From Myxococcus sp. RHSTA-1-4 (GTDB taxonomy: Bacteria > Myxococcota > Myxococcia > Myxococcales > Myxococcaceae), in contig NZ_JAIQDG010000016.1 in NCBI RefSeq assembly GCF_020037125.1, positions 1 through 64,000 on the forward strand: a stretch of 64,000 bases of DNA, written 5' to 3'. The position numbers were made by a program, and so were the translations under genes. The notes below the pieces were generated by a model. The model was not told where the DNA came from and ran no database searches. It saw nothing but the letters and a program-made list of their open reading frames with translations. This document shows, piece after piece, positions 1-64,000 of the stretch. The first letter of the stretch is position 1. Each line of letters starts with the position of its first letter.

Positions 1-63
1 GACGGCTCGCTTGCTCCTGACGGATGCCCATCAACCAGCCGGTTTATTCGCCCATCAGCAGAC

Positions 64-954
64 GTGCGCGTCAACACCTTGTACCGGTTTCCTCTACTCG
101 CGGTGCTCCTGGCGAGCGCTGCAGCCGCCCAGTCGCAACCTGGAGGCGAGCGCAAGCTCCGGCAGCGCACCGTCACCCTGCCTGCCGCGGAAGAGGACGC
201 AACCGTGCGTGTGGCGCGTGGGAAGCTCACCACCCTCACCTTCGATGCGGCGTTGGTGCCCAAGGGTGTCCAGATCGCAGGGCGGGAAACGCACTTCGAG
301 CGAGTGGACGAGGACGAGCGGCTCGTCTCTTTCAAACCCAAGGTGGACCTGGCGCCGGGCGAGCGGCTGCTTCTCGCCGTACGTTTCGCGGATGGCGCCG
401 CTCCGCTGGAGGCCACGTTCGCGCTCGTCGCCGCGGATGAGGAGGTGGACGCGTCGGTGGAGGTGGTGCGCCGCACGCGCCGCACGGAGGCCCTCGAGGT
501 GGAACTGCGGGAGCTGAAGGCGAAGTACGAGGCACTCCAGGACCGAAGTGGCGAGGGCGGCCCCGAGGGCATGGTGCTCTCCGGGTGGCTCACCAAGGAC
601 ATCAGTGCTCGACGCTTCGATGCGCGGGTGCCAGCGGACAACGCCAGCGGCCTCAAGGTGGAGGACGGCGTGGGCTACCGCACGGGCAAGTGGGCGCTGG
701 TGGTGGTGCGGCTGCGTTGCCTGCCAGCCGCACGCCGGTGGGCACTGGGTGAGGCGCGGCTGACGTCTGCGCGCGGCGCTCCCGTGAAGGTGCTCTCGGT
801 GCGCATGGACAGGCCGCAGCTCGCTCCCGGTGAGGAGGGCCTGCTGCTGGTGCGCACCGAGGCCCCCTGGTGGACGCTGGGTGAGGAACTGCGGCTGGAG
901 CTGAAGGACAAGGAGGGCAGCCGTCCGCTGCCCTTGAGCGGAGTGGTTTTCTGA
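64..954 (+). CDS. DUF2381 family secreted protein (TIGR02268-type), copy 1
   Basis: The 296-residue product starts with a signal peptide (basic MRVNTLYR, then a Leu/Ala core ending near AAAAQSQ), so it is probably exported. It resembles the DUF2381 / TIGR02268 family, a paralogous group largely restricted to Myxococcus relatives and of unknown function. A charged helical stretch near residues 135-160 could form a short coiled coil. The GTG start was chosen because it places the signal peptide at the N terminus; the ATG at 24 is in another frame. The Ser/Thr kinase gene begins 29 bases downstream on the same strand, so the two are probably co-transcribed. A second DUF2381/kinase pair lies at 55.8-58.6 kb. 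Family call fairly sure; role unknown. Confidence 0.8.
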   Translation: MRVNTLYRFPLLAVLLASAAAAQSQPGGERKLRQRTVTLPAAEEDATVRVARGKLTTLTFDAALVPKGVQIAGRETHFERVDEDERLVSFKPKVDLAPGERLLLAVRFADGAAPLEATFALVAADEEVDASVEVVRRTRRTEALEVELRELKAKYEALQDRSGEGGPEGMVLSGWLTKDISARRFDARVPADNASGLKVEDGVGYRTGKWALVVVRLRCLPAARRWALGEARLTSARGAPVKVLSVRMDRPQLAPGEEGLLLVRTEAPWWTLGEELRLELKDKEGSRPLPLSGVVF

Positions 955-983
955 GCGCCGGTCGCGGCGCGAGGACTCTGGCC

Positions 984-2759
984 ATGGCGACAACTCCCAT
1001 TCACCCCGACCAACTCGTCCCAGGCAGCCGCATCGGTCCATGGCGTGTGCTGGCGTCCTTGGGCGCCGGCGGATTCGGGCGCGCCTTCCAGGTGGAGCGG
1101 GATGAGCAACCTGGACGGACCTACACCCTGAAGGTGGCCTTGCGGCCCGCGAGCCCACACACCCCGGAAGAGGAGGACGTGGAGGGACGCATGGCGCGCG
1201 AGGTGGCCATCCACATGGCCTACGACACGGGGCTGAAAATCCACGCCGTCGACCACTGGCCCATCCTCAGCGGCTTTCTCTACTTCGTCACGGACTATGT
1301 CGAGGGAGAGACGTTCCACGAATGGTGCTGGCGCACGCAGCCCTCCGCGGCCCGCCTCCTCACCGTCTACACAGAAGTGGTCCGCCAGGTGGGGGCGCTG
1401 CACCAGCGCGGCGTGTGCCACCGGGATCTGAAGGCCGACAACATCCTCATCCGGAAGGCGGACGAGAGGCCGCTTGTGCTCGACTACGGCGTGGCGCGAC
1501 TGCCAGGTACGGCGACAGTGACGGTGGGGGTGCCGCCAACCTCGCCGTACCTGCTGCCGCCCGAGTGCGTCACCTTCCTGGGCCAGGAGACGTGGCGGCA
1601 GGGAGCTCGCTTCGACCCGGGTGTGCCCGGAGATCTCTACGCGTTGGGCATGCTGCTCTACGAGGCGCTCACGGACGGCTACGCCTTCCACCCGAAGCTG
1701 CCGTACGACCTGCTGATGGCGGCCATCGTGACGCGGGTTCCGGCCGCGCCGCACGTCCTCAATCCGAAGGTGCCCCGCGCGTTGAGCGACATCGCCATGC
1801 GGCTTCTGGCGAAGCGGCCCGAGGAGCGCTACCCGGACGTCAGCGCGTTGCTGCAGGCACTCTGGGAGGCGGCCAAGGAGCGGAAGCAGCCGGATTGGCA
1901 GGTGTCCTTGGCCTTGCCGCCCCCTGAGGACCAGTCCGCGCCGGCTGGAGGGGGCGGACACCGTGACGACGCAGATCCACCCCCGCGCGCTTCCGGTGAG
2001 GAAGCGCCAGCGGCCGTCGCGTCGGAGGCTGCCCCGGAGCCGGCGGGGGTGGATCCGCGCGCGCCAGTTCCTGAAAGGGCAGATAGTGGCCATGTCCCTG
2101 TTCGCCGACGGAGGCTCCGATGGCTGTGGGCGTTGCGTGCCCTCCTCGTGCTTTTTCTGGCCCTGTGGCTGGGGCTGAGCACACTTGCGCCTACACCGGA
2201 GAAAGGAAGCCCGCACGTGCCCACCGCTACGCCCAAAGCCCCTCTTGCTGATGCCCCGCGCTCGGGGCCTGCCACGTTCCTGGCTGCTGCGCTCTGTGCT
2301 GTTGCCGGCGTGGCCTGCTCCGCGGCCCAGGTGCGGCCCGAGCCTGCGGAGTGCCCAGAAGAGGCCCGGGAGGCCATGTTCCGCGTCCTGGGCGTAGACA
2401 CCACGAAGGGCCTCAAGGCCGTCGTCGACATCAACCAGCCCGGGGACCAGAGCCAGCTCGGCACGTACGGCAACGGGAAGGTGGTGGGCCGCATTGCCGG
2501 CTACTCCTGGGCGGACCCGGCATTACCCGACGGAACCCTGCTGTACGGTCAGCTCTGGACGGGGCTCGTCGACGAATACGGCCGTCCGGCCGCGATGGCC
2601 CGGTACTCCGAGGCGAAGCTGCCGGATGGACGCACCTTCCCGGTATGCATCGTGCTCGGCAACCCCGACGGCCGCGTGCGGACGCAGCCAGGCTCCAACG
2701 CGGATGCCTCCGTGCTACCACGGGAACTCCCGGTGAGTGCCGTGGAGCGGTGGCCGTAG
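984..2759 (+). CDS. Membrane Ser/Thr protein kinase with C-terminal exported domain, copy 1
   Basis: Hanks-type kinase of 591 residues. Visible are a glycine-rich loop (LGAGGFGRAF, about residues 26-35), the lysine of YTLKVA (about 50) and the catalytic loop HRDLKADN (about 145). The magnesium-binding DFG is DYG here (LDYGVARL). A Pro/Ala-rich linker leads to a membrane segment near residues 378-397. About 45 residues later comes a second hydrophobic stretch ending VACSAA, which looks like a lipobox, and then a roughly 130-residue domain shared with the kinase at 55.8 kb. This looks like a kinase fused to what was once a separate lipoprotein. The ATG has GAGGA upstream. Likely substrate and signal unknown. 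Confidence 0.85.
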   Translation: MATTPIHPDQLVPGSRIGPWRVLASLGAGGFGRAFQVERDEQPGRTYTLKVALRPASPHTPEEEDVEGRMAREVAIHMAYDTGLKIHAVDHWPILSGFLYFVTDYVEGETFHEWCWRTQPSAARLLTVYTEVVRQVGALHQRGVCHRDLKADNILIRKADERPLVLDYGVARLPGTATVTVGVPPTSPYLLPPECVTFLGQETWRQGARFDPGVPGDLYALGMLLYEALTDGYAFHPKLPYDLLMAAIVTRVPAAPHVLNPKVPRALSDIAMRLLAKRPEERYPDVSALLQALWEAAKERKQPDWQVSLALPPPEDQSAPAGGGGHRDDADPPPRASGEEAPAAVASEAAPEPAGVDPRAPVPERADSGHVPVRRRRLRWLWALRALLVLFLALWLGLSTLAPTPEKGSPHVPTATPKAPLADAPRSGPATFLAAALCAVAGVACSAAQVRPEPAECPEEAREAMFRVLGVDTTKGLKAVVDINQPGDQSQLGTYGNGKVVGRIAGYSWADPALPDGTLLYGQLWTGLVDEYGRPAAMARYSEAKLPDGRTFPVCIVLGNPDGRVRTQPGSNADASVLPRELPVSAVERWP

Positions 2760-2766
2760 AAGCGGG

Positions 2767-2796
2767 GCGCTGAGGGCCACTTGCGGCCCCCAGCGC
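2767..2796. terminator. Hairpin between convergent genes
   Basis: Twelve-base arms with one mismatch surround a 6-base loop (GCGCTGAGGGCC / GGCCCCCAGCGC). It sits between the kinase stop and the stop of the convergent HNH gene, so it could act as a bidirectional terminator. There is no T-tract. Confidence 0.5.
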
Positions 2797-2808
2797 TTGT
2801 GGAGCCTA

Positions 2809-3216
2809 TTATCCACGCCTCGTCAGGCTGGCGATGACGGCGATCCCCAGCGGCGCGGCCACGGCGGTCAGCGCCACCCCGCCCAGGACTGCGAAGAAGG
2901 TGTTCCAGCCATCCTCGCTCTTCTCTTCCTGGGCACGCGAACGCGGCGGGCCCGACTTTCCGTACTCAGCCCGCATCGCGCGCGCGGAGCGGTCCTGCTT
3001 CTGGCGGTTCACCCTGACGCAGATGGGGCGGAGGTTGTTGAAGTGGTTGGTGCCACCCCGCGCCAATGGACGCGAGTGGTCCACCTCCCAGCCTCCAGGC
3101 ACGTCGAGCTTGCCGTAGTTCCGGAAGCTCAGGTTCTTGTGGGTGATGTGGCACCGGCCATTGGTGCTGTCGAAGACACGGCGCAGTTCTTCGTCGGTGT
3201 ACGTCTTGTAAGACAT
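2809..3216 (-). CDS. HNH-motif protein with C-terminal membrane segment
   Basis: About 135 residues from the ATG at 3216; a TTG four codons earlier is an alternative start. The N-terminal half carries an HNH-like zinc/nuclease signature: a Cys-His pair in CHITHKN, the VDHSRPLARGG core and FNNLRPIC, resembling HNH endonucleases. The last 30 residues are hydrophobic (FFAVLGGVALTAVAAPLG), suggesting a tail anchor, which is unusual for an HNH nuclease. It lies in a block of small minus-strand accessory genes. Nuclease activity is inferred from the motif only; the substrate is unknown. Confidence 0.6.
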   Translation of the reverse strand: MSYKTYTDEELRRVFDSTNGRCHITHKNLSFRNYGKLDVPGGWEVDHSRPLARGGTNHFNNLRPICVRVNRQKQDRSARAMRAEYGKSGPPRSRAQEEKSEDGWNTFFAVLGGVALTAVAAPLGIAVIASLTRRG

Positions 3217-3287
3217 CGTGGAACTCAATGGGCATGGGGCGTCCCCTGCGGGCAGACGAACGCCAAGTTGATGGACTAGGGGTTGGC

Positions 3288-3539
3288 CTATACGAACTTG
3301 TCGACGAGCTGGAGCGCCACGCGGCAGCTCGGGCAGGTGGGCAGCACGTTGGTGTCCACCGCGTGCCCCAGCAGCGCTCCGCCGACGCCGAACAGAATCG
3401 GAAGGAGTGGATTCTTTTTCGCCACCGTCGCGCCGAGCATGATGCCCGCTGCGGCGAGGCCGAGCTTACCGCCCAGTCGAGCGCCGAGATGGTCCGTGGT
3501 CTGCGTGTGATTGCACGTGGTGCAGATGGCCTTTGCCAT
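3288..3539 (-). CDS. Small zinc-ribbon membrane protein
   Basis: An 83-residue product starting at the ATG at 3539, which has GGAG five to eight bases upstream; a longer reading upstream lacks a ribosome site. Two CxxC pairs (CTTC near residue 6 and CPSC near residue 69) flank a hydrophobic Gly/Ala-rich core (about residues 20-60). This suggests two membrane helices between halves of a zinc ribbon. The family is not recognised. It sits between the HNH gene and a small basic protein gene on the same strand. Confidence 0.55.
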   Translation of the reverse strand: MAKAICTTCNHTQTTDHLGARLGGKLGLAAAGIMLGATVAKKNPLLPILFGVGGALLGHAVDTNVLPTCPSCRVALQLVDKFV

Positions 3540-3626
3540 GATGTTTCTCCGCTGCAAATGCAGCAAAGCTGAAGTTGTTGTCGGGATGCTTCCAGCCGCG
3601 AATTGCGGCGGAGGCGGTACGGCAGG

Positions 3627-3660
3627 GCCCGCCCTCCGTGTCAGCGCACGGAGGGCGGGC
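3627..3660 (-). terminator. Strong GC hairpin
   Basis: Perfect 14-bp arms (GCCCGCCCTCCGTG and its complement) around a 6-base loop. It lies just past the stop of the minus-strand gene at 3695-3976 and before the zinc-ribbon gene, so it probably ends that transcript. No T-run follows. Confidence 0.6.
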
Positions 3661-3694
3661 GGACATCAATGCGCTGGCGCGCTACTCGATGTCG

Positions 3695-3976
3695 CTAGGG
3701 ATCCACCCACATCGGGAACGGCCGGCGGCGCGCGCGGATGACCTTCCCCGTCCGCTCGTCGACCTTCGACCAGCGGAAGATGAGCACCTTGCCCGGCGGG
3801 CCGGGAGGGTACTTCTTAGGCGTCTGCTGGGCCCGGTGCTCGCTGAGTTCACGCGGAGCTTCCAGCTTGCCGATTTCGGGGAAGGACAGCTGCTCGGAGC
3901 GGCTGTCGCGACGGCGGGCGGACTTCTTCTTAGCCGGGTCGCCCGGCTGCTTCTTCTTGTCGTTGTTTGTGGCCAT
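3695..3976 (-). CDS. Small basic hypothetical protein
   Basis: Ninety-three residues, Lys/Arg-rich (MATNNDKKKQPG at the start, several KKK and RRR clusters, ending PFPMWVDP). The ATG at 3976 was chosen because a near-perfect ribosome site AAGGAGGTGG precedes it, although the frame stays open further upstream. No family recognised. Its charge could fit nucleic-acid binding, but nothing in the sequence proves it. It is followed by a strong hairpin. Confidence 0.5.
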   Translation of the reverse strand: MATNNDKKKQPGDPAKKKSARRRDSRSEQLSFPEIGKLEAPRELSEHRAQQTPKKYPPGPPGKVLIFRWSKVDERTGKVIRARRRPFPMWVDP

Positions 3977-4252
3977 GTGGGCCACCTCCTTCGAGTAGGA
4001 GGCGACACCCAACCCGCCATGGCATTGACGAACGCCTTCCGGAGTAATATCCGTAAGGGGCCTAGTGCTCGTCTCTTCCGCCACGGAAGACCGGGTTCGC
4101 CGTACTTCACTTCGGGGCCTTTTCGGTGCACGCACACCGGATTGGCCTCGAAATTTTTCATGCTGCGACTTCGTTCTACTGACTGCTGTGCTGCTGGACT
4201 GCGGTTTGTGGTTCGTCGTGTTGCACCTCCTGGTTCAAGGGAAGATTGCCGC

Positions 4253-4921
4253 TCATGGGTTGAGCAGCTGCGTCCTCCGAGTTTGGAAGCTCTCAAGGCG
4301 GTAAGCGGCCGTCTCGCCGGACACCTTGAAGTGGTTGGAGATGAAGAAGGCGTCCAGCGGCATGGGGTAGATCAGCTTCTCGAGGCTGTCCAAACCCGCC
4401 GCCGGGACGAGGAGGGCCGCAGCGAAAGCGTTCGCCTGCCACTCCGTGTCCATGAACTTCTTGTGCGGTAGGGCCTCGCCGCGGCGCAGGGCCGCCATCT
4501 GGTGGGTGAGGGTGCCCGTGCGCATCAGTTCGTTCGGGTGCAGCACGCCATGCCCCACTTCGTGCCCGAATGAGAACCGGGCGCGGCGATTGTCGCGCTC
4601 CAGTTCCTCGTAGGTGTCCGGAGAGAGGGCGACGACGATGCGGTTGCGCGGCCTGTCGTACCGCGTCCAGCCTTCGACGCCGGGCGGCAGCGACTCCACC
4701 GCCGGCTCAAGCTGGACCGGACCGCTCGCCGTGTTCACGATGTAGCGGTCCAGCCACTCGAAGAGCTTCAGCCCGGGCAGGGCCTCATGCACGGGCACAT
4801 CCGGGGCGATGAGGCGCCGAATGCTCGCGGCCGAGCTCTCGATCGACTGGTAGCTCTGACCACGGTCGGCACAGATACCGCCTGGCGCCTTGCCGCTCAG
4901 CGCCTTCGCCCCGAAATCCAT
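4253..4921 (-). CDS. ImmA/IrrE family metallopeptidase
   Basis: The 222-residue product carries the zinc-peptidase signature HEVGH in FSFGHEVGHGVLH, and a later acidic residue in WQANAFAAALLVP could be the third ligand. This is the layout of ImmA/IrrE (DUF955) proteases, which in ICEBs1 and in Deinococcus cleave a partner repressor. Its ATG overlaps the stop of the upstream XRE gene (ATGA), a sign of translational coupling. The obvious inference is that it cleaves or inactivates that XRE protein under some stress. The trigger is unknown. Confidence 0.8.
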   Translation of the reverse strand: MDFGAKALSGKAPGGICADRGQSYQSIESSAASIRRLIAPDVPVHEALPGLKLFEWLDRYIVNTASGPVQLEPAVESLPPGVEGWTRYDRPRNRIVVALSPDTYEELERDNRRARFSFGHEVGHGVLHPNELMRTGTLTHQMAALRRGEALPHKKFMDTEWQANAFAAALLVPAAGLDSLEKLIYPMPLDAFFISNHFKVSGETAAYRLESFQTRRTQLLNP

Positions 4922-5319
4922 CAGTCCGCTTCCTCCACGCTGTTCACGGCCATGTACTCTCCCGTTCGACGACGGCTGACGATGGCCTGGATCTGCTGCA
5001 GCTGGTTTTCCGAGAGGGAGGACCAGCCCCGCATGAGTGCTGCGGCCACATCGTTGTGCTGCTGGGTGACGCCCACGTTGAGTTCGTAGGACCCCCGCCA
5101 CTGGGCGGCAGCGTGCAGCAGCTGCTCAATGCCGTGCGACGGGATGTTGAGGAAGTGGGCCACCTTCATGATCTTCTCGGTCACGTACGGAGGGCGCACC
5201 CCACGCTCCACGTCGGAAACGTAGGTGATGGACACGCTCAGGTAGCGGGCGATGTCCCCCATGGACTTGCCCGCTCGCCCTCTCCACTCCTTGAGCAAAT
5301 CGCCGAACCCTGCACCCAT
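4921..5319 (-). CDS. XRE-family transcriptional regulator
   Basis: About 132 residues from the ATG at 5319, which follows AAAGGAG by seven bases; an upstream in-frame ATG at 5343 has no such site. The N-terminal helix-turn-helix is clear (FGDLLKEWRGRAGKSMGDIA, then SITYVSDVERGVRPP). The C-terminal half is helical and of no recognised family. It forms a two-gene operon with the overlapping ImmA-like protease. A perfect palindrome 28 bases upstream is a likely autoregulatory operator. Confidence 0.8.
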   Translation of the reverse strand: MGAGFGDLLKEWRGRAGKSMGDIARYLSVSITYVSDVERGVRPPYVTEKIMKVAHFLNIPSHGIEQLLHAAAQWRGSYELNVGVTQQHNDVAAALMRGWSSLSENQLQQIQAIVSRRRTGEYMAVNSVEEAD

Positions 5320-5346
5320 GGTCGGCTCCTTTCGGTTATTCATCCT

Positions 5347-5364
5347 ATCAGCTGGCTAGCTGAT
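5347..5364. promoter_or_regulatory. Palindromic operator candidate for the XRE repressor
   Basis: ATCAGCT-GGCT-AGCTGAT is a perfect 7-bp inverted repeat with a 4-bp centre, 28 bases upstream of the XRE start. This is the usual size and place for an XRE dimer site that would block its own promoter. Confidence 0.55.
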
Positions 5365-5652
5365 GTGTCAACGACAAAAACGCCTCGGTGGGAATTTATC
5401 CCGGTTGATTGAGTACCACGGGCGTATATCAAAATCAACTGCGACGCCCTGGCCCTAGGTGCGATGCCCCCAGGTGGCAGCCAGCCGTACCCACCCTAAC
5501 CACCCGTTCGCGGTGCGCAAGCCGGCTGCGGGAATAAAACTCAAAGTGCCGTAATCACTAGCCTCTTCCACCTGGAACCTGTCCCTTTTTTCCGCCACCC
5601 CTCCAGCCCTGTACCCTCCTTCTTCAGGCGCTCTTCGCGCCTGGAGGTCACC

Positions 5653-5885
5653 ATGTCGTCCTTGGACAAGTTGCTGTCGGTGCCGTGCCCCCCCACTGCG
5701 GCAAGCCCATGCGGGGCTGGCAGCGCGTTGGCTACAGCGGCCCGTGCATCAAATGCGTCGCGTGGGGGAGCGACCAGATGAAAAACGCCCCCCTTCCGGA
5801 CGCGCCGCTGGATGAGCCTCGGGAGTTGCCTATGCTGGACCCGGACGCCCCACGCGACTTCTCGGGAAACCGGCGGCGCTGGTAG
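5653..5885 (+). pseudogene. Small zinc-finger ORF interrupted at a C7 run
   Basis: The ATG at 5653 has GGAGG upstream and encodes MSSLDKLLSVPC. It then meets a run of seven C (5688-5694), after which the coding potential continues in another frame as PHCGKPM, then GPCIKC, ending at 5885. Joined across the run the protein would have CPxHC/CIKC zinc-ribbon pairs and be about 77 residues. With the run as read, the first frame stops early at about 5781. Either a real frameshift, slippage at the run, or a sequencing error. Confidence 0.45.
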
Positions 5886-5888
5886 CCC

Positions 5889-6640
5889 TCAGGGGCCCCC
5901 GTCCATCGTGCGCCGGAGAAGTCGGCCGATGCCCTCCAGTAACCGGTAGTAGAGGTACGTGGGAACCGGGCCGAATGCCTTGAAGGTGGCGGCGATGCGC
6001 TCCGTCTGCTCGCGGGGCCCGTGCACCAACTGCGCGAGGAATCCGTAGGCCAGGTAGACGAGCTGCACCATTCGCTTCAGCCCCGTCCACGTCAGCGCCC
6101 GGACGTCCTCCAAGTCGAAGCCCTGCTTCGTGAAGCGGTGCGCCTCCTCCACGCCCCACCGCTCGAGGTAGACGTCCACGATGCGGGCGGCGTCCTCCGC
6201 GGTGCGGATGTCCTCGCTGGTGAGCAGGGCCATGGGCTCCTGGCCCAGCTTGTCGCTGCTGGCGAACACCACGGAGTAGCGCGTCGTCCCCGGCCGAGAG
6301 GTGGCGTTGCCGCTGGCCTTGTAGTGCTGCAGGTGGACGTCGGACACCCAGCCCACGTTCACGAGGATGGAGGACGAGCGGCCCTGTACTCGCGTGCGGT
6401 GGCGGTGGGGGCGCGGGCAGTTCTGCATCAGCGAAGCCGGGTTCATGTTGCCCAAGGGCGTGAAGAGCGTCCGCTTGCCGCCGAGACGGAGGCGGACGAC
6501 GAATCGCAGGCCCATCTCTTCGAAGCGGTCGAAGAAGTTGTGGGAGTCGAAGCCCGAGTCGAAAACCCAGAAGGCGTCCTTGGGGACGTGCGGCGCCATG
6601 GAGGCGATGGCCGCCAGGCTGAAGGTGTTGTGGCTCGTGT
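5889..6640 (-). pseudogene. IS4-family transposase, C-terminal part (split by another IS)
   Basis: Contains the second catalytic Asp (FDSGFDSHN) and a textbook IS4 YREK signature in YLERWGVEEAHRFTK (Y-2-R-3-E-6-K). The frame is open up to the left end of the inserted element at about 6646, and its continuation is the N-terminal part at 8121-8601. Removing the insertion and one copy of the 6-bp flank restores the frame (SPEYTSHNTF). The outer element's own ends could not be fixed; a weak GGTAG-type match exists near 5881 and 8643. Confidence 0.8.
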
Positions 6641-6646
6641 ACTCAG
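6641..6646. repeat. Target-site duplication, left copy (ACTCAG)
   Basis: ACTCAG directly abuts the left end of the inserted element and recurs at its right end (8115-8120). It is the likely target duplication. Confidence 0.65.
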
Positions 6647-8114
6647 CTCAAGTTTCGCAGGTTCTGCGGCCATCAGGCCGCTGCCTGCGCTGTGATGAAG
6701 AGGGCGGAGAGGAGGTTTTCGCGAGCCTGAGAAGGGAGTGCGGCTTGCGAAAACCCCTCCTGGAGGCTGGCCTGCTTCAGAGTGGCGAGCATGTCCGCGA
6801 AGGAAGGGCTCACCTTGTGGCGGTTCCAGGGGCGCCAGGCGGGCAGAAAGAGGGCGTGGCCTTCGCGGGCAAACCACACCACCACCAGGCTGTAGAGAAG
6901 CATGGCCATGGGGGCGGTGCGCAGGACGGCCTTGCGACTCCAGCCCTGGGGCTCTTCGAAGCCCAGGTGCTGCTTGGCTCCCAAGAAGGCCTCTTCGATG
7001 GACCAGCGGCCGGAGTATCCGGTGAGCACCTGCTCTGCCGAGGTGGTCGCGACCGTGCAGAAGAAGGCCTGAGGCCGGCGGCCTCCGGTCAGTGGCTCGA
7101 CGACGACGATTTTCAACAGGCGTCCGGGCACGTTGTACCAGCAGGCCGTCGCCTCGATGAGGCGCACCCGGTCTCTGCGGCCGTAAAGGTGGAGCGTCAA
7201 GCGCCGTCCTCGCTGCTGGAGCATCTGCTCGGGCGAGGGCCGGCGCGGACCGTGGATGCGCGGCCTGCCGTTTTTGCCCATCGCTCGCGGCGGCAGGGGT
7301 TCACACAGGGTGGCTTTCAGGTGCAGGCGCGCCGTCATGTCGCAGTTGGCGGGCAGGGCCTTGAGGACTTGCTGGCAGCCATAGGTGGAGTCGGCGTGCA
7401 CGTGGAAGTGCACTCCGGGGTGAGCCTGGCAGAGGGTCGCCAGCAGTTGGGCGGCCAACTCGGTTCGCGTGCGGTAGGCGACGCGCCAGCGCGCGGCGGC
7501 CTTCCGGTTGAGGTAGAGGCGGAAGAGGACGGGCAGGCTGAAGACTCGGTTCGGGCACAGGGGCACGCGGAGGCGGACGGCCAGCACCACCCAAGCGTGG
7601 CCCCAATTGGTCACCTTCATGCGCCGGCTGCTGATGAGCGGGTCATGGTGCATGCCCGCGCCGTACACCTTGCGGCCTCGCTTCCTGGCCAACGTGTCAT
7701 CCAGCGAGAGGGCCACCCCGCCGGGGGCCAGCAGCGGCCGCAGGAGCCCGAAGAGTGCCAGGCCCACGCCGTCCAGGCTCCACGCCGCCGACGCAAACAC
7801 CCGGTGGTAGGCCGAGTGATGCTTCAGCCCGACAGCACCCGCCGCGACGATGATTCCGGTGATGGTGCGCCGGCCGGCGTACAGCCAGCCCGTCACCACC
7901 GTGACCAACGAGGCGAGCGTGGGGGCTGTCATGCTCGCCCCCATCTGCTGGACCAGCACCACGAAGCTGCTTACCAAAGGCATGGGGGCGGGCCTCCGTT
8001 TTGACCGCGAGAGCTGATGCGCCACACCAGCCGCTAGCAGCCACGCGAAGGTCCCGCTTCCCTCCTCAAGGGCTCGTCACCTCGCCCCCCCCCTCTGAAA
8101 TCTGCGAAACTTGA
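6647..8114 (-). mobile_element. Intact insertion sequence, IS701-like, inside the IS4-like transposase
   Basis: A 1468-bp element bounded by inverted ends sharing TCAAGTTTCGCAG (left CTCAAGTTTCGCAGG, right complement TCAAGTTTCGCAGA). It is flanked by the 6-bp repeat ACTCAG and carries one transposase gene on the minus strand. The outer transposase reading frame resumes exactly when the element and one repeat copy are removed. This gives an internal check on the boundaries to within about one base. Confidence 0.8.
6673..7983 (-). CDS. Transposase of the inserted element, IS701-like
   Basis: About 436 residues from the ATG at 7983, which has GGAGG upstream; a start 14 codons earlier is possible. 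The N-terminal helical region precedes SLDDTLARKRG with the first acidic residues and GAGMHHDPL. HADSTYGCQQ holds a further Asp. The C-terminal catalytic Glu sits in YSGRWSIEEAFLGAK, again with YREK spacing. This pattern fits IS701-type DDE transposases. The gene is full length and looks functional. Confidence 0.85.
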   Translation of the reverse strand: MPLVSSFVVLVQQMGASMTAPTLASLVTVVTGWLYAGRRTITGIIVAAGAVGLKHHSAYHRVFASAAWSLDGVGLALFGLLRPLLAPGGVALSLDDTLARKRGRKVYGAGMHHDPLISSRRMKVTNWGHAWVVLAVRLRVPLCPNRVFSLPVLFRLYLNRKAAARWRVAYRTRTELAAQLLATLCQAHPGVHFHVHADSTYGCQQVLKALPANCDMTARLHLKATLCEPLPPRAMGKNGRPRIHGPRRPSPEQMLQQRGRRLTLHLYGRRDRVRLIEATACWYNVPGRLLKIVVVEPLTGGRRPQAFFCTVATTSAEQVLTGYSGRWSIEEAFLGAKQHLGFEEPQGWSRKAVLRTAPMAMLLYSLVVVWFAREGHALFLPAWRPWNRHKVSPSFADMLATLKQASLQEGFSQAALPSQARENLLSALFITAQAAA

Positions 8115-8120
8115 ACTCAG
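8115..8120. repeat. Target-site duplication, right copy (ACTCAG)
   Basis: Second copy of the 6-bp sequence flanking the inserted element. Confidence 0.65.
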
Positions 8121-8601
8121 GGGACTCCCCGGAGAAGAGACGGGCCAGCAATGGAAGGCGCCGGCCCCGCGCACCGACGGCCTCCACCGAGACGACGTCG
8201 TAGCCGCGGCCCAGCTCGCCGGTGCTGCCGTCGCGCACGGTGGCCAGGTACGGCATCTTCTTCGCCCGCGGCTTGGTGATGTCCGTCACGTCCACGGCGA
8301 TGACGGGCTGGGGGAAGCGCCCGTCATGGAGGGCCGGCGCCACCAGCTTCAGGTAGTCAGCCTCCACCGCCGCGTCGTTGTAGCGCCGGGAGGCCAGGCC
8401 CCGGGAGAGGCGCTTCTCGGTGTGGATGAGGCGGCGGGGCTCCTCCAGCGCCCGGGCGATTTGGGACAGGAGGGTGCTCCGGCCCTCCAGCAGGCCGAAG
8501 AGGGCGTCGCGCAGGAAGCGGCGGTTGGGCTTGTGCAGCCGCCCACCCACCGCCTCTACGTACGCCTCGAAGCGCTCGGCAATGGACTTCTCCCGAGGCA
8601 C
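8121..8601 (-). pseudogene. IS4-family transposase, N-terminal part
   Basis: Starts at a GTG (8601) behind GGAAGAGG and runs to FSGESPE, where the inserted element cuts it. IAVDVTDITKP carries the first catalytic Asp of the DDE triad. With the fragment at 5889-6640 it would encode a transposase of about 410 residues. The element is dead in its present form unless the inserted IS excises precisely. Confidence 0.8.
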
Positions 8602-8643
8602 ACCTCTTCCGGCACTGGACGGGCCGGTTTGTGGTGCCTACCC

Positions 8644-9139
8644 TGCGCTCGTCCACCCAGGATGAGCGCGGCCCCACGGCCTCGTTCCAGTTGTCTCGGG
8701 GGTGCAGGCTGTTGGCGCAGCCGGCACCCCCATTCTTCTTTCCCTGCCGGCCTTGGCGGGCCGACTCCCCTCACCCTCGCTTCGCTTCTCGTCGCCTCCT
8801 TGGTTGCTCGGCGTGCCGCCCACGCCTGGCGTGGACCGTCAGCGCACATGGCGCGCGGTCTGGCTGCGAACCTGGGGACGCGTCCGGGAGCGTCAATGCC
8901 GGGTGGTGATCAGTCGCTCGCTGGTGGACACCTCCCCGGACGGAAAAAGTGCCCAGCAAACAGACACTTGCAACGCGAGCGATTAAACTTCCCGCATCGC
9001 GCGTTGCTCCGGCGGCGGCCACTCCGGGTACGGGGGCCCGCTGAACCCGCCGGGTCGCCAGCACCTCCATCCACCCACATCCCCCGGGCCTCCCACGGCT
9101 CCGGAAGGGCCTCCGGGTAGGGGGAAAGGTGATCCAGCG
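8644..9139. other. Gene-free stretch upstream of rpmH
   Basis: About 500 bases between the broken transposase and the rpmH promoter. No start with a convincing ribosome site, no recognisable protein and no DnaA box was seen. An A-rich patch lies near 8943-8990 but could not be assigned. Confidence 0.4.
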
Positions 9140-9168
9140 TTGACTTACCCTGGAAATGGGGTTACGGA
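9140..9168 (+). promoter_or_regulatory. Sigma-70-type promoter candidate for rpmH-rnpA
   Basis: TTGACT, 17 bases, then TACGGA, about 75 bases upstream of the rpmH start. The -35 element is good and the -10 weak, which is common in high-GC genomes. Confidence 0.45.
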
Positions 9169-9243
9169 CCCGCCCCTTTCCCCAGTTCAGGTCGCGCCGG
9201 AGCGGTAAGGAGGCGCCGCCGTCATCACCGAAGGAGTAGAGCC

Positions 9244-9396
9244 GTGTCCAAGCGCACGTACCAGCCGTCGAAGGTCCGCCGCAATCGCGCCCACGGGTTC
9301 CGCAAGCGGAACGCCACCAAGGGCGGCCGTGACGTCCTCAAGCGCCGCCGCGCCAAGGGCCGTAAGCGGCTCGTCGTGTCGGCCGCGAAGAAGTAA
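9244..9396 (+). CDS. rpmH: 50S ribosomal protein L34
   Basis: A 50-residue, extremely basic protein: it begins with a GTG-initiated [18 protein letters not shown], the standard L34 start, and ends VVSAAKK. AAGGAG lies eight bases before the GTG. L34 belongs to the large ribosomal subunit. The gene heads the conserved rpmH-rnpA-yidD-yidC-jag-mnmE cluster found near bacterial replication origins. The length is normal for the family. Confidence 0.97.
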
Positions 9397-9408
9397 GCGA
9401 GCCTGCGT

Positions 9409-9831
9409 GTGAGGGCCGAGGGTGCGACGCCGGGCCAGCAGGGCCCGGCAGATCAGCGCTTCCCCAAGGCCCTGCGCCTGCTTCAACGGCGCGAATTCCT
9501 GGAGGTCCAGGAAGGTGGGCAGAAGGTGCCCTCGGACTGCCTCCTGGCGCTTTTCAAGCGCAATGGCCGGACGTACTCCCGTGTTGGACTCACCGTGTCG
9601 AGCAAGGTGGGCAACGCGGTGGTTCGGGCGCGCTTGAGGCGTGTGCTGCGCGAGCTGTTCCGCAAGCGCCGCACGCAATGGCCCCCCGGCCTGGACGTGG
9701 TGCTGGTGGTGCGCTCCTCTGCGAAGGAAGCGTCCTTCTCGGAGCTCTCGCGTGCCTTCGACGGTGTCACCCGTAAGCTGCAGCGGCTCCAGCCGGTCGC
9801 GGAGACGAAGCCGAAGGAGCCACCCAGATGA
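9409..9831 (+). CDS. rnpA: Ribonuclease P protein component
   Basis: The 140-residue product has the RnpA core: [13 protein letters not shown] near the start, [16 protein letters not shown], and the basic RNR-type helix [15 protein letters not shown] that contacts the catalytic RNA. It assists RNase P RNA in removing tRNA 5' leaders. The GTG start lies 12 bases after the rpmH stop. The stop overlaps the yidD start (ATGA), so the genes are coupled. Confidence 0.95.
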
Positions 9832-10046
9832 GCCCGCTCGCCTTCGTCATCTCCCTGCCCATCCGCTTCTACCGGAAGTTCCTCGGGCCCTTCCTCCCGA
9901 AGGTGTGCCGCTTCCACCCCTCGTGCTCCACCTACGCCATGGAGGCGCTGGAGAAGCACGGCGGCCTCAAGGGCTCCTGGCTCACCCTCTGGCGGCTGCT
10001 CCGCTGCCAGCCCTTCCACCCCGGCGGCATCGACCCGGTGCCGTGA
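9828..10046 (+). CDS. yidD: Membrane protein insertion efficiency factor YidD
   Basis: Seventy-two residues matching the YidD family: [26 protein letters not shown]-type core with three conserved cysteines ([15 protein letters not shown]). It is a small amphipathic, membrane-associated protein thought to help YidC insert proteins into the inner membrane. It overlaps rnpA by four bases and lies 49 bases before yidC. Confidence 0.95.
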
Positions 10047-10095
10047 CGGGGTTTTCCACCCACTGCCGCCCCTTCCCTCGCGGAGGGGGGAGTCT

Positions 10096-11916
10096 ATGAA
10101 CGATCCGCTCTCGCCCCAGTCGAACGATTCGCAGAAGCGACTGCTCTTCGCTCTGGCCCTCTCGTTCGCGGCCACCGCCGTCTACACCTTCTTCTTCGCG
10201 CCCCAGCCGACTCCTCCCGGAGCGGAGGGCGCCGACGCGGGCGTCGTGGCCGCCGCCCCCGCCGACGCTGGCACCGCCCCCGCCGTCTCCCCCGAGGGGA
10301 CCGCGGGCGCGGGCACCCCTGCCGTCACCGCCGAGGCCGCCCAGGCGCTCCCCGAGCGCAAGGTGGAGCTGCAGCGCCAGGAGGTCCACTACGCCTTCTC
10401 GTCCGAGGGCGCCGGCCTCGCCGCCGCCGTGCTCCAGGGCTCGAAGATGCGCGAGCAGCAGGAGCTCAGCCTCGCGCAGGGCTACAAGAAGCTGTTCGGC
10501 GAGGACATCCCGCCCGCGCCGCAGATGAACGTGGCGCAGCCGGTGGCGGGCCAGCCGCTGCCGCTGGCCGTCTCCATCGAGGGCGCCAGCCCCCTGCCCG
10601 CGAACCTGCGCTACGCCGTCACCGAGGGCGCCGCCGGGTCCGCCGACGGCGTCACCTTCACCGGCCGCAGCGGGCCGTGGGAGGTGGTGAAGACGCTGCA
10701 GTGGCCCCGCGAGGGCTTCGAGCTGACGTACACGCTCCAGGTGCGCAACACCTCCGGCCAGCCGCAGAACGGCGAGCTGCAGGTGCACTACAGCCGCGCC
10801 ATCGACCCCAACTTCGAGCACGCGCCGTCCTTCTTCGGCGGCGTGGGCAACCTGAGCCGCTCCGCGTGCTGGGTGGATGACGAACTGCACACCATGAGCC
10901 CGGGCGGCGACGCGCCCGAGGCCGAGGACTCGCGCGGCCAGATTCACTACTTCGGCATCGACCAGCAGTACTTCGTGTCCGCGCTCTACCCGCTGGAGGG
11001 CCCCCGCGCCGGCTCCTGCACCTTCACCGCCACGCCGACCGCGCGCCAGATTACGGCGGCCTTCCCGCTCAGCGTGGCCGCCGGTGAGACGGTGACGCTG
11101 CGCTTCGGCGGCTACCTGGGCCCCAAGGACCCGGACCTGCTCGCCGTGGTGCCCGGCCCGGCCGTGCGTCAGGCCGCGGGCCTGGGCGACGCCGCGTTCC
11201 ACCCGAAGCTCGAGAACTCGGTGGACTTCGGCATCTGGGCCGTCATCTGCAAGGTGCTGCTGGCCGTCATGAAGTTCTTCTACGGCCTCACCGGCAACTG
11301 GGGCGTGGCCATCATCCTGCTCACCGTGGTGGTGAAGCTGGTGCTGCTGCCGCTCACCTACCGCTCCATGGTCAGCATGGAAGAGGTGAAGAAGCTCCAG
11401 CCGCGCATGGAGGAGATTCGCAAGAAGCACGCGGACAACCGCGAGCAGCAGAACCTCGAAATCATGAAGCTGTACCAGGAGGCCAAGGTGAACCCGCTGG
11501 GCGGGTGCCTCCCGCTGCTCATCCAGATGCCCGTGTGGATTGCGCTCTTCACGGCGCTGCGCAACAGCTTCGACATCTACGGCGAGCCCTTCATCGGCCC
11601 CATCTGGCGCGACCTGACCTACAAGGACCCCACGTACCTGCTGCCGCTGGCGCTGGGCGTGTCCATGGTCATCACCCAGAAGATGCAGCCGCAGATGATG
11701 GATGCGGCCCAGGCCAGAATCATGACCTGGTTCCTGCCCATCGTCTTCACGGCGACGCTGCTGCAGTACCCGGCCGGTCTGTCGCTCTACATCTTCACCA
11801 ACAACATCCTCTCCATCGCGCAGCAGTACGGGCTGCGGAAGTGGCTGGACCGGAACAAGCCCCAGACGGGCGGTGGGACGCCGGCGGTGGCGGCGGCGGG
11901 AGGCAGACGCAAGTGA
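10096..11916 (+). CDS. yidC: Membrane protein insertase YidC
   Basis: At 606 residues it is of the Gram-negative type. It has an N-terminal membrane anchor (LLFALALSFAATAVYTFFF), an Ala/Pro-rich linker, a large periplasmic domain to about residue 375, then the conserved five-helix insertase core (FYGLTGNWGVAIILLTVVVK; PLLIQMPVWIALFTALR; ending IAQQYGLRKWLDRNK). It inserts inner membrane proteins alone or with Sec. GGAGGGGGGAG precedes the ATG. The GTG of jag overlaps its stop. Confidence 0.97.
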   Translation: MNDPLSPQSNDSQKRLLFALALSFAATAVYTFFFAPQPTPPGAEGADAGVVAAAPADAGTAPAVSPEGTAGAGTPAVTAEAAQALPERKVELQRQEVHYAFSSEGAGLAAAVLQGSKMREQQELSLAQGYKKLFGEDIPPAPQMNVAQPVAGQPLPLAVSIEGASPLPANLRYAVTEGAAGSADGVTFTGRSGPWEVVKTLQWPREGFELTYTLQVRNTSGQPQNGELQVHYSRAIDPNFEHAPSFFGGVGNLSRSACWVDDELHTMSPGGDAPEAEDSRGQIHYFGIDQQYFVSALYPLEGPRAGSCTFTATPTARQITAAFPLSVAAGETVTLRFGGYLGPKDPDLLAVVPGPAVRQAAGLGDAAFHPKLENSVDFGIWAVICKVLLAVMKFFYGLTGNWGVAIILLTVVVKLVLLPLTYRSMVSMEEVKKLQPRMEEIRKKHADNREQQNLEIMKLYQEAKVNPLGGCLPLLIQMPVWIALFTALRNSFDIYGEPFIGPIWRDLTYKDPTYLLPLALGVSMVITQKMQPQMMDAAQARIMTWFLPIVFTATLLQYPAGLSLYIFTNNILSIAQQYGLRKWLDRNKPQTGGGTPAVAAAGGRRK

Positions 11917-12713
11917 GCGAGCAGCAGCAGGTACCCCAGCAGACGCCGGCGGCCCCTGCCGCCGGCGGCGCGGCGTCCGCGGAATTCCGCGCGCGCGTGG
12001 AGAAGCTCCTCGGCGACATCCTCGGGCTGATGGGCTTCCCGGCCCGGCTGGACATGCAGGATGCCGCCGACGGCAGCCTCTCCGTGGCGCTCCACTTCGA
12101 GGCGGGCCCTCCTCCCGGCGTGGAGAACGGGCGGCGCAGCCAGGTGGTGGACTCGCTCCAGTTCCTGCTCAACAAGATGATGCACCGGCCCGGCGTGGAG
12201 CGGCGCTGGGTGGTGCTCGGCGCGGGTGTCCACCCGGAGCCCCGCCAGCGTCGCGAGCCCCAGGCCGCGCAGGCCCAGGCGGCTGCTCCCGCGCCCGCCG
12301 GGGCGGTGGCCCAGGCTGCTGCGGCTCCCCGCCCTGCTCCGCAGGCGGCCGCGCAGGCCCCCGCGAAGGCGAATCCCCGGGCCGCGCAGGCGCCCGCCGC
12401 GAAGCCTGCTCCCGTGGCCCGGGTGGATGCCGACGAACGCTCGGTGACGGTGGAAGAGGATGCGGCCCTGCGAGAGGCGGCCCGCCGGCTCGCGGAGAAG
12501 TCAGGCGGACTTGGGCGGTTCTACGCGCTGGCCGCTATGAAGTTGGAGGACCGCGCTCGCGTCCTCAAGGCGGTGGAGGGCGTGGCGGGGGTGAAGGTGA
12601 CGGCGGAAGGCGAAGGCCGCAACCGCCGGGTGGTATTCACTCCGGAGAAGCCGGCCCCGCTGCCCAAGCGGAGCCTGCTGCCGGACGATGACGAGGACGA
12701 CTTCGACGCGTGA
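11913..12713 (+). CDS. jag: Jag/KhpB-type RNA-binding protein (KH and R3H domains)
   Basis: The product is 266 residues if the GTG at 11913, overlapping the yidC stop as GTGA, is used. A KH-like domain follows the first 30 residues (LLGDILGLMGFPARLD, VDSLQFLLNKMMHR). A long Ala/Pro/Gln-rich linker (about residues 110-175) leads to an R3H-like domain near 190-245, where the arginine/histidine pair is diverged (FYALAAMKLEDRARVLK). The tail is acidic (DDDEDDFDA). Jag proteins bind RNA and are linked to cell envelope control. The order yidC-jag-mnmE supports the call. Confidence 0.85.
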   Translation: MSEQQQVPQQTPAAPAAGGAASAEFRARVEKLLGDILGLMGFPARLDMQDAADGSLSVALHFEAGPPPGVENGRRSQVVDSLQFLLNKMMHRPGVERRWVVLGAGVHPEPRQRREPQAAQAQAAAPAPAGAVAQAAAAPRPAPQAAAQAPAKANPRAAQAPAAKPAPVARVDADERSVTVEEDAALREAARRLAEKSGGLGRFYALAAMKLEDRARVLKAVEGVAGVKVTAEGEGRNRRVVFTPEKPAPLPKRSLLPDDDEDDFDA

Positions 12714-12759
12714 GCGCGCTCGCGCCGCACGCGCCGGGTCACCGGAAGAGAGAAGAGGG

Positions 12760-12987
12760 ATGGGCAAGGCGAAAGCTCTCAAGGACAAGCTGTACGGCGC
12801 GGCGGTGCTGAAGATGAGCTTCCGCCTGCGCGGAGACGAGGAGTCTCCCGCCTTCCGTTTCGTCTACCCGGGCGTGCTTCGGGATTTGGAGCTCGAGGAC
12901 GACGCGGTGGAGCGGTACATCGAGGAGAACCGCGAGGCCGTGGAGAAGGCCGCCCGCGGCTCCACGCCTCCGCTGGGGACCCGCTGA
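12760..12987 (+). CDS. Small conserved-looking hypothetical protein
   Basis: Seventy-five residues from the ATG at 12760 (AGAAGAGGG just upstream): MGKAKALKDKLYGAAVLKMS at the N terminus, then an acidic helical C terminus (LEDDAVERYIEENREAVEKAAR). No domain recognised. It is placed between jag and mnmE on the same strand and is probably part of their operon. Confidence 0.6.
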   Translation: MGKAKALKDKLYGAAVLKMSFRLRGDEESPAFRFVYPGVLRDLELEDDAVERYIEENREAVEKAARGSTPPLGTR

Positions 12988-13025
12988 GGCGGGCAGCATT
13001 CCTGCTCCTCCGTCGAGCCTCAGAC

Positions 13026-14450
13026 ATGACGTCCGCATCCCCCACCATCGCCGCCCTGGCCACCGCGCCCACCGCCGGGGCCGTGGGCATCCTCCGGTTG
13101 TCCGGCCCCGCCGCGCTGGACGTGGGCCGCCTGCTGGCGCCCGGCGTGCCCGCGGAGCCGTCGCCGCGCCACGCGTACCTCGCGACGTTCGTGGACGCGC
13201 GGGGCCGTGCACTGGACGAGGGCCTGTTCCTCTACTTCCGCGCGCCGTACTCCTTCACGGGAGAGGACGTGGTGGAACTGCAGGCGCATGGTAGTCCCCG
13301 GCTGCTGCGCCTCTTGCTGGCGCGTGCGCTGGAGGATGAGCGCGTGCGCCCCGCGGCGCCCGGGGAGTTCACACGCCGCGCCTTCCTGAATGGGCGCATG
13401 GACCTCACCCGGGCGGAGGCGGTGGCGGACCTGGTGGCCGCGGACTCGGAGGCCGCGGTGCGCGCGGCGGCGGCGGGCCTGTCCGGGGTGCTGGCCTCGC
13501 GGGTGCGGGGGCTGGAGGAGCCGCTGCGCGAGCTCCACGCGGACCTGGAGGGCGTGCTCAACTTCCCGGATGAAGCCGAGGGCGCCGACGCGGAGGCGGG
13601 CGAGCGTGTCGCCGCGATGCGGGCCCAGGCGGAGGCGCTGCTCTCGGAAGCAGGGCGTGGACGGTTGGTCCGCCGGGGTGCGCGCGTGGCGCTGTACGGC
13701 CCGGTGAACGCGGGCAAGTCCACGCTGTTCAACCGGCTGGTGGGCGAGGCGCGCGCGCTCGTGGACGATGAGCCCGGGACGACGCGTGATGCGCTGGAGG
13801 CCCGCGTCGAGTGGGACGGGCTGGGCGTCACCCTGTTCGACACCGCCGGCCTGCGAGAGACGCCGGGGCGCGTGGAGGCGCTCGGCATCGCGCGGACGCG
13901 CGAATTGCTCGCGGGAGTGGACCTGGCGGTGCTCGTGCTGCCGCCGGAGGCCGGGACGGCGGAGGCCGAGGCGTGGAGTCGCGAGGCCGGCGCCACTCCC
14001 GTGCTGGTGGTGGATGGGAAGTGCGATGTGGCGGGCGCGCGCGGGCGCGAGGCGGTCGTGCCCGGAGGCACGGCTCGAGCCGTGGATGTCACGGCGCGCT
14101 CCTCGGAATCACCTGCTCGGGCTCCAGCGGAGGGCGTGCCTTCACCGCGCCCGCGCGTGAGTGGGCTCACCGGTGAGGGCGTGGAGGCCCTGCGTGCCTC
14201 GATGCTCGGACACCTGTGGGGCGGTGGCACGCCCTCCGCGGTGGCCCTCGTCTCCGAGCGCCATGCCGATGCCCTGCGTCGCGCCTCCGAGGCGCTCTCC
14301 CGTGCCGAGGCCGCCTCGCGCGCCTCCACGCTGGAGGTCGTCTCCGGCGAGGTCGGCCTCGCGCTCGAGGCCCTCGGCGAGGTGTCCGGCACCTCCGTCT
14401 CCGAGGCCCTTCTCGACGCCATCTTCCAGCGCTTCTGCATCGGCAAGTGA
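13026..14450 (+). CDS. mnmE: tRNA uridine-5-carboxymethylaminomethyl modification GTPase MnmE
   Basis: At 474 residues it has the MnmE layout: N-terminal folate-binding domain (TIAALATAPTAGAVGILRLSG; GEFTRRAFLNGRMDLTRAEAV), then a G domain with GPVNAGKST (P-loop), GTTRD and DTAG, and the invariant C-terminal CIGK that carries the catalytic cysteine. With MnmG (35.0 kb here) it modifies the wobble uridine of several tRNAs. The G4 position reads DGKCD rather than NKxD, an unusual substitution of the guanine-contact Asn. Confidence 0.96.
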   Translation: MTSASPTIAALATAPTAGAVGILRLSGPAALDVGRLLAPGVPAEPSPRHAYLATFVDARGRALDEGLFLYFRAPYSFTGEDVVELQAHGSPRLLRLLLARALEDERVRPAAPGEFTRRAFLNGRMDLTRAEAVADLVAADSEAAVRAAAAGLSGVLASRVRGLEEPLRELHADLEGVLNFPDEAEGADAEAGERVAAMRAQAEALLSEAGRGRLVRRGARVALYGPVNAGKSTLFNRLVGEARALVDDEPGTTRDALEARVEWDGLGVTLFDTAGLRETPGRVEALGIARTRELLAGVDLAVLVLPPEAGTAEAEAWSREAGATPVLVVDGKCDVAGARGREAVVPGGTARAVDVTARSSESPARAPAEGVPSPRPRVSGLTGEGVEALRASMLGHLWGGGTPSAVALVSERHADALRRASEALSRAEAASRASTLEVVSGEVGLALEALGEVSGTSVSEALLDAIFQRFCIGK

Positions 14451-14467
14451 CACGGTAGCGCCCGCGC

Positions 14468-15190
14468 TCACCGTGCCATGGCCAGCGAGGGCTCGGGCGC
14501 TCCGGGCTCGCGCGTGCTCCACTCCCGCAGCAGCCGGTCCACGAAGACATCGACCTGGCGCTCCGCCATGGCAATCGAGGTCTTCAGCCGCTCGTCGGCG
14601 AACTCGTCGTACTCGATGGCGACCGACTCCACGTCGGTGATGCCGATGTAGCCGAACGCGGTCCGGATGCTCGGCTCGACGTGGTTCATGTGCTCCAAGC
14701 GCTCGCCCCTGGCGTACCCATGGTCGCCACGCGAGCTCAGGATGACGAGCTTCTTCCCCGATTCGGCCAGCAGTGGCCAGTAGGGCTCCCCCACTCGCAA
14801 GCGGTCGAACCCGAAGGTGCGGCCCACGCGGACGATGTTGTCGATGTACGCCTTGAACTGCGCCGGCACGTTGAAGTTGTACATGGGCACGCCGGCCACG
14901 ATGAGGTCCGCGGCGAGCAACTCGTCCACGAGCGCATCGCTCTCCGCGAGCGTCTCCTTCATCCACGGCTCGCGTGCGCCCGGCGGGGTGCACGCCGCAT
15001 GAATCCACCGGCCCGTCACGGGAGCGGGCGGACGCTGCCCGACGTCCCGGTAGAGGACCTCATCTCCGGGGCGAGCCGCCCTCCACCGTGCGACGAAGCG
15101 AGCCGACAGGCGGCGCGTGTGTGAGCCATGACGGTGTTGCTCCGAGCCGCCAGCACGGGCGCTCGAATCGATGTGCAGGACCTTGGCCAT
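14468..15190 (-). CDS. azoR: FMN-dependent NADH-azoreductase
   Basis: The 240-residue product starts MAKVLHIDSSAR, the FMN-phosphate loop of AzoR-type flavodoxin-fold reductases, and continues with PMYNFNVPAQFKAYIDNIVR and SSRGDHGY, both typical of the family. It would reduce quinones and azo compounds with NAD(P)H. GGAGG precedes the ATG at 15190. It is convergent with mnmE (17 bases apart) and divergent from a LysR-type regulator, which probably controls it. Confidence 0.88.
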   Translation of the reverse strand: MAKVLHIDSSARAGGSEQHRHGSHTRRLSARFVARWRAARPGDEVLYRDVGQRPPAPVTGRWIHAACTPPGAREPWMKETLAESDALVDELLAADLIVAGVPMYNFNVPAQFKAYIDNIVRVGRTFGFDRLRVGEPYWPLLAESGKKLVILSSRGDHGYARGERLEHMNHVEPSIRTAFGYIGITDVESVAIEYDEFADERLKTSIAMAERQVDVFVDRLLREWSTREPGAPEPSLAMAR

Positions 15191-15334
15191 CTCGCATTCC
15201 TCCAGGTTCCAGGCTTCAAGATGAGCCCTGTTCATCCCGCACCCAGGGCCCACGCCATGCCGCGAAGGAGTGAGCCCTCGCGGCTGGCAACAGGAGAGAT
15301 AGGGACTGGCCACCCCGGCGACAAACGCGTAATC

Positions 15335-15351
15335 CTCAGCCGATGGCTGAG
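15335..15351. promoter_or_regulatory. 17-bp palindrome in the azoR/LysR intergenic region
   Basis: CTCAGCC-GAT-GGCTGAG is a perfect 7-bp inverted repeat, 24 bases before the LysR start and 145 bases before azoR. It is a plausible LysR-type binding site, though the spacing is T-N13-A rather than the usual T-N11-A. Confidence 0.5.
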
Positions 15352-15374
15352 CCGCATTCACCCATCCGCCACCC

Positions 15375-16301
15375 ATGAGAGACCTGCCCCCGCTCACGTC
15401 CCTGCGCGCCTTCGAGGCCGCCGCGCGGCACCTCAGCTTCAAGCGGGCCGCGGACGAGCTGGCCGTGACGCCCACGGCCATCAGCCATCAAATCCGCCAG
15501 CTCGAGGAATGGCTCGGCACGCCCCTCTTCGAGCGCCGCGTCCGCCGCGTGGTGCTGACCCCCGCCGGACAGTCCCTCTACCCCGCGCTACGGGAGGGCT
15601 TCGACGCCCTGGCCCGCGGTGTCGACGCACTGAGGAAGCCCCCCGAGCGCGCCACCGTCACGCTCTCCGCCACCGTCGCCTTCACCTCGAAGTGGCTGGT
15701 GCCGCGCGTCGCCGCGTTCCGCGCGGCGTGTCCGGGGCTCGACCTGAGCCTCCATGCCTCGGACGACACCGTGGACCTGCGGGACGGCGGCGTGGACCTC
15801 GCCATCCGCTATGGCCGGGGCGTCTACCCGGGGCTGCGCTCCGAGCTGCTGCTCCAGGACCGCTTCGCGCCCGTGTGCAGTCCCCGGCTCGGCGTGCGCG
15901 CTCCCGCCGACCTGGGGAAACACCCCCTGCTCCGCTTCGAGTGGCGCCGCGTCGAGGACGACACGCCCACGTGGCCCCGCTGGTTCGCCGCGGCGGGCCG
16001 GCCCTACCGGGCCCCGGGCGGGACGCTGGTCTTCTCCGACGAGTCCCACGCCATCCAGGCCGCCATCGCCGGACAGGGTGTCGCGCTCGCGAGCCTCGTG
16101 CTCGTCGCGGAGGAGCTGGCGAGCGGAGCCCTGGTGCAACCCTTCGGGCCGGAGCTGGACGGCTTCGCGTACCACGTCGTCCACCGGGAGCCGGCGCGCG
16201 ACGCGGAGCGCATCACCGCGGTCCGCCGCTGGCTGTTGCGCGAGGCGAAGGCCTACACGTCCCGCGTCCCCCCGTCTCGGAGGCGCCCCGCCACGTCCTG
16301 A
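15375..16301 (+). CDS. LysR-family transcriptional regulator (GcvA-like)
   Basis: The 308-residue product has an N-terminal winged helix (SLRAFEAAARHLSFKRAADE, then TAISHQIRQLEEWLG) and a periplasmic-binding-protein-like effector domain (VDLAIRYGRGVYPGL, as in GcvA relatives). It is transcribed away from azoR across a 184-base gap with a palindrome, the classic arrangement for LysR control of the neighbour. The inducer is unknown. Family call sure; target inferred from position. Confidence 0.9.
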   Translation: MRDLPPLTSLRAFEAAARHLSFKRAADELAVTPTAISHQIRQLEEWLGTPLFERRVRRVVLTPAGQSLYPALREGFDALARGVDALRKPPERATVTLSATVAFTSKWLVPRVAAFRAACPGLDLSLHASDDTVDLRDGGVDLAIRYGRGVYPGLRSELLLQDRFAPVCSPRLGVRAPADLGKHPLLRFEWRRVEDDTPTWPRWFAAAGRPYRAPGGTLVFSDESHAIQAAIAGQGVALASLVLVAEELASGALVQPFGPELDGFAYHVVHREPARDAERITAVRRWLLREAKAYTSRVPPSRRRPATS

Positions 16302-16381
16302 GCTCCTCCGGCCACCCGCCAGGGGCATGTCAGACCGCTCCCTAGAATGCCCGCCCTCACCCGGTAATTTTCGGAGGCGTT

Positions 16382-16987
16382 GTGACGGAAGGCACCATCT
16401 CCCTGGCGCGGTACTCCATGCTCTCGGCCCTGCCCTCGGGTTGGGTGGGGGAGATTCTGGACGATGAACTGGTGGCCTCGCCGCGCCCCACTCCCGCGCA
16501 GACGCGCGCGGCCTTCATGCTGGGCGTGGAGCTCGGCGAGCAGCTCGACCGGCGCCGGGGTGGCAGCGGCCGCTGGTGCTTCCTGCGCGCGCCCGAGCTG
16601 CACCTCGGCGACGACATGCTCGTGCCGGACCTGGCCGGCTGGCGCCGCGAGCGCGTGGCCGCTCCGCTCGACCCGGACGTGCCCTTCCTCACGCTGTCGC
16701 CGGACTGGGTGTGCGAGGTGCTCGCGCCCTCCACCGCCGCGTTGGACCGCACGCGCAAGCTGCCCCTCTACGCGCGCGCGGGTGTCTCCCACGTCTGGCT
16801 GGTGGACCCCGTCGCGCGCACGCTGGAGGCATACCAGCGCGTCAAGCGCGGCTGGCTCCTCACCGGTTGCTACGAGTCGGACTGCGTGGTGCGCGCCGAG
16901 CCCTTCCCGTCCTCGTCGCTGGAGCTCGCGTCGCTCTGGCTGCCGGAGGGCTCGGAGAAGCCCTCGTTGCTGGCAGCGGTACCCTGA
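16382..16987 (+). CDS. Uma2-family (DUF820) endonuclease-fold protein
   Basis: The 201-residue product matches the Uma2 / DUF820 group of PD-(D/E)XK-fold proteins: GEILDDELVASPRPTPAQ near the start, VPDLAGWRRER with the conserved Asp, DWVCEVLAPST with the Glu, and YARAGVSHVWLVDP. Such genes are common in myxobacteria and cyanobacteria; activity is usually unproven. The GTG start at 16382 follows GGAGG by seven bases. It stands alone on the plus strand. Confidence 0.85.
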   Translation: MTEGTISLARYSMLSALPSGWVGEILDDELVASPRPTPAQTRAAFMLGVELGEQLDRRRGGSGRWCFLRAPELHLGDDMLVPDLAGWRRERVAAPLDPDVPFLTLSPDWVCEVLAPSTAALDRTRKLPLYARAGVSHVWLVDPVARTLEAYQRVKRGWLLTGCYESDCVVRAEPFPSSSLELASLWLPEGSEKPSLLAAVP

Positions 16988-16999
16988 GGGTCGCGCCGG

Positions 17000-18088
17000 T
17001 CAGCCGGCGCGCTTGAGAAACGTGCCGTCGGCGGGCTTCGCCAGCCGGCGCACCGCCCGCAGCAGCAGGTCCGGGTCCACCGGCGCGGCCAGGAAACCCC
17101 GCGCGCCCACCGCCTGGGCCCGGGGCAGGTCCAGCTCCGGCACCTTGCCGGCCACCACCACCTGTGCGAGCACCTTGCGGCCCAGCGCCTCCATGGAGGG
17201 CAGCGGCGCCACCACCACCTGCGTCTCGCTCGCCGCCAGCAGCTCCTCCGTGCTGGCCACCCGCGCCGTCAGTCCGCCGTGGGCCTGGAGCACGCGCACC
17301 AGTCCCGCCGCGGCCTCCGCGCCCCAGCCGTACACCAGCACCTGCGCCACCTGCTCGGGCCGCGCCGCCGTCAGCGCCGGCAGCTTCACCGGAGCGGGCG
17401 TGGGCCTCGGCACCGGCGGAGGCGTGGGCTTCACGGGCACCGCCGACTGCACGGGCGCCGGCCGGGTGGCCTCCTCCAGCGAGGTCATCAGCGGCAGTCC
17501 GTCCGCCGTGACGCCGTCCTCGGCGGGGGCCTCCATGTTGGTCAGCTCGGCCATGCTGCCGCCCAGCAGCATGGGCATGCTCTCGTCCGCCTCGGGCAGG
17601 GAGAAGCTCTCCATGCCGGGACGCCGCGGCGCCGCCTCACCCGTCTCGCCCCGGTACATGCGGCCGATGGCGCGGCGGATGGCCGCGTCCGTGGCCAGCT
17701 TCGCCACCACGCGCGACTTGCCGGACACGCTCATCACCGCGTCCAGGGACGCCAGGCTGGCCGGCGCGGCGATGGCCACCACCAGCACCGAGTCCCGCGG
17801 GCTCTTGCTCTCCAGCCGCAGCGGCACCACCCGGTGCGCCTCCGCCACCTTCTCCGGAATCAGGTACGTCAGGTTCGCGTCCGGCGCCTGGGCATCCAGG
17901 TCCACCGTCTGCATCCCCACCTGCGTCGCCAGCGCCTCCAGGACCTGCTCCGCGGTGCAGAAGCGCTGATCCACCACCACCTGTCCCAGCGGCACACCCC
18001 ACTTGCGCTGGTACGCCAGCGCGGAGTGGAGCTGCAGCGCGTCAATCGCGCCCTGCTCCAGGAGGATGTCACCCAGTCGCTTCTTCAT
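17000..18088 (-). CDS. GspE/MshE N-terminal domain protein
   Basis: About 362 residues from the ATG at 18088. The first 150 residues form a GspE N-terminal (MshEN) domain: MKKRLGDILLEQGAID, WGVPLGQVVVDQRFC, then PEKVAEAHRVVPLR. In secretion and pilus ATPases this domain precedes the ATPase core and in MshE binds cyclic-di-GMP, but no Walker motifs follow here. The middle is Pro-rich and the last 120 residues resemble a receiver-like fold (QVLVYGWGAEAAAGLVRVL, GARGFLAAPVDPDLLLRAV) without an obvious phosphorylation Asp. It is possibly a regulator of motility or secretion. Confidence 0.75.
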   Translation of the reverse strand: MKKRLGDILLEQGAIDALQLHSALAYQRKWGVPLGQVVVDQRFCTAEQVLEALATQVGMQTVDLDAQAPDANLTYLIPEKVAEAHRVVPLRLESKSPRDSVLVVAIAAPASLASLDAVMSVSGKSRVVAKLATDAAIRRAIGRMYRGETGEAAPRRPGMESFSLPEADESMPMLLGGSMAELTNMEAPAEDGVTADGLPLMTSLEEATRPAPVQSAVPVKPTPPPVPRPTPAPVKLPALTAARPEQVAQVLVYGWGAEAAAGLVRVLQAHGGLTARVASTEELLAASETQVVVAPLPSMEALGRKVLAQVVVAGKVPELDLPRAQAVGARGFLAAPVDPDLLLRAVRRLAKPADGTFLKRAG

Positions 18089-18387
18089 GGTCGGTTCCCT
18101 CGCCCCCCACCGCGGCCCCCCGCCCTCAGGGGCGTGGCCTTGGTCCAGGAAAGTCATGTGCTGTGTACGCTTTCACCCGGCGTATGGCTTCCTCGCGGAC
18201 GCCAGATGGTTCCGCTTCGGCGCCAGTCTGCAAGCCCGGTGCCGGGCGCCAGATGGGCCACACCGCCGGTGGAGGGCGTCCTCTAGTGGATACACCGCCC
18301 GTCCTCAAGTGCGCTCCGGGCGGCCGGTCGTCCCCCATTCAACACGCTGATAGGCACCGTGTCGGTGCCTTACCTAGCTTCCCCCTC

Positions 18388-18978
18388 ATGGGCGGTATGT
18401 GCCTCGATGCGTGGGTGGGACTCCTTCGGGAGGAGGCCGGCCGGGAGCCGGGCCTGGTGGGCGTGGGGGAGCGGCTCGCGGGGCGGGTGGTGGAGCCGGG
18501 CAGCCTCCGGCCGTATCTGCATTTCAGCCGCGGCGGCTACACGCGCAACCTCGTGTACCGGGACGCGCGGCTGGAGGTGTTGATCAACTGCTGGGACTCG
18601 GGCGCCGTCTCGCCCGTGCATGACCATGACGGGCAGGAGTGCTGGTTCAGCATCCAGTCCGGCACCTTCGTCCTGGAGAACTACGCGCTGCTCTCCGGAG
18701 GGCTGGGCCCCGGGCCGGCGCGGCTGGGGCCTCCGGTGGTGGTGGGCCCGGTGGGCGCGGGCCACGTGGACTTCCGCTGTCCCGAGGCGCCCATCCACCG
18801 CGTCATGGTCCGGCAGGGGCCGGCCATCTCCCTGCACGTCTACGCGGGGCCGGTGGAGCGCTGTCTCGTGTACGACGTGAGGCGGCAGCGCTGTACCGCG
18901 CGGCAGCTCCGCTACCACTCCATCTTCGGCCGCCCCCTGTCCCGCATGGACGCGCTCCCGCCGGTGACGCGCGGCTGA
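18388..18978 (+). CDS. Cysteine dioxygenase family protein
   Basis: The 196-residue cupin has the type I cysteine dioxygenase iron site: SPVHDHDGQECWF with two histidines and a third in PIHRVMV. CDO oxidises cysteine to cysteine sulfinate. The ATG at 18388 was chosen to match the family length; the frame is open for 225 bases upstream but without a ribosome site. No operon partner is visible. Substrate could be another thiol. Confidence 0.82.
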   Translation: MGGMCLDAWVGLLREEAGREPGLVGVGERLAGRVVEPGSLRPYLHFSRGGYTRNLVYRDARLEVLINCWDSGAVSPVHDHDGQECWFSIQSGTFVLENYALLSGGLGPGPARLGPPVVVGPVGAGHVDFRCPEAPIHRVMVRQGPAISLHVYAGPVERCLVYDVRRQRCTARQLRYHSIFGRPLSRMDALPPVTRG

Positions 18979-19035
18979 GTCCCGGCGTCCGGGCGGCACG
19001 CCCGTGCGTTCCGGCGGCACGCGCCCGGACCGTTG

Positions 19036-20823
19036 TTACCAGCTCGGCTCCGGCATGGGGGCGTAGAGGGCGCCGCGCTGGCGCTCGAACACGCCGAGCC
19101 GCGCTCCGAGCATGTACACCCCGCGCGTGGCCTCCATCAGCGGAGCCCACGGGGCCAGGGCGCTCACGGAGGCGGCGTCGTCCTCGCTGTTGTCACCTGT
19201 CTGGCCCAGCAGCTCGGACAGCACCTCCGAGCCGCGCTTCCTGCGCGGGTACTCCTCCACGCGCACCCGCGCGTCGGCGGGCAGCTTCGCCAGCTCCTTC
19301 GCCAGCGCGAGCGCCTTCGGGTAGCCGCCCAGCGCGTCCACCAGCCCGTGCGCCAGCGCGTCCTCGCCCGTCCACGCGCGGCCCTTCGCCACTTCCTGGA
19401 GCTTCTCCAGCGGCATCTTCCGTCCGGCCGCCGCGCGCTTCGTGAAGTCCGCGTAGATGCGCTCCACCGCCGCCTCCGCGCGCGCCTCCTGCTCCGGCGT
19501 GTAGTCCGCGTCCGAGCCGTTCATGGTGGCGTTCTTCCCCGCCGCCACCGTGTCGAAATTCACACCGAGCTTCTCCCAGAAGCCCTCGGTCACGAACTTG
19601 CCGTCGTACACGCCGATGCTGCCGGTGATGGTGCCCGGCTGTGCGACGATGCGGTCCGCGTCCATGGCGACGAAGTAGCCGCCGCTCGCGGCGTAGGTGC
19701 CCATGGTGACGATGACGGGCTTGCCCGCCTCCCTCGCGCGCTGCACCTCGCGGCGCACGGTGTCGCTGGCCACGTAGCTGCCGCCGGGGCTGTCCACGCG
19801 GAAGAGGATGGCCTTCACCCGCGAGTCCTCGGCGGCCTTGCGCAGGGCCGCCGCCACGCTGTCAGCGCCCATGGCCTCCTCGCTGGAGAGCGGATTGGAC
19901 TGGCTCTTGCCCCGCGTCACGCCGCCCACGCCGTAGACGAGCGCGATGGTGTCGCCGGAGACGTGCGGCCTGCCGGCGCGCTCCAGGTACTTGTGCACGT
20001 AGAGCAGCTCGGCGCCGTCGCCGGCCTCCTTCTTCAGCTCGCCCAGGACCTCGTCGCGGTAGCGCAGTCCGTCCAGCAGCTTCGCCTCCACCGCCTCGGG
20101 CCCGAAGAGCGGCGCCTTGTCGATGAGGGCGCGCACCGCGTCCTCGGTCAGCCCGCGGTCCTCGGCGATGCCCCGCACCACCTGGCCGAAGAGGCTCTGC
20201 GTGAAGCGCTCGGTGGCCTCGCGGTGCGGCGCGTTGTAGCCCTGCTCCGTATAGGTGTTGATGGCGTTCTTGTACTCGGCGCGCTTGTGGAAGCGCGGCT
20301 TCACGCCCAGCTTCTCGAAGGCGTCGCGGGCGAAGGGCGTCTCGAAGGCCAGGCCGGTGATGCTCAGGTCTCCGGACGGCTGGATGTAGATTTCGTCGAA
20401 GGCGGACGCGACGTAGTAGGCGATGGTGGTGTTGTCCGCTCCGAAGGTGTCCGTGTAGGCCACCGCCTTCTTTCCGGTGGCGCGGAAGGCCTTCACCGCG
20501 TCACGCAGCTCCTGCGCCGCGGCGGGGCTGCCGGGGTTTTCGATGCGCGCCACCAGCGACTTCACGCGCGGGTCCTGTCCCGCCTTCTCCAGCGCGTCCA
20601 CCACGTCGCGCACCGTGGGCGGGTCCTCGCCGAAGGCGCTCGCCAGCGAGTCCCCCGACACGTGCTCCGGCAGGGGCCGGTCCAGGTCCAGCTCCAGCAC
20701 GATGTTGGACGGCACGGTGGGGCCGCTCGCCGACGCGAGCACCATCAGGCCGATGAGGCCCACCACGAAGAGGACGGACATGGCGCCGATGAAGGCCAGC
20801 ATGCCGACGATGAATCGTTTCAT
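19036..20823 (-). CDS. sppA: Signal peptide peptidase SppA, 67K type
   Basis: At 595 residues it is the long, two-domain SppA. It has an N-terminal membrane anchor (VGMLAFIGAMSVLFVVGLIG), the catalytic lysine in RAEYKNAIN (about residue 190) and the nucleophile serine in YAASGGYF (about residue 390), followed by GTITGSIGVY. It degrades cleaved signal peptides in the membrane. AGGAG precedes the ATG. The last 60 residues extend beyond the usual fold. Confidence 0.93.
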   Translation of the reverse strand: MKRFIVGMLAFIGAMSVLFVVGLIGLMVLASASGPTVPSNIVLELDLDRPLPEHVSGDSLASAFGEDPPTVRDVVDALEKAGQDPRVKSLVARIENPGSPAAAQELRDAVKAFRATGKKAVAYTDTFGADNTTIAYYVASAFDEIYIQPSGDLSITGLAFETPFARDAFEKLGVKPRFHKRAEYKNAINTYTEQGYNAPHREATERFTQSLFGQVVRGIAEDRGLTEDAVRALIDKAPLFGPEAVEAKLLDGLRYRDEVLGELKKEAGDGAELLYVHKYLERAGRPHVSGDTIALVYGVGGVTRGKSQSNPLSSEEAMGADSVAAALRKAAEDSRVKAILFRVDSPGGSYVASDTVRREVQRAREAGKPVIVTMGTYAASGGYFVAMDADRIVAQPGTITGSIGVYDGKFVTEGFWEKLGVNFDTVAAGKNATMNGSDADYTPEQEARAEAAVERIYADFTKRAAAGRKMPLEKLQEVAKGRAWTGEDALAHGLVDALGGYPKALALAKELAKLPADARVRVEEYPRRKRGSEVLSELLGQTGDNSEDDAASVSALAPWAPLMEATRGVYMLGARLGVFERQRGALYAPMPEPSW

Positions 20824-21172
20824 CCGAAGGGACTCCTGAGGGCCGCGAGGCAGGGAACGGCCCTGGCAGGCGGGTCCTTACTACTTAACGAGCTCCGGTG
20901 AGGATGCTTGCGCGTCCGTGAGGGACGGGAAGCTCGCGATGGAGGACATCCCCCGGACTCGGAGGCCCCGGCTCCTCGCCGGGTGGAGGGGCGTGCGTGC
21001 CGTGCGGGCTGCTCCAGGCGCGAGCGTCCCCATCCTCTCAGGGTTCACGAGGCGACGGTGCCCGCTGCCGGGTGGAGGGGTGATGTCCACGGGCGGTGGG
21101 CCCTGGCGCCGGGTGCGTTGCCGGTGCGGGTGGTGCCATGGCAGGCAGGCGCTCGCACGACAGGAGGGAATC
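20824..21172. other. Gene-free stretch between divergent sppA and aldo/keto reductase genes
   Basis: About 350 bases that must hold the promoters of the two divergent genes. No clear -35/-10 pair or palindrome could be fixed; an in-frame extension of the reductase gene exists but has no ribosome site or conserved sequence. Confidence 0.4.
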
Positions 21173-22156
21173 ATGGAGAAGCGGCGGCTGGGAGATTCCG
21201 ACCTTCACATCACAGCGCTGGGCTTCGGAGCCTGGGCCATTGGCGGTGGAGGCTGGCGGTTCGCGTGGGGCCCGCAGGAGGACCCGAAGTCCATCGAGGC
21301 CATCCATCGGGCGTTGGATTCGGGCATCAACTGGATAGACACGGCGGCGGCGTACGGGCTGGGCCACTCCGAGGAGGTGGTCGCCCGCGCGCTGGAGGGC
21401 CGCTCGCGAAGGCCGTACATCTTCACCAAGTGCGGCATGGTCTGGGACACGAAGGGGGACATCCACCGCGTGCTCGATGGCGACTCCATCCGCCGCGAGT
21501 GCGAGGCCTCCTTGCGCCGGCTGAAGGTGGACGCCATCGACCTGTATCAAATCCACTGGCCCGTGGAGTCGCTGACGGAGATTGAAGAGGGCTGGACGGC
21601 CATGGCGGAGCTGCGGCGCCAGGGCAAGGTGCGGTGGATTGGCGTGTCCAACTTCAACACGGACCAGCTGGAGCGCATCCAGCGCATCGCGCCCGTGACG
21701 AGCCTGCAGCCGCCCTACTCGCTCATCCATCGCGACATCGAGACGAACATCCTCCCCTACTGCTCGCGCAACGGCATTGGCGTCATCACCTACTCGCCCA
21801 TGGCCTCGGGGCTGCTGTCGGGGGCGATGACCCGCGAGCGCGTGGCGGCCTTCCCTCAAGACGACTGGCGGCGCCACAGCCAGGACTTCCAGGAGCCTCA
21901 GTTGTCGCGCAACCTGGAGCTGGTGGATCGGATGAGAGTGATTGGAGGGCGGCATGGGCGCTCGCCCGCGGAGGTGGCCATTGCGTGGACGCTGCGCACG
22001 CCCGTGGTCACCGGCGCGATTGTCGGCGCCCGCAGCGCCGCGCAGGTGGAGGGCTTCATCGCCGCCGGGGACTTCCGCCTCACGGCGGACGAGGTGAAGG
22101 AGATAGAGGACTTCGTTCGGGGCGCGCAGTCTCCGCACGGGGAGATGTACGCGTAG
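21173..22156 (+). CDS. Aldo/keto reductase
   Basis: The 327-residue TIM-barrel reductase has MEKRRLGDSDLHITALGFGA, the Asp/Tyr active-site region IDTAAAYGLGHSEEVV, the lysine in FTKCGMVWD and the His of YQIHWPV, then a cofactor segment ending ARSAAQVEG. It is an NADPH-dependent oxidoreductase of the YajO/YghZ-like branch; the substrate cannot be read from sequence. AGGAGG precedes the ATG at 21173. It appears monocistronic. Confidence 0.92.
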   Translation: MEKRRLGDSDLHITALGFGAWAIGGGGWRFAWGPQEDPKSIEAIHRALDSGINWIDTAAAYGLGHSEEVVARALEGRSRRPYIFTKCGMVWDTKGDIHRVLDGDSIRRECEASLRRLKVDAIDLYQIHWPVESLTEIEEGWTAMAELRRQGKVRWIGVSNFNTDQLERIQRIAPVTSLQPPYSLIHRDIETNILPYCSRNGIGVITYSPMASGLLSGAMTRERVAAFPQDDWRRHSQDFQEPQLSRNLELVDRMRVIGGRHGRSPAEVAIAWTLRTPVVTGAIVGARSAAQVEGFIAAGDFRLTADEVKEIEDFVRGAQSPHGEMYA

Positions 22157-22300
22157 GGCGGACGCCGAAAGAGTTGGAGACCTTGAGGATGCGGGTGGCG
22201 GGGCCGGGCAGTGAGCGCTCGCCGTGGGCCTCGTGGATGTGGCCGAAGACGTGGAGCCGGGGCCGCGGTGCCCGGTCCCCGGCCGTCACGCCCGGAACGC
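22157..22300 (-). pseudogene. C-terminal fragment of a metallophosphoesterase
   Basis: Reading the minus strand gives RLHVFGHIHEAHGE followed about 15 residues later by KVSNSFG. This matches the end of calcineurin-like phosphoesterases (GHxHxxxG, then an Asn-containing strand). Nothing of the upstream phosphoesterase remains, because the M16 protease gene occupies that place. It is an apparent remnant squeezed between the reductase and protease genes. Confidence 0.5.
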
Positions 22301-22391
22301 CCGGCCGGCCGTCCTGGCGCCGTTCGGGATGGCGGGAGGCCCCTGCCGGGTTAGAAGGCCCGTGCACTCCCAGAAGACCCGCGAGGACCGC

Positions 22392-25229
22392 ATGAAGCGT
22401 CGTACCCCGCTCTCCCTCCTGGCCGCCCTGCTGGTGGCCGCCAGCCCGGTATGGGCCCAGGCCCCCGCCCCCTCTCCGAAGGCCGCGCCGGCCGCCGTCA
22501 GCAAGGCCATCCCCGCGAAGGGCAAGGCGAAGGGGCAGGCGCTCGCCCCCGTGGCGAGCGTGGAGGGCATCACCGAGTACCGCCTGCCCAACGGGCTGCG
22601 CGTGCTCCTCTTCCCCGACCCCACCAAGCCCAACGTGACGGTCAACGTGACGTACTTCGTGGGCAGCAAGCACGAGGGCTACGGCGAGACGGGCATGGCC
22701 CACCTGCTCGAGCACCTGATGTTCAAGGGCACGCCCACCACGAAGAACATCCCCCAGGCCCTCACCGAGCGCGGCGCCCGTCCCAACGGCACCACCTGGC
22801 TGGACCGCACCAACTACTACGAGACGCTCCCCGCCTCGGACGACAACCTGCGCTGGGCCCTCGCCTTCGAAGCGGACCGCATGGTCAACAGCTTCATCGC
22901 GAAGAAGGACCTCGACAGCGAGATGACCGTGGTCCGCAACGAGTTCGAGTCCGGCGAGAACGACCCGCGCGGCATCCTCTTCGAGCGCGTCATGTCCGCC
23001 GCGTACATCTGGCACAGCTACGGCAAGGCCACCATCGGCGCGCGCTCGGACCTGGAGAACGTGCCCATCGACCGGCTGCAGGCGTTCTACCGGAAGTACT
23101 ACCGGCCGGATAACGCCCTGCTCGTCGTCGCCGGCCGCTTCGACGAGGCCAGGGCGCTGTCCATGATTCAGGACACCTTCGGCAAGCTGAAGAAGCCCGC
23201 CACGCCGGTGCCCGCCACGTACACCGCGGAGCCCGTGCAGGACGGCGAGCGCGAGGTGACGCTGCGCCGCGTGGGTGACACCTCGCTGCTCACCAGCCTC
23301 TACCACGTGCCCGAGGGCGCGCACCCGGACTTCGCCGCCGTGGACGTGCTGACGCTCATCATGGGCAACAACCCGTCCGGCCGGCTCTACAAGGCCTTGG
23401 TGGAGACGAAGAAGGCGTCGCGCGCGGGCGCCTCCAACCTGCAACTCCGCGACCCGGGCGTGCTCGTCTTCTCCGTGGAGCTGCGCCAGGACCAGTCGCT
23501 GGCGGACGCGCGCGAGGTGTTCCTGAAGACGGTGGAGGACTCCCACCGCACGCCCTTCACCGAGGAAGAGGTGACGCGGGCGAAGACACAGCTCCTCAAG
23601 TCCATCGACCTGATGCTCAACAACTCCGAGCGCGCCGCCATCGAGCTGTCCGAGTGGGCCGCCTCCGGTGACTGGCGTCTGCTCTTCATGCACCGCGACC
23701 GCATCGAGGCGGTGAAGCCCGCGGACGTGACGCGCGTGGCGGCCACGTACCTCAAGTCCTCCAACCGCACGCTGGGCACCTTCATCCCCACGCCGAAGCC
23801 GGACCGCGCGGAGCTGCCGCCGCCGGTGGACGTGGCGAAGATGGTGGACGGCTACAAGGGCCGCGAGGCGGTGGCGCAGGGCGAGGTGTTCGACCCGTCG
23901 CCCGCCAACGTGGAGGCGCGCGTGCGGCGCGGCGAGCTGCCGGGCGGCGTGAAGTACGCGCTGCTGCCCAAGAAGACGCGCGGGGAGATGGTGAACGTGG
24001 CCCTCAACCTGCGCTGGGGCACGGAGGAGTCGCTGCGCGGGAAGTCGGACGTGGCGCAGTACGCGGGCCGCATGCTGATGCGCGGCACCACGAAGCGCGG
24101 CCGGCAGCAGCTCCAGGATGCGTTCGACAAGCTGAAGGCCCGCGTCGGAGTGGACGGCGGCCTCACGGGCGCGACGATTTCCATCGAGTGCCCCCGCGCC
24201 AGCCTGCCCGAGGCCCTGAAGCTGGTGGCCGAGGTGCTGCGCGAGCCGGCCTTCGACGCGAAGGAGTTCGCGCTGCTGAAGCAGGAGCGCCTGGCGGCGC
24301 TGGAGTCACAGCGCAGCGAGCCGGAGACGCAGGGCAGCATCGCCTTCTGGCGGGCGCTGTCGGGCCACTACCCGAAGGGGCACCCCTACTACGTGCCCAC
24401 GTACGACGAGCGGCTCGCCGGCATCCGCGACACGTCGCTGGAGGACGCACGCGCCTTCCACAAGGCCTTCTACGGCGCGTCCCACGGCGAGCTGGCGGTG
24501 GTGGGTGACTTCGAGCCGAAGGAGCTGGTGCCGCTCGCGGGAGAGTTGCTCGGCGGCTGGAAGAGCCCGGCGCCGTTCAAGCGGGTGTCGCAGATGTTCG
24601 CGGCCGGCGGGGCGCAGGTGGTGGCGCTGGAGACGCCGGACAAGGCGAACGCGTACTACCTGGCGGGCCACTCGCTGAAGCTGCGCAGGGACGACGCGGA
24701 CTATCCGGCGCTGCTGCTCGGCAACTTCGTGCTGGGGGGCGGCTTCCTGAACTCGCGGCTGGCCACGCGCATCCGTCAGCAGGACGGGCTGTCCTACGGC
24801 GTGGGCAGCAGCCTGGACGCGAGTGATATCGACCCGGTGGGCAACTTCATCACCTACGCCATCTACGCGCCGGAGAACGCGGCGCGGCTGGAGGCGGCGA
24901 TGCGCGAGGAGGTGTCGCGCGCGGTGCGGGAGGGCTACAAGGCCGAGGAGCTGGAGAAGGCGCGCGCGGGCCTGCTGGAGTACCGGCAGGCGGCTCGCTC
25001 GCAGGACGGCGGCCTGGCGCGGCAGCTCGCCGGGTACCTGTACCTGGGGCGCACGCTGGCCTTCGACGCGGCGCTGGAGGAGAGGCTGGCGAAGCTCAAG
25101 CCCGATGACGTGCGCAAGGCGATGGAGCGGCACCTGGACTGGGAGAAGGTGACGCAGGTGAAGGCGGGCGACTTCGCCAACGCGGAGAAGAAGGCGAAGG
25201 CCCCGGTGAAGGCTCCGGCCGCGCCGTGA
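22392..25229 (+). CDS. M16-family zinc protease, two tandem insulinase domains
   Basis: The 945-residue protein has a signal peptide (RTPLSLLAALLVAASPVWAQ) and two M16 halves. The first has the inverted zinc motif HLLEH in AHLLEHLMFKGT and the downstream Glu in VVRNEFESGEND, so it is catalytic. The second half (from about residue 520) lacks HxxEH and probably only forms the chamber, as in other M16B/C proteins. It probably acts in the periplasm or outside. The ATG at 22392 follows GAGG. A strong terminator follows the gene. Confidence 0.92.
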   Translation: MKRRTPLSLLAALLVAASPVWAQAPAPSPKAAPAAVSKAIPAKGKAKGQALAPVASVEGITEYRLPNGLRVLLFPDPTKPNVTVNVTYFVGSKHEGYGETGMAHLLEHLMFKGTPTTKNIPQALTERGARPNGTTWLDRTNYYETLPASDDNLRWALAFEADRMVNSFIAKKDLDSEMTVVRNEFESGENDPRGILFERVMSAAYIWHSYGKATIGARSDLENVPIDRLQAFYRKYYRPDNALLVVAGRFDEARALSMIQDTFGKLKKPATPVPATYTAEPVQDGEREVTLRRVGDTSLLTSLYHVPEGAHPDFAAVDVLTLIMGNNPSGRLYKALVETKKASRAGASNLQLRDPGVLVFSVELRQDQSLADAREVFLKTVEDSHRTPFTEEEVTRAKTQLLKSIDLMLNNSERAAIELSEWAASGDWRLLFMHRDRIEAVKPADVTRVAATYLKSSNRTLGTFIPTPKPDRAELPPPVDVAKMVDGYKGREAVAQGEVFDPSPANVEARVRRGELPGGVKYALLPKKTRGEMVNVALNLRWGTEESLRGKSDVAQYAGRMLMRGTTKRGRQQLQDAFDKLKARVGVDGGLTGATISIECPRASLPEALKLVAEVLREPAFDAKEFALLKQERLAALESQRSEPETQGSIAFWRALSGHYPKGHPYYVPTYDERLAGIRDTSLEDARAFHKAFYGASHGELAVVGDFEPKELVPLAGELLGGWKSPAPFKRVSQMFAAGGAQVVALETPDKANAYYLAGHSLKLRRDDADYPALLLGNFVLGGGFLNSRLATRIRQQDGLSYGVGSSLDASDIDPVGNFITYAIYAPENAARLEAAMREEVSRAVREGYKAEELEKARAGLLEYRQAARSQDGGLARQLAGYLYLGRTLAFDAALEERLAKLKPDDVRKAMERHLDWEKVTQVKAGDFANAEKKAKAPVKAPAAP

Positions 25230-25254
25230 CGCGGTAGCGCGCGCTGAAGGATTC

Positions 25255-25298
25255 GAGAGCCCCGCGATGCGCTCCGGCGCCGCGGGGCTCTCTCTTTT
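25255..25298 (+). terminator. Rho-independent terminator after the M16 protease
   Basis: Perfect 12-bp arms GAGAGCCCCGCG / CGCGGGGCTCTC around a 14-base loop, followed by a T-rich TCTTTTC. It is the best intrinsic terminator in the window. Confidence 0.85.
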
Positions 25299-25472
25299 CG
25301 TGCTCAGGGGGTGCCTGGCCCCCGTGTCTCTCGGGAGGCAGTCCGGCACGGTGTCCGCGAGGCGACAGCGCCGGAGGGCTCCGGCTCGTTCCCGCGTGAG
25401 GGGCTGACACGTCCGGGGAGTCCTGCCCGAGGGTGACGGTGTGGCTACCTTCCTGCATGGACAGGAGGGGGA

Positions 25473-26855
25473 ATGCGGAGATGGAGCCGACACCTCGCGC
25501 GCCTGCTGCCGTGGCTGCTCGTCCTGTACGTGGTGCTTCCCGCCTGTGCGCCGCAGAGCGGCTGGAGCGTGCCCCCGCCGGACTGTGAGGACGTGAACAG
25601 CGCCTCCTTCGTCCAGGGGCTCGCGGCGTGGAGCCGTGCCGGTGGGGAGGACGGGCGCGACGCGTGGGGCGAGGGCGCCGGCCCGGATTACGACCCACGG
25701 ACGCAGGCCGAGGAAGACGGGCTGCCCGTGTTCCATCTCTACATGTCGGGCTCGCTGCCGGACGATGACGACTACCGTCCGGCGCGGCTCGTGTACCGCG
25801 GGCGCTGCTACGTGGCGGAGGTGCGCTACCGCGGGCACACGTCGCTCAAGTTCCCCAAGCGCAGCATGACGCTCGACTTCGACGAGGGGCAGACCTTCGA
25901 CGAGCCCGTGCTCGCCGGCGGCTTCATGGGGCGGCGCAAGGTGGTGCTCATCAGCCCGTTCAACGACAACGCCTATATGCGCTCGCGGCTCGCCTTCGAG
26001 GTGTGGAACCGCATGTCGCCGGACCACGTGCGGGTGAAGGCGTTCAGCGTGGTGGTGTATCTGAACGGGCGGTACCACGGCCTCTTCACGGTGGCGGACC
26101 ACATCGACCGGCACTTCCTCGCCGGGCAGGGGATGGACCCGGGCGGGGAGCTGTTCAAGGCGGTGGGACTGGACGCCAACTTCTCGCGCATCAGCGCCGA
26201 GGGTGTGCCCAAGGTGAGGCTGCGCCAGGGCTACGAGAAGAAGGAGGGCGAGCCGGAGGTCGGTGACGAGGCCTACGGCGCCATCGAGGCGCTCACCGCC
26301 TTCGTGGCGGACTCCAGCCCGGAGCAGTTCCGCGCGGAGCGGGGCGCGTGGATGGACACGCGGGACTACGACGACTGGTGGATTTTCGCCCTCCTCGCGT
26401 ACACGAAGGACTCGGTGGCGAAGAACGCGTACCACTTCCGAGCGCGGGGACATGGCGCGCGGTGGCGCTTCATTCCCTGGGATTTGGACGCCAGCTTCGG
26501 GCAGCACTGGAACACGCAGCGGCTGGACGCGAACGAGCTCTACTCCTTCACGAACGAGAACCACCTCTTCGCGCGGTTGATGGAGGACCCGGCCATCTCC
26601 GGCCCGCTGCACGCACGCTTTCGCGAGCTGCTGAAGGGGCCGTTGCATCGGGACGTGGTGCTCGGGCTCATCGACGGGTACGCGCGCGAGCTGGAAGCAG
26701 CGGCGCTCAAGGACGAGGCGCGCTGGGGAGCGGAGTACCGCGCCTTCCCACGCTGGAGCTGGCGCACGGACCTGAACGACTTCGCCGGAGAGGTGGCGTA
26801 CCTGCGCGCCTGGGTGGAGCTGCGCTGGACGGCGCTGGAGCAGGTGCTTCGCTGA
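25473..26855 (+). CDS. CotH-like kinase-fold lipoprotein
   Basis: The 460-residue protein begins with a lipoprotein signal (LLPWLLVLYVVLPACAP, Cys near residue 25). It has the CotH signature regions: RYRGHTSLKFPKRSMTLDF, a strand/turn NDNAYMRSRLAFEV, GLFTVADHIDRHFL, and the metal-binding WDLDASFG near residue 335. CotH proteins are atypical secreted kinases of spore coats and other surfaces; here it would act in the periplasm or on the cell surface. A GTG/ATG alternative start is not needed. Family fairly sure; substrate unknown. Confidence 0.85.
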   Translation: MRRWSRHLARLLPWLLVLYVVLPACAPQSGWSVPPPDCEDVNSASFVQGLAAWSRAGGEDGRDAWGEGAGPDYDPRTQAEEDGLPVFHLYMSGSLPDDDDYRPARLVYRGRCYVAEVRYRGHTSLKFPKRSMTLDFDEGQTFDEPVLAGGFMGRRKVVLISPFNDNAYMRSRLAFEVWNRMSPDHVRVKAFSVVVYLNGRYHGLFTVADHIDRHFLAGQGMDPGGELFKAVGLDANFSRISAEGVPKVRLRQGYEKKEGEPEVGDEAYGAIEALTAFVADSSPEQFRAERGAWMDTRDYDDWWIFALLAYTKDSVAKNAYHFRARGHGARWRFIPWDLDASFGQHWNTQRLDANELYSFTNENHLFARLMEDPAISGPLHARFRELLKGPLHRDVVLGLIDGYARELEAAALKDEARWGAEYRAFPRWSWRTDLNDFAGEVAYLRAWVELRWTALEQVLR

Positions 26856-26869
26856 GGCTCCCTGTCCAA

Positions 26870-26888
26870 CCCCCCGATATCAGGGGGG
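26870..26888. terminator. C6/G6 hairpin after the CotH-like gene
   Basis: CCCCCC-GATATCA-GGGGGG directly downstream of the CotH stop. A short, very stable stem without a T-tract; probable transcript end or stabiliser. Confidence 0.45.
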
Positions 26889-27030
26889 AATGCGTCCGGC
26901 GGGGCGCGGGAGGCACGGGTCTGGATGACCCTACCGGCTCCTCGAGTCTCATTTTTCAGCAACAACCGACATGTGGGTCCGATAACTGCTTTGTAGGTCT
27001 CATGCCCCCATTCGCCCCCCGAGGTCCCCC

Positions 27031-28044
27031 ATGGGTTTCAGGATTCCCAGCTTCAACGATGTGAAGAAGACGGTGACCAACACCGTGAAGGACGTGAAGA
27101 GCACGGCCGTCGACACGGCGAAGAACGTGAAGAACACGGTCGTCGACACGACCAGGGACACCTTCGAGGTCGTGAAGCACAACCCGGTGACGGACGCGCT
27201 CAAGAAGGCGGTCACCGACCCGACGGACCTGGCCCGCGACACGTTCCAGGGGGGCCTGCGGCTCGCGTACCACGGTGCGGACAAGCTCCTGCCGGACGGC
27301 GCGACGAATCAGCTGCTGAAGGTCGCCGAGGGCGGCGTGGACGCCCTGGCGAAGACCTCCGAGCTGGTCACCGGCGAGAAGTCGTCGCTCACGGAGAGCC
27401 TGAAGAAGCTGGGCGAGGTGGACCTCAATGGCATCACCCGCACCACCGACCCCGTGACCGGCCAGAAGCTGAAGGGTGACTGGACGGAGCTCTGGGGGAC
27501 GTGGCTCCTGGAGGAGAAGCCGAAGGACCTGGGCACGTGGAGGACGGAGCCCGACGGCACCGAGGTCGTCACCATCAAGGACAACGCGTACACGGAGGAC
27601 CTCGCCGGCCGTCCGCACCAGAAGAAGGTGACGGAAGAGTTCTTCAAGATGTACCCGAACCCGAAGCCGGGCGACGTGTTCCCGCCCAACGGCGACAGCA
27701 AGGCGGTGGACAACAAGGACCTGTATGTCTTCGCGGGCGAGGACACCTCCGAGTACAACAAGGAGGATCCGCACACGGCGCTCGAGTGGTTCATCGGCTC
27801 GTACCGCACGCAGGTGAAGTGCACCGGCATCGACGAGAAGACCGGCAAGCCGAACCTCGAGTACACGGTGGTCAACAACTCGCACTTCGAGTCCGGTACC
27901 CGCGTGCCGGCGAGCTTCCAGCAGAAGGGCCTGCCCGAGTACCTCGTCCCGGACCAGAAGCGCGAGACCGGCCTGGGCGTCGGCGGCGACTGGGTCCAGG
28001 AGTACGTGTGGACCGCCAACGGCGTGGACGACCCCAACAAGTGA
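27031..28044 (+). CDS. Hypothetical protein with LEA-like amphipathic repeats
   Basis: A 337-residue protein with no signal peptide. The first 70 residues are a repetitive amphipathic helix (VKKTVTNTVKDVKSTAVDTA, repeating Val-Lys-Asx-Thr every 11 residues) reminiscent of LEA or phasin-like coiled segments. The remainder is hydrophilic, with KTSELVTGEK and PDGTEVVTIKDNAYTEDLAG, and matches no family I know. It could be a developmental, secreted or stress protein; this is a guess. A strong terminator follows, so it is probably well expressed and monocistronic. Confidence 0.6.
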   Translation: MGFRIPSFNDVKKTVTNTVKDVKSTAVDTAKNVKNTVVDTTRDTFEVVKHNPVTDALKKAVTDPTDLARDTFQGGLRLAYHGADKLLPDGATNQLLKVAEGGVDALAKTSELVTGEKSSLTESLKKLGEVDLNGITRTTDPVTGQKLKGDWTELWGTWLLEEKPKDLGTWRTEPDGTEVVTIKDNAYTEDLAGRPHQKKVTEEFFKMYPNPKPGDVFPPNGDSKAVDNKDLYVFAGEDTSEYNKEDPHTALEWFIGSYRTQVKCTGIDEKTGKPNLEYTVVNNSHFESGTRVPASFQQKGLPEYLVPDQKRETGLGVGGDWVQEYVWTANGVDDPNK

Positions 28045-28064
28045 CGTCGTCCTGAAGTGATGAG

Positions 28065-28108
28065 GAAGGCCCGGTGGCCGCGAACCGCGGCTCCGGGCCT
28101 TCGTCTTG
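28065..28108 (+). terminator. Rho-independent-type terminator
   Basis: Ten-base arms GAAGGCCCGG / CCGGGCCTTC enclosing an internal GC hairpin, followed by GTCTTG. It lies 20 bases after the stop of the LEA-like gene. Confidence 0.75.
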
Positions 28109-28132
28109 TGCGCCCAGCACGGGCGGGGGGCA

Positions 28133-28340
28133 TCACGCCCTGGCTTCCGTCCAGTAGCTCGACAGCAGCTCCGCCTGCATGAGCACCGTGTTCGTCGCGG
28201 CATCCTGCTTGTGGGGCGGATACCCGTACTTGTGGAGGCCGGAAACGACGAAGTACTGCCCGAGCTCGTCCGGCCTGCCATGGCGCCGATAGCAGCCCGC
28301 CTTGACAGCCGCCCACCTCCGAGGAGGGGCTCTCCGTGGC
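28133..28340 (-). pseudogene. C-terminal remnant downstream of the Imm52 gene
   Basis: The minus strand encodes a stretch with DELGQYFVVSGLHKYGYPP and ending LLSSYWTEARA, which reads like the end of a globular protein. No start with a ribosome site exists; the frame simply runs back into the Imm52 remnant. It is probably another piece of the damaged toxin/immunity locus. Family not recognised. Confidence 0.35.
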
Positions 28341-29014
28341 TCACGTCGCGGGCACCGCCTTGAGGGGGCCCAGCAGACCCGCGCGGTCCAGCAACTCACG
28401 GACCTGCTCGGCCAGGGCGACATGGGCCGGGTTGGAGACCGTGAAGCGCTCGGAGGTCAGCACGATGAGGGTGCCCTTGTCCTCGACGGGTTCGACCCGA
28501 ACGGGCGCGGGGAGCGGCGGCACCGTTCCGCGATGCCGGGCGAGGTAGGTGACCCATCCGAATTAGGGACCGCCCTTCGCGCAGCGAGGCTTCAGCAGGT
28601 CCCGGAGCGGGTCAGACATCGCCACGCCCCAGTCCGGCTCCCAGGCGCTCGCCATGCTCCGCAGCAGGCCGCCGAGCACGGGCGCGGTCAGCACCCGCTC
28701 CGAGCTCGGCCCCCGGCGCGGCAGCGTGAAGACGCAGGCGTTCTGGACCCACTGGGAGTAGCCGCCGCACATGAAGTTGAAGCCGCAGGCCTCGTGGTCG
28801 TCATCCGCGCCATTCCACCCCGCGATGCTGAACCCCAGGTCATCGAACTGGCGGTCCTTGCCTCGCCGGATGAGCTCCTCCAGGGACGGGCGCGTGAGGT
28901 CGATGGGGCGCCGGAGGGCGTCCTTCCGGGACCTGCCCTGCTGGAACCCGTGGGCCAGGGCGCTGTCGAAGCCGTCGAGCTTCACGCCCCCGTTTCGGGG
29001 GTCCATCCCGCCGA
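28341..29014 (-). pseudogene. Imm52-family immunity gene, broken by an in-frame stop and fused at its start
   Basis: Two open parts in the same frame are separated by a single TAA (28563-28565): GFQQGRSRKDALRRP through WEPDWGVAMSDPL, then GWVTYLARHRGTVPPLPAPV to the end. Together they match my recollection of the Imm52 immunity family, which protects against Tox-REase-5 nucleases in polymorphic toxin systems. The normal N terminus is replaced by MDPRNGGVKLDGFDS, which resembles the start of a Tox-REase-5 domain, so a deletion has joined toxin and immunity genes. The gene is almost surely non-functional. Confidence 0.65.
28772..29014. repeat. 243-bp direct repeat, copy A
   Basis: Differs from 31474-31716 at only three positions that I could find. 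It covers the toxin/Imm52 fusion point and the first half of the immunity domain. The copies are 2702 bp apart in the same orientation. Confidence 0.9.
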
Positions 29015-29039
29015 GCACAAATCCACGGTAGTCACGACC

Positions 29040-29571
29040 TCGGCGGTCGGCGGCCAGTTGTGCCGACGTGCGAGATGCTCCGCACGCTCGGGCGTGCACA
29101 CGACATCGGCGATCTTCTCGAGCACGGCACCGTCGAAGTCCTCACTCTCACGCGAAAGCCGGGGCAGGCCTTTTTACCCGCGCGCAGCGTCTTGCGGCAG
29201 TTGTAGCAGCAGTACGCGTAGGTCGCGCCATCGAGCGACTTGCCCAACGCCTCGAGCTGGTAGCGCGACCCGCACAGCCCGCAGCGCGCGAGGCCCGTCA
29301 GCACGCGCGGCTTGGCCGATGCGCGCCCAGGCAACTCGGTCGGTCGTCGCTGCGCGCGGAGTTCCTTCACGAGGGCGTACGTCTTGGCGTCGACGGTCGG
29401 CTCCATGGGCAGCGTCATCCACTCGCGCGGTGGCCGCAGATTGCCGTGATGGCGTACGCCCCACCGCACGACGCCACCCGCCGCCGATTGGCGGAGCGTC
29501 TGAATCACCGCGCCCTTGTCCCATAGGTTCCCCTTCCGCGTGCGGAAGCCGATCTGGCGGTGTTTCGGCAT
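29040..29571 (-). pseudogene. Serine recombinase remnant (zinc beta-ribbon part)
   Basis: Begins at an ATG (29571) behind AAAGGA and encodes the middle of a large serine recombinase: GNLWDKGAVIQTLRQ, then the zinc ribbon CGLCG ... CYNC. The catalytic N-terminal domain is missing. Near 29155 the coding potential shifts frame; the expected continuation LSRESEDFDGAVLEKIADVV lies in the next frame and runs into the Imm52 fragment. Truncated at both ends and frameshifted, so inactive. It could mark how the island arrived. Confidence 0.6.
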
Positions 29572-29691
29572 GTTCGAGTCCTTTCGGGAGGGGCAAAGCC
29601 GCTCCACCCTTGAACCGGGGGACACGAAATCAACCGCAGAGAATCTCTTGCGAGATCGCGGACCTTGCCGGAGCCTGTCCATCTCATCCAC

Positions 29692-30819
29692 ATGCCGAAG
29701 AAGCCCTCCACGAAGACTGCGGCCACAAAGGCCTCGCGCACGGCGAAGGCGCTCGCGCCACGACCTACGCGGGCAGTCGTGGTCGAGAGCGACGCCCGCT
29801 TCACAGAGGTCGTCGAACTCATCGCGGCCGCCCGCAGCCGCGCGTACCAAGCGGTGAACGCGGAGCTGGTCTCGCTCTACTGGCAGCTCGGCGAGTACAT
29901 CAGTCGGAAGATCGCGAGCGCCGAGTGGGGCGACGGCGTGGTCGAGGAGCTCGCGGCGTCCCTCGCGAGGCGCTTTCCCGGCCTCCGGGGCTTCACACGC
30001 CCGAACCTGTTCCGGATGCGCCAGTTCTACGAGACGTACCGGTCGAACCGAAAAGTCTCAGCACTGCTGAGACAATTGCCGTGGACCCACCACCTCCTCA
30101 TCCTCGGGCAGGCCAAGTCGGCAGAGGCTCGCGAGTTCTACATCCTCGCCGCCACCAAGGAACGCTGGTCCTCCCGCGAGTTGGAACGGCAGATCCGCTC
30201 CGGCGCCGTGTTGCGTGATGCGCGGGCCACGAAGGCAGTCTCACCAGCGCTGAGACAAACTCATCCCGACGCGCTCGGCGAGCTGAAGAACGCATACAAC
30301 CTCGAGTTCCTCGCGCTCCCCGACGGCCACTCTGAAGCCGACCTCCACGGCGCCCTGCTTCGTCACCTTGGCCGCTTCCTCACCGAGTTGGGCCGCGACT
30401 TCTGCTTCGTCGGCTCGCAGTACCCAGTGCAGGTAGGGAACCAGGATTTCGCGATCGACCTCGTGTTCTTCCACCGTGGCCTGCGGTGTCTCGTGGCCTT
30501 CGAGCTGAAGACCGAGAAGTTCAAGCCCGCCGACCTCGGGCAGCTTTCGTTCTACGTCGAGGCGCTCGACCGTGACGTGAAGAAGCCCCACGAGCGACTC
30601 TCCATCGGCGTGCTGCTCTGCGCGACGAAGGACGACGAAGTCGTGGAGTACGCGCTCGCTCGCACGACATCGCCCACGCTCGTCGCGGAGTACCAGACGT
30701 TCCTACCACCGAAAGAGCTGCTGAGGGCGAAGCTCCACGAGTTGTACGCGCAGCTCTCGCCGGACGAGACGACTCCCGTATCGAAGCCAACTCTGACTCG
30801 CTCACGGAAACGTCCGTGA
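29692..30819 (+). CDS. YhcG/DUF1016-type PD-(D/E)XK nuclease
   Basis: About 375 residues from the ATG at 29692; a TTG nine codons earlier is also possible. The N-terminal DUF1016 domain has VNAELVSLYWQLGEYI and FTRPNLFRMRQFYETY; the C-terminal half has the nuclease core IDLVFFHRGLRCLVAFELKT (Asp, then Glu-x-Lys). YhcG proteins occur in defence islands and with restriction genes, and are thought to act on mobile DNA. It is intact although its neighbours are broken. It lies antisense to the recombinase remnant's start. Confidence 0.85.
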   Translation: MPKKPSTKTAATKASRTAKALAPRPTRAVVVESDARFTEVVELIAAARSRAYQAVNAELVSLYWQLGEYISRKIASAEWGDGVVEELAASLARRFPGLRGFTRPNLFRMRQFYETYRSNRKVSALLRQLPWTHHLLILGQAKSAEAREFYILAATKERWSSRELERQIRSGAVLRDARATKAVSPALRQTHPDALGELKNAYNLEFLALPDGHSEADLHGALLRHLGRFLTELGRDFCFVGSQYPVQVGNQDFAIDLVFFHRGLRCLVAFELKTEKFKPADLGQLSFYVEALDRDVKKPHERLSIGVLLCATKDDEVVEYALARTTSPTLVAEYQTFLPPKELLRAKLHELYAQLSPDETTPVSKPTLTRSRKRP

Positions 30820-30845
30820 CTGCTCACCCGCGCTCCCGCGCGTCG

Positions 30846-30964
30846 TAGTGCGCTTCCCGGTAAGGAGGGACCATGTTCAAACACTTGAGAGCGGGGTCGG
30901 CGACGAGGTGTTCACCTCCGACGGGCGCACGCTCTACTTCCTCAACGACAAGTTGAAGACCTGA
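30846..30964 (+). pseudogene. PD40/TolB-like propeller fragment
   Basis: A short open frame reading GVGDEVFTSDGRTLYFLND and ending LKT. The FTSDGRTLYF motif is typical of PD40 beta-propeller repeats. It has no start of its own and is probably the tail of a lost gene. Weak evidence because of its length. Confidence 0.25.
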
Positions 30965-31059
30965 AGCTGTCCATCCTGCCGCCCCTCACGCCGACGTACG
31001 TTGGCTTCGTCCCCCCTCGGCACCGACCGCTGGCGACGAACGGCCCCCGCATTCGTCGC

Positions 31060-31164
31060 GGGACGGTGCGAATTCTGAGGACTGTCCCGGCTCGCCGCGC
31101 GCAACCTGCTGGATTCGCAACGATTCGCAATTTTGGGACGGTGCGAGCGGAGAGAACCTGTCCC
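31060..31164. repeat. Two hairpin-like repeats (GGGACGGTGCGA ... CTGTCCC)
   Basis: Units at 31060-31088 and 31135-31164 share GGGACGGTGCGA at one end and CTGTCCC at the other, so each can fold back on itself. They lie in the gene-poor part of the island and resemble REP-like dispersed elements. Only two copies are seen here. Confidence 0.45.
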
Positions 31165-31204
31165 ACCGATGTCGCCGCCGATGAGCTGGGGACCCCGTTC
31201 CACC

Positions 31205-31241
31205 GAAATCACCGGTACCCGGGGATCCGGTTGGTGATTTC
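31205..31241. repeat. 9-bp inverted repeat, possible IS remnant end
   Basis: GAAATCACC and GGTGATTTC flank a 19-base spacer containing GGTACCCGGGGATCC. It may be what is left of insertion sequence ends; no transposase is nearby. Confidence 0.3.
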
Positions 31242-31473
31242 AGGGCAGTTCTCCGTCCGAGCCGACAGCGCAGGGGGCGCGCAGGGCCAGTCCGCTCATG
31301 CGCGCGCACGGCGGGGCCGGGTGGAGGGGTCTCCCCGGTGGAGGGCCGCGAGGACACCCCCTGGGCGTCAGGGTCGGACCGTGTGGTACCCCTTCCCGTC
31401 CATGACGAAGACTTCGGCCCGCTCGGTGATGACCTGCGCGTTGAGCGCGTCGGGAAACACCTTGGGCCAGTCC

Positions 31474-31716
31474 TGAAGTTGAAGCCGCAGGCCTCGTGGT
31501 CGTCATCCGCGCCATTCCACCCCGCGATGCTGAACCCCAGGTCATCGAACTGGCGGTCCTTGCCTCGCCGGATGAGCTCTTCCAGGGACGGGCGCGTGAG
31601 GTCGAGGGGGCGCCGGAGGGCGTCCTTCCGGGACCTGCCCTGCTGGAACCCGTGGGCCAGGGCGCTGTCGAAGCCGTCGAACTTCACGCCCCCGTTTCGG
31701 GGGTCCATCCCGCCGA
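31474..31716. repeat. 243-bp direct repeat, copy B
   Basis: Copy of 28772-29014 with three differences seen. It retains more toxin-side sequence upstream but less immunity sequence downstream. Confidence 0.9.
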
Positions 31717-31850
31717 CCCAGGAGGACTCGTCGGCGGAGCGCCCTGAAATCTGCTCCTGGTAACGGCGGGCGCGCGGGGACATCGACTCTTCCTGTTCGA
31801 GCCAGCCGGACTCGGGCAGCACACGTCTGAGGGCCGTGTGCTCGGTCGCG
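31474..31850 (-). pseudogene. Chimaeric Tox-REase-5 / Imm52 fragment, second copy
   Basis: The minus strand reads ESGWLEQEESMSPRARRYQE, then SADESSWVGGMDPRNGG and VKFDGFDS, which fits the start of a Tox-REase-5 nuclease toxin domain. It then switches to ALAHGFQQGRSRKDALRRP of the Imm52 family without a stop and breaks off at 31474. It therefore contains toxin start plus immunity middle. The 243 bp at 31474-31716 repeat 28772-29014. Remnant, not a working toxin. Confidence 0.55.
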
Positions 31851-32000
31851 GTCTGTGGAGGAGTGCGCCTGGCAGGGACATGAAGGCACGCCTGGAAGGC
31901 AGTACAGCCAGCCTGCCTGCTCGGGGTGTCGTGTAGAGGGCACGTCAGCTCCTGCGCACGCCGCCTTGTGGCCTCCCGTGCGGCGGCCCACCTTGTGGGC

Positions 32001-32981
32001 ATGGAGTTCTTCGGCGTCCGCATCCTCGGCTTCAACGACGAGACGCTGCGCAAGGTGGTGCTCTCGGCCGCCGTGCTGGCCGTGGCCTTCGGCGTCCGGG
32101 CGCTGCTGGCGGTGGTGGTGGGTTTCGGCACCGGGGTGTCGCGGCACACCATCTGGGTGCGCAAGAGCATCCGCCTCGTCTTCGGTTGCATCGCGACGCT
32201 GCTGCTGCTCTCCATCTGGTTCGACAACCCGGCCCGGCTCTCCACCTTCCTGGGACTGGTGGCCGCGGGGCTCGCCTTCGCGTCGCAGAACGCGGTGCTG
32301 TCCGTGGCGGGCTACTTCGTCATCGTCTTCGGCAAGACGTTCGACATTGGCGACCGCATCCAGATTGGCGAGGTCCGCGGGGACGTGCTGGACATCGGCC
32401 TGCTGAAGACGACGGTGATGGAGATGGGCGTGCCCGGGCCGCTGCAATCCGCCTCCCCGCACTGGGTCGCCTCCCGGCAGTACACCGGGCGGGTGGTGAC
32501 CCTCACCAACGCCGAGGTCTTCAAGCAGCCAACCTTCAACTACACGCGCAACTTCAACTTCCTCTGGGAGGAGATGAGCCTGCCGCTACGCTATGACGCG
32601 GACTTCCGGCTCGCGGAGTCCATCGTCCTGGCCGCCGTGTGCGAGGCCACCGCCGACATCATCGACGCGGGGCACCGCCAGCTCGCCGACATGCGCGAGC
32701 GCTACCTCATCCACGCGAGCGACCTGGAGCCGCGCGCGTACCTGCGGCTGACGGACAACTGGGTGGAGATGCGTGTGCGCTTCCTGGTGAAGAACTTCGG
32801 CGTGCGCGACGTGAAGGACTTCGTCTCGCGGCGGGTGCTCGAGCGCTTCCATGCCGAGGGCATCGAGCTGGCCTCCACCACCGTGGAGCTGGTGCGCGTG
32901 CCCCGCGTGGAGGTGCGCGAGGTCCCCACGGACGACCGCGCGCGCCAGGACGCGGACGCGCCGCCCACGCAGCCACACTGA
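32001..32981 (+). CDS. MscS-family mechanosensitive channel
   Basis: The 326-residue product has three membrane segments (VLSAAVLAVAFGVRALLAVV, LVFGCIATLLLLSIWF, FLGLVAAGLAFASQNAVLS), the last being the pore-lining helix, then the MscS beta domain (YFVIVFGKTFDIGDRIQIG, EVRGDVLDIGLLKTTVME). A cytoplasmic domain ends in a Pro/Asp-rich tail. It would release solutes on hypo-osmotic shock. The ATG at 32001 gives the usual length; the ribosome site is weak. No operon partner. Confidence 0.88.
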   Translation: MEFFGVRILGFNDETLRKVVLSAAVLAVAFGVRALLAVVVGFGTGVSRHTIWVRKSIRLVFGCIATLLLLSIWFDNPARLSTFLGLVAAGLAFASQNAVLSVAGYFVIVFGKTFDIGDRIQIGEVRGDVLDIGLLKTTVMEMGVPGPLQSASPHWVASRQYTGRVVTLTNAEVFKQPTFNYTRNFNFLWEEMSLPLRYDADFRLAESIVLAAVCEATADIIDAGHRQLADMRERYLIHASDLEPRAYLRLTDNWVEMRVRFLVKNFGVRDVKDFVSRRVLERFHAEGIELASTTVELVRVPRVEVREVPTDDRARQDADAPPTQPH

Positions 32982-33030
32982 CCCGCCCGGGGCATGGATT
33001 CTCCGCGCATGTCCCGCCCTCCCCTGCTCC

Positions 33031-33810
33031 TCACTGCCGGGGCAGCGTGGCGAGGAACGCGTCGAGCGCGGCGTTGAACTCCTGCGGCGCGTCCATCATC
33101 AGCCAGTGGCTCACGCCCGAGAACACCGTGTGCGGGATGCCCGGGTAGAGCAGGTGGTAGGCATTGGGCTGGATGAACGCGTCCACGACGAGCGTGTGGA
33201 CGGGGCCCTTGTAGCGCTCGAAGACGGGGTCCGAGTTGTACGAGAGCATGCTCCGCAGCGCGCCGAGGACCACCTCGCGGGGGGTGGCGTGCAGCCAGCG
33301 CATCACCGCCTCGTGCGTGTGCGGCTTCGCGTTCTGGAGGATGGGCGCGAACCATGCGTCCATGAAGTCGCGGTACTTCTCCGGGCGCAGGCCGTCCTGG
33401 AACCAGGCGACCTGCTCGGGAGGCAGCGGCGGCAGGGTGCCCGCCGTGTCCACGAAGACGAGCCCGGCGAGCCGCTCGGGCCAGCGGATGGCATACTCAC
33501 CCGCGACGGTGCCGCCGAAGCTGTGCCCCACGAGAACGAAGCGCTCCAGTCCCAGCGCGTCCGCCACCGCGTTCATGTCCTCGGCCAGGTCCTTCGCGCC
33601 GTAGCGGCCCTGAGGGTCCAGGTCGGACTCGCCCATGCCGCGCCAATCGAACGACACGGAGCGCTGCTTCAGGTGTGCCTGCTGCGCGGCCCACTGCTCG
33701 CGGTTGCCGGCGTTGCTGTTGACGAAGAGGACAGGCAGGCCGCCCGCACCGGAGTCGGTGACGGCGAGCCGGCCCGCGGGACCCTGGACGCTGCGGGAGG
33801 TGGATGGCAT
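33031..33810 (-). CDS. Alpha/beta-fold hydrolase
   Basis: The 259-residue product shows the nucleophile elbow GHSFGG (Ser near residue 96), the acid in TLVVDAFIQ and a C-terminal His in GVSHWLMMD. The oxyanion-hole region reads NSNAGNREQW rather than the usual HG. DWRGMGESDL is standard for the family. The substrate is unknown. The ATG at 33810 was chosen for domain fit; the upstream extension is low-complexity. It is convergent with the MscS gene. Confidence 0.85.
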   Translation of the reverse strand: MPSTSRSVQGPAGRLAVTDSGAGGLPVLFVNSNAGNREQWAAQQAHLKQRSVSFDWRGMGESDLDPQGRYGAKDLAEDMNAVADALGLERFVLVGHSFGGTVAGEYAIRWPERLAGLVFVDTAGTLPPLPPEQVAWFQDGLRPEKYRDFMDAWFAPILQNAKPHTHEAVMRWLHATPREVVLGALRSMLSYNSDPVFERYKGPVHTLVVDAFIQPNAYHLLYPGIPHTVFSGVSHWLMMDAPQEFNAALDAFLATLPRQ

Positions 33811-34046
33811 GGGAGCACCATGCCAGATGCTTCCGGGGGTGGCGTCACCCTCTGGAGCGAAGTGCCCCCCGCCTCGACACTTCCAGCGCATCCGGACTCG
33901 CGCGAAGCGTGAGCGGAGGGCGCGGTGTCGAAGTCACCAGCGGCGGAGTGGCGGAGGTGCTCCCCGAGCGACGCCGGGTCTTCTCGTGCCACCTCGCGCG
34001 ACGGAACGCTCACCCACGAAGCTCATACGGCACCGCGTTCCGCCTC

Positions 34047-34208
34047 CTACGCCGGAGTCACCTCGCTCCCCTCCCCTGCCCCCGCTTCGCGCGACCGCGC
34101 CGGCAGGTACATGTTGATGGACAGCGGCGCGAACGCCGTCAGCGTCCCCAGCAGCAGCTCGAGCGCGAGCGCGCCCCGCGCGGTGGACTCTTTCGAAACG
34201 GTGTTCAT
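34047..34208 (-). pseudogene. N-terminal stub of a Bcr/CflA-type MFS transporter
   Basis: Fifty-three residues from the ATG at 34208: MNTVSKESTARGALALELLL, then GTLTAFAPLSINMYLPAR. The LSI(D/N)MYLPA signature closes the first helix of Bcr/CflA drug-resistance transporters, which run to about 400 residues. After it the frame degenerates to SREAGAGEGSEVTPA and stops. It is a truncated remnant with no membrane transport capacity. Confidence 0.6.
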
Positions 34209-35024
34209 GCACTCGCGTCCGGCGCTCGAGGAAGCAGCTCCCACGCCTGCCCGGCGGCCCGGGCTCCCGGCCTCGGTGGCCGTCCCCGGTGCCGGGCACC
34301 TCCCGGACCGTGGAGTGGAGTTCCTGCGCCTCCTGGATAGCGGCCGGGCGCGCCGGAGGCGATTGCGGAACGTGAATACACCTGTTGCGGAAATGGAACA
34401 CCGCGGCTGTCCGACACCCAGGCCGGGCACCGGCCCCGCGGCGGCCCGCATGTCAGACCCCTCGGTTATTCCTATCCCCGTCGCGCACACGGAGGCGTCG
34501 GACCCTCTGAGGCCCGAACCTGATTCCACCGATGCGCCCTCACCGCACGGATGGGTCCGCCTTCCGTGTCGCGCGACACCAGCTTCACCACGCGGGCAGG
34601 GCTGCCTCGCGTGGAAAGACGGCGCACGTCCCGGCCCTGGGGGGAATCCGGGGCCGGAGCGCCGGACGCGGGACGGAACCTTCCGTGCCGCGGCGGCTTC
34701 AAGACGCCACCCAGGCCGGGGGGCGAAGCCAGCACGTCTGGCTCGACCTTCCGGAGGGCTGGCCGGTGCGCGCGAGGCAGGCAGATCCTCAACCCCTCCC
34801 ACTGCCCGCCTCGCGCGCTCCCGTAAACCTTGGAAGGAGAGGGGAGGGCAGGGCGCCTGGCCCGCCGGGTGCTTCCCGGCCTGGGCCCTTTGCTTGCCAA
34901 GGGCGCCCGCCGGAGCCATACGAGGCACGGACAGGTCGCGGCGCGCGGAGCCAGGGTGCCCGGGTGCCATGAGGGGAGCGGGGCCGTGTCAGGCTCCCGG
35001 CTCCACCAGCGACCCTCGTGAGCA
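34209..35024. other. Gene-free stretch upstream of mnmG
   Basis: About 800 bases with open frames in several phases but none with a ribosome site, domain or conserved feel. The mnmG promoter must lie at its right end. No parS or DnaA site was found here. Confidence 0.4.
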
Positions 35025-36872
35025 ATGGGACTCCGTTACGACGTCATCGTGGTGGGCCTGGGCCATGCGGGCTGCGAGGCGGCGCTCGCCTGCGCTCGGA
35101 TGGGACTGGCCACGCTGGGCCTCACGCTGAAGCGCGACCGCGCGGCGGTGATGAGCTGCAACCCCGCCGTGGGTGGCACCGCCAAGGGCCACCTCGTGCG
35201 CGAGCTGGACGCACTGGGCGGGGAGATGGGCCGCGCGGCGGACGCGGCCGGCACGCACTTCAAGACGCTGAACGCGTCGAAGGGCCCGGCGGTGCAGGCC
35301 ACGCGCGTGCTGTGCGACCGGGAGGAATACTCGGCGGGGATGCGGGCCGTCCTCTTCTCGCAGCCGAACCTCACGGTGCGCGAGGGCGAGGTGTCCCAGG
35401 TGGTGGCCGAAGGCGGCCGGGTGGCGGGCGTGGTGCTGGGTGACGGCACGCACCTCGAGGCCTCCGCGGTGCTGCTCACCACGGGCACCTTCCTCCAGGC
35501 GCTGATGCACGTGGGCGAGAAGAAGGAGGTGGGCGGGCGCCTCGGTGACGACGCCGCGCGCGGCCTGTCCGACTCGCTGCGCGCGCTGGGCTTCACGCTG
35601 GGCCGCTTCAAGACGGGCACACCGGCGCGGCTGGCGCGCGAGAGCATCGACTGGGACGCGGTGGAGCCGCAGCCCGGAGACTTCCCGCCGCGTCCGTTCT
35701 CCTGGCGCACGAAGGTGGAGCTGGGCTCGGGCGCGCCGTTCCCGAGGCAGCCCGCGGTGACGTGTGGAATCACCTCGACGACGGTGGAGACGCACCGGGT
35801 GCTGCGGGAGAACCTGCACCGCTCTCCGCTGTACCAGGGGGAGATTGTCGGCCGGGGGCCTCGCTACTGCCCGTCGCTGGAGGACAAGGTGGTGCGCTTC
35901 GCCGCGCGCGAGAGCCACCAGGTCTTCCTGGAGCCAGAGGGGCCCACGTCGCCGCTGGTGTACCCGGCGGGCCTGTCCACGAGCCTCCCGGCGGACGTGC
36001 AGCTCACCTTCCTGCGCACCATTCCGGGCCTGGAGAAGGTGGAGGTCGTCCGCTTCGGCTACGCGGTGGAGTACGACTACGCGCCGCCCACGCAGCTCAA
36101 GCCCACGCTGGAGACGAAGGCGATTTCAGGCCTGTACTTCGCGGGGCAGCTCAACGGCACCTCGGGCTACGAGGAGGCCGCGTTCCAGGGACTCTGGGCC
36201 GGCATCAACGCGGCGCTGCAAGTGAAGGGCGAGCCGCCGCTGCTGCCCGGCCGGGACGAGGCGCACGGCGCGGTGCTGGTGGACGACCTGGTGACGAAGG
36301 GCGTGGACGAGCCGTTCCGCATGTTCACCAGCCGCTCGGAGCACCGGCTGAAGCTGCGCGAGGGCAACGCGGACCTGCGGCTGGCGCGGCACGGGCACCG
36401 GGTGGGGCTGTTGCCACGCGAGGCGCTCGAGCGGGCGGAGGCGCGGGCGCGCGCGGTGGCGGACGAGGTGGCGCGGCTGAAGCGCTCCGGGCTGGCGACG
36501 CGGCTGAAGCGGCCGGAGGAGACGTACGCGCGGCTCGGTGAGGGGCGCGAGGACTGGCCGGTGGTGGCTCCGGACGTGGCGGAGGAGGTGGAGGTGGAGG
36601 TGAAGTACGAGGGCTACATCGCCCAGGCGGCGAGGGCGGCGGCGCGCGAGGCGGAGTCGACGGACCGGTGGCGGATTCCGGAGGGCTTCCGCTTCAACGA
36701 GGTGCGCGGGCTGAGCTCGGAGGCGGTGGAAAAGTTGACGGCGCACCGGCCTGGGACAGTGGGTCAGGCGCGGCGGATTCCGGGGCTGACGCCGGCCGCG
36801 GTGTCGCTGTTGCTGGTGGCGCTGAAGCGGGGGAGTGGGGCGGCGGGAGGCTGTGCACAGCCCGTGGAATGA
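35025..36872 (+). CDS. mnmG: tRNA uridine-5-carboxymethylaminomethyl modification enzyme MnmG (GidA)
   Basis: The 615-residue flavoprotein has the FAD-binding loop [13 protein letters not shown] near the start, then [21 protein letters not shown], a hallmark of MnmG. Other family regions are [27 protein letters not shown] and [20 protein letters not shown]. With MnmE (13.0 kb) it adds the carboxymethylaminomethyl group to U34. It is followed by rsmG, the classic gidA-gidB order next to par genes. Confidence 0.97.
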
Positions 36873-36884
36873 TCGGAACCGGGT

Positions 36885-36893
36885 TGTGGATAA
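36885..36893 (-). promoter_or_regulatory. DnaA box (perfect TTATCCACA, reverse)
   Basis: TGTGGATAA is the exact complement of the DnaA consensus, 13 bases past the mnmG stop. A second perfect box lies 84 bases on. Confidence 0.6.
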
Positions 36894-36968
36894 CGTGTGG
36901 GAAACTTTGGGGACAGCCGTCGCCTGAGTGATTCCAGGGGTTTGTGGGCCAGTTGGATGTGGAGGCGT

Positions 36969-36977
36969 TGTGGATAA
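36969..36977 (-). promoter_or_regulatory. DnaA box overlapping the rsmG start codon
   Basis: TGTGGATAA includes the GTG start of rsmG. DnaA bound here could repress rsmG translation-initiation-region transcription or form part of an initiator cluster. Confidence 0.55.
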
Positions 36978-37623
36978 CGCGCGGTTCTTGGATCTGCTCG
37001 CGGAGGGTTGCCGGGCGCTGGGGGTGTCGGTGGCGGAGGACGTGGGGCCTCGGCTGCACCGGCTGATGGGCGAGTTGTTGAAGTGGAACGCGAAGGTGAA
37101 CCTCACGGCGATTACCGCGCCGGAGGAGGTGCTGGAGAAGCACTTCCTGGACTCGTTGGCGGTGCTGCCGGAGGTGACGGGCGCGGCGACGCTGTTGGAC
37201 CTGGGCGCGGGCGCCGGGTTCCCCGGACTGCCGTTGAAGCTGGCGCTGCCGGGGTTGGGCGTGACGTTGGTGGACGCGGTGGGGAAGAAGGTCGCGTTCA
37301 TCAAGGCGGCGGCGGCGAGCCTCGGGTTGCAGGGCGTGCGCGGGCTGCATGCGCGCGCGGAGGGCAAGCCGGAGGCGGAGGGGATTCCGCGCGCGGAGGT
37401 GCTGATTGCGCGCGCGTTCATGGACCTGCCGGACTGGCTCGCGCTGGCGCCGGGGTACGTGGCGCCGGGTGGGCGCGTGGTGGCGATGCTCGGCAAGGCG
37501 CAGTCGGACGCGGAGCTGGCGGCGCGCGCGGCGGAGCGGCAACTGCGCGTCGTGTCCGCGCGTGCGTACCGGCTGCCGTTCTCCGGAGCGGAGCGGCAGG
37601 TCGCGGTGTTCGCGAAGGAGTAG
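36970..37623 (+). CDS. rsmG: 16S rRNA (guanine-527-N7) methyltransferase RsmG (GidB)
   Basis: The 217-residue methyltransferase has KWNAKVNLTAITAPEEVLEK, EKHFLDSLAVLP and the SAM loop LLDLGAGAGFPGLPLKLALP, all standard for RsmG. It methylates G527 of 16S rRNA. The GTG at 36970 was chosen because GGAGG lies six bases upstream and homologues begin about there. Its 3' end is repeated twice, degenerately, just downstream. Confidence 0.95.
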   Translation: MDNARFLDLLAEGCRALGVSVAEDVGPRLHRLMGELLKWNAKVNLTAITAPEEVLEKHFLDSLAVLPEVTGAATLLDLGAGAGFPGLPLKLALPGLGVTLVDAVGKKVAFIKAAAASLGLQGVRGLHARAEGKPEAEGIPRAEVLIARAFMDLPDWLALAPGYVAPGGRVVAMLGKAQSDAELAARAAERQLRVVSARAYRLPFSGAERQVAVFAKE

Positions 37624-37735
37624 GGGAGGGCCGCGCCCCGGCGTGGAACGTGAGGTCGCGGCGTTCGCGGAGGAGTAGGCGAGAGCGGGCTCTCCGGCAT
37701 GGAACGGCAGGCCGTGCTGCTCGCGGTGGGTAGGC
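37591..37735. repeat. Tandem degenerate copies of the 3' end of rsmG; otherwise gene-free to 38009
   Basis: The rsmG tail (GAGCGGCAGGTCGCGG ... GAGTAGG) recurs at 37646 and, less well, at 37702, giving a 55-56 bp period. The second copy would read EREVAAFAEE then stop and the third ERQAVLLAVG then stop, echoing ERQVAVFAKE of rsmG. The remainder up to 38009 shows no gene. Confidence 0.65.
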
Positions 37736-38009
37736 CGCCTTGAGGTGAACAGCGCATCAGGTTGTGCTGTTCATGAGCGGAGACGTGGGCAGCTCCGGTG
37801 CGCGCGTGATGCAGGGAACGCCTTGGCCCGCGGGGTGCCCCCACCACGCATGAGGACATGCCGGGCGCGTTCTTCCGGACACCTTGCACGTGAGGGCCTG
37901 TGCCCCGTGCATGGAACTGCTGGCGCCCTTCAGTGGAACGTACGACCGAGGCGCGGCTGCATGGCGCGGCCAGAGTGTCCCGTTAGTCTTCCTGGCGGGG
38001 GTGCCAGGG

Positions 38010-38669
38010 ATGAAGCCGCTTCCGGTAGAGGGACCGCTCGTCTGGATGTACGAGCGTGACCACGACGTGCTCGCACACGTGTCACGCGCTGACTTCGAGC
38101 GGCGCATGGGCCCGCCACACGGGAGGGACCTGGAGGGGGACGGACTCGGGCCGACGGACTGGTGGGCCTGGCGCGCGGACTGCGGGCTGACGGTGGCCGT
38201 GCTGTATCGGGAGCGCACCGGCCGCTTCCATGTCTTCACGGGTGAGGAGGAGATCGACCACGCACTCGCCCACCTCGCGTGGTGGAGCCGAGAGGTGGAG
38301 TGGCGCGCGGATGAAGGGAGGCCTCTCGCGAAGAACGGCTGGGCCGTGTACCGCCAGGACGACACGGGCAACCGTCACGATGTCACCGTGATGCCGGTGC
38401 GGAGCCACGCCGAGTGCCTCGCGCGTCTGCTTGAAGCGCGGGCGCACAAGCAGTGGTACGCCGTCGAGGCGCGTGGAACACCGCCGCCGCAATGGTCCGC
38501 GCGGCCGCGCGAGGGCTGGGCCGTCATCCGGCAGGACGAGCACGGCAACCGCGCCGAAGTGCTCGTGCACCCGAGCGAGGAAGTCGCGCGCAAGCTCGCC
38601 GCCGCGTACGGCTCCGAGCCCCGGCACAAGCAGACCTATTTCGTGGTGCCGGTGGCGCCAGGGGTTTGA
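38010..38669 (+). CDS. Protein with two SPOR-like repeat modules
   Basis: About 219 residues from the ATG at 38010. Two modules of about 45 residues repeat at the C terminus: GWAVYRQDDTGNRHDVTVMP ... HKQWYAVEA and GWAVIRQDEHGNRAEVLVHP ... HKQTYFVVP. This W/RQDxxGNR/HKQxYxV pattern resembles small SPOR-like proteins known from Streptomyces. The N-terminal 110 residues carry no recognised domain. Start uncertain; the frame is open upstream. Function unknown. It overlaps the convergent gene by 34 bases. Confidence 0.6.
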   Translation: MKPLPVEGPLVWMYERDHDVLAHVSRADFERRMGPPHGRDLEGDGLGPTDWWAWRADCGLTVAVLYRERTGRFHVFTGEEEIDHALAHLAWWSREVEWRADEGRPLAKNGWAVYRQDDTGNRHDVTVMPVRSHAECLARLLEARAHKQWYAVEARGTPPPQWSARPREGWAVIRQDEHGNRAEVLVHPSEEVARKLAAAYGSEPRHKQTYFVVPVAPGV

Positions 38670-39241
38670 GCGGCCACGGCTCGCGCGAGCTCGGCGACCA
38701 CTGTCTGCTTGAGCGCCTCGCGGCTGGTCATCTGGGTGAGTGGCCACGCGGCGATGCGGAAGTGGGGCGCTCCCGTGAAGACACGCGGGTGCTCGGCGAG
38801 GGTGAGGTCCTTCGCCGCGCCCGGCGTGTATCCGTGTTGCAGTAGCAGGTTCCCCGCGAAATCGCTGTCGCTATAGCGGGCGCGGATTGCATCGGGGACC
38901 AGCTCCTTCTCCAGGCCGGCCACCGCCAGCACGAGCACGGCCTCGTCCGCATCGAATGCTGGACTGAGGTGCACCTCGATGATGGCGGCATGCCGGGCCG
39001 GCTCGCCGGCCTTCGCGTGCGCGTAGACCCTGCCCATGCTTCGCGGGAAGCGCGATGGGAGCGACTCGATTGCGTTCGAGATGCCAGCGAAGAACAGGTT
39101 CCCGTACCAGACCGTGTTCCACCCGGCATCTCCGAGCACCAGGTCGGCATCACCGAACAGCGCGGAGACCTCGCGGTACACCTCGCGCATGAAGTCGGTG
39201 CACTGCTTGATGGCGACACCCGTCCGTGGAACAGCGCTCAT
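38636..39241 (-). CDS. Hypothetical partner of the PD-(D/E)XK gene
   Basis: A 201-residue acidic protein with no recognised domain (VAIKQCTDFMREVYREVSAL near the start, GDAGWNTVWYGNLFFAG, RIAAWPLTQMTSREALKQ near the end). It begins nine bases after the stop of the nuclease-like gene with GAGGACG as ribosome site, so both are surely one operon. The pairing suggests joint action, but neither role is known. Confidence 0.6.
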   Translation of the reverse strand: MSAVPRTGVAIKQCTDFMREVYREVSALFGDADLVLGDAGWNTVWYGNLFFAGISNAIESLPSRFPRSMGRVYAHAKAGEPARHAAIIEVHLSPAFDADEAVLVLAVAGLEKELVPDAIRARYSDSDFAGNLLLQHGYTPGAAKDLTLAEHPRVFTGAPHFRIAAWPLTQMTSREALKQTVVAELARAVAAQTPGATGTTK

Positions 39242-39250
39242 CGTTCGTCC

Positions 39251-40054
39251 TCATTTGAGGTGTTGAAGGAAGGGCGGGGGACCCAGGCTCCATCGTTCGC
39301 GCCATGCAGGTGAGCTGGACACCGGCGGCAGCGTGGAGGCGAGCCTGTCGAAGCCCCGGAACCGGAGCAGCGACTTGCGCTCGAGCAACGCGGCGAGGTC
39401 GCGGCGCAGGTTCCGCTGAGCCGTGTCTCCAGGGGCCGGTTGCCGTGGTGGCTCCCGCGTGACGAGTGCATGCAGGTCGCGCCACGAGAGCCAGTAGAAC
39501 CTCGCGAGTGATTGCTCTTCGGGCGTGAGCTGCTTCCAGCTCTCGGCCATGTCTTCGACGGGCATCGTGCCGTGCGCGGTGACGTAGACGAGCTTCACGC
39601 CCTGGATGGGAGCGCGGGTGGCCGAGGTGTCGGACCGTGAGGGTCTGATGCCATCCCCGGCCAGTGCGCGCCAGTAGTCCACGAGTTGGTCTCCGTGGGC
39701 CTTGCCGTCGGAGTCCTCGCTGATGGCAGCGTTGCTCTTGCCCGACTCGTACTTGCACTCGACGAGGATGGCCTCGGTCCGTGACTCCAGCTGGAGCAAC
39801 ACGAGCGCATCGGCCTCCCGGGTTCCGGCGCGAGGCCAGAACAGCACCGTCGCTCCGAGCACTCCGTCCGGCACGAGTGGCTCGGTCACGTGAGACGGAT
39901 GAGCGCGAGCGTGGCGGAGCCACGGAAGCAGGACGTGCTCGGCGGGCAGATACGTCAGTGAGCCGAGCAGATTGGACGTGAGCAGGTCCTCGAGCCTGTC
40001 GAGTGCGATGCGCGTGTCGTCAGGCAACTTGTTGTGGAGCTCGGCCTTGAGCAT
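39251..40054 (-). CDS. PD-(D/E)XK nuclease-fold protein
   Basis: The 267-residue product contains a core resembling restriction-like nucleases: READALVLLQLESRTEAILVE with an Asp and then ECKYESGKS (Glu-x-Lys). The C terminus is helical and basic (AQRNLRRDLAALLERKSLLR). The ATG at 40054 was chosen; upstream sequence is not conserved-looking. The second gene of the operon follows after nine bases. Function could be host defence or repair; no methylase or helicase is nearby. Confidence 0.6.
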   Translation of the reverse strand: MLKAELHNKLPDDTRIALDRLEDLLTSNLLGSLTYLPAEHVLLPWLRHARAHPSHVTEPLVPDGVLGATVLFWPRAGTREADALVLLQLESRTEAILVECKYESGKSNAAISEDSDGKAHGDQLVDYWRALAGDGIRPSRSDTSATRAPIQGVKLVYVTAHGTMPVEDMAESWKQLTPEEQSLARFYWLSWRDLHALVTREPPRQPAPGDTAQRNLRRDLAALLERKSLLRFRGFDRLASTLPPVSSSPAWRERWSLGPPPFLQHLK

Positions 40055-40372
40055 GGGCGGTGCTCCGAGCCTTGGCCCGCATGGAGCGGCGCGCAAGAAC
40101 TCGGCCCTCGGGGTGCCCGCGGCTCTGCCGCTGCGTCAAATCGACAGACCTGGAGAGGGGAGGGCGGGGTGGGGGCTGTTGGCGTCAGCGTCAGGTGGGG
40201 CGCGGCCGCTCACGGGAAGACGCGGTCCACTTCACGCATCGCGGGACGCATGCCGGGGACGGGTGTGTCGACATGGCCGGGAGCACATCGAGGCGTTACG
40301 TCCTCGGGACGAAGAGGACGTTGGCGTGCCCGAGTGCAATGCGCGCCAGGTCTCTCCTTATAGAGGAGGCTC

Positions 40373-40768
40373 ATGATGGACACGTTCAAGCTGCGGGTGG
40401 CCCGGCCGACGCGGAGCATCGAGCAGGTGGTCCGCTTCTACCGGGATGGGCTGGGCTTCTCGGTGCTGGGCGGCTTCGAGGACCACGACGGATTCGATGG
40501 CGTGATGCTTGGGCATCCCGGAGCGCCGTACCACCTGGAGTTCACGGTGGAGCATGGGCATGAAGCGCCGCGCTCGCCTTCGGAGGACAACCTCCTCGTC
40601 TTCTATGTGCCCGACCGCGCGCAGTGGGAGGCGTGGGTACGGCGCATGGTGGCCGCGGGCTTCTCGGCCGTGCCTTCCCGCAACCCGTACTGGGACATGC
40701 GTGGGAAGACCTTCGAGGACCCCGATGGCTATCGGGTGGTCCTCGAGCAAGCGGAGTGGCGCGCGTGA
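40373..40768 (+). CDS. VOC-family (glyoxalase/bleomycin-resistance fold) protein
   Basis: The 131-residue product has the paired beta-alpha-beta-beta-beta units of the vicinal oxygen chelate fold: SIEQVVRFYRDGLGFSVLGG and HLEFTVEHGHE in the first half, DNLLVFYVPD and NPYWDMRGKTFEDPDGYRVV in the second. Metal ligands may include the His of HLEFT and the Glu of VVLEQ. Reaction unknown. GAGGAGG precedes the ATG. The parS array begins about 200 bases downstream. Confidence 0.85.
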   Translation: MMDTFKLRVARPTRSIEQVVRFYRDGLGFSVLGGFEDHDGFDGVMLGHPGAPYHLEFTVEHGHEAPRSPSEDNLLVFYVPDRAQWEAWVRRMVAAGFSAVPSRNPYWDMRGKTFEDPDGYRVVLEQAEWRA

Positions 40769-41590
40769 GCTGACGGCGGCAAGTCCGCGGCGAGCCTGTG
40801 CGGCGAGCGGTCCGTGCACACGATGGAGCGCGCGCGGATGTCGGTGGGGTCCGCGCGCTCCTTGGCATCGCGGTGGGGCGCATGTCCGCACAAGTCGTGA
40901 GCGCACGCACGGCCGAGTCGATGGATGGGTGTCTCTCCGCTCGCGGATGCGTGATGCCCCAGCGTGCTCCACGTGGAACGTGGAGGCGTGGCACGGCTGT
41001 TCGGGCATGGGCCTGTGCGCAACCAGGGGGACCTCCACATCAGGGCTCGTCCACCGGCTCCACGGAGTGCGGTGCGCACCGGCGGGGCCGTGGAGGTGTG
41101 TGGTGCTCCGGGAGCTCGCTCCACGGAGTGCGGTGCGTATCGGCGGGAGCGTGGAGGTGTGGTGGTGGTGCGGGAGCGCGCGCGGAGTCTGCCCCACCCG
41201 GAGCTGACTGCATGGCGCCGGTCGCGCGCGAGCAGGCGGGACGCGCCGCTCCACGGTGCCGGGCTGTTCGATGAGACGCGAGCACGCAGGTGCGGTGCGG
41301 GTGCTGCTCGCGCTGCTGCGAGCCGCTGATGGAGGGCAGTCGGTGCGCAGGGGAGGACGCGTCGGGACTGTCAGCATGAGCAGCGGCGTGATGCGCATCG
41401 GGTTCCGAGCTGGCGACGTGTGACCTCGGCTCCAGCTGGAACACGACGGCGGGGATGTCGGGGCACGGGAAGGGGCGGGGCCGTGGATGGAGCTGAGCGT
41501 TGGAGATGCTGACGCGCGTGCCAGGTGGAACGAGAAGGCATGGCCCTGCGGCTTCACGCTCCTGATGGCGCCGCGGGTCGCTGCTTCACG

Positions 41591-41762
41591 GTGCCCGAGC
41601 GCGGTGGAGACCGAGCCCCGGCGAGCGCGGACACCTCGAAGACGTGGGCATGCGAATGGACGGGTGCTCCTTGGCGGTGCCCGAGCGCGGTGGAGACCGA
41701 GCCCCGGCGAGCGCGGACACCTCGAAGACGTGGGCATGCGAATGGACGTGTGCTCCTTCGCG
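41591..41762. repeat. 86-bp tandem duplication at the left edge of the parS array
   Basis: GTGCCCGAGCGCGGTGGAGA begins units at 41591 and 41677; the two differ at two positions. The unit carries no good parS core and lies just before the first clustered perfect site. Confidence 0.8.
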
Positions 41763-42195
41763 GTGCCACTGCGGTGCGCCCGTTCCACGTGGAACGCGGC
41801 GGCGAGATGGCAGCGCGTTCACGGCGGCGCGGAGGCGCAGGCCGCGTCGGGCGGAACTGGCGTTCCACGTGGAACGAGGAGGCGGGATGGCGGTGTGTTC
41901 ACGCGGAGCCGCGGGATGAAGGCCGGAGCGTTCCACGTGGAACGTGGACGCAAGGCAGAGGCGGTCGCCCCTGGTGGAGGTGAGGGGGCCGACCGCTGCA
42001 GTGCCGCAGCGGCGGGTGCGCGCGTTCCAGGTGACGCTCGGATGGGTGATGGCGCCGTGCTCGTGGTGGAGGTGAAGGGCGCTGGCCGGTGCCGCGGTCC
42101 ACCTGCACTGACGGGTGCGCGCGTTCCGGGGGGGAGCGCGGATGGGCGATGGCGCCGTGTTCGTGGTGGAAGTGAAGGGCGCTGGTCAGCGCCGC

Positions 42196-42579
42196 GTTCC
42201 ACGTGGAACGTGGATGGGGAGACGGCGCCACGTTCAGGGTGGAAGACGAAGGGCGCTGGCTGGAGCACTGCCGCGCGTTGGCCGGTGCCGCGTTCCACGT
42301 GGAACGTGGATGGGGAGACGGCGCCACGTTCAGGGTGGAAGGCGAGGGGCGCTGGCTGGAGCACTGCCGCGCGTTGGCCGGTGCCGCGTTCCACGTGGAA
42401 CGTGGATGGGGAGACGGCGCCACGTTCAGGGTGGAAGGCGAGGGGCGCTGGCCGGAGCACTGCCGCGCGTTGGCCGGTGCCGCGTTCCACGTGGAACGTG
42501 GATGGGGAGACGGCGCCAGGTCCAGGGTGGAAGGCGAAGGGGGCTGGCCGGAGCATGGCGGTGCCGGACACGGCCAGCG
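42196..42579. repeat. Tandem 96-bp parS-containing units
   Basis: Four nearly identical units start at parS 42196, 42292, 42388 and 42484, each parS followed by GTGGATGGGGAGACGGCGCC and a shared spacer. Only a few bases differ, so these are recent tandem duplications. Confidence 0.9.
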
Positions 42580-43200
42580 TTCCACGTGGAACGAGGATGG
42601 AGAGCAGGCGTCACGTTCATGGTGGAAGTGAAGGACGCCGGCCGGAGCATGGCGGTGCCGGACACGGCCAGCGTTCCACGTGAAACGTGGATGCGAAGGA
42701 GCAGCGCGCGTTCATGGCGGTCGTGATGCTCGGAGCTTCGCGGAGCCGGTTCAGCACCACGTGGTGCACGTGAAGTGGAGCCATGGGTTCTCGCGTCGCG
42801 GGCAGGGATGCGAGTGCCCCCGTTCGGCGCGGCTTCGGACCGGGGGGCGTTCCACGTGGAACGCGCATGGAGGTCGACCGTCACCGTGCTCACGCCGCTG
42901 ACGTGAAGTCCGCGCCGGCACCGGGTGCGCGAAGCGGAGCGTGCGGCGGGATGCGGCGACAGACCTCGCGCGTGTCCTCTTGCTGCACCATCAGCGGTTC
43001 GCGTGCCGCGCGTTCCACGTGGAACACGAACGGTGGGGAGTCCTTCAGATGCGCGGGGACCGGAGTCGCAATGGATGCGGCAAGTCCCTGATGACCGCTG
43101 GCGAGCGTTCCACGTGGAACGTGGCTGGTGTCGGACGGGCTCGAGGTTCATCGGCTGAACATGCGGCGCGGTGCTCCAGTTCGATGAGGACCTCCGGCGC

Positions 43201-43482
43201 GTTCCACGTGGAACGTGGAGGTGGCGTGGGGCGCATGCGCATCGGTTCGGCATGGGGCTTCGCGACACCGGCAGGTGAAGGCATCCGGCGGCGCGTTCCA
43301 CGTGGAACGTGGAGGTGGCGTGGGGCGCATGCGCACCGGTTCGGCATGAGGCTTCGCGGCACCGGCAGGTGAAGGCATCCGGCGGCGCGTTCCACGTGGA
43401 ACGTGGAGGCGGTGATGGCGTCCCGCGTCCGCTGGTCCGGAATGAGCACTGATGCCGCGAGGAGAAGGCGTTCGTCCGCACG
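43201..43482. repeat. Tandem 94-bp parS-containing units
   Basis: Units at 43201 and 43295 share GTGGAGGTGGCGTGGGGCGC and the following spacer almost fully; the unit at 43389 keeps the parS and first bases only. A second local duplication with a spacer unlike the 96-bp family. Confidence 0.85.
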
Positions 43483-43834
43483 TGCCACGCGGAGCGCTCC
43501 GGGCGTTGATGGCTCCGCGTCCCGTGCGCTCGTTGATGTGCGCGGCGTTCGTCCAATGCTCGGGGGCGTTCACGCGTTCCAGGTGGAGGCTCGCGCGCTC
43601 GCGAGGTCGACATGGGCTCTGTGCCCGGGTTGGTGCACGCGGCTGACGGCGTGTTCCACGTGAAACGAGGATGCGGCGGGAGGCTCACGCGCTCGCGAGG
43701 CGGCAGGAGTCCTCGTGCCTGCACCGGCGACGCGGCGGGCTGCACGTTCCACGTGGAACGCGGATGAGGTCAGGTGGCTCGCGAAGCCGACGAGGCTCGC
43801 GGTGCCTTCATCCGGTGCGGAGAGTCGTCGGCAC

Positions 43835-44011
43835 GTTCCACGTGGAACGCGGATGAGGGCGGGGCTCGCGTGGAAGGGACGCGAGTCCGGGTGCCTTCAT
43901 CCGGTGCGAGAGTCGTCGGCACGTTCCACGTGGAACGCGGATGAGGGCGGGGCTCGCGTGGAAGGGACGCGAGTCCGGGTGTCTTCACCCGGTGGGCACG
44001 ACTGGCGGCAC
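43835..44011. repeat. Tandem 88-bp parS-containing units
   Basis: Units at 43835 and 43923 share parS plus GCGGATGAGGGCGGGGCTCG and the remaining spacer with few changes. This is the third local duplication family in the array. Confidence 0.85.
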
Positions 44012-44788
44012 GTTCCACGTGGAACGCGGACGGCCCGCACGCATGCGCCGGCCACGTGAGGTCTGGTCGCTCCGCTGAAGAAGGCCGGCTGCGCGCCTCG
44101 CGTGTAGACCGGAGGGTCTGCGCATCCATGTGCCCGGCATGCGCGGACGCTGGCCTCGGGTGCGGATGCGCCCTCGTTCCACGTGGAACACGGATGGCGC
44201 TGAAGAGGGCTCGTGCCGACGTGCCTGGCATGGGCCGGAGCAGGTCTCGGGGGTGGGGGCCTCCGGCTCCCCGTTCCACGTGGAACACGGCTGAAGGTGG
44301 CGAGGCCGCGTGCTCACGCGGTGCCCGGGTCTGGCCGCTGGCGCTAAGTCTTCGGGCTCTGCGTTCCACGTGGAACGCGGGTGGAGCTGAAGCGGTGGGT
44401 GCCGTCGCGGCCTCGACATGGCACCAGGGGCGGCCGGCGCACGCCGCGGACACCCCGCCCGTTCCATGTGGAGTCGCGATGGAGTTGCGCCTCCGCGTGC
44501 TCACGGGGGCGGCATGGCGGCCGACGCGGCGGAGGATGACGGGCACTCGTGCGTTCCACGTGGAACGTGTTGGAGGTGGGCCGTTCGATGCTTCACGAAT
44601 TCGATGCACGGTCGCGCGCCGCCTCCCGTGGCGGCGATTGATTCAGGACGCGGATGAGTCCTGCCGCGGAACCCCCTCGGCCACGCAGTCGCGGGACTGG
44701 TACCTCGGCGTGTTCGGACTGCCCGGAGCATGAGGGCAGTCCAGGCCCCGGCCTCTGTCTCCCAGACCACGGCCTCTCGCCACATCAG

Positions 44789-45020
44789 CCCTCGGGCCGC
44801 CCATCTCCGGAATGGAGCTTCCATTCCGGAGACCTGACAGGCCCTCCTGCTCCAGGTCCCGCCTTCCCGTCAGGTCTGCCCTCGGGCCGCCCATCTATGG
44901 AATGGAGCTTCCATTCCGGAGACCTGCCAGGCCCTCCCGCTCCAGGTCCCGCCTTCCCGTCAGGTCTGCCCCGGGCCGCCCGGGTCTGGAATGGAGCTTC
45001 CGTTCCAAGTGGGCGTGCAA
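44789..45020. repeat. 90-bp tandem repeat with a different inverted repeat
   Basis: Three units start near 44789, 44879 and 44969. Each contains GGAATGGAGCTTCC(A/G)TTCC; the first has perfect 12-bp arms CTCCGGAATGGA / TCCATTCCGGAG around GCT. It is distinct from parS and lies between the array and parA. The binding protein, if any, is unknown. Confidence 0.85.
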
Positions 45021-46606
45021 GGCCAGCGTCAGTCGCGGGCGGCGCCTCGCCTTGTGCGACTCCCAACCGCGCGATGAATGAGCCGCGTGCTCCATGACGA
45101 GCGGCCGTGCCGGTGCGCGGCCGATGAAGCCCGCCGCGCGGGTCAGGTCGAGTTCCTCATGCGCCACGCGCGGTGCTCAGGAGTTGTCGCGCATGAGCGC
45201 CGGTGTGATGCGCGTCACCGCACCTGCTCCTGGATGAGGTGAGCGCCAGCGCGACGGAGCCGAACCCGCACGACGTGGATGCGCCACGCCACATGCACTT
45301 CAGGCCGTGAGGCACGCGAGGTCAGGGAGGGGGCGAAGCCGGGCGAGCGGCCGATACTCCGGAGTCGTGGCGTGGGCATCACGAAGCGGCGCGAGCCACC
45401 GGGGGGCGGATGCTGGTTGAGAGACCCGGCTGTGATGCCCGAAGTGGCGCGACCTCCGAAGACGTGCGGGCTCACCTGCCGGGCGTGCGCCGTGGAACGG
45501 CGAGAGCGCGGTGGCTGGTGACGCGTTCGGCTCGCCGCCACGCATTCCACGTGGAGCAAGGCTCCATCAGGGAGCTCACGCGCGGCCCGCCGGACACCGC
45601 GGGTCAGCCACGGTCGCGGTACTCGTGAGCCAGAGGCGCGCGCCACATCGCCCTGAACTCCCAACACGGTGGTTCTCATGGGCGGTCCGGCCCGTGCCTC
45701 GACCAGATGGGCAGGGGAGCCCGGGGCGTTCGATGTGGAGCGCGGAGAGACAGTCCCTCATGGGCCAGTGGCCACGGCGACCAGAGCGCCTCATGCACGT
45801 GGCGCGGAGTCGGAGTCCTGGTGGGCGGAGTCGAAGTGGATGCGCAGCAGGCTGGAGCCACATGGCTTCATCACGGGCTCTCGTGTACCGGCCCATCAGG
45901 GGCGCGGCTCCCACGAGCCGTTCCAGCGCGCGTGAACCGCGGGCGCTCGCGCGATGGCCCGGTGGACGCGGGGCCCACTCGTGAATGCCGTCCCGGTCGC
46001 GAGCCCCGTGGAACTCGGAGGCATGGCAGCCTGGCTCATGAGCGGAGGGACACCCGCGCGGGGGATGAGTCACCGGTGTCGATGGAAGCGCGGTGCTCCA
46101 CATCGGACACCTGGCCGTGTGCGCCCGGTCAGCAGGCAGGTGGGCTGCTCACTTCGTGCACTCAGGCGGAGGCGGCCCCGAAATCGCGTCCGTGCCGTGC
46201 GCGGTACCTGCGGCGCGAACCCGGATATGGCGTGAGCGTGGCCACCATCATCCACATCCAAGGCGGCCCATGCCGCGCGGGGAGGGGTTGTGCGCGGCGC
46301 CGGTCCGTCAGGGCGCGCTCGCGTTGCGCGTACGGAGCCGCGACCTCTCTCATGCGGGCTTGTGATGCGCGCCTGACGCCGCGGTGAGCAGTCCCGTCCG
46401 AGAGAGTGCATCCACCAGACACGTGCGGCACCGCGCTCCCTCTCCGCGGCGCGCCGCATGTGCGCTCCGAAGTCGCCGTGAGGAAGTCCGGCCGAGAGGA
46501 TTCATTCACGTGACGCGTGCGCCACCTCGACGGCGCCCCGGTCATGCGCGCCATGCGGCGCCGGAGACCTCGCGAGGACCGCCCCAAACGGACGGAGACC
46601 GCCGCA
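45021..46606. other. Gene-free stretch between the repeat block and parA
   Basis: About 1.6 kb with open frames in all phases but no ribosome-site-backed start, domain or signal peptide. A two-mismatch parS lies at 45544 (ATTCCACGTGGAGC) and a weaker one near 45728. Composition resembles the parS spacers. A TATATA box at 46680-46685 may belong to the parA promoter. Confidence 0.5.
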
Positions 46607-46634
46607 CCCCTGGGTTCCTCGTGGAACCCCGGGG
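46607..46634. promoter_or_regulatory. parS-like hairpin upstream of parA
   Basis: CCCCTGGGTTCC-TCGT-GGAACCCCGGGG has 12-bp arms with one mismatch and holds GTTCCTCGTGGAAC, one base off parS. It lies about 270 bases before parA and 46 before a TATATA box. It could be a ParB-responsive operator or a leader hairpin. Confidence 0.5.
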
Positions 46635-46903
46635 ACCGAGGCCCGAAATGCGGGCGGAGCCGCTCCTGGCCGCATCCTTATATAGAGGGCTGACACGCGG
46701 GGCTCCCCAAGCCTCCCCGGCCCCCCTCCAACCGGCCCGGAAATCCACTTCCCGGCCCCGGGAATCCCGGTCCCGGAAGGCGGCCAGGCAAGGGCCGCCG
46801 TGAATTTGATCCGATCCCAAACCGCGTGCTAGCAGCGTGGATCAGCGCGCAACCGTGCGCTGCTTCACGCGCGGGGCCCTGGCACCGGCCGGGGAGAGAG
46901 AGG

Positions 46904-47704
46904 ATGGGCCACGTGGGTCGTATCATCTGCATCTCCAACCAGAAGGGCGGCGTGGGGAAGACCACCACCGCCATCAACCTTGCCGCGAGCCTGGCTTCCG
47001 CCGAGCGCCGCACGCTCCTGGTGGACATGGACCCGCAAGGCAACGCGGGCAGCGGGCTCGGCCTCAAGCGCGACGACCTCCACGGCACCGTCTACGACGC
47101 GCTCCTCAACGGCCGCCCCATGAAGGAGCTGCTCCACCCCACGGAGCTGCGCTACCTCCAGGTCGTCCCCGCCACGCCGGACCTCACCGGCGCCGAGGTG
47201 GAGCTGGTCGGCCAGGAGCGCCGCGAGTTCCGTCTCCGCGATGCGCTCCGCCCGCTGGCCGCCGAGTACGACTACATCATCATCGACTGCCCGCCCTCGC
47301 TCGGCCTGCTCACGCTCAACGCGCTGGCCGCCGCGGACTCGGTGCTCATCCCGCTGCAGTGCGAGTACTACGCGCTCGAGGGTCTCTCGCAGCTCACGCA
47401 CACCATCGACCTGGTGAAGCAGGGCCTCAACCCGGCCCTGCAGATGGAGGGCATCCTCCTCACCATGTTCGACTCGCGGGCCAACATCGCCCACCAGGTC
47501 GTCGAGGAGGTGCGCGGCTACTTCAAGAAGCAGGTCTTCGAGGTCGTCGTGCCGCGCAACGTGCGCCTGTCCGAGTGCCCGTCCTTCGGCAAGCCCATCA
47601 TCCTCTATGACATCAAGTCGAAGGGCTGTGAGAGCTACCTGGCGCTCGGCCGGGAGCTCATGAAGCGGGACACCCCCAAGGCGCCCCGCCGGCGAGTGGC
47701 CTGA
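46904..47704 (+). CDS. parA: Chromosome-partitioning ATPase ParA
   Basis: The 266-residue Walker-type ATPase has the deviant P-loop KGGVGKTTTAINLAASLA, the Walker A' region LLVDMDPQGNAGSGLG and Walker B YIIIDCPPSLGLLTLNAL. It binds DNA as an ATP dimer and pulls ParB-parS complexes. The ATG at 46904 follows GGAGAGAGAGG; a longer frame exists upstream without support. parB follows after 101 bases. The leader carries a parS-like hairpin. Confidence 0.97.
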   Translation: MGHVGRIICISNQKGGVGKTTTAINLAASLASAERRTLLVDMDPQGNAGSGLGLKRDDLHGTVYDALLNGRPMKELLHPTELRYLQVVPATPDLTGAEVELVGQERREFRLRDALRPLAAEYDYIIIDCPPSLGLLTLNALAAADSVLIPLQCEYYALEGLSQLTHTIDLVKQGLNPALQMEGILLTMFDSRANIAHQVVEEVRGYFKKQVFEVVVPRNVRLSECPSFGKPIILYDIKSKGCESYLALGRELMKRDTPKAPRRRVA

Positions 47705-47805
47705 GCTGAAGATATCTGGAAGCAGCGTGGGCTCTCCGAGGTTGCCGGGGGGCCCTTGCCGTTCATGGCCGCCGTGACAGTGCGCGCGGCGCTGGAGTCC
47801 ACCAC

Positions 47806-48702
47806 GTGGTGAAAGCAGACATGCAGAAGCGGGCGCTTGGCCGAGGGCTCTCCGCCCTCATCCCCCAGGCCGCCCCCGCCCCCGCCGGCAAGGCCGCCGA
47901 GCAGGCCGCCAACAAGGCGGGCGTCATCAAGCTCCCCATCGAGTCCATCCACCGCGACAAGGAGCAGCCGCGCCAGCACTTCGACGAGGAGAAGCTCAAG
48001 GAGCTCACCGAGTCCATCAAGGTGCAGGGCGTGCTCCAGCCCATCCTCGTCCGCAAGGACGGTGACGGCTACCGCATCATCGCGGGCGAGCGCCGCTGGC
48101 GCGCCTCCCAGGCCGCGGGCCTCAAGGAGGTTCCGGCCATCGTCAAGGAGGTGACGGAGGTCCAGGCCTTCGAGCTGGCCCTCGTGGAGAACCTCCAGCG
48201 CGCGGACCTCAACCCCATCGAAGAGGCCGAGGGCTACAAGCGCCTCGTCGAGGAGTTCAAGCTCACGCAGGAGCAGGTCAGCCTGCGGGTGGGCAAGGAG
48301 CGCTCCACGGTGGCCAACGCCCTGCGGCTGCTCGCGCTGCCCGCGGACGTGAAGGCCATGGTGGCGGACGGCTCGCTCAGCATGGGCCATGCGAGGGCCC
48401 TCCTGGGCGTGCCCCGCCTGCCCGAGCTGCAGAACCTGGCGAAGCAGGTCACGGAAAAGAAGCTCTCCGTGCGTGACACGGAGCGGCTCGTCCAGCAGAG
48501 TCGCTCCCACGGCAAGAAGGATGCGGGCAAGTCGGCGCCGAAGCAGAGCCCGCAGGTGAAGTCACTGGTGGAGGAGCTTCAGCGGCGGCTGGGGACGAAG
48601 GTTCGGCTCACCGAACGAAGCCCCGGAAAGGGCACCATCGAGGTGGACTTCTTCTCGTACGATGACCTCGACCGGCTCTTGAAGCTTCTCAGGAAGGAGT
48701 AG
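47806..48702 (+). CDS. parB: Chromosome-partitioning protein ParB
   Basis: The 298-residue product has the ParB N-terminal CTPase domain (IHRDKEQPRQHFDEEKL; GERRWRASQAAGL; ENLQRADLNPIEEAEGY), the helix-turn-helix region LTQEQVSLRVGKERSTVANA and a C-terminal dimerisation domain (VEVDFFSYDDLDRLLKLL-like end). It binds parS and spreads as a CTP clamp. GTG at 47806 was used, with GGAG eight bases before; an ATG at 47821 is the alternative. A palindrome CACCACGTGGTG overlaps the start. Confidence 0.97.
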   Translation: MVKADMQKRALGRGLSALIPQAAPAPAGKAAEQAANKAGVIKLPIESIHRDKEQPRQHFDEEKLKELTESIKVQGVLQPILVRKDGDGYRIIAGERRWRASQAAGLKEVPAIVKEVTEVQAFELALVENLQRADLNPIEEAEGYKRLVEEFKLTQEQVSLRVGKERSTVANALRLLALPADVKAMVADGSLSMGHARALLGVPRLPELQNLAKQVTEKKLSVRDTERLVQQSRSHGKKDAGKSAPKQSPQVKSLVEELQRRLGTKVRLTERSPGKGTIEVDFFSYDDLDRLLKLLRKE

Positions 48703-48705
48703 GAC

Positions 48706-49155
48706 GTGGCGCTCCTTGGCGGGAAAAAAGACGAAGCACCCAGCAGCAAGCCCCTGTTCAGGCGGGAGGAGGAATCCGTGTCGCAGCGCTCTGGTGAAGT
48801 CCACACGCTCCTGGGCAAGGGGAGCGAGTTCGAAGGCAAGCTCACCTTCGAAGGGCAGGTCCGCATCGACGGCAAGTTCAACGGCCAGATCATCACCAAG
48901 GACGTGCTCGTCATTGGTGATGGCGCCAAGGTCCAGGCCGAAATCCAGGCGGGCACCGTCATCATCAACGGCCAGGTCGAAGGCAACGTGAAGGCCACCC
49001 AAATCATCGAGCTGAAGACGCCCGGCCGCGTGAAGGGCAACCTCGAGACGCCGTCGCTGTCCATGGACCGCGGCGTCATCTTCGAGGGCTCGCTGAAGAT
49101 GGAGAACCTGGGCACCGGTGCCCGGCCTCCGCCTCCCGGTGGCGAAAAGAAGTAG
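48706..49155 (+). CDS. bacM: Bactofilin, BacM-like
   Basis: The 149-residue protein has a bactofilin beta-helix core of repeated hydrophobic turns (LLGKGSEFEGKLTFEGQVRI, VLVIGDGAKVQAEIQAGTVI, GQVEGNVKATQIIEL) flanked by a polar N terminus (residues 1-30) and a Pro-rich tail. Bactofilins polymerise without nucleotides; the Myxococcus xanthus gene beside parB is bacM, needed for rod shape. Here it starts at a GTG three bases after parB, so it is co-transcribed. Symbol by position and similarity. Confidence 0.9.
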   Translation: MALLGGKKDEAPSSKPLFRREEESVSQRSGEVHTLLGKGSEFEGKLTFEGQVRIDGKFNGQIITKDVLVIGDGAKVQAEIQAGTVIINGQVEGNVKATQIIELKTPGRVKGNLETPSLSMDRGVIFEGSLKMENLGTGARPPPPGGEKK

Positions 49156-49709
49156 TGCGCCTCCGGAAGCACATCGCGCCGGCCACCCTGCTGGCGCTCG
49201 CCCTGCTGTCCGGCTGCGAGGGCTGCAAGCGGGAGGAGGCCATGCCGTCCGCCTCCTCCTCGGACAGCGGGGCCCGGCCTTCATCCCTGCGCTCGGGGGT
49301 GAAGGTGCCGCTGCCGGACGGCTGGTCCGCGCAGGTGGCCCCCGATGACAGCTTCCAGGCGGGCCCGCCCGGCCGCCCGGTGCTCCGGGTGGACCTGCGG
49401 CGCGGGCAGGGTGAGCAGCTGCCCTCCGTGGAGGCCCTGGCCGGCCGCGTCCGCGAGGAGCTGAAGAACCACGAGCTGTCACTGGACCAGGAAGAGGAGG
49501 AGGCGAACAGCTACTCCCTGCTGCGCATCACCTTCGCGCCGAAGCTGGCGGATGGTGGCGTGGGTGTCCAGGCGCCCGGCTTCTTCGGCGCGCGGCGCGT
49601 GGGCAGTGACTTGTTCCTCTGCGCCAGTCTGCCCGGGGCCTCGCAGGAGGATGTGCGGCTGGCCACCGAGGCCTGCCGGAACATCCAGGTCCAGTCCGCG
49701 CCGAAGTAG
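49155..49709 (+). CDS. Lipoprotein of unknown function
   Basis: The 184-residue product begins with a lipoprotein signal (ATLLALALLSGCEGCK, Cys near residue 20) followed by a Ser-rich linker. The mature part (VKVPLPDGWSAQVAPDD, then VLRVDLRRG, and a C-terminal EDVRLATEACRNIQVQ) has no known family. Its GTG overlaps the bactofilin stop by one base, so it is the last gene of parA-parB-bacM. It may act at the envelope; role unknown. Confidence 0.75.
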   Translation: MRLRKHIAPATLLALALLSGCEGCKREEAMPSASSSDSGARPSSLRSGVKVPLPDGWSAQVAPDDSFQAGPPGRPVLRVDLRRGQGEQLPSVEALAGRVREELKNHELSLDQEEEEANSYSLLRITFAPKLADGGVGVQAPGFFGARRVGSDLFLCASLPGASQEDVRLATEACRNIQVQSAPK

Positions 49710-50000
49710 TCCGCGCGAGGCGTTCCACGCGCAACCCCTGGGAGGAACCAGGCAGCCGCGGCGCTCCCGTGAACAACCGGCGTGCGTCGTGTGTCCAACC
49801 CGTTATGAACATCGTGAGGCCGCGGATGCCCTGGAGGACAGGACCGTGGGTGCACTTCCGTGCACGCCGCGTCGCCATCGTCGCAACGGGGCTTCCGTAA
49901 TCCGTCACGGTTTCTTAACCTTGCAGCTCCCCGGCCCGCGGTGGGCGCCCGCTCGGACCCATCAGGACCTCCCACGCAGTGCCTTGCCAGGAGTTCCCGC

Positions 50001-50189
50001 ATGTCGTTCTCCGGAATGCTCCCCCTCCACTTCGCCACCGTGGACCTTGGACCTCTGGGGGAGCAGGTGATTATCGCCGGCGGAGTCATCGCCACGGTGG
50101 TCGCGGGACTCTGGGCCGCGTGGACCCGCCCGCAGGCACAGCCCGTTCCCGTCCGCGTGCCCGCGCGCCGCAACCCGCCGCGTCGCTGA
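50001..50189 (+). CDS. Small single-pass membrane protein
   Basis: Sixty-two residues from an ATG with GGAG upstream: a short N terminus, one membrane helix (VIIAGGVIATVVAGLWAAW) and a basic, Pro-rich tail (VRVPARRNPPRR). No family recognised. The preceding 290 bases (49710-50000) contain no gene. Plausible small protein, but short. Confidence 0.5.
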   Translation: MSFSGMLPLHFATVDLGPLGEQVIIAGGVIATVVAGLWAAWTRPQAQPVPVRVPARRNPPRR

Positions 50190-50240
50190 GCGCGGCCGTT
50201 CCTCCAGGCGGGGCGCGTGAGTTCGAGGCCCCCGCAAAGA

Positions 50241-50285
50241 CATCGGGCGCGGCGGTAGGGGTGTTTCCCCTTCGCGCGCCCGATG
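50241..50285. terminator. Long nested hairpin between convergent genes
   Basis: CATCGGGCGCG pairs with CGCGCCCGATG and an inner GGGG/CCCC stem encloses TGTTT. It lies between the small membrane protein and the convergent egtD. It may end both transcripts; there is no T-run. Confidence 0.5.
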
Positions 50286-50510
50286 AATCCCCCCGGCGGG
50301 GGTGTGTTGGCCGACCTCTCCCAGGGTGGACGCGAGAGGGGGCTGAGAAGACCCCGAGTCACTCCGTCGCGCGAACCCACCTTGAGGGAGGGGCCAGGAA
50401 GGTCCCCGGCCCTGATGGACCTGACCGCCAGCCACACCCGACCGGCGTCGCACCATTCTCGCGCGCCGCGCCCGGAAGTTGCGTGGCGGACAGGCGACTT
50501 CCCTCGAATT

Positions 50511-51527
50511 TCAACGTTTGAGCGCCAATGACAGGGCGAAGTCGCCCGCGGCGTCCGTCCACCACTCCGTCAGCGTCAGCCCGGCCTCCGCGAGCTCGGC
50601 CTCCACCTGCGCCTGCCGGAACTTGCAGCTCACCTCGGTGCGCAGCACCTCGCCCTCGGCGAAGTCCACCCGCCGCCTCAGCGTGGACAGCCACACCGTC
50701 TGCGCGCACCGCGACACGAGGCGCATTTCAATCCACGCGTTCTCCTCGTCGAAGGGCGCGAAGTGCTCGAAGGCGTCCGGGTCGAAGTCCCCGCCCAGCT
50801 CGCGGTTGAGCACGCGCAGCACGTTGCGGTTGAACTCGGCCGTCACGCCGGCGCGGTCGTTGTACGCGGCGTGCAGCCGCTCGCGGTCCTTGATGAGGTC
50901 CGTGCCCAGCAGCAGTCCGTCTCCCGGCCGCAGGCCCGCGGACAGCTCGCGCAGGAAGAGCGCGCGCTGCGCCGGCTTGAAGTTGCCGATGGTGCCTCCG
51001 AGGAACGCCACCAGCCGCCGGCCTCCGCCGGGGAGCTGGCCCAGGTGGCGCTCGAAGTCGCCCACCACCGCGTGCACGGTGATGCCGGGGTACTCGCGCG
51101 CCAGGTCCGCCGCCGCGCGCCGGAGGAAGGCCTCGCTCACGTCGAACGGCACGAAGCGCGACAGCTGGCCCGCCTCCTCCATGGCATCCAGCAGCAGGCG
51201 CGTCTTCTCGCTGGTGCCGCTGCCCAGCTCAATCATCGTGTCCGCGCCGCTCAGCCGCGCCACGTCCCCCGCGTGGGCGAGCAGGATTTCGCGCTCGCGC
51301 CGCGTGGGGTAGTACTCCGGCAGCCGGGTGATGTCGTCGAAGAGCTGGCTGCCCCGCTCGTCATAGAGCCACTTGGGAGACAGCTCCTTGGGCCTGCCGC
51401 AGAGGCCCTCGAGCACCTCGGCCCTCAGCGCGCGCTTCGCGTCGCCCGGCCGCACGTATACGTCCACTCGCACGCCCGGGGCTCCCGGCGTGCCCGTCCC
51501 CACCATCTGCGCAGTCCTCACCCGCAT
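50511..51527 (-). CDS. egtD: L-histidine N-alpha-trimethyltransferase EgtD
   Basis: The 338-residue methyltransferase has the EgtD start (KELSPKWLYDERGSQLFDDI, PEYYPTRRE) and SAM loop MIELGSGTSEKTRLLLDA, then GGTIGNFKPAQR and DLIKDRERLHAAYND. It makes hercynine from histidine, the first step of ergothioneine synthesis. Its start lies four bases after egtB, so it is the second gene of the operon. egtC and egtE are not nearby; host enzymes elsewhere would have to finish the pathway. Confidence 0.92.
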   Translation of the reverse strand: MRVRTAQMVGTGTPGAPGVRVDVYVRPGDAKRALRAEVLEGLCGRPKELSPKWLYDERGSQLFDDITRLPEYYPTRREREILLAHAGDVARLSGADTMIELGSGTSEKTRLLLDAMEEAGQLSRFVPFDVSEAFLRRAAADLAREYPGITVHAVVGDFERHLGQLPGGGRRLVAFLGGTIGNFKPAQRALFLRELSAGLRPGDGLLLGTDLIKDRERLHAAYNDRAGVTAEFNRNVLRVLNRELGGDFDPDAFEHFAPFDEENAWIEMRLVSRCAQTVWLSTLRRRVDFAEGEVLRTEVSCKFRQAQVEAELAEAGLTLTEWWTDAAGDFALSLALKR

Positions 51528-51531
51528 CGCC

Positions 51532-52875
51532 TCACCTCACGTCCCGTGCACAGCGGAAGCCGGCGAAGATGTGCCGCCGGATGGGGAAGTCCCAGTTGCG
51601 GAAGCCGTTGCGCACCGCCACCGGCGCGCTGGCCCACGCCCCTCCCCGAAGAACCTTGTAGTCCTCGCCGAAGAACACCTCGGAGTACTCGCGGTAGGGG
51701 AACGCGCGGAAGCCGGCGTACGGGCGGAAGTCGCTCGCCGTCCATTCCCACACGTCGCCCAGGAGGCCCCAGACGCCGTTGTGACTCACGCCCGCCGCGT
51801 AGCTGCCCACCGGCGCCGGGCCCCACGTGTCGCCGCCCAGGTTGGCGTGCGCCTCCGTCGGCGCCGCGTCTCCCCACGGGTGCTCGCGCGGCGTGCCGTC
51901 ACTGCCGCGCGCGGCCTTCTCCCACTCGGCCTCGGTGGGCAGCCGCTTGCCGGCCCAGCGCGCGTACGCGTCCGCCTCGTACCAGCACACGTGCTGCACC
52001 GGCTCATCCCTGGGCAGCGGCTCCACCCGGCCGAAGCGCCGCCTCAGCCAGACATGGTTGCCCTGGGGCAGCCAGAACCGGGGGTGCTCGAGTCTCTCGG
52101 CCTGGACGAAGTCCCAGCCCTTCGGGTGCCACCAGCGCGCGTCCTCGTAGCCGCCCGACTCGACGAAGACGAGGTAGTCGCCATTCGTCACCGGGTGCGC
52201 GTCCAGCAGGAACGCGGGGACTTCCGTCATGAACGCGGGCCGCTCGTTGTCGTAGGCCCAGGCGCCGTCACTGCCCAGGCGCACCGGGCCTCCCGGGATG
52301 AGCACCTCCGCCAGCGGCACCGCGCCGGGGCGGGGGCGCGCGCGGGGCGAGGGCACGCGGTACTCCACCGACGTCATCAACTGCAGCGTGGCGGCCAGCG
52401 TCTCCGCGTGCTGCTGCTCGTGCTGCGCCACCATGCCGAAGACGAAGCCGCCCTCCAGCAGGGGCGCGTGCGAGTCCTCGGGCAGCGAGTCCAGGTGCTC
52501 GCGCACCGCCTCGCGCACGCGGGCGGCGTAGGTGAAGGCGGCCTCGGGGCGCAGCAACGGCAGCTCCGCGCGCGTGGCGCGGGGGTGCCGGAAGGCGTCG
52601 TAGATGGCGTCGAACGCGGAGTCGGTGAAGGCCGGAGCGCCCAGCGCGCGCAGCAGCCACTGCTCCTCGTAGTTGGCCACGTGCGCCACGTCCCAGATGA
52701 GCGGCGACATGAGTGGCGAGTGCTGCCGCAGGAGCTCCGCTTCCGGTAGCCCCGCGAGCATGTTCAACACGCGGGCGCGGGAGGCCTCCAGCTCGGCCCA
52801 GGCCCGCGACTTCCACGGACGTATCTCACCGCCCTGCCGTTGGACCCCCCGGCCCTCTGCGATACGGGACATCAC
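51532..52875 (-). CDS. egtB: Ergothioneine biosynthesis sulfoxide synthase EgtB
   Basis: At 447 residues it joins an N-terminal DinB-like domain with iron ligands (WDVAHVANYEEQW; GMVAQHEQQHAETL) to a C-terminal formylglycine-type domain (GGYEDARWWHPKGWDF; RLPTEAEWEKAARG; NGVWGLLGDVWEWTASDF; RGGAWASAP). EgtB couples hercynine with a thiol donor and O2. It overlaps nothing and precedes egtD by four bases. The start could be the second Met. Donor specificity (gamma-Glu-Cys or cysteine) cannot be read here. Confidence 0.93.
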   Translation of the reverse strand: MMSRIAEGRGVQRQGGEIRPWKSRAWAELEASRARVLNMLAGLPEAELLRQHSPLMSPLIWDVAHVANYEEQWLLRALGAPAFTDSAFDAIYDAFRHPRATRAELPLLRPEAAFTYAARVREAVREHLDSLPEDSHAPLLEGGFVFGMVAQHEQQHAETLAATLQLMTSVEYRVPSPRARPRPGAVPLAEVLIPGGPVRLGSDGAWAYDNERPAFMTEVPAFLLDAHPVTNGDYLVFVESGGYEDARWWHPKGWDFVQAERLEHPRFWLPQGNHVWLRRRFGRVEPLPRDEPVQHVCWYEADAYARWAGKRLPTEAEWEKAARGSDGTPREHPWGDAAPTEAHANLGGDTWGPAPVGSYAAGVSHNGVWGLLGDVWEWTASDFRPYAGFRAFPYREYSEVFFGEDYKVLRGGAWASAPVAVRNGFRNWDFPIRRHIFAGFRCARDVR

Positions 52876-53156
52876 CCCTCCAAGCTAGGGAGGCTCCCCG
52901 CACGGAGGTAAGCCCGGGCCCACCTCCGCCCGAGCCTCCCGTGTGGGACTGCACGTTGCTCCCGCGCGGACGTGCCCTCCTGTACGGCCCACCCATTCTT
53001 CCGTTTCGCGCCGACTCCGGAAATCTCGTGACTATGTTGCAGCTCAAATGGAATTGTCCAGATTTGGGGCGCGCCTTCGCGAGCGCGAGGGGTTTTCTGT
53101 CCACTAATGCTGGCTATTGAACGGGTGCGGGTCGCCGTGAGTGGCGCGGGGCTTCT

Positions 53157-53543
53157 ATGCTTTCGCGCATGTCCACCGCTGCGCCGCGCAGGGCCGTGCT
53201 CGTCGTGGAGGATGACGAGGACATCCGGGCCGCCATCGCGGAAATCCTGGAGGGGGAGGGCTACGAGGTCGCCATCGCCGCGAACGGCGGCGAGGCGCTC
53301 GACGAGCTGGAGCACCTGCGCCGTCCCTGCCTCATCCTGCTGGACTTGATGATGCCGGTGATGAACGGCCACGAGTTCCTGGCGCGCATCCAGGACATGC
53401 CGCGGATGCGGGGCGTGCCCGTGCTGGTGCTCACCGCCGTCTCCACGGAGGCGCCGCCGGGCGCGCGAGGGCTGCTGCGCAAGCCCTTCATCGTCGAGGA
53501 GCTGCTGGACGCGGTGCACACGTTCTGCGGCCCCGACACGTGA
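53157..53543 (+). CDS. Stand-alone response regulator receiver
   Basis: The 128-residue product is a single receiver domain: acidic pair in VVEDDEDIRAAI, phosphoacceptor Asp in LILLDLMMP (about residue 61), Thr in VLTAVS and Lys in LLRKPF. There is no output domain, as in CheY-like proteins. The start may be the Met four codons later. No histidine kinase lies nearby. An intergenic stretch of 280 bases precedes it. Confidence 0.92.
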   Translation: MLSRMSTAAPRRAVLVVEDDEDIRAAIAEILEGEGYEVAIAANGGEALDELEHLRRPCLILLDLMMPVMNGHEFLARIQDMPRMRGVPVLVLTAVSTEAPPGARGLLRKPFIVEELLDAVHTFCGPDT

Positions 53544-53546
53544 GAC

Positions 53547-53822
53547 TCACGGGCCGCGCGGCACGCGGACCAGCGCCAGCAGCGTGAGGGTGCGCGAGCG
53601 CTCGTCCCACGTGTACTCCAGCTCCAGCCCATGCTGCGGCACCGGGTGCCGGGCGAGTCCACCGGAGGCCTCGGGGGCGCGCGTGGCGGCATCGCCGAGC
53701 CGCTCCAGCACCTCCTGCAGCGCCACGAAGGCCTCCGCGGGCATCCGCCCCACCTCGCGCCAGGCCTGGGGCGCATAGTGCACGCGGTGGGGACCCTGGC
53801 TGCGGTGGTGGAGCTTCGGCAT
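53547..53822 (-). CDS. RelE/ParE-fold-like small protein
   Basis: The 91-residue product has the size and alternating layout of RelE/ParE toxins: VHYAPQAWREVGRMPAEAF near residues 14-32, a helix LQEVLERLGDAAT, then strands LELEYTWDERSRTLTLLALV. No antitoxin gene adjoins it: the flanks are the receiver and a cytochrome gene. It may be an orphan or a diverged relative. Activity not established. Confidence 0.45.
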   Translation of the reverse strand: MPKLHHRSQGPHRVHYAPQAWREVGRMPAEAFVALQEVLERLGDAATRAPEASGGLARHPVPQHGLELEYTWDERSRTLTLLALVRVPRGP

Positions 53823-53992
53823 ACCCGGCTTCGTCGTTCCCTTTCACCTCCGAGCCATGCCAACGGCGTGCCTGCCCCCCCGTACTCCGGGTTCCAGGGG
53901 AGCGGCACTGGCAGGCCGCCACCCGGGGGAAGGAGTTACAGGCCGCCGCGGCGGGAGGAGGAAGAAACGACAGGGAACGGGGCCGCGCGGCT

Positions 53993-54394
53993 TCAGGGGG
54001 CGCCGCACGCGAGCCACTCGGCGAGCTGGCGGCGCTCATCGTCCGTGGGGCGCGGGTCGCTGGGGGGCATGTCGCTGTTCACGCTGCCGTCCGCGTTGGC
54101 TCCGGCCTCTTCGTTCATCTCGTCCGCGTTGGCGCGCACGACGTCTATCTGGTCCCAGTTGAGTCCCTCGGGCGCGCCGTTGCGGGCGGCTCCCGTCCGC
54201 GTGGAGCTGTGGCAGCGCGTGCAGTAGCTGTCCAGGAAGGCGCGGCCGAAGTTCTGCTCCGTGAGTTGTGTGCCGCCGGGCGGGCAGCTCACCGCGCCTC
54301 CGTCATCCGGCGTCTCGTCATCGTCATCGTCATCACAACCGGACACGAGGGTGAGGCAGGCGAGCACGGCGAGCCAGCCAGGCAGGCGAGACAT
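53993..54394 (-). CDS. c-type cytochrome lipoprotein
   Basis: About 133 residues from the ATG at 54394 (GGAGGAG upstream). A lipoprotein signal ends LTLVSGCDDDDDDE, placing a very acidic linker after the acylated Cys. One haem motif CTRCHSS lies near residue 60, and PPSDPRPTDDERRQLAEWL near the end holds the likely Met ligand region (SDMPPSDPRP). It would carry electrons in the periplasm. Partner unknown. Confidence 0.8.
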   Translation of the reverse strand: MSRLPGWLAVLACLTLVSGCDDDDDDETPDDGGAVSCPPGGTQLTEQNFGRAFLDSYCTRCHSSTRTGAARNGAPEGLNWDQIDVVRANADEMNEEAGANADGSVNSDMPPSDPRPTDDERRQLAEWLACGAP

Positions 54395-54645
54395 GTGGGG
54401 ACTCCTCCGGCGAGCCTGGGGTTCTTGCAACACGGTGGCTCGCCTGCCTCCCGGATAGCGGAGCGGGCCCTGTCGGCGTCACTGACCGGCGGTGTCGCTT
54501 CCACGTCGGGCAGAGGACTGCACGGGTGCTCGCCGGGGAGGCGAAGTCCCGGGCCCCCGCCATGCACCGGCTGCCCGCCCGCGCCGCGCGTGGCCACGTT
54601 GACGCCGGGGCCCGCGAGTGCGGCGGCCCCGGGCAAGGAGGAATG

Positions 54646-55161
54646 ATGGCTCGGCGGAGGTACACCCCCTGGTCCGCCACGAACGGGCTGCTCTTCGGCC
54701 TGGCCGCGGGCGTGGTGCTGGCGCTGGCGGAGGTGGTGCTGGCCGTGGCGACGGGCGACAGCCCGCTGCGCCCGGTGCGCATGTCCGCCGGGGTGGCGCT
54801 GGGGCCGCCCGCCTTCACTCCACAGGTGTCCAACGGCACGGCGCTCCTGGCAGGGCTCGGTGTCCACTTCGCGTTGTCCGCCGTCGCCGGGCTCGTCTAC
54901 TCGTTCCTGGATGCCATGCTGCCGCCGGACGGGCGGGGGCGCTGGGAGTTCCAGTCCGCGGTGGGGATGCTCTACGGCATCGCCGTCTGGCTGGTGAGCT
55001 TCCAGTTCATCGGGCGCGGCTACTACCCGTGGTTCCTGGAGGTGGCGCAGTTTCCGCAGATTGTCCTGCACTCCGTCTTCCTGGGCCTGCCGCTGGCGAT
55101 GCTCTTCACCGCCGCCGAGCGCCGTCGCGCGCTGATGGACGCGGGAGAAGCGGCGGCGTGA
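54646..55161 (+). CDS. Integral membrane protein, about four helices
   Basis: About 171 residues from the ATG at 54646; an ATG one codon earlier is equally possible but closer to the AAGGAGG site. Hydrophobic segments: LLFGLAAGVVLALAEVVLAV, ALLAGLGVHFALSAVAGLVY, AVGMLYGIAVWLVSFQFIG and IVLHSVFLGLPLAMLFTAAE. No domain name. Conserved aromatics (RGYYPWF) sit between helices 3 and 4. Confidence 0.65.
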   Translation: MARRRYTPWSATNGLLFGLAAGVVLALAEVVLAVATGDSPLRPVRMSAGVALGPPAFTPQVSNGTALLAGLGVHFALSAVAGLVYSFLDAMLPPDGRGRWEFQSAVGMLYGIAVWLVSFQFIGRGYYPWFLEVAQFPQIVLHSVFLGLPLAMLFTAAERRRALMDAGEAAA

Positions 55162-55333
55162 GTGCGGCGGGTGTGCCGCACGGCAATGGAGGCGCCGGCG
55201 GCCGGGTGGAGCGTGCGGCGCGCCTGTTTGAAAAAACGCTGAAGGTATGGTGAAAGTACCCGACCTTGAGGGTTATCTATGGGCCTCCGAGGCGCCTGGA
55301 ACGGGGCCCCTCCTTTCGTGGACTGAAACACGC

Positions 55334-55720
55334 ATGGACACAGAACTGGCGAGCATGCTGGGAGCCGCATCGAGAGCCGCCCGGGTGCGAATGGGACTGA
55401 CGCAGGCGGATGTCGCGGAGCGGATTGGCATGGCGTCGGAGGTGTACGGGCGGCTGGAGCGGGGGCACATGCTGCCCAGCGTGCAGAACCTGCGCCGGCT
55501 GTGCGTGGTGCTGAACGTGCCGCCGCACGAGCTGCTCGGCCTCGGGGAGAACCTGTCGGCCCCGCCGCCCGCGAAGGACAAGGCGGTGGGCACCGCGAAG
55601 GTTCGCGAGGACGACACGCCGGAGATGCGCCGGCTGATGCGCAACCTGCGCAAGCTGTCCCCCGTGCAGCTCAAGCTGATGAACCTGGTCGCCTCGGCCA
55701 TGCAGCAGAAGAAGAAGTGA
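55334..55720 (+). CDS. XRE-family transcriptional regulator
   Basis: About 128 residues from the ATG at 55334. An N-terminal helix-turn-helix is clear (ARVRMGLTQADVAERIGMAS, EVYGRLERGHMLPS) followed by LRRLCVVLNVPPHELLGL. The C-terminal 55 residues form a charged tail ending QQKKK. No partner gene follows; the next genes are convergent. Target unknown. Confidence 0.88.
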   Translation: MDTELASMLGAASRAARVRMGLTQADVAERIGMASEVYGRLERGHMLPSVQNLRRLCVVLNVPPHELLGLGENLSAPPPAKDKAVGTAKVREDDTPEMRRLMRNLRKLSPVQLKLMNLVASAMQQKKK

Positions 55721-55790
55721 GGCCCGGTCGGGCCCTGACGCCGTGATGGCGTGGGGGCCCGCGCCGTGGCGGCTCGCGCGGGCCCATGCG

Positions 55791-57671
55791 TCACCACCGG
55801 TCGACCAGCACATATTCGTCACCTCGCAACCAGATGGGCTTCTTCGGGGTGGACCCCTGGGCATGGAGGACCTTGCGCCGCTTCACGTTCCCCACCCGGG
55901 CACAGATGGGGATGCGGCTCGGCGAGGACTTCCAGGTGCGTGGGATGTCGGCCTCGAACCACTGGATTTCCGCTTCATCCCCGTCCACCCACGCCCATCC
56001 ATACAGAATGGTGCCGTTCGGGAAGGCACGGTCATCGCGGGTAATGCTCGTGATGACGCCCGTTCTCAGGCCTCCAACGAGGATGTCACCGTCGACGTAG
56101 TCCTGGTGGTAGTCGAGCTGGACGGCGCCTACCAGGGGCAGCTCGTACGGCTCTCCGTACTTCCGCAACTCCTCCTTCATGAGCCGCAGCGCAGTGGGGG
56201 GACAGGGCTGGTCCCTGCGAGGTTGCGCTCCCACCGGAGTCGCATAGGGCGTGCTCGCGCAGTGGAGGCTGGCGGCGGCCGCGAAGCCCGCGATGCAGAC
56301 CGGCAGTGAGCGCGTCAGCTTGGAGGTTCCAGGAGTCGTCGGGTTCGTCACGGTCTCTTCTCTCGTGGTGGGGGAGGGCTCCGAAGGTTCCGCATCCATA
56401 CCCGAAGCCGAGAGGGGTGGTGCCGCCATGGAGGCAGTGGGCTCTGGAGCGGCGTGCGAGGCAGGGGCCCGGGCCAGGAAGGTTTCATGGAGCGAGGGCG
56501 GGCCCGCGCTCTTCCACCCGAGCACGGCCAGCAGACCGAGGAGCACCCCCGCGCCCATCAGGTGCCACGAGGCGAAACGGCGGGAGCGGAGCACGGGAGT
56601 GAATGGGGACGCAGATGGGGTGGAAGAACGCGCGGGGTGGCGGGCCTGGGCCGGAGCGGCCGGGGGGCGTCGGCGGGTAGGAAGCAGGTGCGGCGCGGCG
56701 CCCGCGGGAGCCAACCGCGTGGGGGATGATGGAGCGGGCTCTTCCGTGGACTGCGGGGGGAACAAGGGCTTGTCCCACTCGGGACCGGCGGCGCGTAGCG
56801 CTTCCTCGATGGCGGCGTGCAGTGCCTCGCCATGCGGGAACCGGTCCCTGGCTCGCTTCTGGAGCAGCCGCAGCACGATGGCTTCCAGCGGGGTGGGCAC
56901 CCGCGGGTTCACCGTCGAAGGAAGAGGCGGCAGGCGCTCCTCGATGTGCTCGATGAGCACCTCCCGTGGGAGGGTGGGCGAGAAGGCCGGCACACCCGCC
57001 AACACTTCGTAGAACGTCACCCCCAGGGCGTACAGGTCATCCGTCGCCCGGAAGGGATAGCGTGCGTCGGGCCGCGTGTAGTGCTCGCGGTGGAAGCGCA
57101 GGGCCTCCGGGGCGCGGTAGTGCGGTGTGCCAGGAGGAAGCACGCTCTCGGTGAGTGGAGGCGCCTCTGCGTGGTCCGCGCTGCCGAAGTCCACCAGGAT
57201 GGGCTCCTCGTCCACGGCGCGCACGAGGATGTTGGATGGCTTGAGGTCGCGGTGGAAGACATCACGCGCATGGAGCTCCCCCAGCGTCCTCGCGAGCCGG
57301 GCGAAGAGACGTGCCACCCCGCGTGCCGACGGGCGCACCTGCCTCACCCATCCGGACAGGGTGGTGCCCTCCACGAAGTCCATGACCACGTAGTGGTAGC
57401 CGGTCCGTGCATCGGGCCACCGGCCGTGGGACCAGACTCGGACCACGTTCGGGTGGATGGCCTGGAGCAGACAGGCCAGCTCCTTCATGGCCCGCGCGTC
57501 GGTGTGATTGAGGTCGTCACTGCCCGGGCTTCGCAGGGCGAACTTGAGGGCGTGGAGCCGCCCCTCGTGTTCCACCTGGAACACGATGCCGAAGGAGCCC
57601 GAGCCGAGCTGCGCCAGGATGCGCCAGGGGCCCACCGACATGCCGGGGTGGAGCGCCAGTGGGTGTGTCAT
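55791..57671 (-). CDS. Membrane Ser/Thr protein kinase with C-terminal exported domain, copy 2
   Basis: About 626 residues from the ATG at 57671; a TTG two codons earlier is possible. It has a P-loop (LGSGSFGIVFQVE), lysine in LHALKFA, catalytic HRDLKPSN (near 140) and a normal DFG (LVDFGSADH). A Pro/Ala-rich linker leads to a membrane helix (LMGAGVLLGLLAVLGW, near 370). A lipobox-like AASLHCAS near 477 starts the exported domain, which shares DGTLLYG/NGTILYG and PxCxxxGN with copy 1. It directly follows the DUF2381 gene. Confidence 0.88.
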   Translation of the reverse strand: MTHPLALHPGMSVGPWRILAQLGSGSFGIVFQVEHEGRLHALKFALRSPGSDDLNHTDARAMKELACLLQAIHPNVVRVWSHGRWPDARTGYHYVVMDFVEGTTLSGWVRQVRPSARGVARLFARLARTLGELHARDVFHRDLKPSNILVRAVDEEPILVDFGSADHAEAPPLTESVLPPGTPHYRAPEALRFHREHYTRPDARYPFRATDDLYALGVTFYEVLAGVPAFSPTLPREVLIEHIEERLPPLPSTVNPRVPTPLEAIVLRLLQKRARDRFPHGEALHAAIEEALRAAGPEWDKPLFPPQSTEEPAPSSPTRLAPAGAAPHLLPTRRRPPAAPAQARHPARSSTPSASPFTPVLRSRRFASWHLMGAGVLLGLLAVLGWKSAGPPSLHETFLARAPASHAAPEPTASMAAPPLSASGMDAEPSEPSPTTREETVTNPTTPGTSKLTRSLPVCIAGFAAAASLHCASTPYATPVGAQPRRDQPCPPTALRLMKEELRKYGEPYELPLVGAVQLDYHQDYVDGDILVGGLRTGVITSITRDDRAFPNGTILYGWAWVDGDEAEIQWFEADIPRTWKSSPSRIPICARVGNVKRRKVLHAQGSTPKKPIWLRGDEYVLVDRW

Positions 57672-57673
57672 CG

Positions 57674-58582
57674 TCAAGGCCCCTCCCCGGAGGAAGGCCG
57701 CATGAGGCGTACCCCCTGAAGTTCCAGGACTCGCGGCCCGCCCTGTTCATGGAGGTCGATTCGCAGCGACTCGGACGTGAAGGACGGGCGGGCCCGGAAC
57801 TCGAGGACGAGCCGTCCCATGGCCCCAGGCTGGAGTGCCTGCACATCCAGGTCCTTCGAGCGGACGGGAACGGCTTCTCCTGTCTGCTCGACATGAACCT
57901 CCACCCGGCCGGGCCGCCAGGGTGCATGCCCCTCCATGAGAAAGAGGGGGAGCTCGAAGGCCAGGAGGCCGGGCGCGATGAACGCGCGCATCCCGGCCCG
58001 GTGGACCATCAGCGGGCCGGCGGCCCCCCGGATACGGTAGCGCAGCCCCTCCGCGACGATGCCGTCCCCCAGGTCCCGGGAGAAGAGGAGGTTGGAGAAG
58101 CGCCCCGAGTCCTCGCAGCGGGCCTGCACGGCACCGAGGTGTTCCACGAGCGCCTCGGGTGCGAGCGCGGTGCGGAAGACGCGGACCTGGAGGTCCACCT
58201 CCCCGGGGTGCGCCATGAGGGCGAACGTCACCCGGTTGGGGATGTGGCCGTCGGCGAAGCGCAGCGTGAGGGGGATGCGCTCCTGGGGCGTGAGCTCCAT
58301 GCGGGGCAGGAGGATGAGGGCGCGCTCGGTGAGGTCGATGCGCTCGAACCGCTCGCGCGACGCGCCCAGCTCCAGGCTGGCGGGCAGCACGGGTGAGTCG
58401 AACAGCAGCACGGTGGCCATCCCCACGGCCACATGCACGACGTGAGGCGTCGCCGGGGCCTCCGCCGAAAGGGTGATGTGCCGCTGCCGCATCTGCCGCT
58501 CCGCACCCGTGTCTCCCGCAACCGCCGCCATACCTGCCAAGGTGGTAAGAACGAGCATGACCCGAGAAAGTGGTTGGAGCAA
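57674..58582 (-). CDS. DUF2381 family secreted protein (TIGR02268-type), copy 2
   Basis: The 302-residue product has a signal peptide (VMLVLTTLAGMAAVAGDTGA) and tracks copy 1 through R(Q)MRQRHITL, TVLLFDSPVLPASLELG, RFADG and the C-terminal LELQGVRL. It starts at a TTG with AGGAGG ten bases upstream. Its stop lies next to the kinase ATG, so the pair is surely one transcript, in the order DUF2381 then kinase as at 0-2.8 kb. Function unknown. Confidence 0.82.
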   Translation of the reverse strand: MLQPLSRVMLVLTTLAGMAAVAGDTGAERQMRQRHITLSAEAPATPHVVHVAVGMATVLLFDSPVLPASLELGASRERFERIDLTERALILLPRMELTPQERIPLTLRFADGHIPNRVTFALMAHPGEVDLQVRVFRTALAPEALVEHLGAVQARCEDSGRFSNLLFSRDLGDGIVAEGLRYRIRGAAGPLMVHRAGMRAFIAPGLLAFELPLFLMEGHAPWRPGRVEVHVEQTGEAVPVRSKDLDVQALQPGAMGRLVLEFRARPSFTSESLRIDLHEQGGPRVLELQGVRLMRPSSGEGP

Positions 58583-58639
58583 GCGCTGACGACCTCCTGG
58601 GTTCTGACCCTAGCAGGGAGGGACGACATGTGAAGACCC

Positions 58640-58786
58640 AAGGGGTAGGCAGGCCGCTGGGGCCGCGGGGACGGTGTCGAGGGCGGAGTTCGGACCTTCT
58701 TCGAGGACCCGTTCATGCGCCTGACGTGCCATGGCTGTCATGAGGACAACGGACGGGACTCCATGGCCACGCCGCTGCCGGAGTGA
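58640..58786 (+). pseudogene. Possible cytochrome c fragment (CHGCH)
   Basis: A short open frame reads VEGGVRTFFEDPFMRLTCHG then CHEDN and stops at 58786. TCHGCH fits a CxxCH haem motif. No start or further domain remains. It may be a relic. Confidence 0.25.
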
Positions 58787-58827
58787 GACGCGGCCACCGC
58801 GCGCCGGGGCGCGTACACTGCGCGGCC

Positions 58828-59301
58828 ATGGTCGACGAGCTCGTGCGCAGGCTGGGCCTGGTGCCCCATCCCGAGGGTGGCTTCTACAAGGAGACGTACC
58901 GCGCGGCGCTGGCGGTGGAGACGCCGCGTGGCACGCGCTCGGCGGGCACGGCCATCTACTACCTGCTGCCCCGCGGCGCGTTCGCCGCGTGGCACCGGGT
59001 GACCTCGGATGAGGTGTGGCATTTCTACGACGGGCACCCGCTGGAGCTGCTCCTGGTGGGAGAGGACGGCCGGCTGGAGAAGGTGGTGATGGGGCGGGAC
59101 GTGACGAAGGGCGAGCAGCCGCAGGTGGTGGTGCGTGCGGGGGTGTTGCAGGCGGCGGTGCCTCGAGGGGAGTTCACGCTGGTCGGTTGCACCGTGTCTC
59201 CGGGCTTCGACTTCGCGGACTGGGAGATGCCGTCCGCGGAGTCGCTCGTGGCGATGTACCCGGAATATGCCGAGGTGATGCGGCAGCTCGCGAAGGGCTG
59301 A
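58828..59301 (+). CDS. Cupin-fold protein (DUF985)
   Basis: The 157-residue product opens LGLVPHPEGGFYKETYR and contains TAIYYLLPRG and WHRVTSDEVWHFYDG, the hallmark strands of DUF985 cupins. The histidine cluster (WHRV, VWHF) could bind a metal. ATG at 58828 chosen for fit to the family. Enzymatic role unknown. It is likely monocistronic. Confidence 0.85.
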   Translation: MVDELVRRLGLVPHPEGGFYKETYRAALAVETPRGTRSAGTAIYYLLPRGAFAAWHRVTSDEVWHFYDGHPLELLLVGEDGRLEKVVMGRDVTKGEQPQVVVRAGVLQAAVPRGEFTLVGCTVSPGFDFADWEMPSAESLVAMYPEYAEVMRQLAKG

Positions 59302-59406
59302 AGCTTGGCGGCCGGGCTCGAAATTTCCGGAGGTGCTGTGCCGGTGTGCCGTGAGGCACTGCCGCTGAGGTGCGTGTGAGCGGAGCGTCATGCAAGCTGC
59401 CCACGC

Positions 59407-60328
59407 ATGAGGACAGCGCCCCTGCTGCTGCGCATGGCCCTGGCCTGCTGCTTCGCTCTGCCCACGTCGTGTGCCACGTCACCGGACGGAGGCCCGGGTG
59501 AAGACGGAGCGTCGGCCCGGCCCGAAGTGGTGCGGACCACGCGGTTGTCCGGAGACCGCGTGCGGCTCGACTTCAGTCCGCGGGCGCCTGCCCCGGTGCT
59601 GGAGGCGCTGAGCCCGGAGGAGGTCCGCGCGGTGCTCGCCGGTTTCCACCAGGCCTTGCGGCAGGCTCCCGCGCCTCGCCTTCAGCGGGCACTCGTGATG
59701 GCGGGGGCCTCGGGCGCGCCGGCCGCGTGGGAGCTTCAGCTCCGGCGGGAGTTCCTCGCGAGGTACGGGCCGTCACGGCTGCCGTTGCCCGACTCCGTGG
59801 AGCACAGCCGCCTCTTCCACGCGCTGCGGAGGTCGACGCGCTACATGGGCCCGGGCATCAGGGCTGACGTGGCAGAGCGCGACGTCGGTGCAGATGGTGG
59901 CGGACGGCACGCTGGTGGTCAGCGGCGTGGCGGTGGGCACGGCGGCCGGCTCCGCGTCAGGTGGGGTGGGCAGTGCCTGCACCGATGGCTCGGTGAAGAA
60001 GGACGGTTACCAGTGGCATCACCTCGCCACGAACAAGAACAACGCTTCCGAAATACGGGGCGGGCCGTGGACGCCCCGCTTCGAGGACCTCTTCGCGAGG
60101 GCCGGGATGAGCCTGGAGGACCCGGCGAATCTCGTCTACTTGTTGGGCCACCAGGGGCCGCATCCCGAGGCGTACCACTCGGAGGTCTTCAAGCGGCTCG
60201 AGGATGCGCTTGGAGAGTGTGACGCGGTTCCAAGATGCAGGCCCAGACTTGTGCAGGAACTTCAGAAGCTCATGAGCGATGTCTGCACTCCAGGGACACG
60301 ACTCCATCAATGGGCAACCCACCCCTGA
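59407..60328 (+). pseudogene. SitA5-like lipoprotein toxin with AHH-type C terminus, frameshifted
   Basis: The N terminus is a lipoprotein signal (LALPTSCA-type box, Cys near residue 22). The first frame runs to YMGPGIR at about 59862. The second half lies in the +1 frame: LTWQSATSVQMVADGTLVV, then DGYQWHHLATNKNN with a His pair and WTPRFEDLFARAGMSLEDPA, resembling AHH/HNH toxins of the SitA5 type. Losing one G from GGG at 59861-59863 would rejoin them. SitA lipoproteins are delivered between myxobacterial cells by outer membrane exchange. Either a dead gene or a read error. Confidence 0.6.
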
Positions 60329-60349
60329 AAACCATGTAGAGCGCGTGTC

Positions 60350-60916
60350 ATGCCCCGCTATTTCGATTTGATGGACGACATGCGTATTCGTCACCGCTGG
60401 CACTTGAGAAGCCCGGTGGATGGAGAAGGGCACCCCCTCAACAATCCATGGCTGTTCCGCAAGGGGCAGAGGGTCGAGCCTCAAGGGACCATCTTGTTTC
60501 CAGTGAAGCCCGACGGAACGACACTCGAGTTCACTCTGGCCTCCTCTGCGATTCCGGTCGTTCACGAACGTGTCGTCCAGCTCTTCGAGCGACTTGGCAT
60601 CGAGGAGGTGCAGTTCATCCCCGTGAAGGTGGCGGGACACGAAGGTCCCTACTTCATCCTCAACACACTCCGGACCATCCGCTGCATCGACGACGCCCGT
60701 TGTTTGGAGGTGCAGTACTGGAAACCTGAGGACGAACGACCCGATAAGTCAGGCCAGTACCGGGTCGTCTCCGGCATGCGAATCGACCCGGCGAAGGTCG
60801 GCGACGCCCGCATCTTCCGCCCGTGGGGGTGGACCGTGGCCCTCGTCGTCTCCGAGGACCTCAAGGACGCCATGGAGGAAGCAGGCCTCACCGGCACGAA
60901 GTTCGAAGAGGCCTGA
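60350..60916 (+). CDS. imm11-family (DUF1629-like) immunity protein
   Basis: The 188-residue product begins MPRYFDLMDDMRIRHRWHLR and continues with PNGT-like and HERVVQLFERLGIEEVQFIP motifs characteristic of imm11-family proteins. These usually follow SitA5-like toxins. It starts 21 bases after the toxin remnant on the same strand and is intact. It probably protected the cell from that toxin. Confidence 0.8.
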   Translation: MPRYFDLMDDMRIRHRWHLRSPVDGEGHPLNNPWLFRKGQRVEPQGTILFPVKPDGTTLEFTLASSAIPVVHERVVQLFERLGIEEVQFIPVKVAGHEGPYFILNTLRTIRCIDDARCLEVQYWKPEDERPDKSGQYRVVSGMRIDPAKVGDARIFRPWGWTVALVVSEDLKDAMEEAGLTGTKFEEA

Positions 60917-60925
60917 CTCCGTCCA

Positions 60926-63784
60926 CTACGGCCGGTTCAGCGTGGAGAAGGGGAACGTGCGGATGACGAAGTTCCCCGCCCAATCCTCCATCCACACCTC
61001 CACCGTGTGCGCTCCGTCCACCAGCTCGCGCGTGTCGAGCTCGGCCGTCCAGGTGCCGTCCGGCTGGAGCGTGGCACCCCGGATGCCCGAGCCATCCCGG
61101 GTGAACGCGACACCGCGCACTCCGCTCAGCGTGTCCGTCACCCGCGCCGTGAGCACGATGGGCCCGCTGTACGTCCCACCCGGCACCGGCACCCGCAGCT
61201 CCGCTTCCGGCGCCGTGTTGTCGTAGCGCACCGTGCGCGTCAGCGAGGTCCGCAGCCCCGTCTCGCTCGTCACGTCAATCGTGAACGTGTTGTCCCCCGG
61301 CACCAGGTTCAGCGTCGCCTGCACGCCTCCGCCCCCGCGTGGCAGGGCGTACGTCCCGCCCGTGGACAGCACCACCTGCGTCGCGGACTCGCAGTACACG
61401 CCAATGTCGTACGCCATCGCGTTGTCCGGCTGAGGCCCCACGAGCCACCCATCCGGCAGGCCCGTCCCCACCCAGGGCGGCTGGGCATCCACCCACACCC
61501 GCACCACCCGCTCCGTGACGTGGCCCACCGAGTCCGTCGCCCGAATCAGCAGGTCGTTCTCTCCGGGGCTCAGCCCCACCGTGTGCGTGACGGTGCCGCC
61601 ACCGGCGGGCACGTCGGTGACGTGCACCCAGTTCGTCTCCACGCGCACGGGCGACCAGTCGCGCACCATCATCCGCACGTCCACGCTGTAGACGCTCAGC
61701 GCGGCACCCTCCGCGGGTGACTGGATGATGATTTCCGGCGCGGTGTTGTCCACCATCACCGTCGCCTCCTCGCTGGCGATGCCGCCGAACGTGTCCGTGG
61801 CCACCAGCCGGATGACGTTGGGCCCGTCCCTCAGCGGCAGCTCCGCGCTCACGAGCCCTCCGCTTTCATCCGGCACGACGGGGTAGCTCTGGCCGTGGAG
61901 GATGAACGCCGCGGACTCGATGGTGGCTCCTTCGGCCAGGGGCGTGACGTAGCCGCACACCTCCAGCGAGGCCAGGTCGGTGAAGTCCGGCAGCCCGCAC
62001 AGCGTCACCGAGGGATTCGGGAAGGGCGAGGGGAGCACCTCCACCGTTTGTGATGCCGTGCTGCCGAGCCGGTTCTCCCGCTCGGGCTGGAGCGTCACGC
62101 CCGAGTACACGGCGCGCAAATCCTGGCTCCCCAGCGAGTCCCACGTCGCGGTGCGCGGCCTCCAGGCGAACGAGTACACGCCGTCCCCATCCGCGTCGTT
62201 GTCCGCGCCCACCGTGACGCCCGCCACCATGAAGGTCACCACGCCCATGCCCGGGCCTCGCGCCTCCCAGCCCCGGTCGTCCACCACGCGCGCGGACAGC
62301 GTGTTGTTCAGCGCCACCGTGAGCTGGCCATCCGTGGGGGACAGCAGCGTGGTGGTGGTGGGCACTCCCTCGGTGGGCGGCGGCGGAGTGGTGTACGTGG
62401 TGACGCGCGCGGAGCCCTTCACGCTGGCCGCGCTGTGCGACGCCGCCACCACCATGACGTCCGAGGACAGCGACGCCTCCAGCCCCGGTGGCGCGGTGAC
62501 GGTGAGGGTGACGGTGCCGGACGCGTCCGGCCCGAGCTCCAGCATCGTCCGGTCCAGCGTCGCCGTCCACCCGGGCAGCCCGCCCTGGGTGCTCAGCGTA
62601 TAGGTGTCCGGCTGGTACCCGTGGTTGCGCACGGTGAACATGTACGTGGCGGTCTGCTGGCTCGGCAGGTCGTGCTCGAGCGGCCTGCGCACCGGCCCTC
62701 CCACGGAGACGCCGACGCTGTAGTCGCCGAAGCACGCCAGCCCGAGTGCGGCGAAGGTGGTGGGGATGTCCGGATAGCGCGTGCCCGTGCCCCAGCTCCC
62801 GTCCGGCGCCTGGCGCGACTTGAGCCAGTCGAGCGCCCCGGACATGCGCCCGTCCGCGCCGGGCTTCCGTCCCGCGACGCACAGCGCGTAGAGGGTGAGG
62901 CTCGTGGAGTACTCGTCCGGCGCCTCGTTGGCGAGCGTCCCCCAGCCGGGCGCATCCGCGAGCGTGGGCGTGGAGAGCAGCCGCGCGGCCAGCGTGTTCA
63001 TGGCGGTGGTGTTCTCGCTCGCCGCGCCGGGGCCCGCGGCCTTCAACCCGACGAGGGCCCACGCCACCTGGTGCGTGTAGCGCTGCCCGTCCGACAGGGC
63101 CCCGTCGGTGGAGTTGTTCATGTTCGCGCGCACGTACGCGGCGGCCCTGTCCAGCGCGGCCTGGTACTGCGCCGCCTTCGCCGGGTCCACGCGCTGCCGT
63201 GCCTGGGAGATGGCCGTCATCAGCCGCGCGGTGACGCCGATGTTGCCGTAGCCCACCGGGTAGAAGGGGAAGTCCTCCCGCCAGCGGCCGGCGGCGTCCT
63301 GCGTGCTCACCGCCCAGTCCGCGGCGCGCACCAGCGCATCCGAGTACCGCGTGCCCACGTTCGCGTCGTAGCCCGCGAGCCCGAAGGCGGAGTAGCTCGA
63401 CTTCGAGAAGGGATACCAGTTGCCCTGGTGAATCCAGGAGCCGTCCGCGCGCTGCTCGGACTGGAGGCGCTCGGCGATGAACTCCAGGTTCTGCCGGTTG
63501 GTGCGCCCGTTGTACGTCAGCGCATCCAGGTCGTAGCCGTTGGCGCGCGCCGTGGCGAGGCCGAACAGCGTCGCGCCATGGCGGTGGCACGACGTGCAGC
63601 CGAAGCGCACCGTCCAGTTCGCGGCGTCCGCGCTGAGGAAGTTGATGGCGCGCTGCGCGGCCTCCGCGTTGGTGGCCGCGCGCGCCGCCGGCGCGAAGAG
63701 CGCCACCAGCAGGGTGGAGACGACGAGCCAGCCCCTCGGGGAGGAGGCGCGATGGGACACGGGTGGCGCGGCGCGGATGGGCAT
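60926..63784 (-). CDS. Secreted protein joining a CxxCH haem motif, a terpene-cyclase-like toroid and Ig-like domains
   Basis: The 952-residue protein has a signal peptide (GWLVVSTLLVALFAPAARA), then GCTSCHRHG, a c-type haem motif, near residue 62. Residues about 50-360 contain repeated alpha-alpha hairpins with QW-like motifs (RADGSWIHQG, APDGSWGTG, DAAGRWRED) as in prenyltransferase/squalene-cyclase toroids. From about 370 several Ig-like or Big domains follow (TATYMFTVRNHGYQPDTYTL; AEGAALSVYSVDV; PVPGGTYSGPIVLTARVTD). The combination is unusual. Whether it binds haem or any terpenoid is untested. Confidence 0.75.
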   Translation of the reverse strand: MPIRAAPPVSHRASSPRGWLVVSTLLVALFAPAARAATNAEAAQRAINFLSADAANWTVRFGCTSCHRHGATLFGLATARANGYDLDALTYNGRTNRQNLEFIAERLQSEQRADGSWIHQGNWYPFSKSSYSAFGLAGYDANVGTRYSDALVRAADWAVSTQDAAGRWREDFPFYPVGYGNIGVTARLMTAISQARQRVDPAKAAQYQAALDRAAAYVRANMNNSTDGALSDGQRYTHQVAWALVGLKAAGPGAASENTTAMNTLAARLLSTPTLADAPGWGTLANEAPDEYSTSLTLYALCVAGRKPGADGRMSGALDWLKSRQAPDGSWGTGTRYPDIPTTFAALGLACFGDYSVGVSVGGPVRRPLEHDLPSQQTATYMFTVRNHGYQPDTYTLSTQGGLPGWTATLDRTMLELGPDASGTVTLTVTAPPGLEASLSSDVMVVAASHSAASVKGSARVTTYTTPPPPTEGVPTTTTLLSPTDGQLTVALNNTLSARVVDDRGWEARGPGMGVVTFMVAGVTVGADNDADGDGVYSFAWRPRTATWDSLGSQDLRAVYSGVTLQPERENRLGSTASQTVEVLPSPFPNPSVTLCGLPDFTDLASLEVCGYVTPLAEGATIESAAFILHGQSYPVVPDESGGLVSAELPLRDGPNVIRLVATDTFGGIASEEATVMVDNTAPEIIIQSPAEGAALSVYSVDVRMMVRDWSPVRVETNWVHVTDVPAGGGTVTHTVGLSPGENDLLIRATDSVGHVTERVVRVWVDAQPPWVGTGLPDGWLVGPQPDNAMAYDIGVYCESATQVVLSTGGTYALPRGGGGVQATLNLVPGDNTFTIDVTSETGLRTSLTRTVRYDNTAPEAELRVPVPGGTYSGPIVLTARVTDTLSGVRGVAFTRDGSGIRGATLQPDGTWTAELDTRELVDGAHTVEVWMEDWAGNFVIRTFPFSTLNRP

Positions 63785-64000
63785 GGCGGCTCAGGGGGCG
63801 GGGCCGTCCCGCGCGGCGCCCCCGCGCTCATGAGACGGATTGCCTGGATGAGAGGATAGCGCCGTCGTCGCAGGCGCAAGAAAGCGCTCCCAATCCAATA
63901 CTCACGCCCGCTGGATTGAGCACCTGCCACCCAGGCGAGCCTCGCGGGTCGATGTCCACCCGAGGCACTCCGGACACAGACGCGAGAACGCCCCCGCGCC

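What the first reader, a model, noticed from the sequence alone, without database searches (positions are those of the whole stretch)
41930..44566. parS sites sit on a roughly 95-bp register with decayed copies in empty slots
Of 24 successive intervals among the 25 sites, 15 are 88-97 bp; four more are near two or three units (176, 190, 264, 266). Several gaps hold degraded palindromes about one unit from a neighbour: 42024 (GTTCCAGGTG), 42754 (GCACCACGTGGTGC), 43482 (GTGCCACGCGGAGC), 43576 (GTTCCAGGTGGAGG) and 44461 (GTTCCATGTGGAGT). About 95 bp is nine helical turns, which would put sites on one DNA face. This suggests birth-and-death of sites within a spacing constraint.
Basis: partly seen in the sequence, partly recalled or inferred. 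Interest (0 to 1): 0.75.

Follow-up and report, generated by a model that had tools for sequence, protein, structure and literature searches.

The report
Bacterial centromere built from tandem repeats
The evenly spaced ParB-binding sites beside this bacterium's chromosome-segregation genes look like the product of repeated tandem duplication, each species group with its own repeat length, and not of a rule that keeps sites on one face of the DNA helix.

Summary
The spacing is real: 15 of 24 intervals are 88-97 bp, and degraded sites occupy several gaps. It is the parS cluster upstream of parAB in a Myxococcus/Pyxidicoccus genome, of the kind known from M. xanthus. Blocks of the array are head-to-tail tandem repeats of 100, 96, 94 and 88 bp, and parS-less repeats of 61, 86 and 90 bp lie beside it. 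Across relatives the modal interval follows clades, 74-136 bp in 28 genomes. No 10.5-bp phase was found, here or in 586 pooled intervals. In ten species pairs indels are not depleted between sites, and interval length drifts about as nearby non-coding DNA does. The parS core is conserved: 74 of 100 orthologous slots are intact in both genomes, about 16 expected neutrally. One relative shows clear higher-order repeats. I read it as a small satellite-like centromere: duplication makes sites, mutation kills them, selection keeps enough of them. Nine paper searches (capped lists) showed no such description; a 2020 review lists what drives parS clustering as open.

The parts
41782..44566 (+). main parS array: 22 perfect GTTCCACGTGGAAC and 2 one-mismatch sites (42673, 43653), head to tail
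   Evidence: a G seven bases after the core in 26 of 26 sites of the 17-kb stretch, with no matching C on the other side, shows one orientation
42013..42202 (+). tandem repeat, period 100, holding the degraded slots 42024 and about 42123
   Evidence: TRF; spacer similarity z 8.4, identity 0.60
42191..42693 (+). tandem repeat, period 96, 5.3 copies, six parS sites
   Evidence: TRF; adjacent spacers 82-99% identical from 42196 to 42579
43195..43409 (+). tandem repeat, period 94, 2.3 copies, three parS sites
   Evidence: TRF
43742..44030 (+). tandem repeat, period 88, 3.3 copies, four parS sites
   Evidence: TRF
42024..42037 (+). degraded parS (4 mismatches), 94 bp after 41930
42754..42767 (+). 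palindrome GCACCACGTGGTGC in an empty slot; the slot is also empty in P. fallax (6 mismatches)
43482..43495 (+). degraded parS (3 mismatches), 93 bp after 43389
43576..43589 (+). degraded parS (3 mismatches), 94 bp after 43482 and 77 bp before 43653
44461..44474 (+). degraded parS (3 mismatches), 98 and 92 bp from its neighbours
41057..41181 (.). parS-less tandem repeat, period 61
   Evidence: TRF
41574..41767 (.). parS-less tandem repeat, period 86, next to the array
   Evidence: TRF
44788..45006 (.). parS-less tandem repeat, period 90, downstream of the array
   Evidence: TRF
40966..40979 (+). outlying parS-like site, 1 mismatch
46614..46627 (+). parA-proximal parS-like site, 1 mismatch, 212 bp before the listed parA ORF start; similar sites near this place in many relatives
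46826..47704 (+). parA
   Evidence: Pfam AAA_31 E 2.5e-65
47806..48702 (+). parB
   Evidence: Pfam ParB_N, HTH_ParB, ParB_C
48706..49155 (+). bactofilin gene
   Evidence: Pfam PF04519 E 3.5e-29

Best explanation
This is the chromosomal parS centromere of a Myxococcus/Pyxidicoccus bacterium, organised as a small satellite-like tandem array. Units of parS plus spacer are made by local head-to-tail duplication in a long non-coding region that also duplicates stretches without parS. The near-constant interval is the inherited length of the unit that was copied. Point mutation kills sites and indels slowly change interval lengths. Selection conserves the parS core and, by inference, the number of working sites, but not (or only weakly) their distance, and not helical phase. 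Inferred function: each live site loads ParB clamps, which slide off, so many sites raise the loading rate and exact spacing matters little. Shown here: duplication units, degraded slots, periods that follow clades, core conservation, no indel depletion. Inferred: recombination or slippage as the duplication mechanism, and selection on site number. From papers: M. xanthus ParB binds consensus parS, a two-substitution site about ten times more weakly (PMC3778016, passages); clamps load, slide and detach from parS (PMC12462528, passages).
For: Tandem repeats of 100, 96, 94 and 88 bp carry the sites, and 61, 86 and 90-bp repeats without parS sit beside them. Adjacent spacers are up to 99% identical; mean spacer identity falls from 0.73 at neighbour distance 1 to 0.56-0.58 at distance 4-7. 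Ten of 21 spacers have a relative in the same genome and 1 of 21 in any of the other fetched loci, the P. fallax array not being among them then. Period follows clades: 74-136 bp in 28 genomes on a parB tree. Genome explains 31% of the variance of intervals (Kruskal p 9e-25, intervals within a genome not being independent; 33 genomes, 516 intervals). Ten species pairs: parS 127 substitutions in 2,772 sites, spacers 4,424 in 17,344; indels per substitution 0.140 in spacers, 0.110 outside, higher in spacers in 7 of 10 pairs. With coding DNA masked: 0.131 against 0.117, rms length change 6.38 against 6.44 bp, p = 0.97 at divergence 0.1-0.3 (119 spacers, 419 windows). 74 of 100 orthologous slots intact in both, about 15.7 expected. 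145 tandem-repeat arrays in 66 loci, 68 without parS.
Against: Several neighbouring G000 units have the same length but no clear spacer similarity (43012 against 43107, z 1.9; the units after 43482 and 43576 z 0.8). In G072, monomer B of the higher-order repeat does not resemble A or C (z 1.6 and 0.8) and the two monomers of a dimer do not resemble each other (z -0.7; null mean 1.3), yet all are 77-81 bp. These could be old duplicates, but a weak length constraint is not excluded. In all four divergence bins the rms length change is somewhat smaller in the array (1.41 against 3.51, 7.18 against 7.41, 6.30 against 7.68, 6.74 against 7.58 bp), although indel events per window are more. Only 349 of 1,143 sites lie in tandem repeats that TRF recognises. 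In some pairs core conservation is modest: 3 of 11 slots intact in both in G069/G072; parS 0.058 against spacer 0.114 in G066/G077. The indel test needs alignable spacers with both sites intact and cannot see weak constraint.
Confidence: 0.75

Rival explanations
1. Spacing constraint: sites are held about nine helical turns apart so that ParB dimers load on one face of the DNA; sites arise and die within that register.
For: 15 of 24 intervals at 88-97 bp; some unrelated-looking spacers have equal length; 4 of 11 degraded hits on register against an 8% base rate.
Against: No helical phase in G000 or in 586 pooled intervals; relatives at 77, 82, 105, 114 and 136 bp; indels not depleted and net length change about as in control DNA; gaps fall short of integer multiples.
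Confidence: 0.04
2. Loose constraint: site density or a minimum distance is selected, for example room for a loading ParB dimer or limits on clamp traffic, on top of tandem duplication.
For: In the main arrays of the genus intervals are rarely under about 50 bp; unrelated-looking units of equal length; slightly smaller rms length change in the array in each divergence bin.
Against: Relatives have sites 26-28 bp (G004, G007) and 37-38 bp apart (G041, G033); parS-less repeats in the same loci have overlapping periods, median 86.5 bp, so the size may be mutational; matched test p = 0.97.
Confidence: 0.16
3. Pure mutational by-product: the non-coding region duplicates readily and extra parS copies are neutral passengers.
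For: 68 of 145 tandem-repeat arrays in the fetched loci lack parS.
Against: parS cores change five times less than spacers (0.046 against 0.255 per site) and 74 of 100 orthologous slots stay intact against about 16 expected.
Confidence: 0.05

Closest known systems
M. xanthus parS cluster (PMC3778016, PMC3899335; passages read)
   Same: parS cluster upstream of parAB: 22 sites in 3 kb about 4 kb upstream of parA (PMC3899335), 24 sites in the other paper; same core; bactofilin gene at the locus
   Different: the passages I read report site number and ParB binding, not tandem duplication, period or degraded slots
Satellite DNA of eukaryotic centromeres, such as alpha satellite (recalled)
   Same: head-to-tail units with a protein-binding motif, copies more alike within a genome than between distant species, period that follows clades, higher-order repeats in one relative
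   Different: a few kb, not megabases; the binding motif is conserved; sequence-specific ParB instead of a CENP-A centromere
pSM19035 plasmid parS, contiguous heptad repeats (PMC9499535; passages read)
   Same: centromere made of repeated binding sites
   Different: there at least four contiguous repeats without a gap are needed and ParB is of the RHH family; here spacers are long and variable and ParB is of the HTH type

Membership tests
Chromosomal ParABS centromere | consensus parS palindrome in several copies | tested here: met
   22 perfect sites in the genome; 27 with at most one mismatch, all in this window
Chromosomal ParABS centromere | adjacent parA and parB | tested here: met
   Pfam ParB_N, HTH_ParB, ParB_C and ParA-type AAA_31
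Chromosomal ParABS centromere | close to oriC | not tested
   mnmG and rsmG lie upstream; about 30-35 kb from ori in M. xanthus by the papers
Chromosomal ParABS centromere | ParB binds the sites | not testable with these tools
   shown for M. xanthus consensus parS in the papers
Satellite-like tandem array | head-to-tail copies of one unit | tested here: met
   TRF blocks, oriented flanks, spacer similarity; several units no longer resemble their neighbours
Satellite-like tandem array | copies more alike within a genome than between species | tested here: met
   G000: 10 of 21 spacers with a relative within, 1 of 21 between; close species pairs do share spacers, and there the other species is often the better match
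Satellite-like tandem array | higher-order repeats | tested here: inconclusive
   clear in G072 (81/78/77 trimer run; 14 lag-3 identities 0.68-0.98 against 0.47-0.63 at lag 1); best lag is 1 in G000
Helically phased site array | intervals in a constant phase of the helix | tested here: not met
   Rayleigh tests
Helically phased site array | spacing conserved in relatives, or indels depleted | tested here: not met

The most novel reading that the evidence does not exclude
A bacterial centromere that evolves as satellite DNA and feeds its own growth: dense ParB loading near the origin promotes local tandem duplication (for example by fork stalling), so the array expands, homogenises and forms higher-order repeats while selection keeps only the core of each unit. 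Site number would then reflect a balance of duplication, decay and dosage selection.
Probability: 0.15. Interest if true: 0.8.

Novelty: new variant of a known kind. Interest (0 to 1): 0.55.

Why it matters
A 2020 review (PMC7333895; passages and section 13 read) asks why parS number varies, why sites lie close together, and what drives the clustering over time. In Myxococcaceae the answer appears to be tandem duplication with selection on the core, and dozens of genomes now give duplication and loss events to test it. It also suggests that ParB loading here needs no fixed spacing, as expected for sliding clamps, and it offers a small, genetically workable counterpart of satellite centromeres.

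Tried and rejected
Helical phasing: tested on intervals, on absolute positions and on intervals pooled over genomes; nothing clear. Rigid lattice with empty slots: residuals of the off-mode intervals do not fit.

A test of whether mutually non-homologous spacers within a genome share a length failed: single linkage merged nearly all spacers, and the permutation on what was left (12 genomes, 61 representatives) gave p = 0.07; I do not count it either way. First versions of the indel and length tests may have included coding DNA in the control; the length test and the indel ratio were repeated with coding DNA masked, with the same outcome. G075 reads N over part of its fetched stretch (assembly gap or withheld, I cannot tell); it is in one of the ten pairs and one of the nine. 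Leaving the G076/G075 pair out of the sums by hand gives 0.138 against 0.113 indels per substitution.

An asymmetric flank in G000 (G.GGATG after parS) looked like a second binding site; across the genus only the third base on each side is widely conserved, so in G000 it is probably shared ancestry.

Long alignments of the array to P. fallax are partly paralogous; I use only the stretch 42673-43107.

I first wrote that the array breaks short-read assemblies, with P. fallax as the example; on checking, its contigs break inside parB and its array is whole on the other contig, so I withdrew the claim.

Of 95 genomes with a ParB match, one is the window's own; 80 of the other 94 were fetched and 14 were left out because the contig holds little upstream of parB or the genome is distant. 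Three fetched pieces hold no site at all because the contig ends (G057, G024, G005); G057's array was then found on another contig.

Full report
WHAT IS THERE. The window (contig 42 of an 11.24-Mb, 134-contig genome) holds mnmG, rsmG, then a stretch of about 6 kb without a coding call between a YycE-like gene (ends 40768) and parA-parB-bactofilin (46826-49155). In that stretch lie 22 perfect GTTCCACGTGGAAC sites and two with one mismatch between 41782 and 44566; outliers with one mismatch are at 40966 and 46614, and one more lies outside the stretch at 57569. No other site with at most one mismatch exists in the genome as held: 27 of 27 are in this window. The closest relative held by ParB is G057 (98% identity over the 276 residues present), Pyxidicoccus fallax DSM 14698; the name follows from matching contig length and coordinates.

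Counts and coordinates are right, the regularity is far from chance, and degraded sites are enriched in the gaps. The spacing is nevertheless not a lattice: five of the 24 intervals fit no multiple and seven of eight off-mode intervals of the main array are 12-26 bp short of one.

WHERE THE REGULARITY COMES FROM. Tandem Repeats Finder gives blocks with periods 100, 96, 94 and 88 bp in the array, and repeats without parS of 61, 86 and 90 bp in the same non-coding stretch; seven of the eight repeats with a period of 55 bp or more in the whole window lie in this stretch. Neighbouring spacers are 82-99% identical inside the 96, 94 and 88-bp blocks and 60% in the 100-bp block. Mean spacer identity in G000 is 0.73 for neighbours and 0.56-0.58 four to seven units apart. 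The sites read the same way: the seventh base after the core is G in 26 of 26, without the mirror-image C. So the interval is most simply the length of the copied unit. Several other neighbouring units no longer resemble each other.

RELATIVES. Of 96 genomes of the family, 95 have a ParB match at E up to 1e-60, one of them the window's own; 80 of the other 94 parAB loci were fetched. The genus and its nearer relatives carry arrays, 18-46 sites in the 24 genus genomes counted, while 19 of the 20 loci most distant by ParB hold one to five sites, many of these pieces being short. Many arrays are quasi-regular, but periods differ: modal interval 94 in G000, 91 in P. fallax, 82-84 in four of the next five relatives (96 in the fifth, on 3 of 7 intervals), 74-83 in the eight genomes of the M. 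xanthus group, 77-78 in one clade of four, 94-95 in a further pair, 126-136 in the M. eversor/qinghaiensis/llanfair group, 97 and 114 in G055 and G070. The parB tree is only partly resolved (11 of 25 inner branches well supported). Genome identity explains 31% of the variance of intervals of 20-125 bp (33 genomes, 516 intervals; genomes whose intervals mostly exceed 125 bp are left out of that table). This is inheritance of unit length, not a universal 95 bp. In G072 a trimer of 81, 78 and 77 bp repeats about five times: 14 identities three units apart are 0.68-0.98 against 0.47-0.63 between neighbours, and a nearby dimer has copies 98-100% identical: a higher-order repeat in the sense used for alpha satellite (recalled). 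144 of 785 spacers in 43 genomes have a twin of at least 85% in their own genome. Tandem repeats of 30-260 bp are common in these loci with or without parS: 145 arrays in 66 loci, 77 with and 68 without.

IS SPACING CONSTRAINED? Helical phase: no signal in G000 intervals or absolute positions, and none clear in 586 pooled intervals at any period from 9.5 to 12 bp (largest nR2 2.9, at 9.5 bp). Indels: in ten species pairs the ratio of indels to substitutions is 0.140 between sites and 0.110 outside, so not depleted, and higher between sites in 7 of 10 pairs; with coding DNA masked 0.131 and 0.117. Net change of interval length: rms 6.38 bp for 111 intervals against 6.44 bp for 407 control windows (net changes over 30 bp left out); no difference at divergence 0.1-0.3 (64 against 193, p = 0.97). 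Bin by bin the rms change is somewhat smaller in the array in all four divergence bins (1.41 against 3.51, 7.18 against 7.41, 6.30 against 7.68, 6.74 against 7.58 bp), with more indel events per window. Some units of equal length also have no recognisable common spacer. Saturated old duplicates are the simpler reading, but a weak length preference remains possible.

SELECTION ON THE SITES. Substitutions per site in ten pairs: 0.046 in parS against 0.255 in spacers (sites were defined in one genome of each pair, which favours conservation). Counted from both sides, 74 of 100 orthologous slots with locally similar flanks are intact in both genomes against about 15.7 expected without selection (nine pairs, one genome used twice; range from 3 of 11 to 7 of 7). 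Most of the other 26 carry one to three mismatches in one genome; about three look like alignment offsets of an intact site. Against P. fallax, in the alignable stretch, intervals 81/95/163 correspond to 79/95/169; slot 42754 is empty in both; 43107 is intact here and degraded there.

MECHANISM. Most likely: duplication by slippage or unequal recombination creates units; each live site loads ParB clamps that slide away (PMC12462528 passages), so number and not spacing matters; redundancy lets single sites die. The duplication mechanism and the selection on number are inferred.

NOVELTY. The parS cluster is known in M. xanthus (PMC3778016, PMC3899335; passages). Nine paper searches (listings only, most of them capped) show no title or abstract start that describes chromosomal parS arrays as tandem-duplicated or satellite-like; subscription papers are mostly not held. 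A review asks what drives parS clustering (PMC7333895, section 13 read). I file it as a new variant of a known kind.

CAVEATS. Many genomes are drafts, this one included, and near-identical repeats may be collapsed, so copy number may be too low; I did not test this. Period, spacer and indel statistics use related genomes and related units, so their p-values are nominal.

Noticed in passing
parS flanks in 24 genomes of the genus, G000 included: The third base on each side of the 14-bp core is conserved symmetrically: C at -3 in 267 of 387 non-redundant sites (background 0.30) and G at +16 in 305 of 387 (background 0.37), a possible 20-bp extension of the parS palindrome.
   Followed up: partly
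46614-46627 and the same place in relatives: A parS-like site about 200 bp before parA: 19 of 27 genomes of the genus have one or more there with one or two mismatches and none has a perfect one, while many loci of other genera have a perfect site near that place: perhaps a weakened autoregulatory or ancestral site.
   Followed up: partly
44788-45006: A 90-bp tandem repeat without parS that contains the near-palindrome GGAATGGAGCTTCCATTCC.
   Followed up: no
41429 and 41518: Two degraded parS-like sites (3 and 2 mismatches) 89 bp apart upstream of the array, perhaps the remains of older units.
   Followed up: no
42159, 42232, 42328, 42424, 42615: A second parS-like motif (4 mismatches) 36 bp after each of five parS or degraded parS starts, copied with the units.
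   Followed up: no
parB hits of G057, G017, G019, G020, G027: Five draft contigs end or begin inside the first 35 codons of parB, a recurrent assembly break at one spot that is not the parS array.
   Followed up: no
L088: A record titled Comamonas sp. KCTC 72670 carries a Myxococcus-type parB (91% identity); the record name is probably wrong.
   Followed up: no
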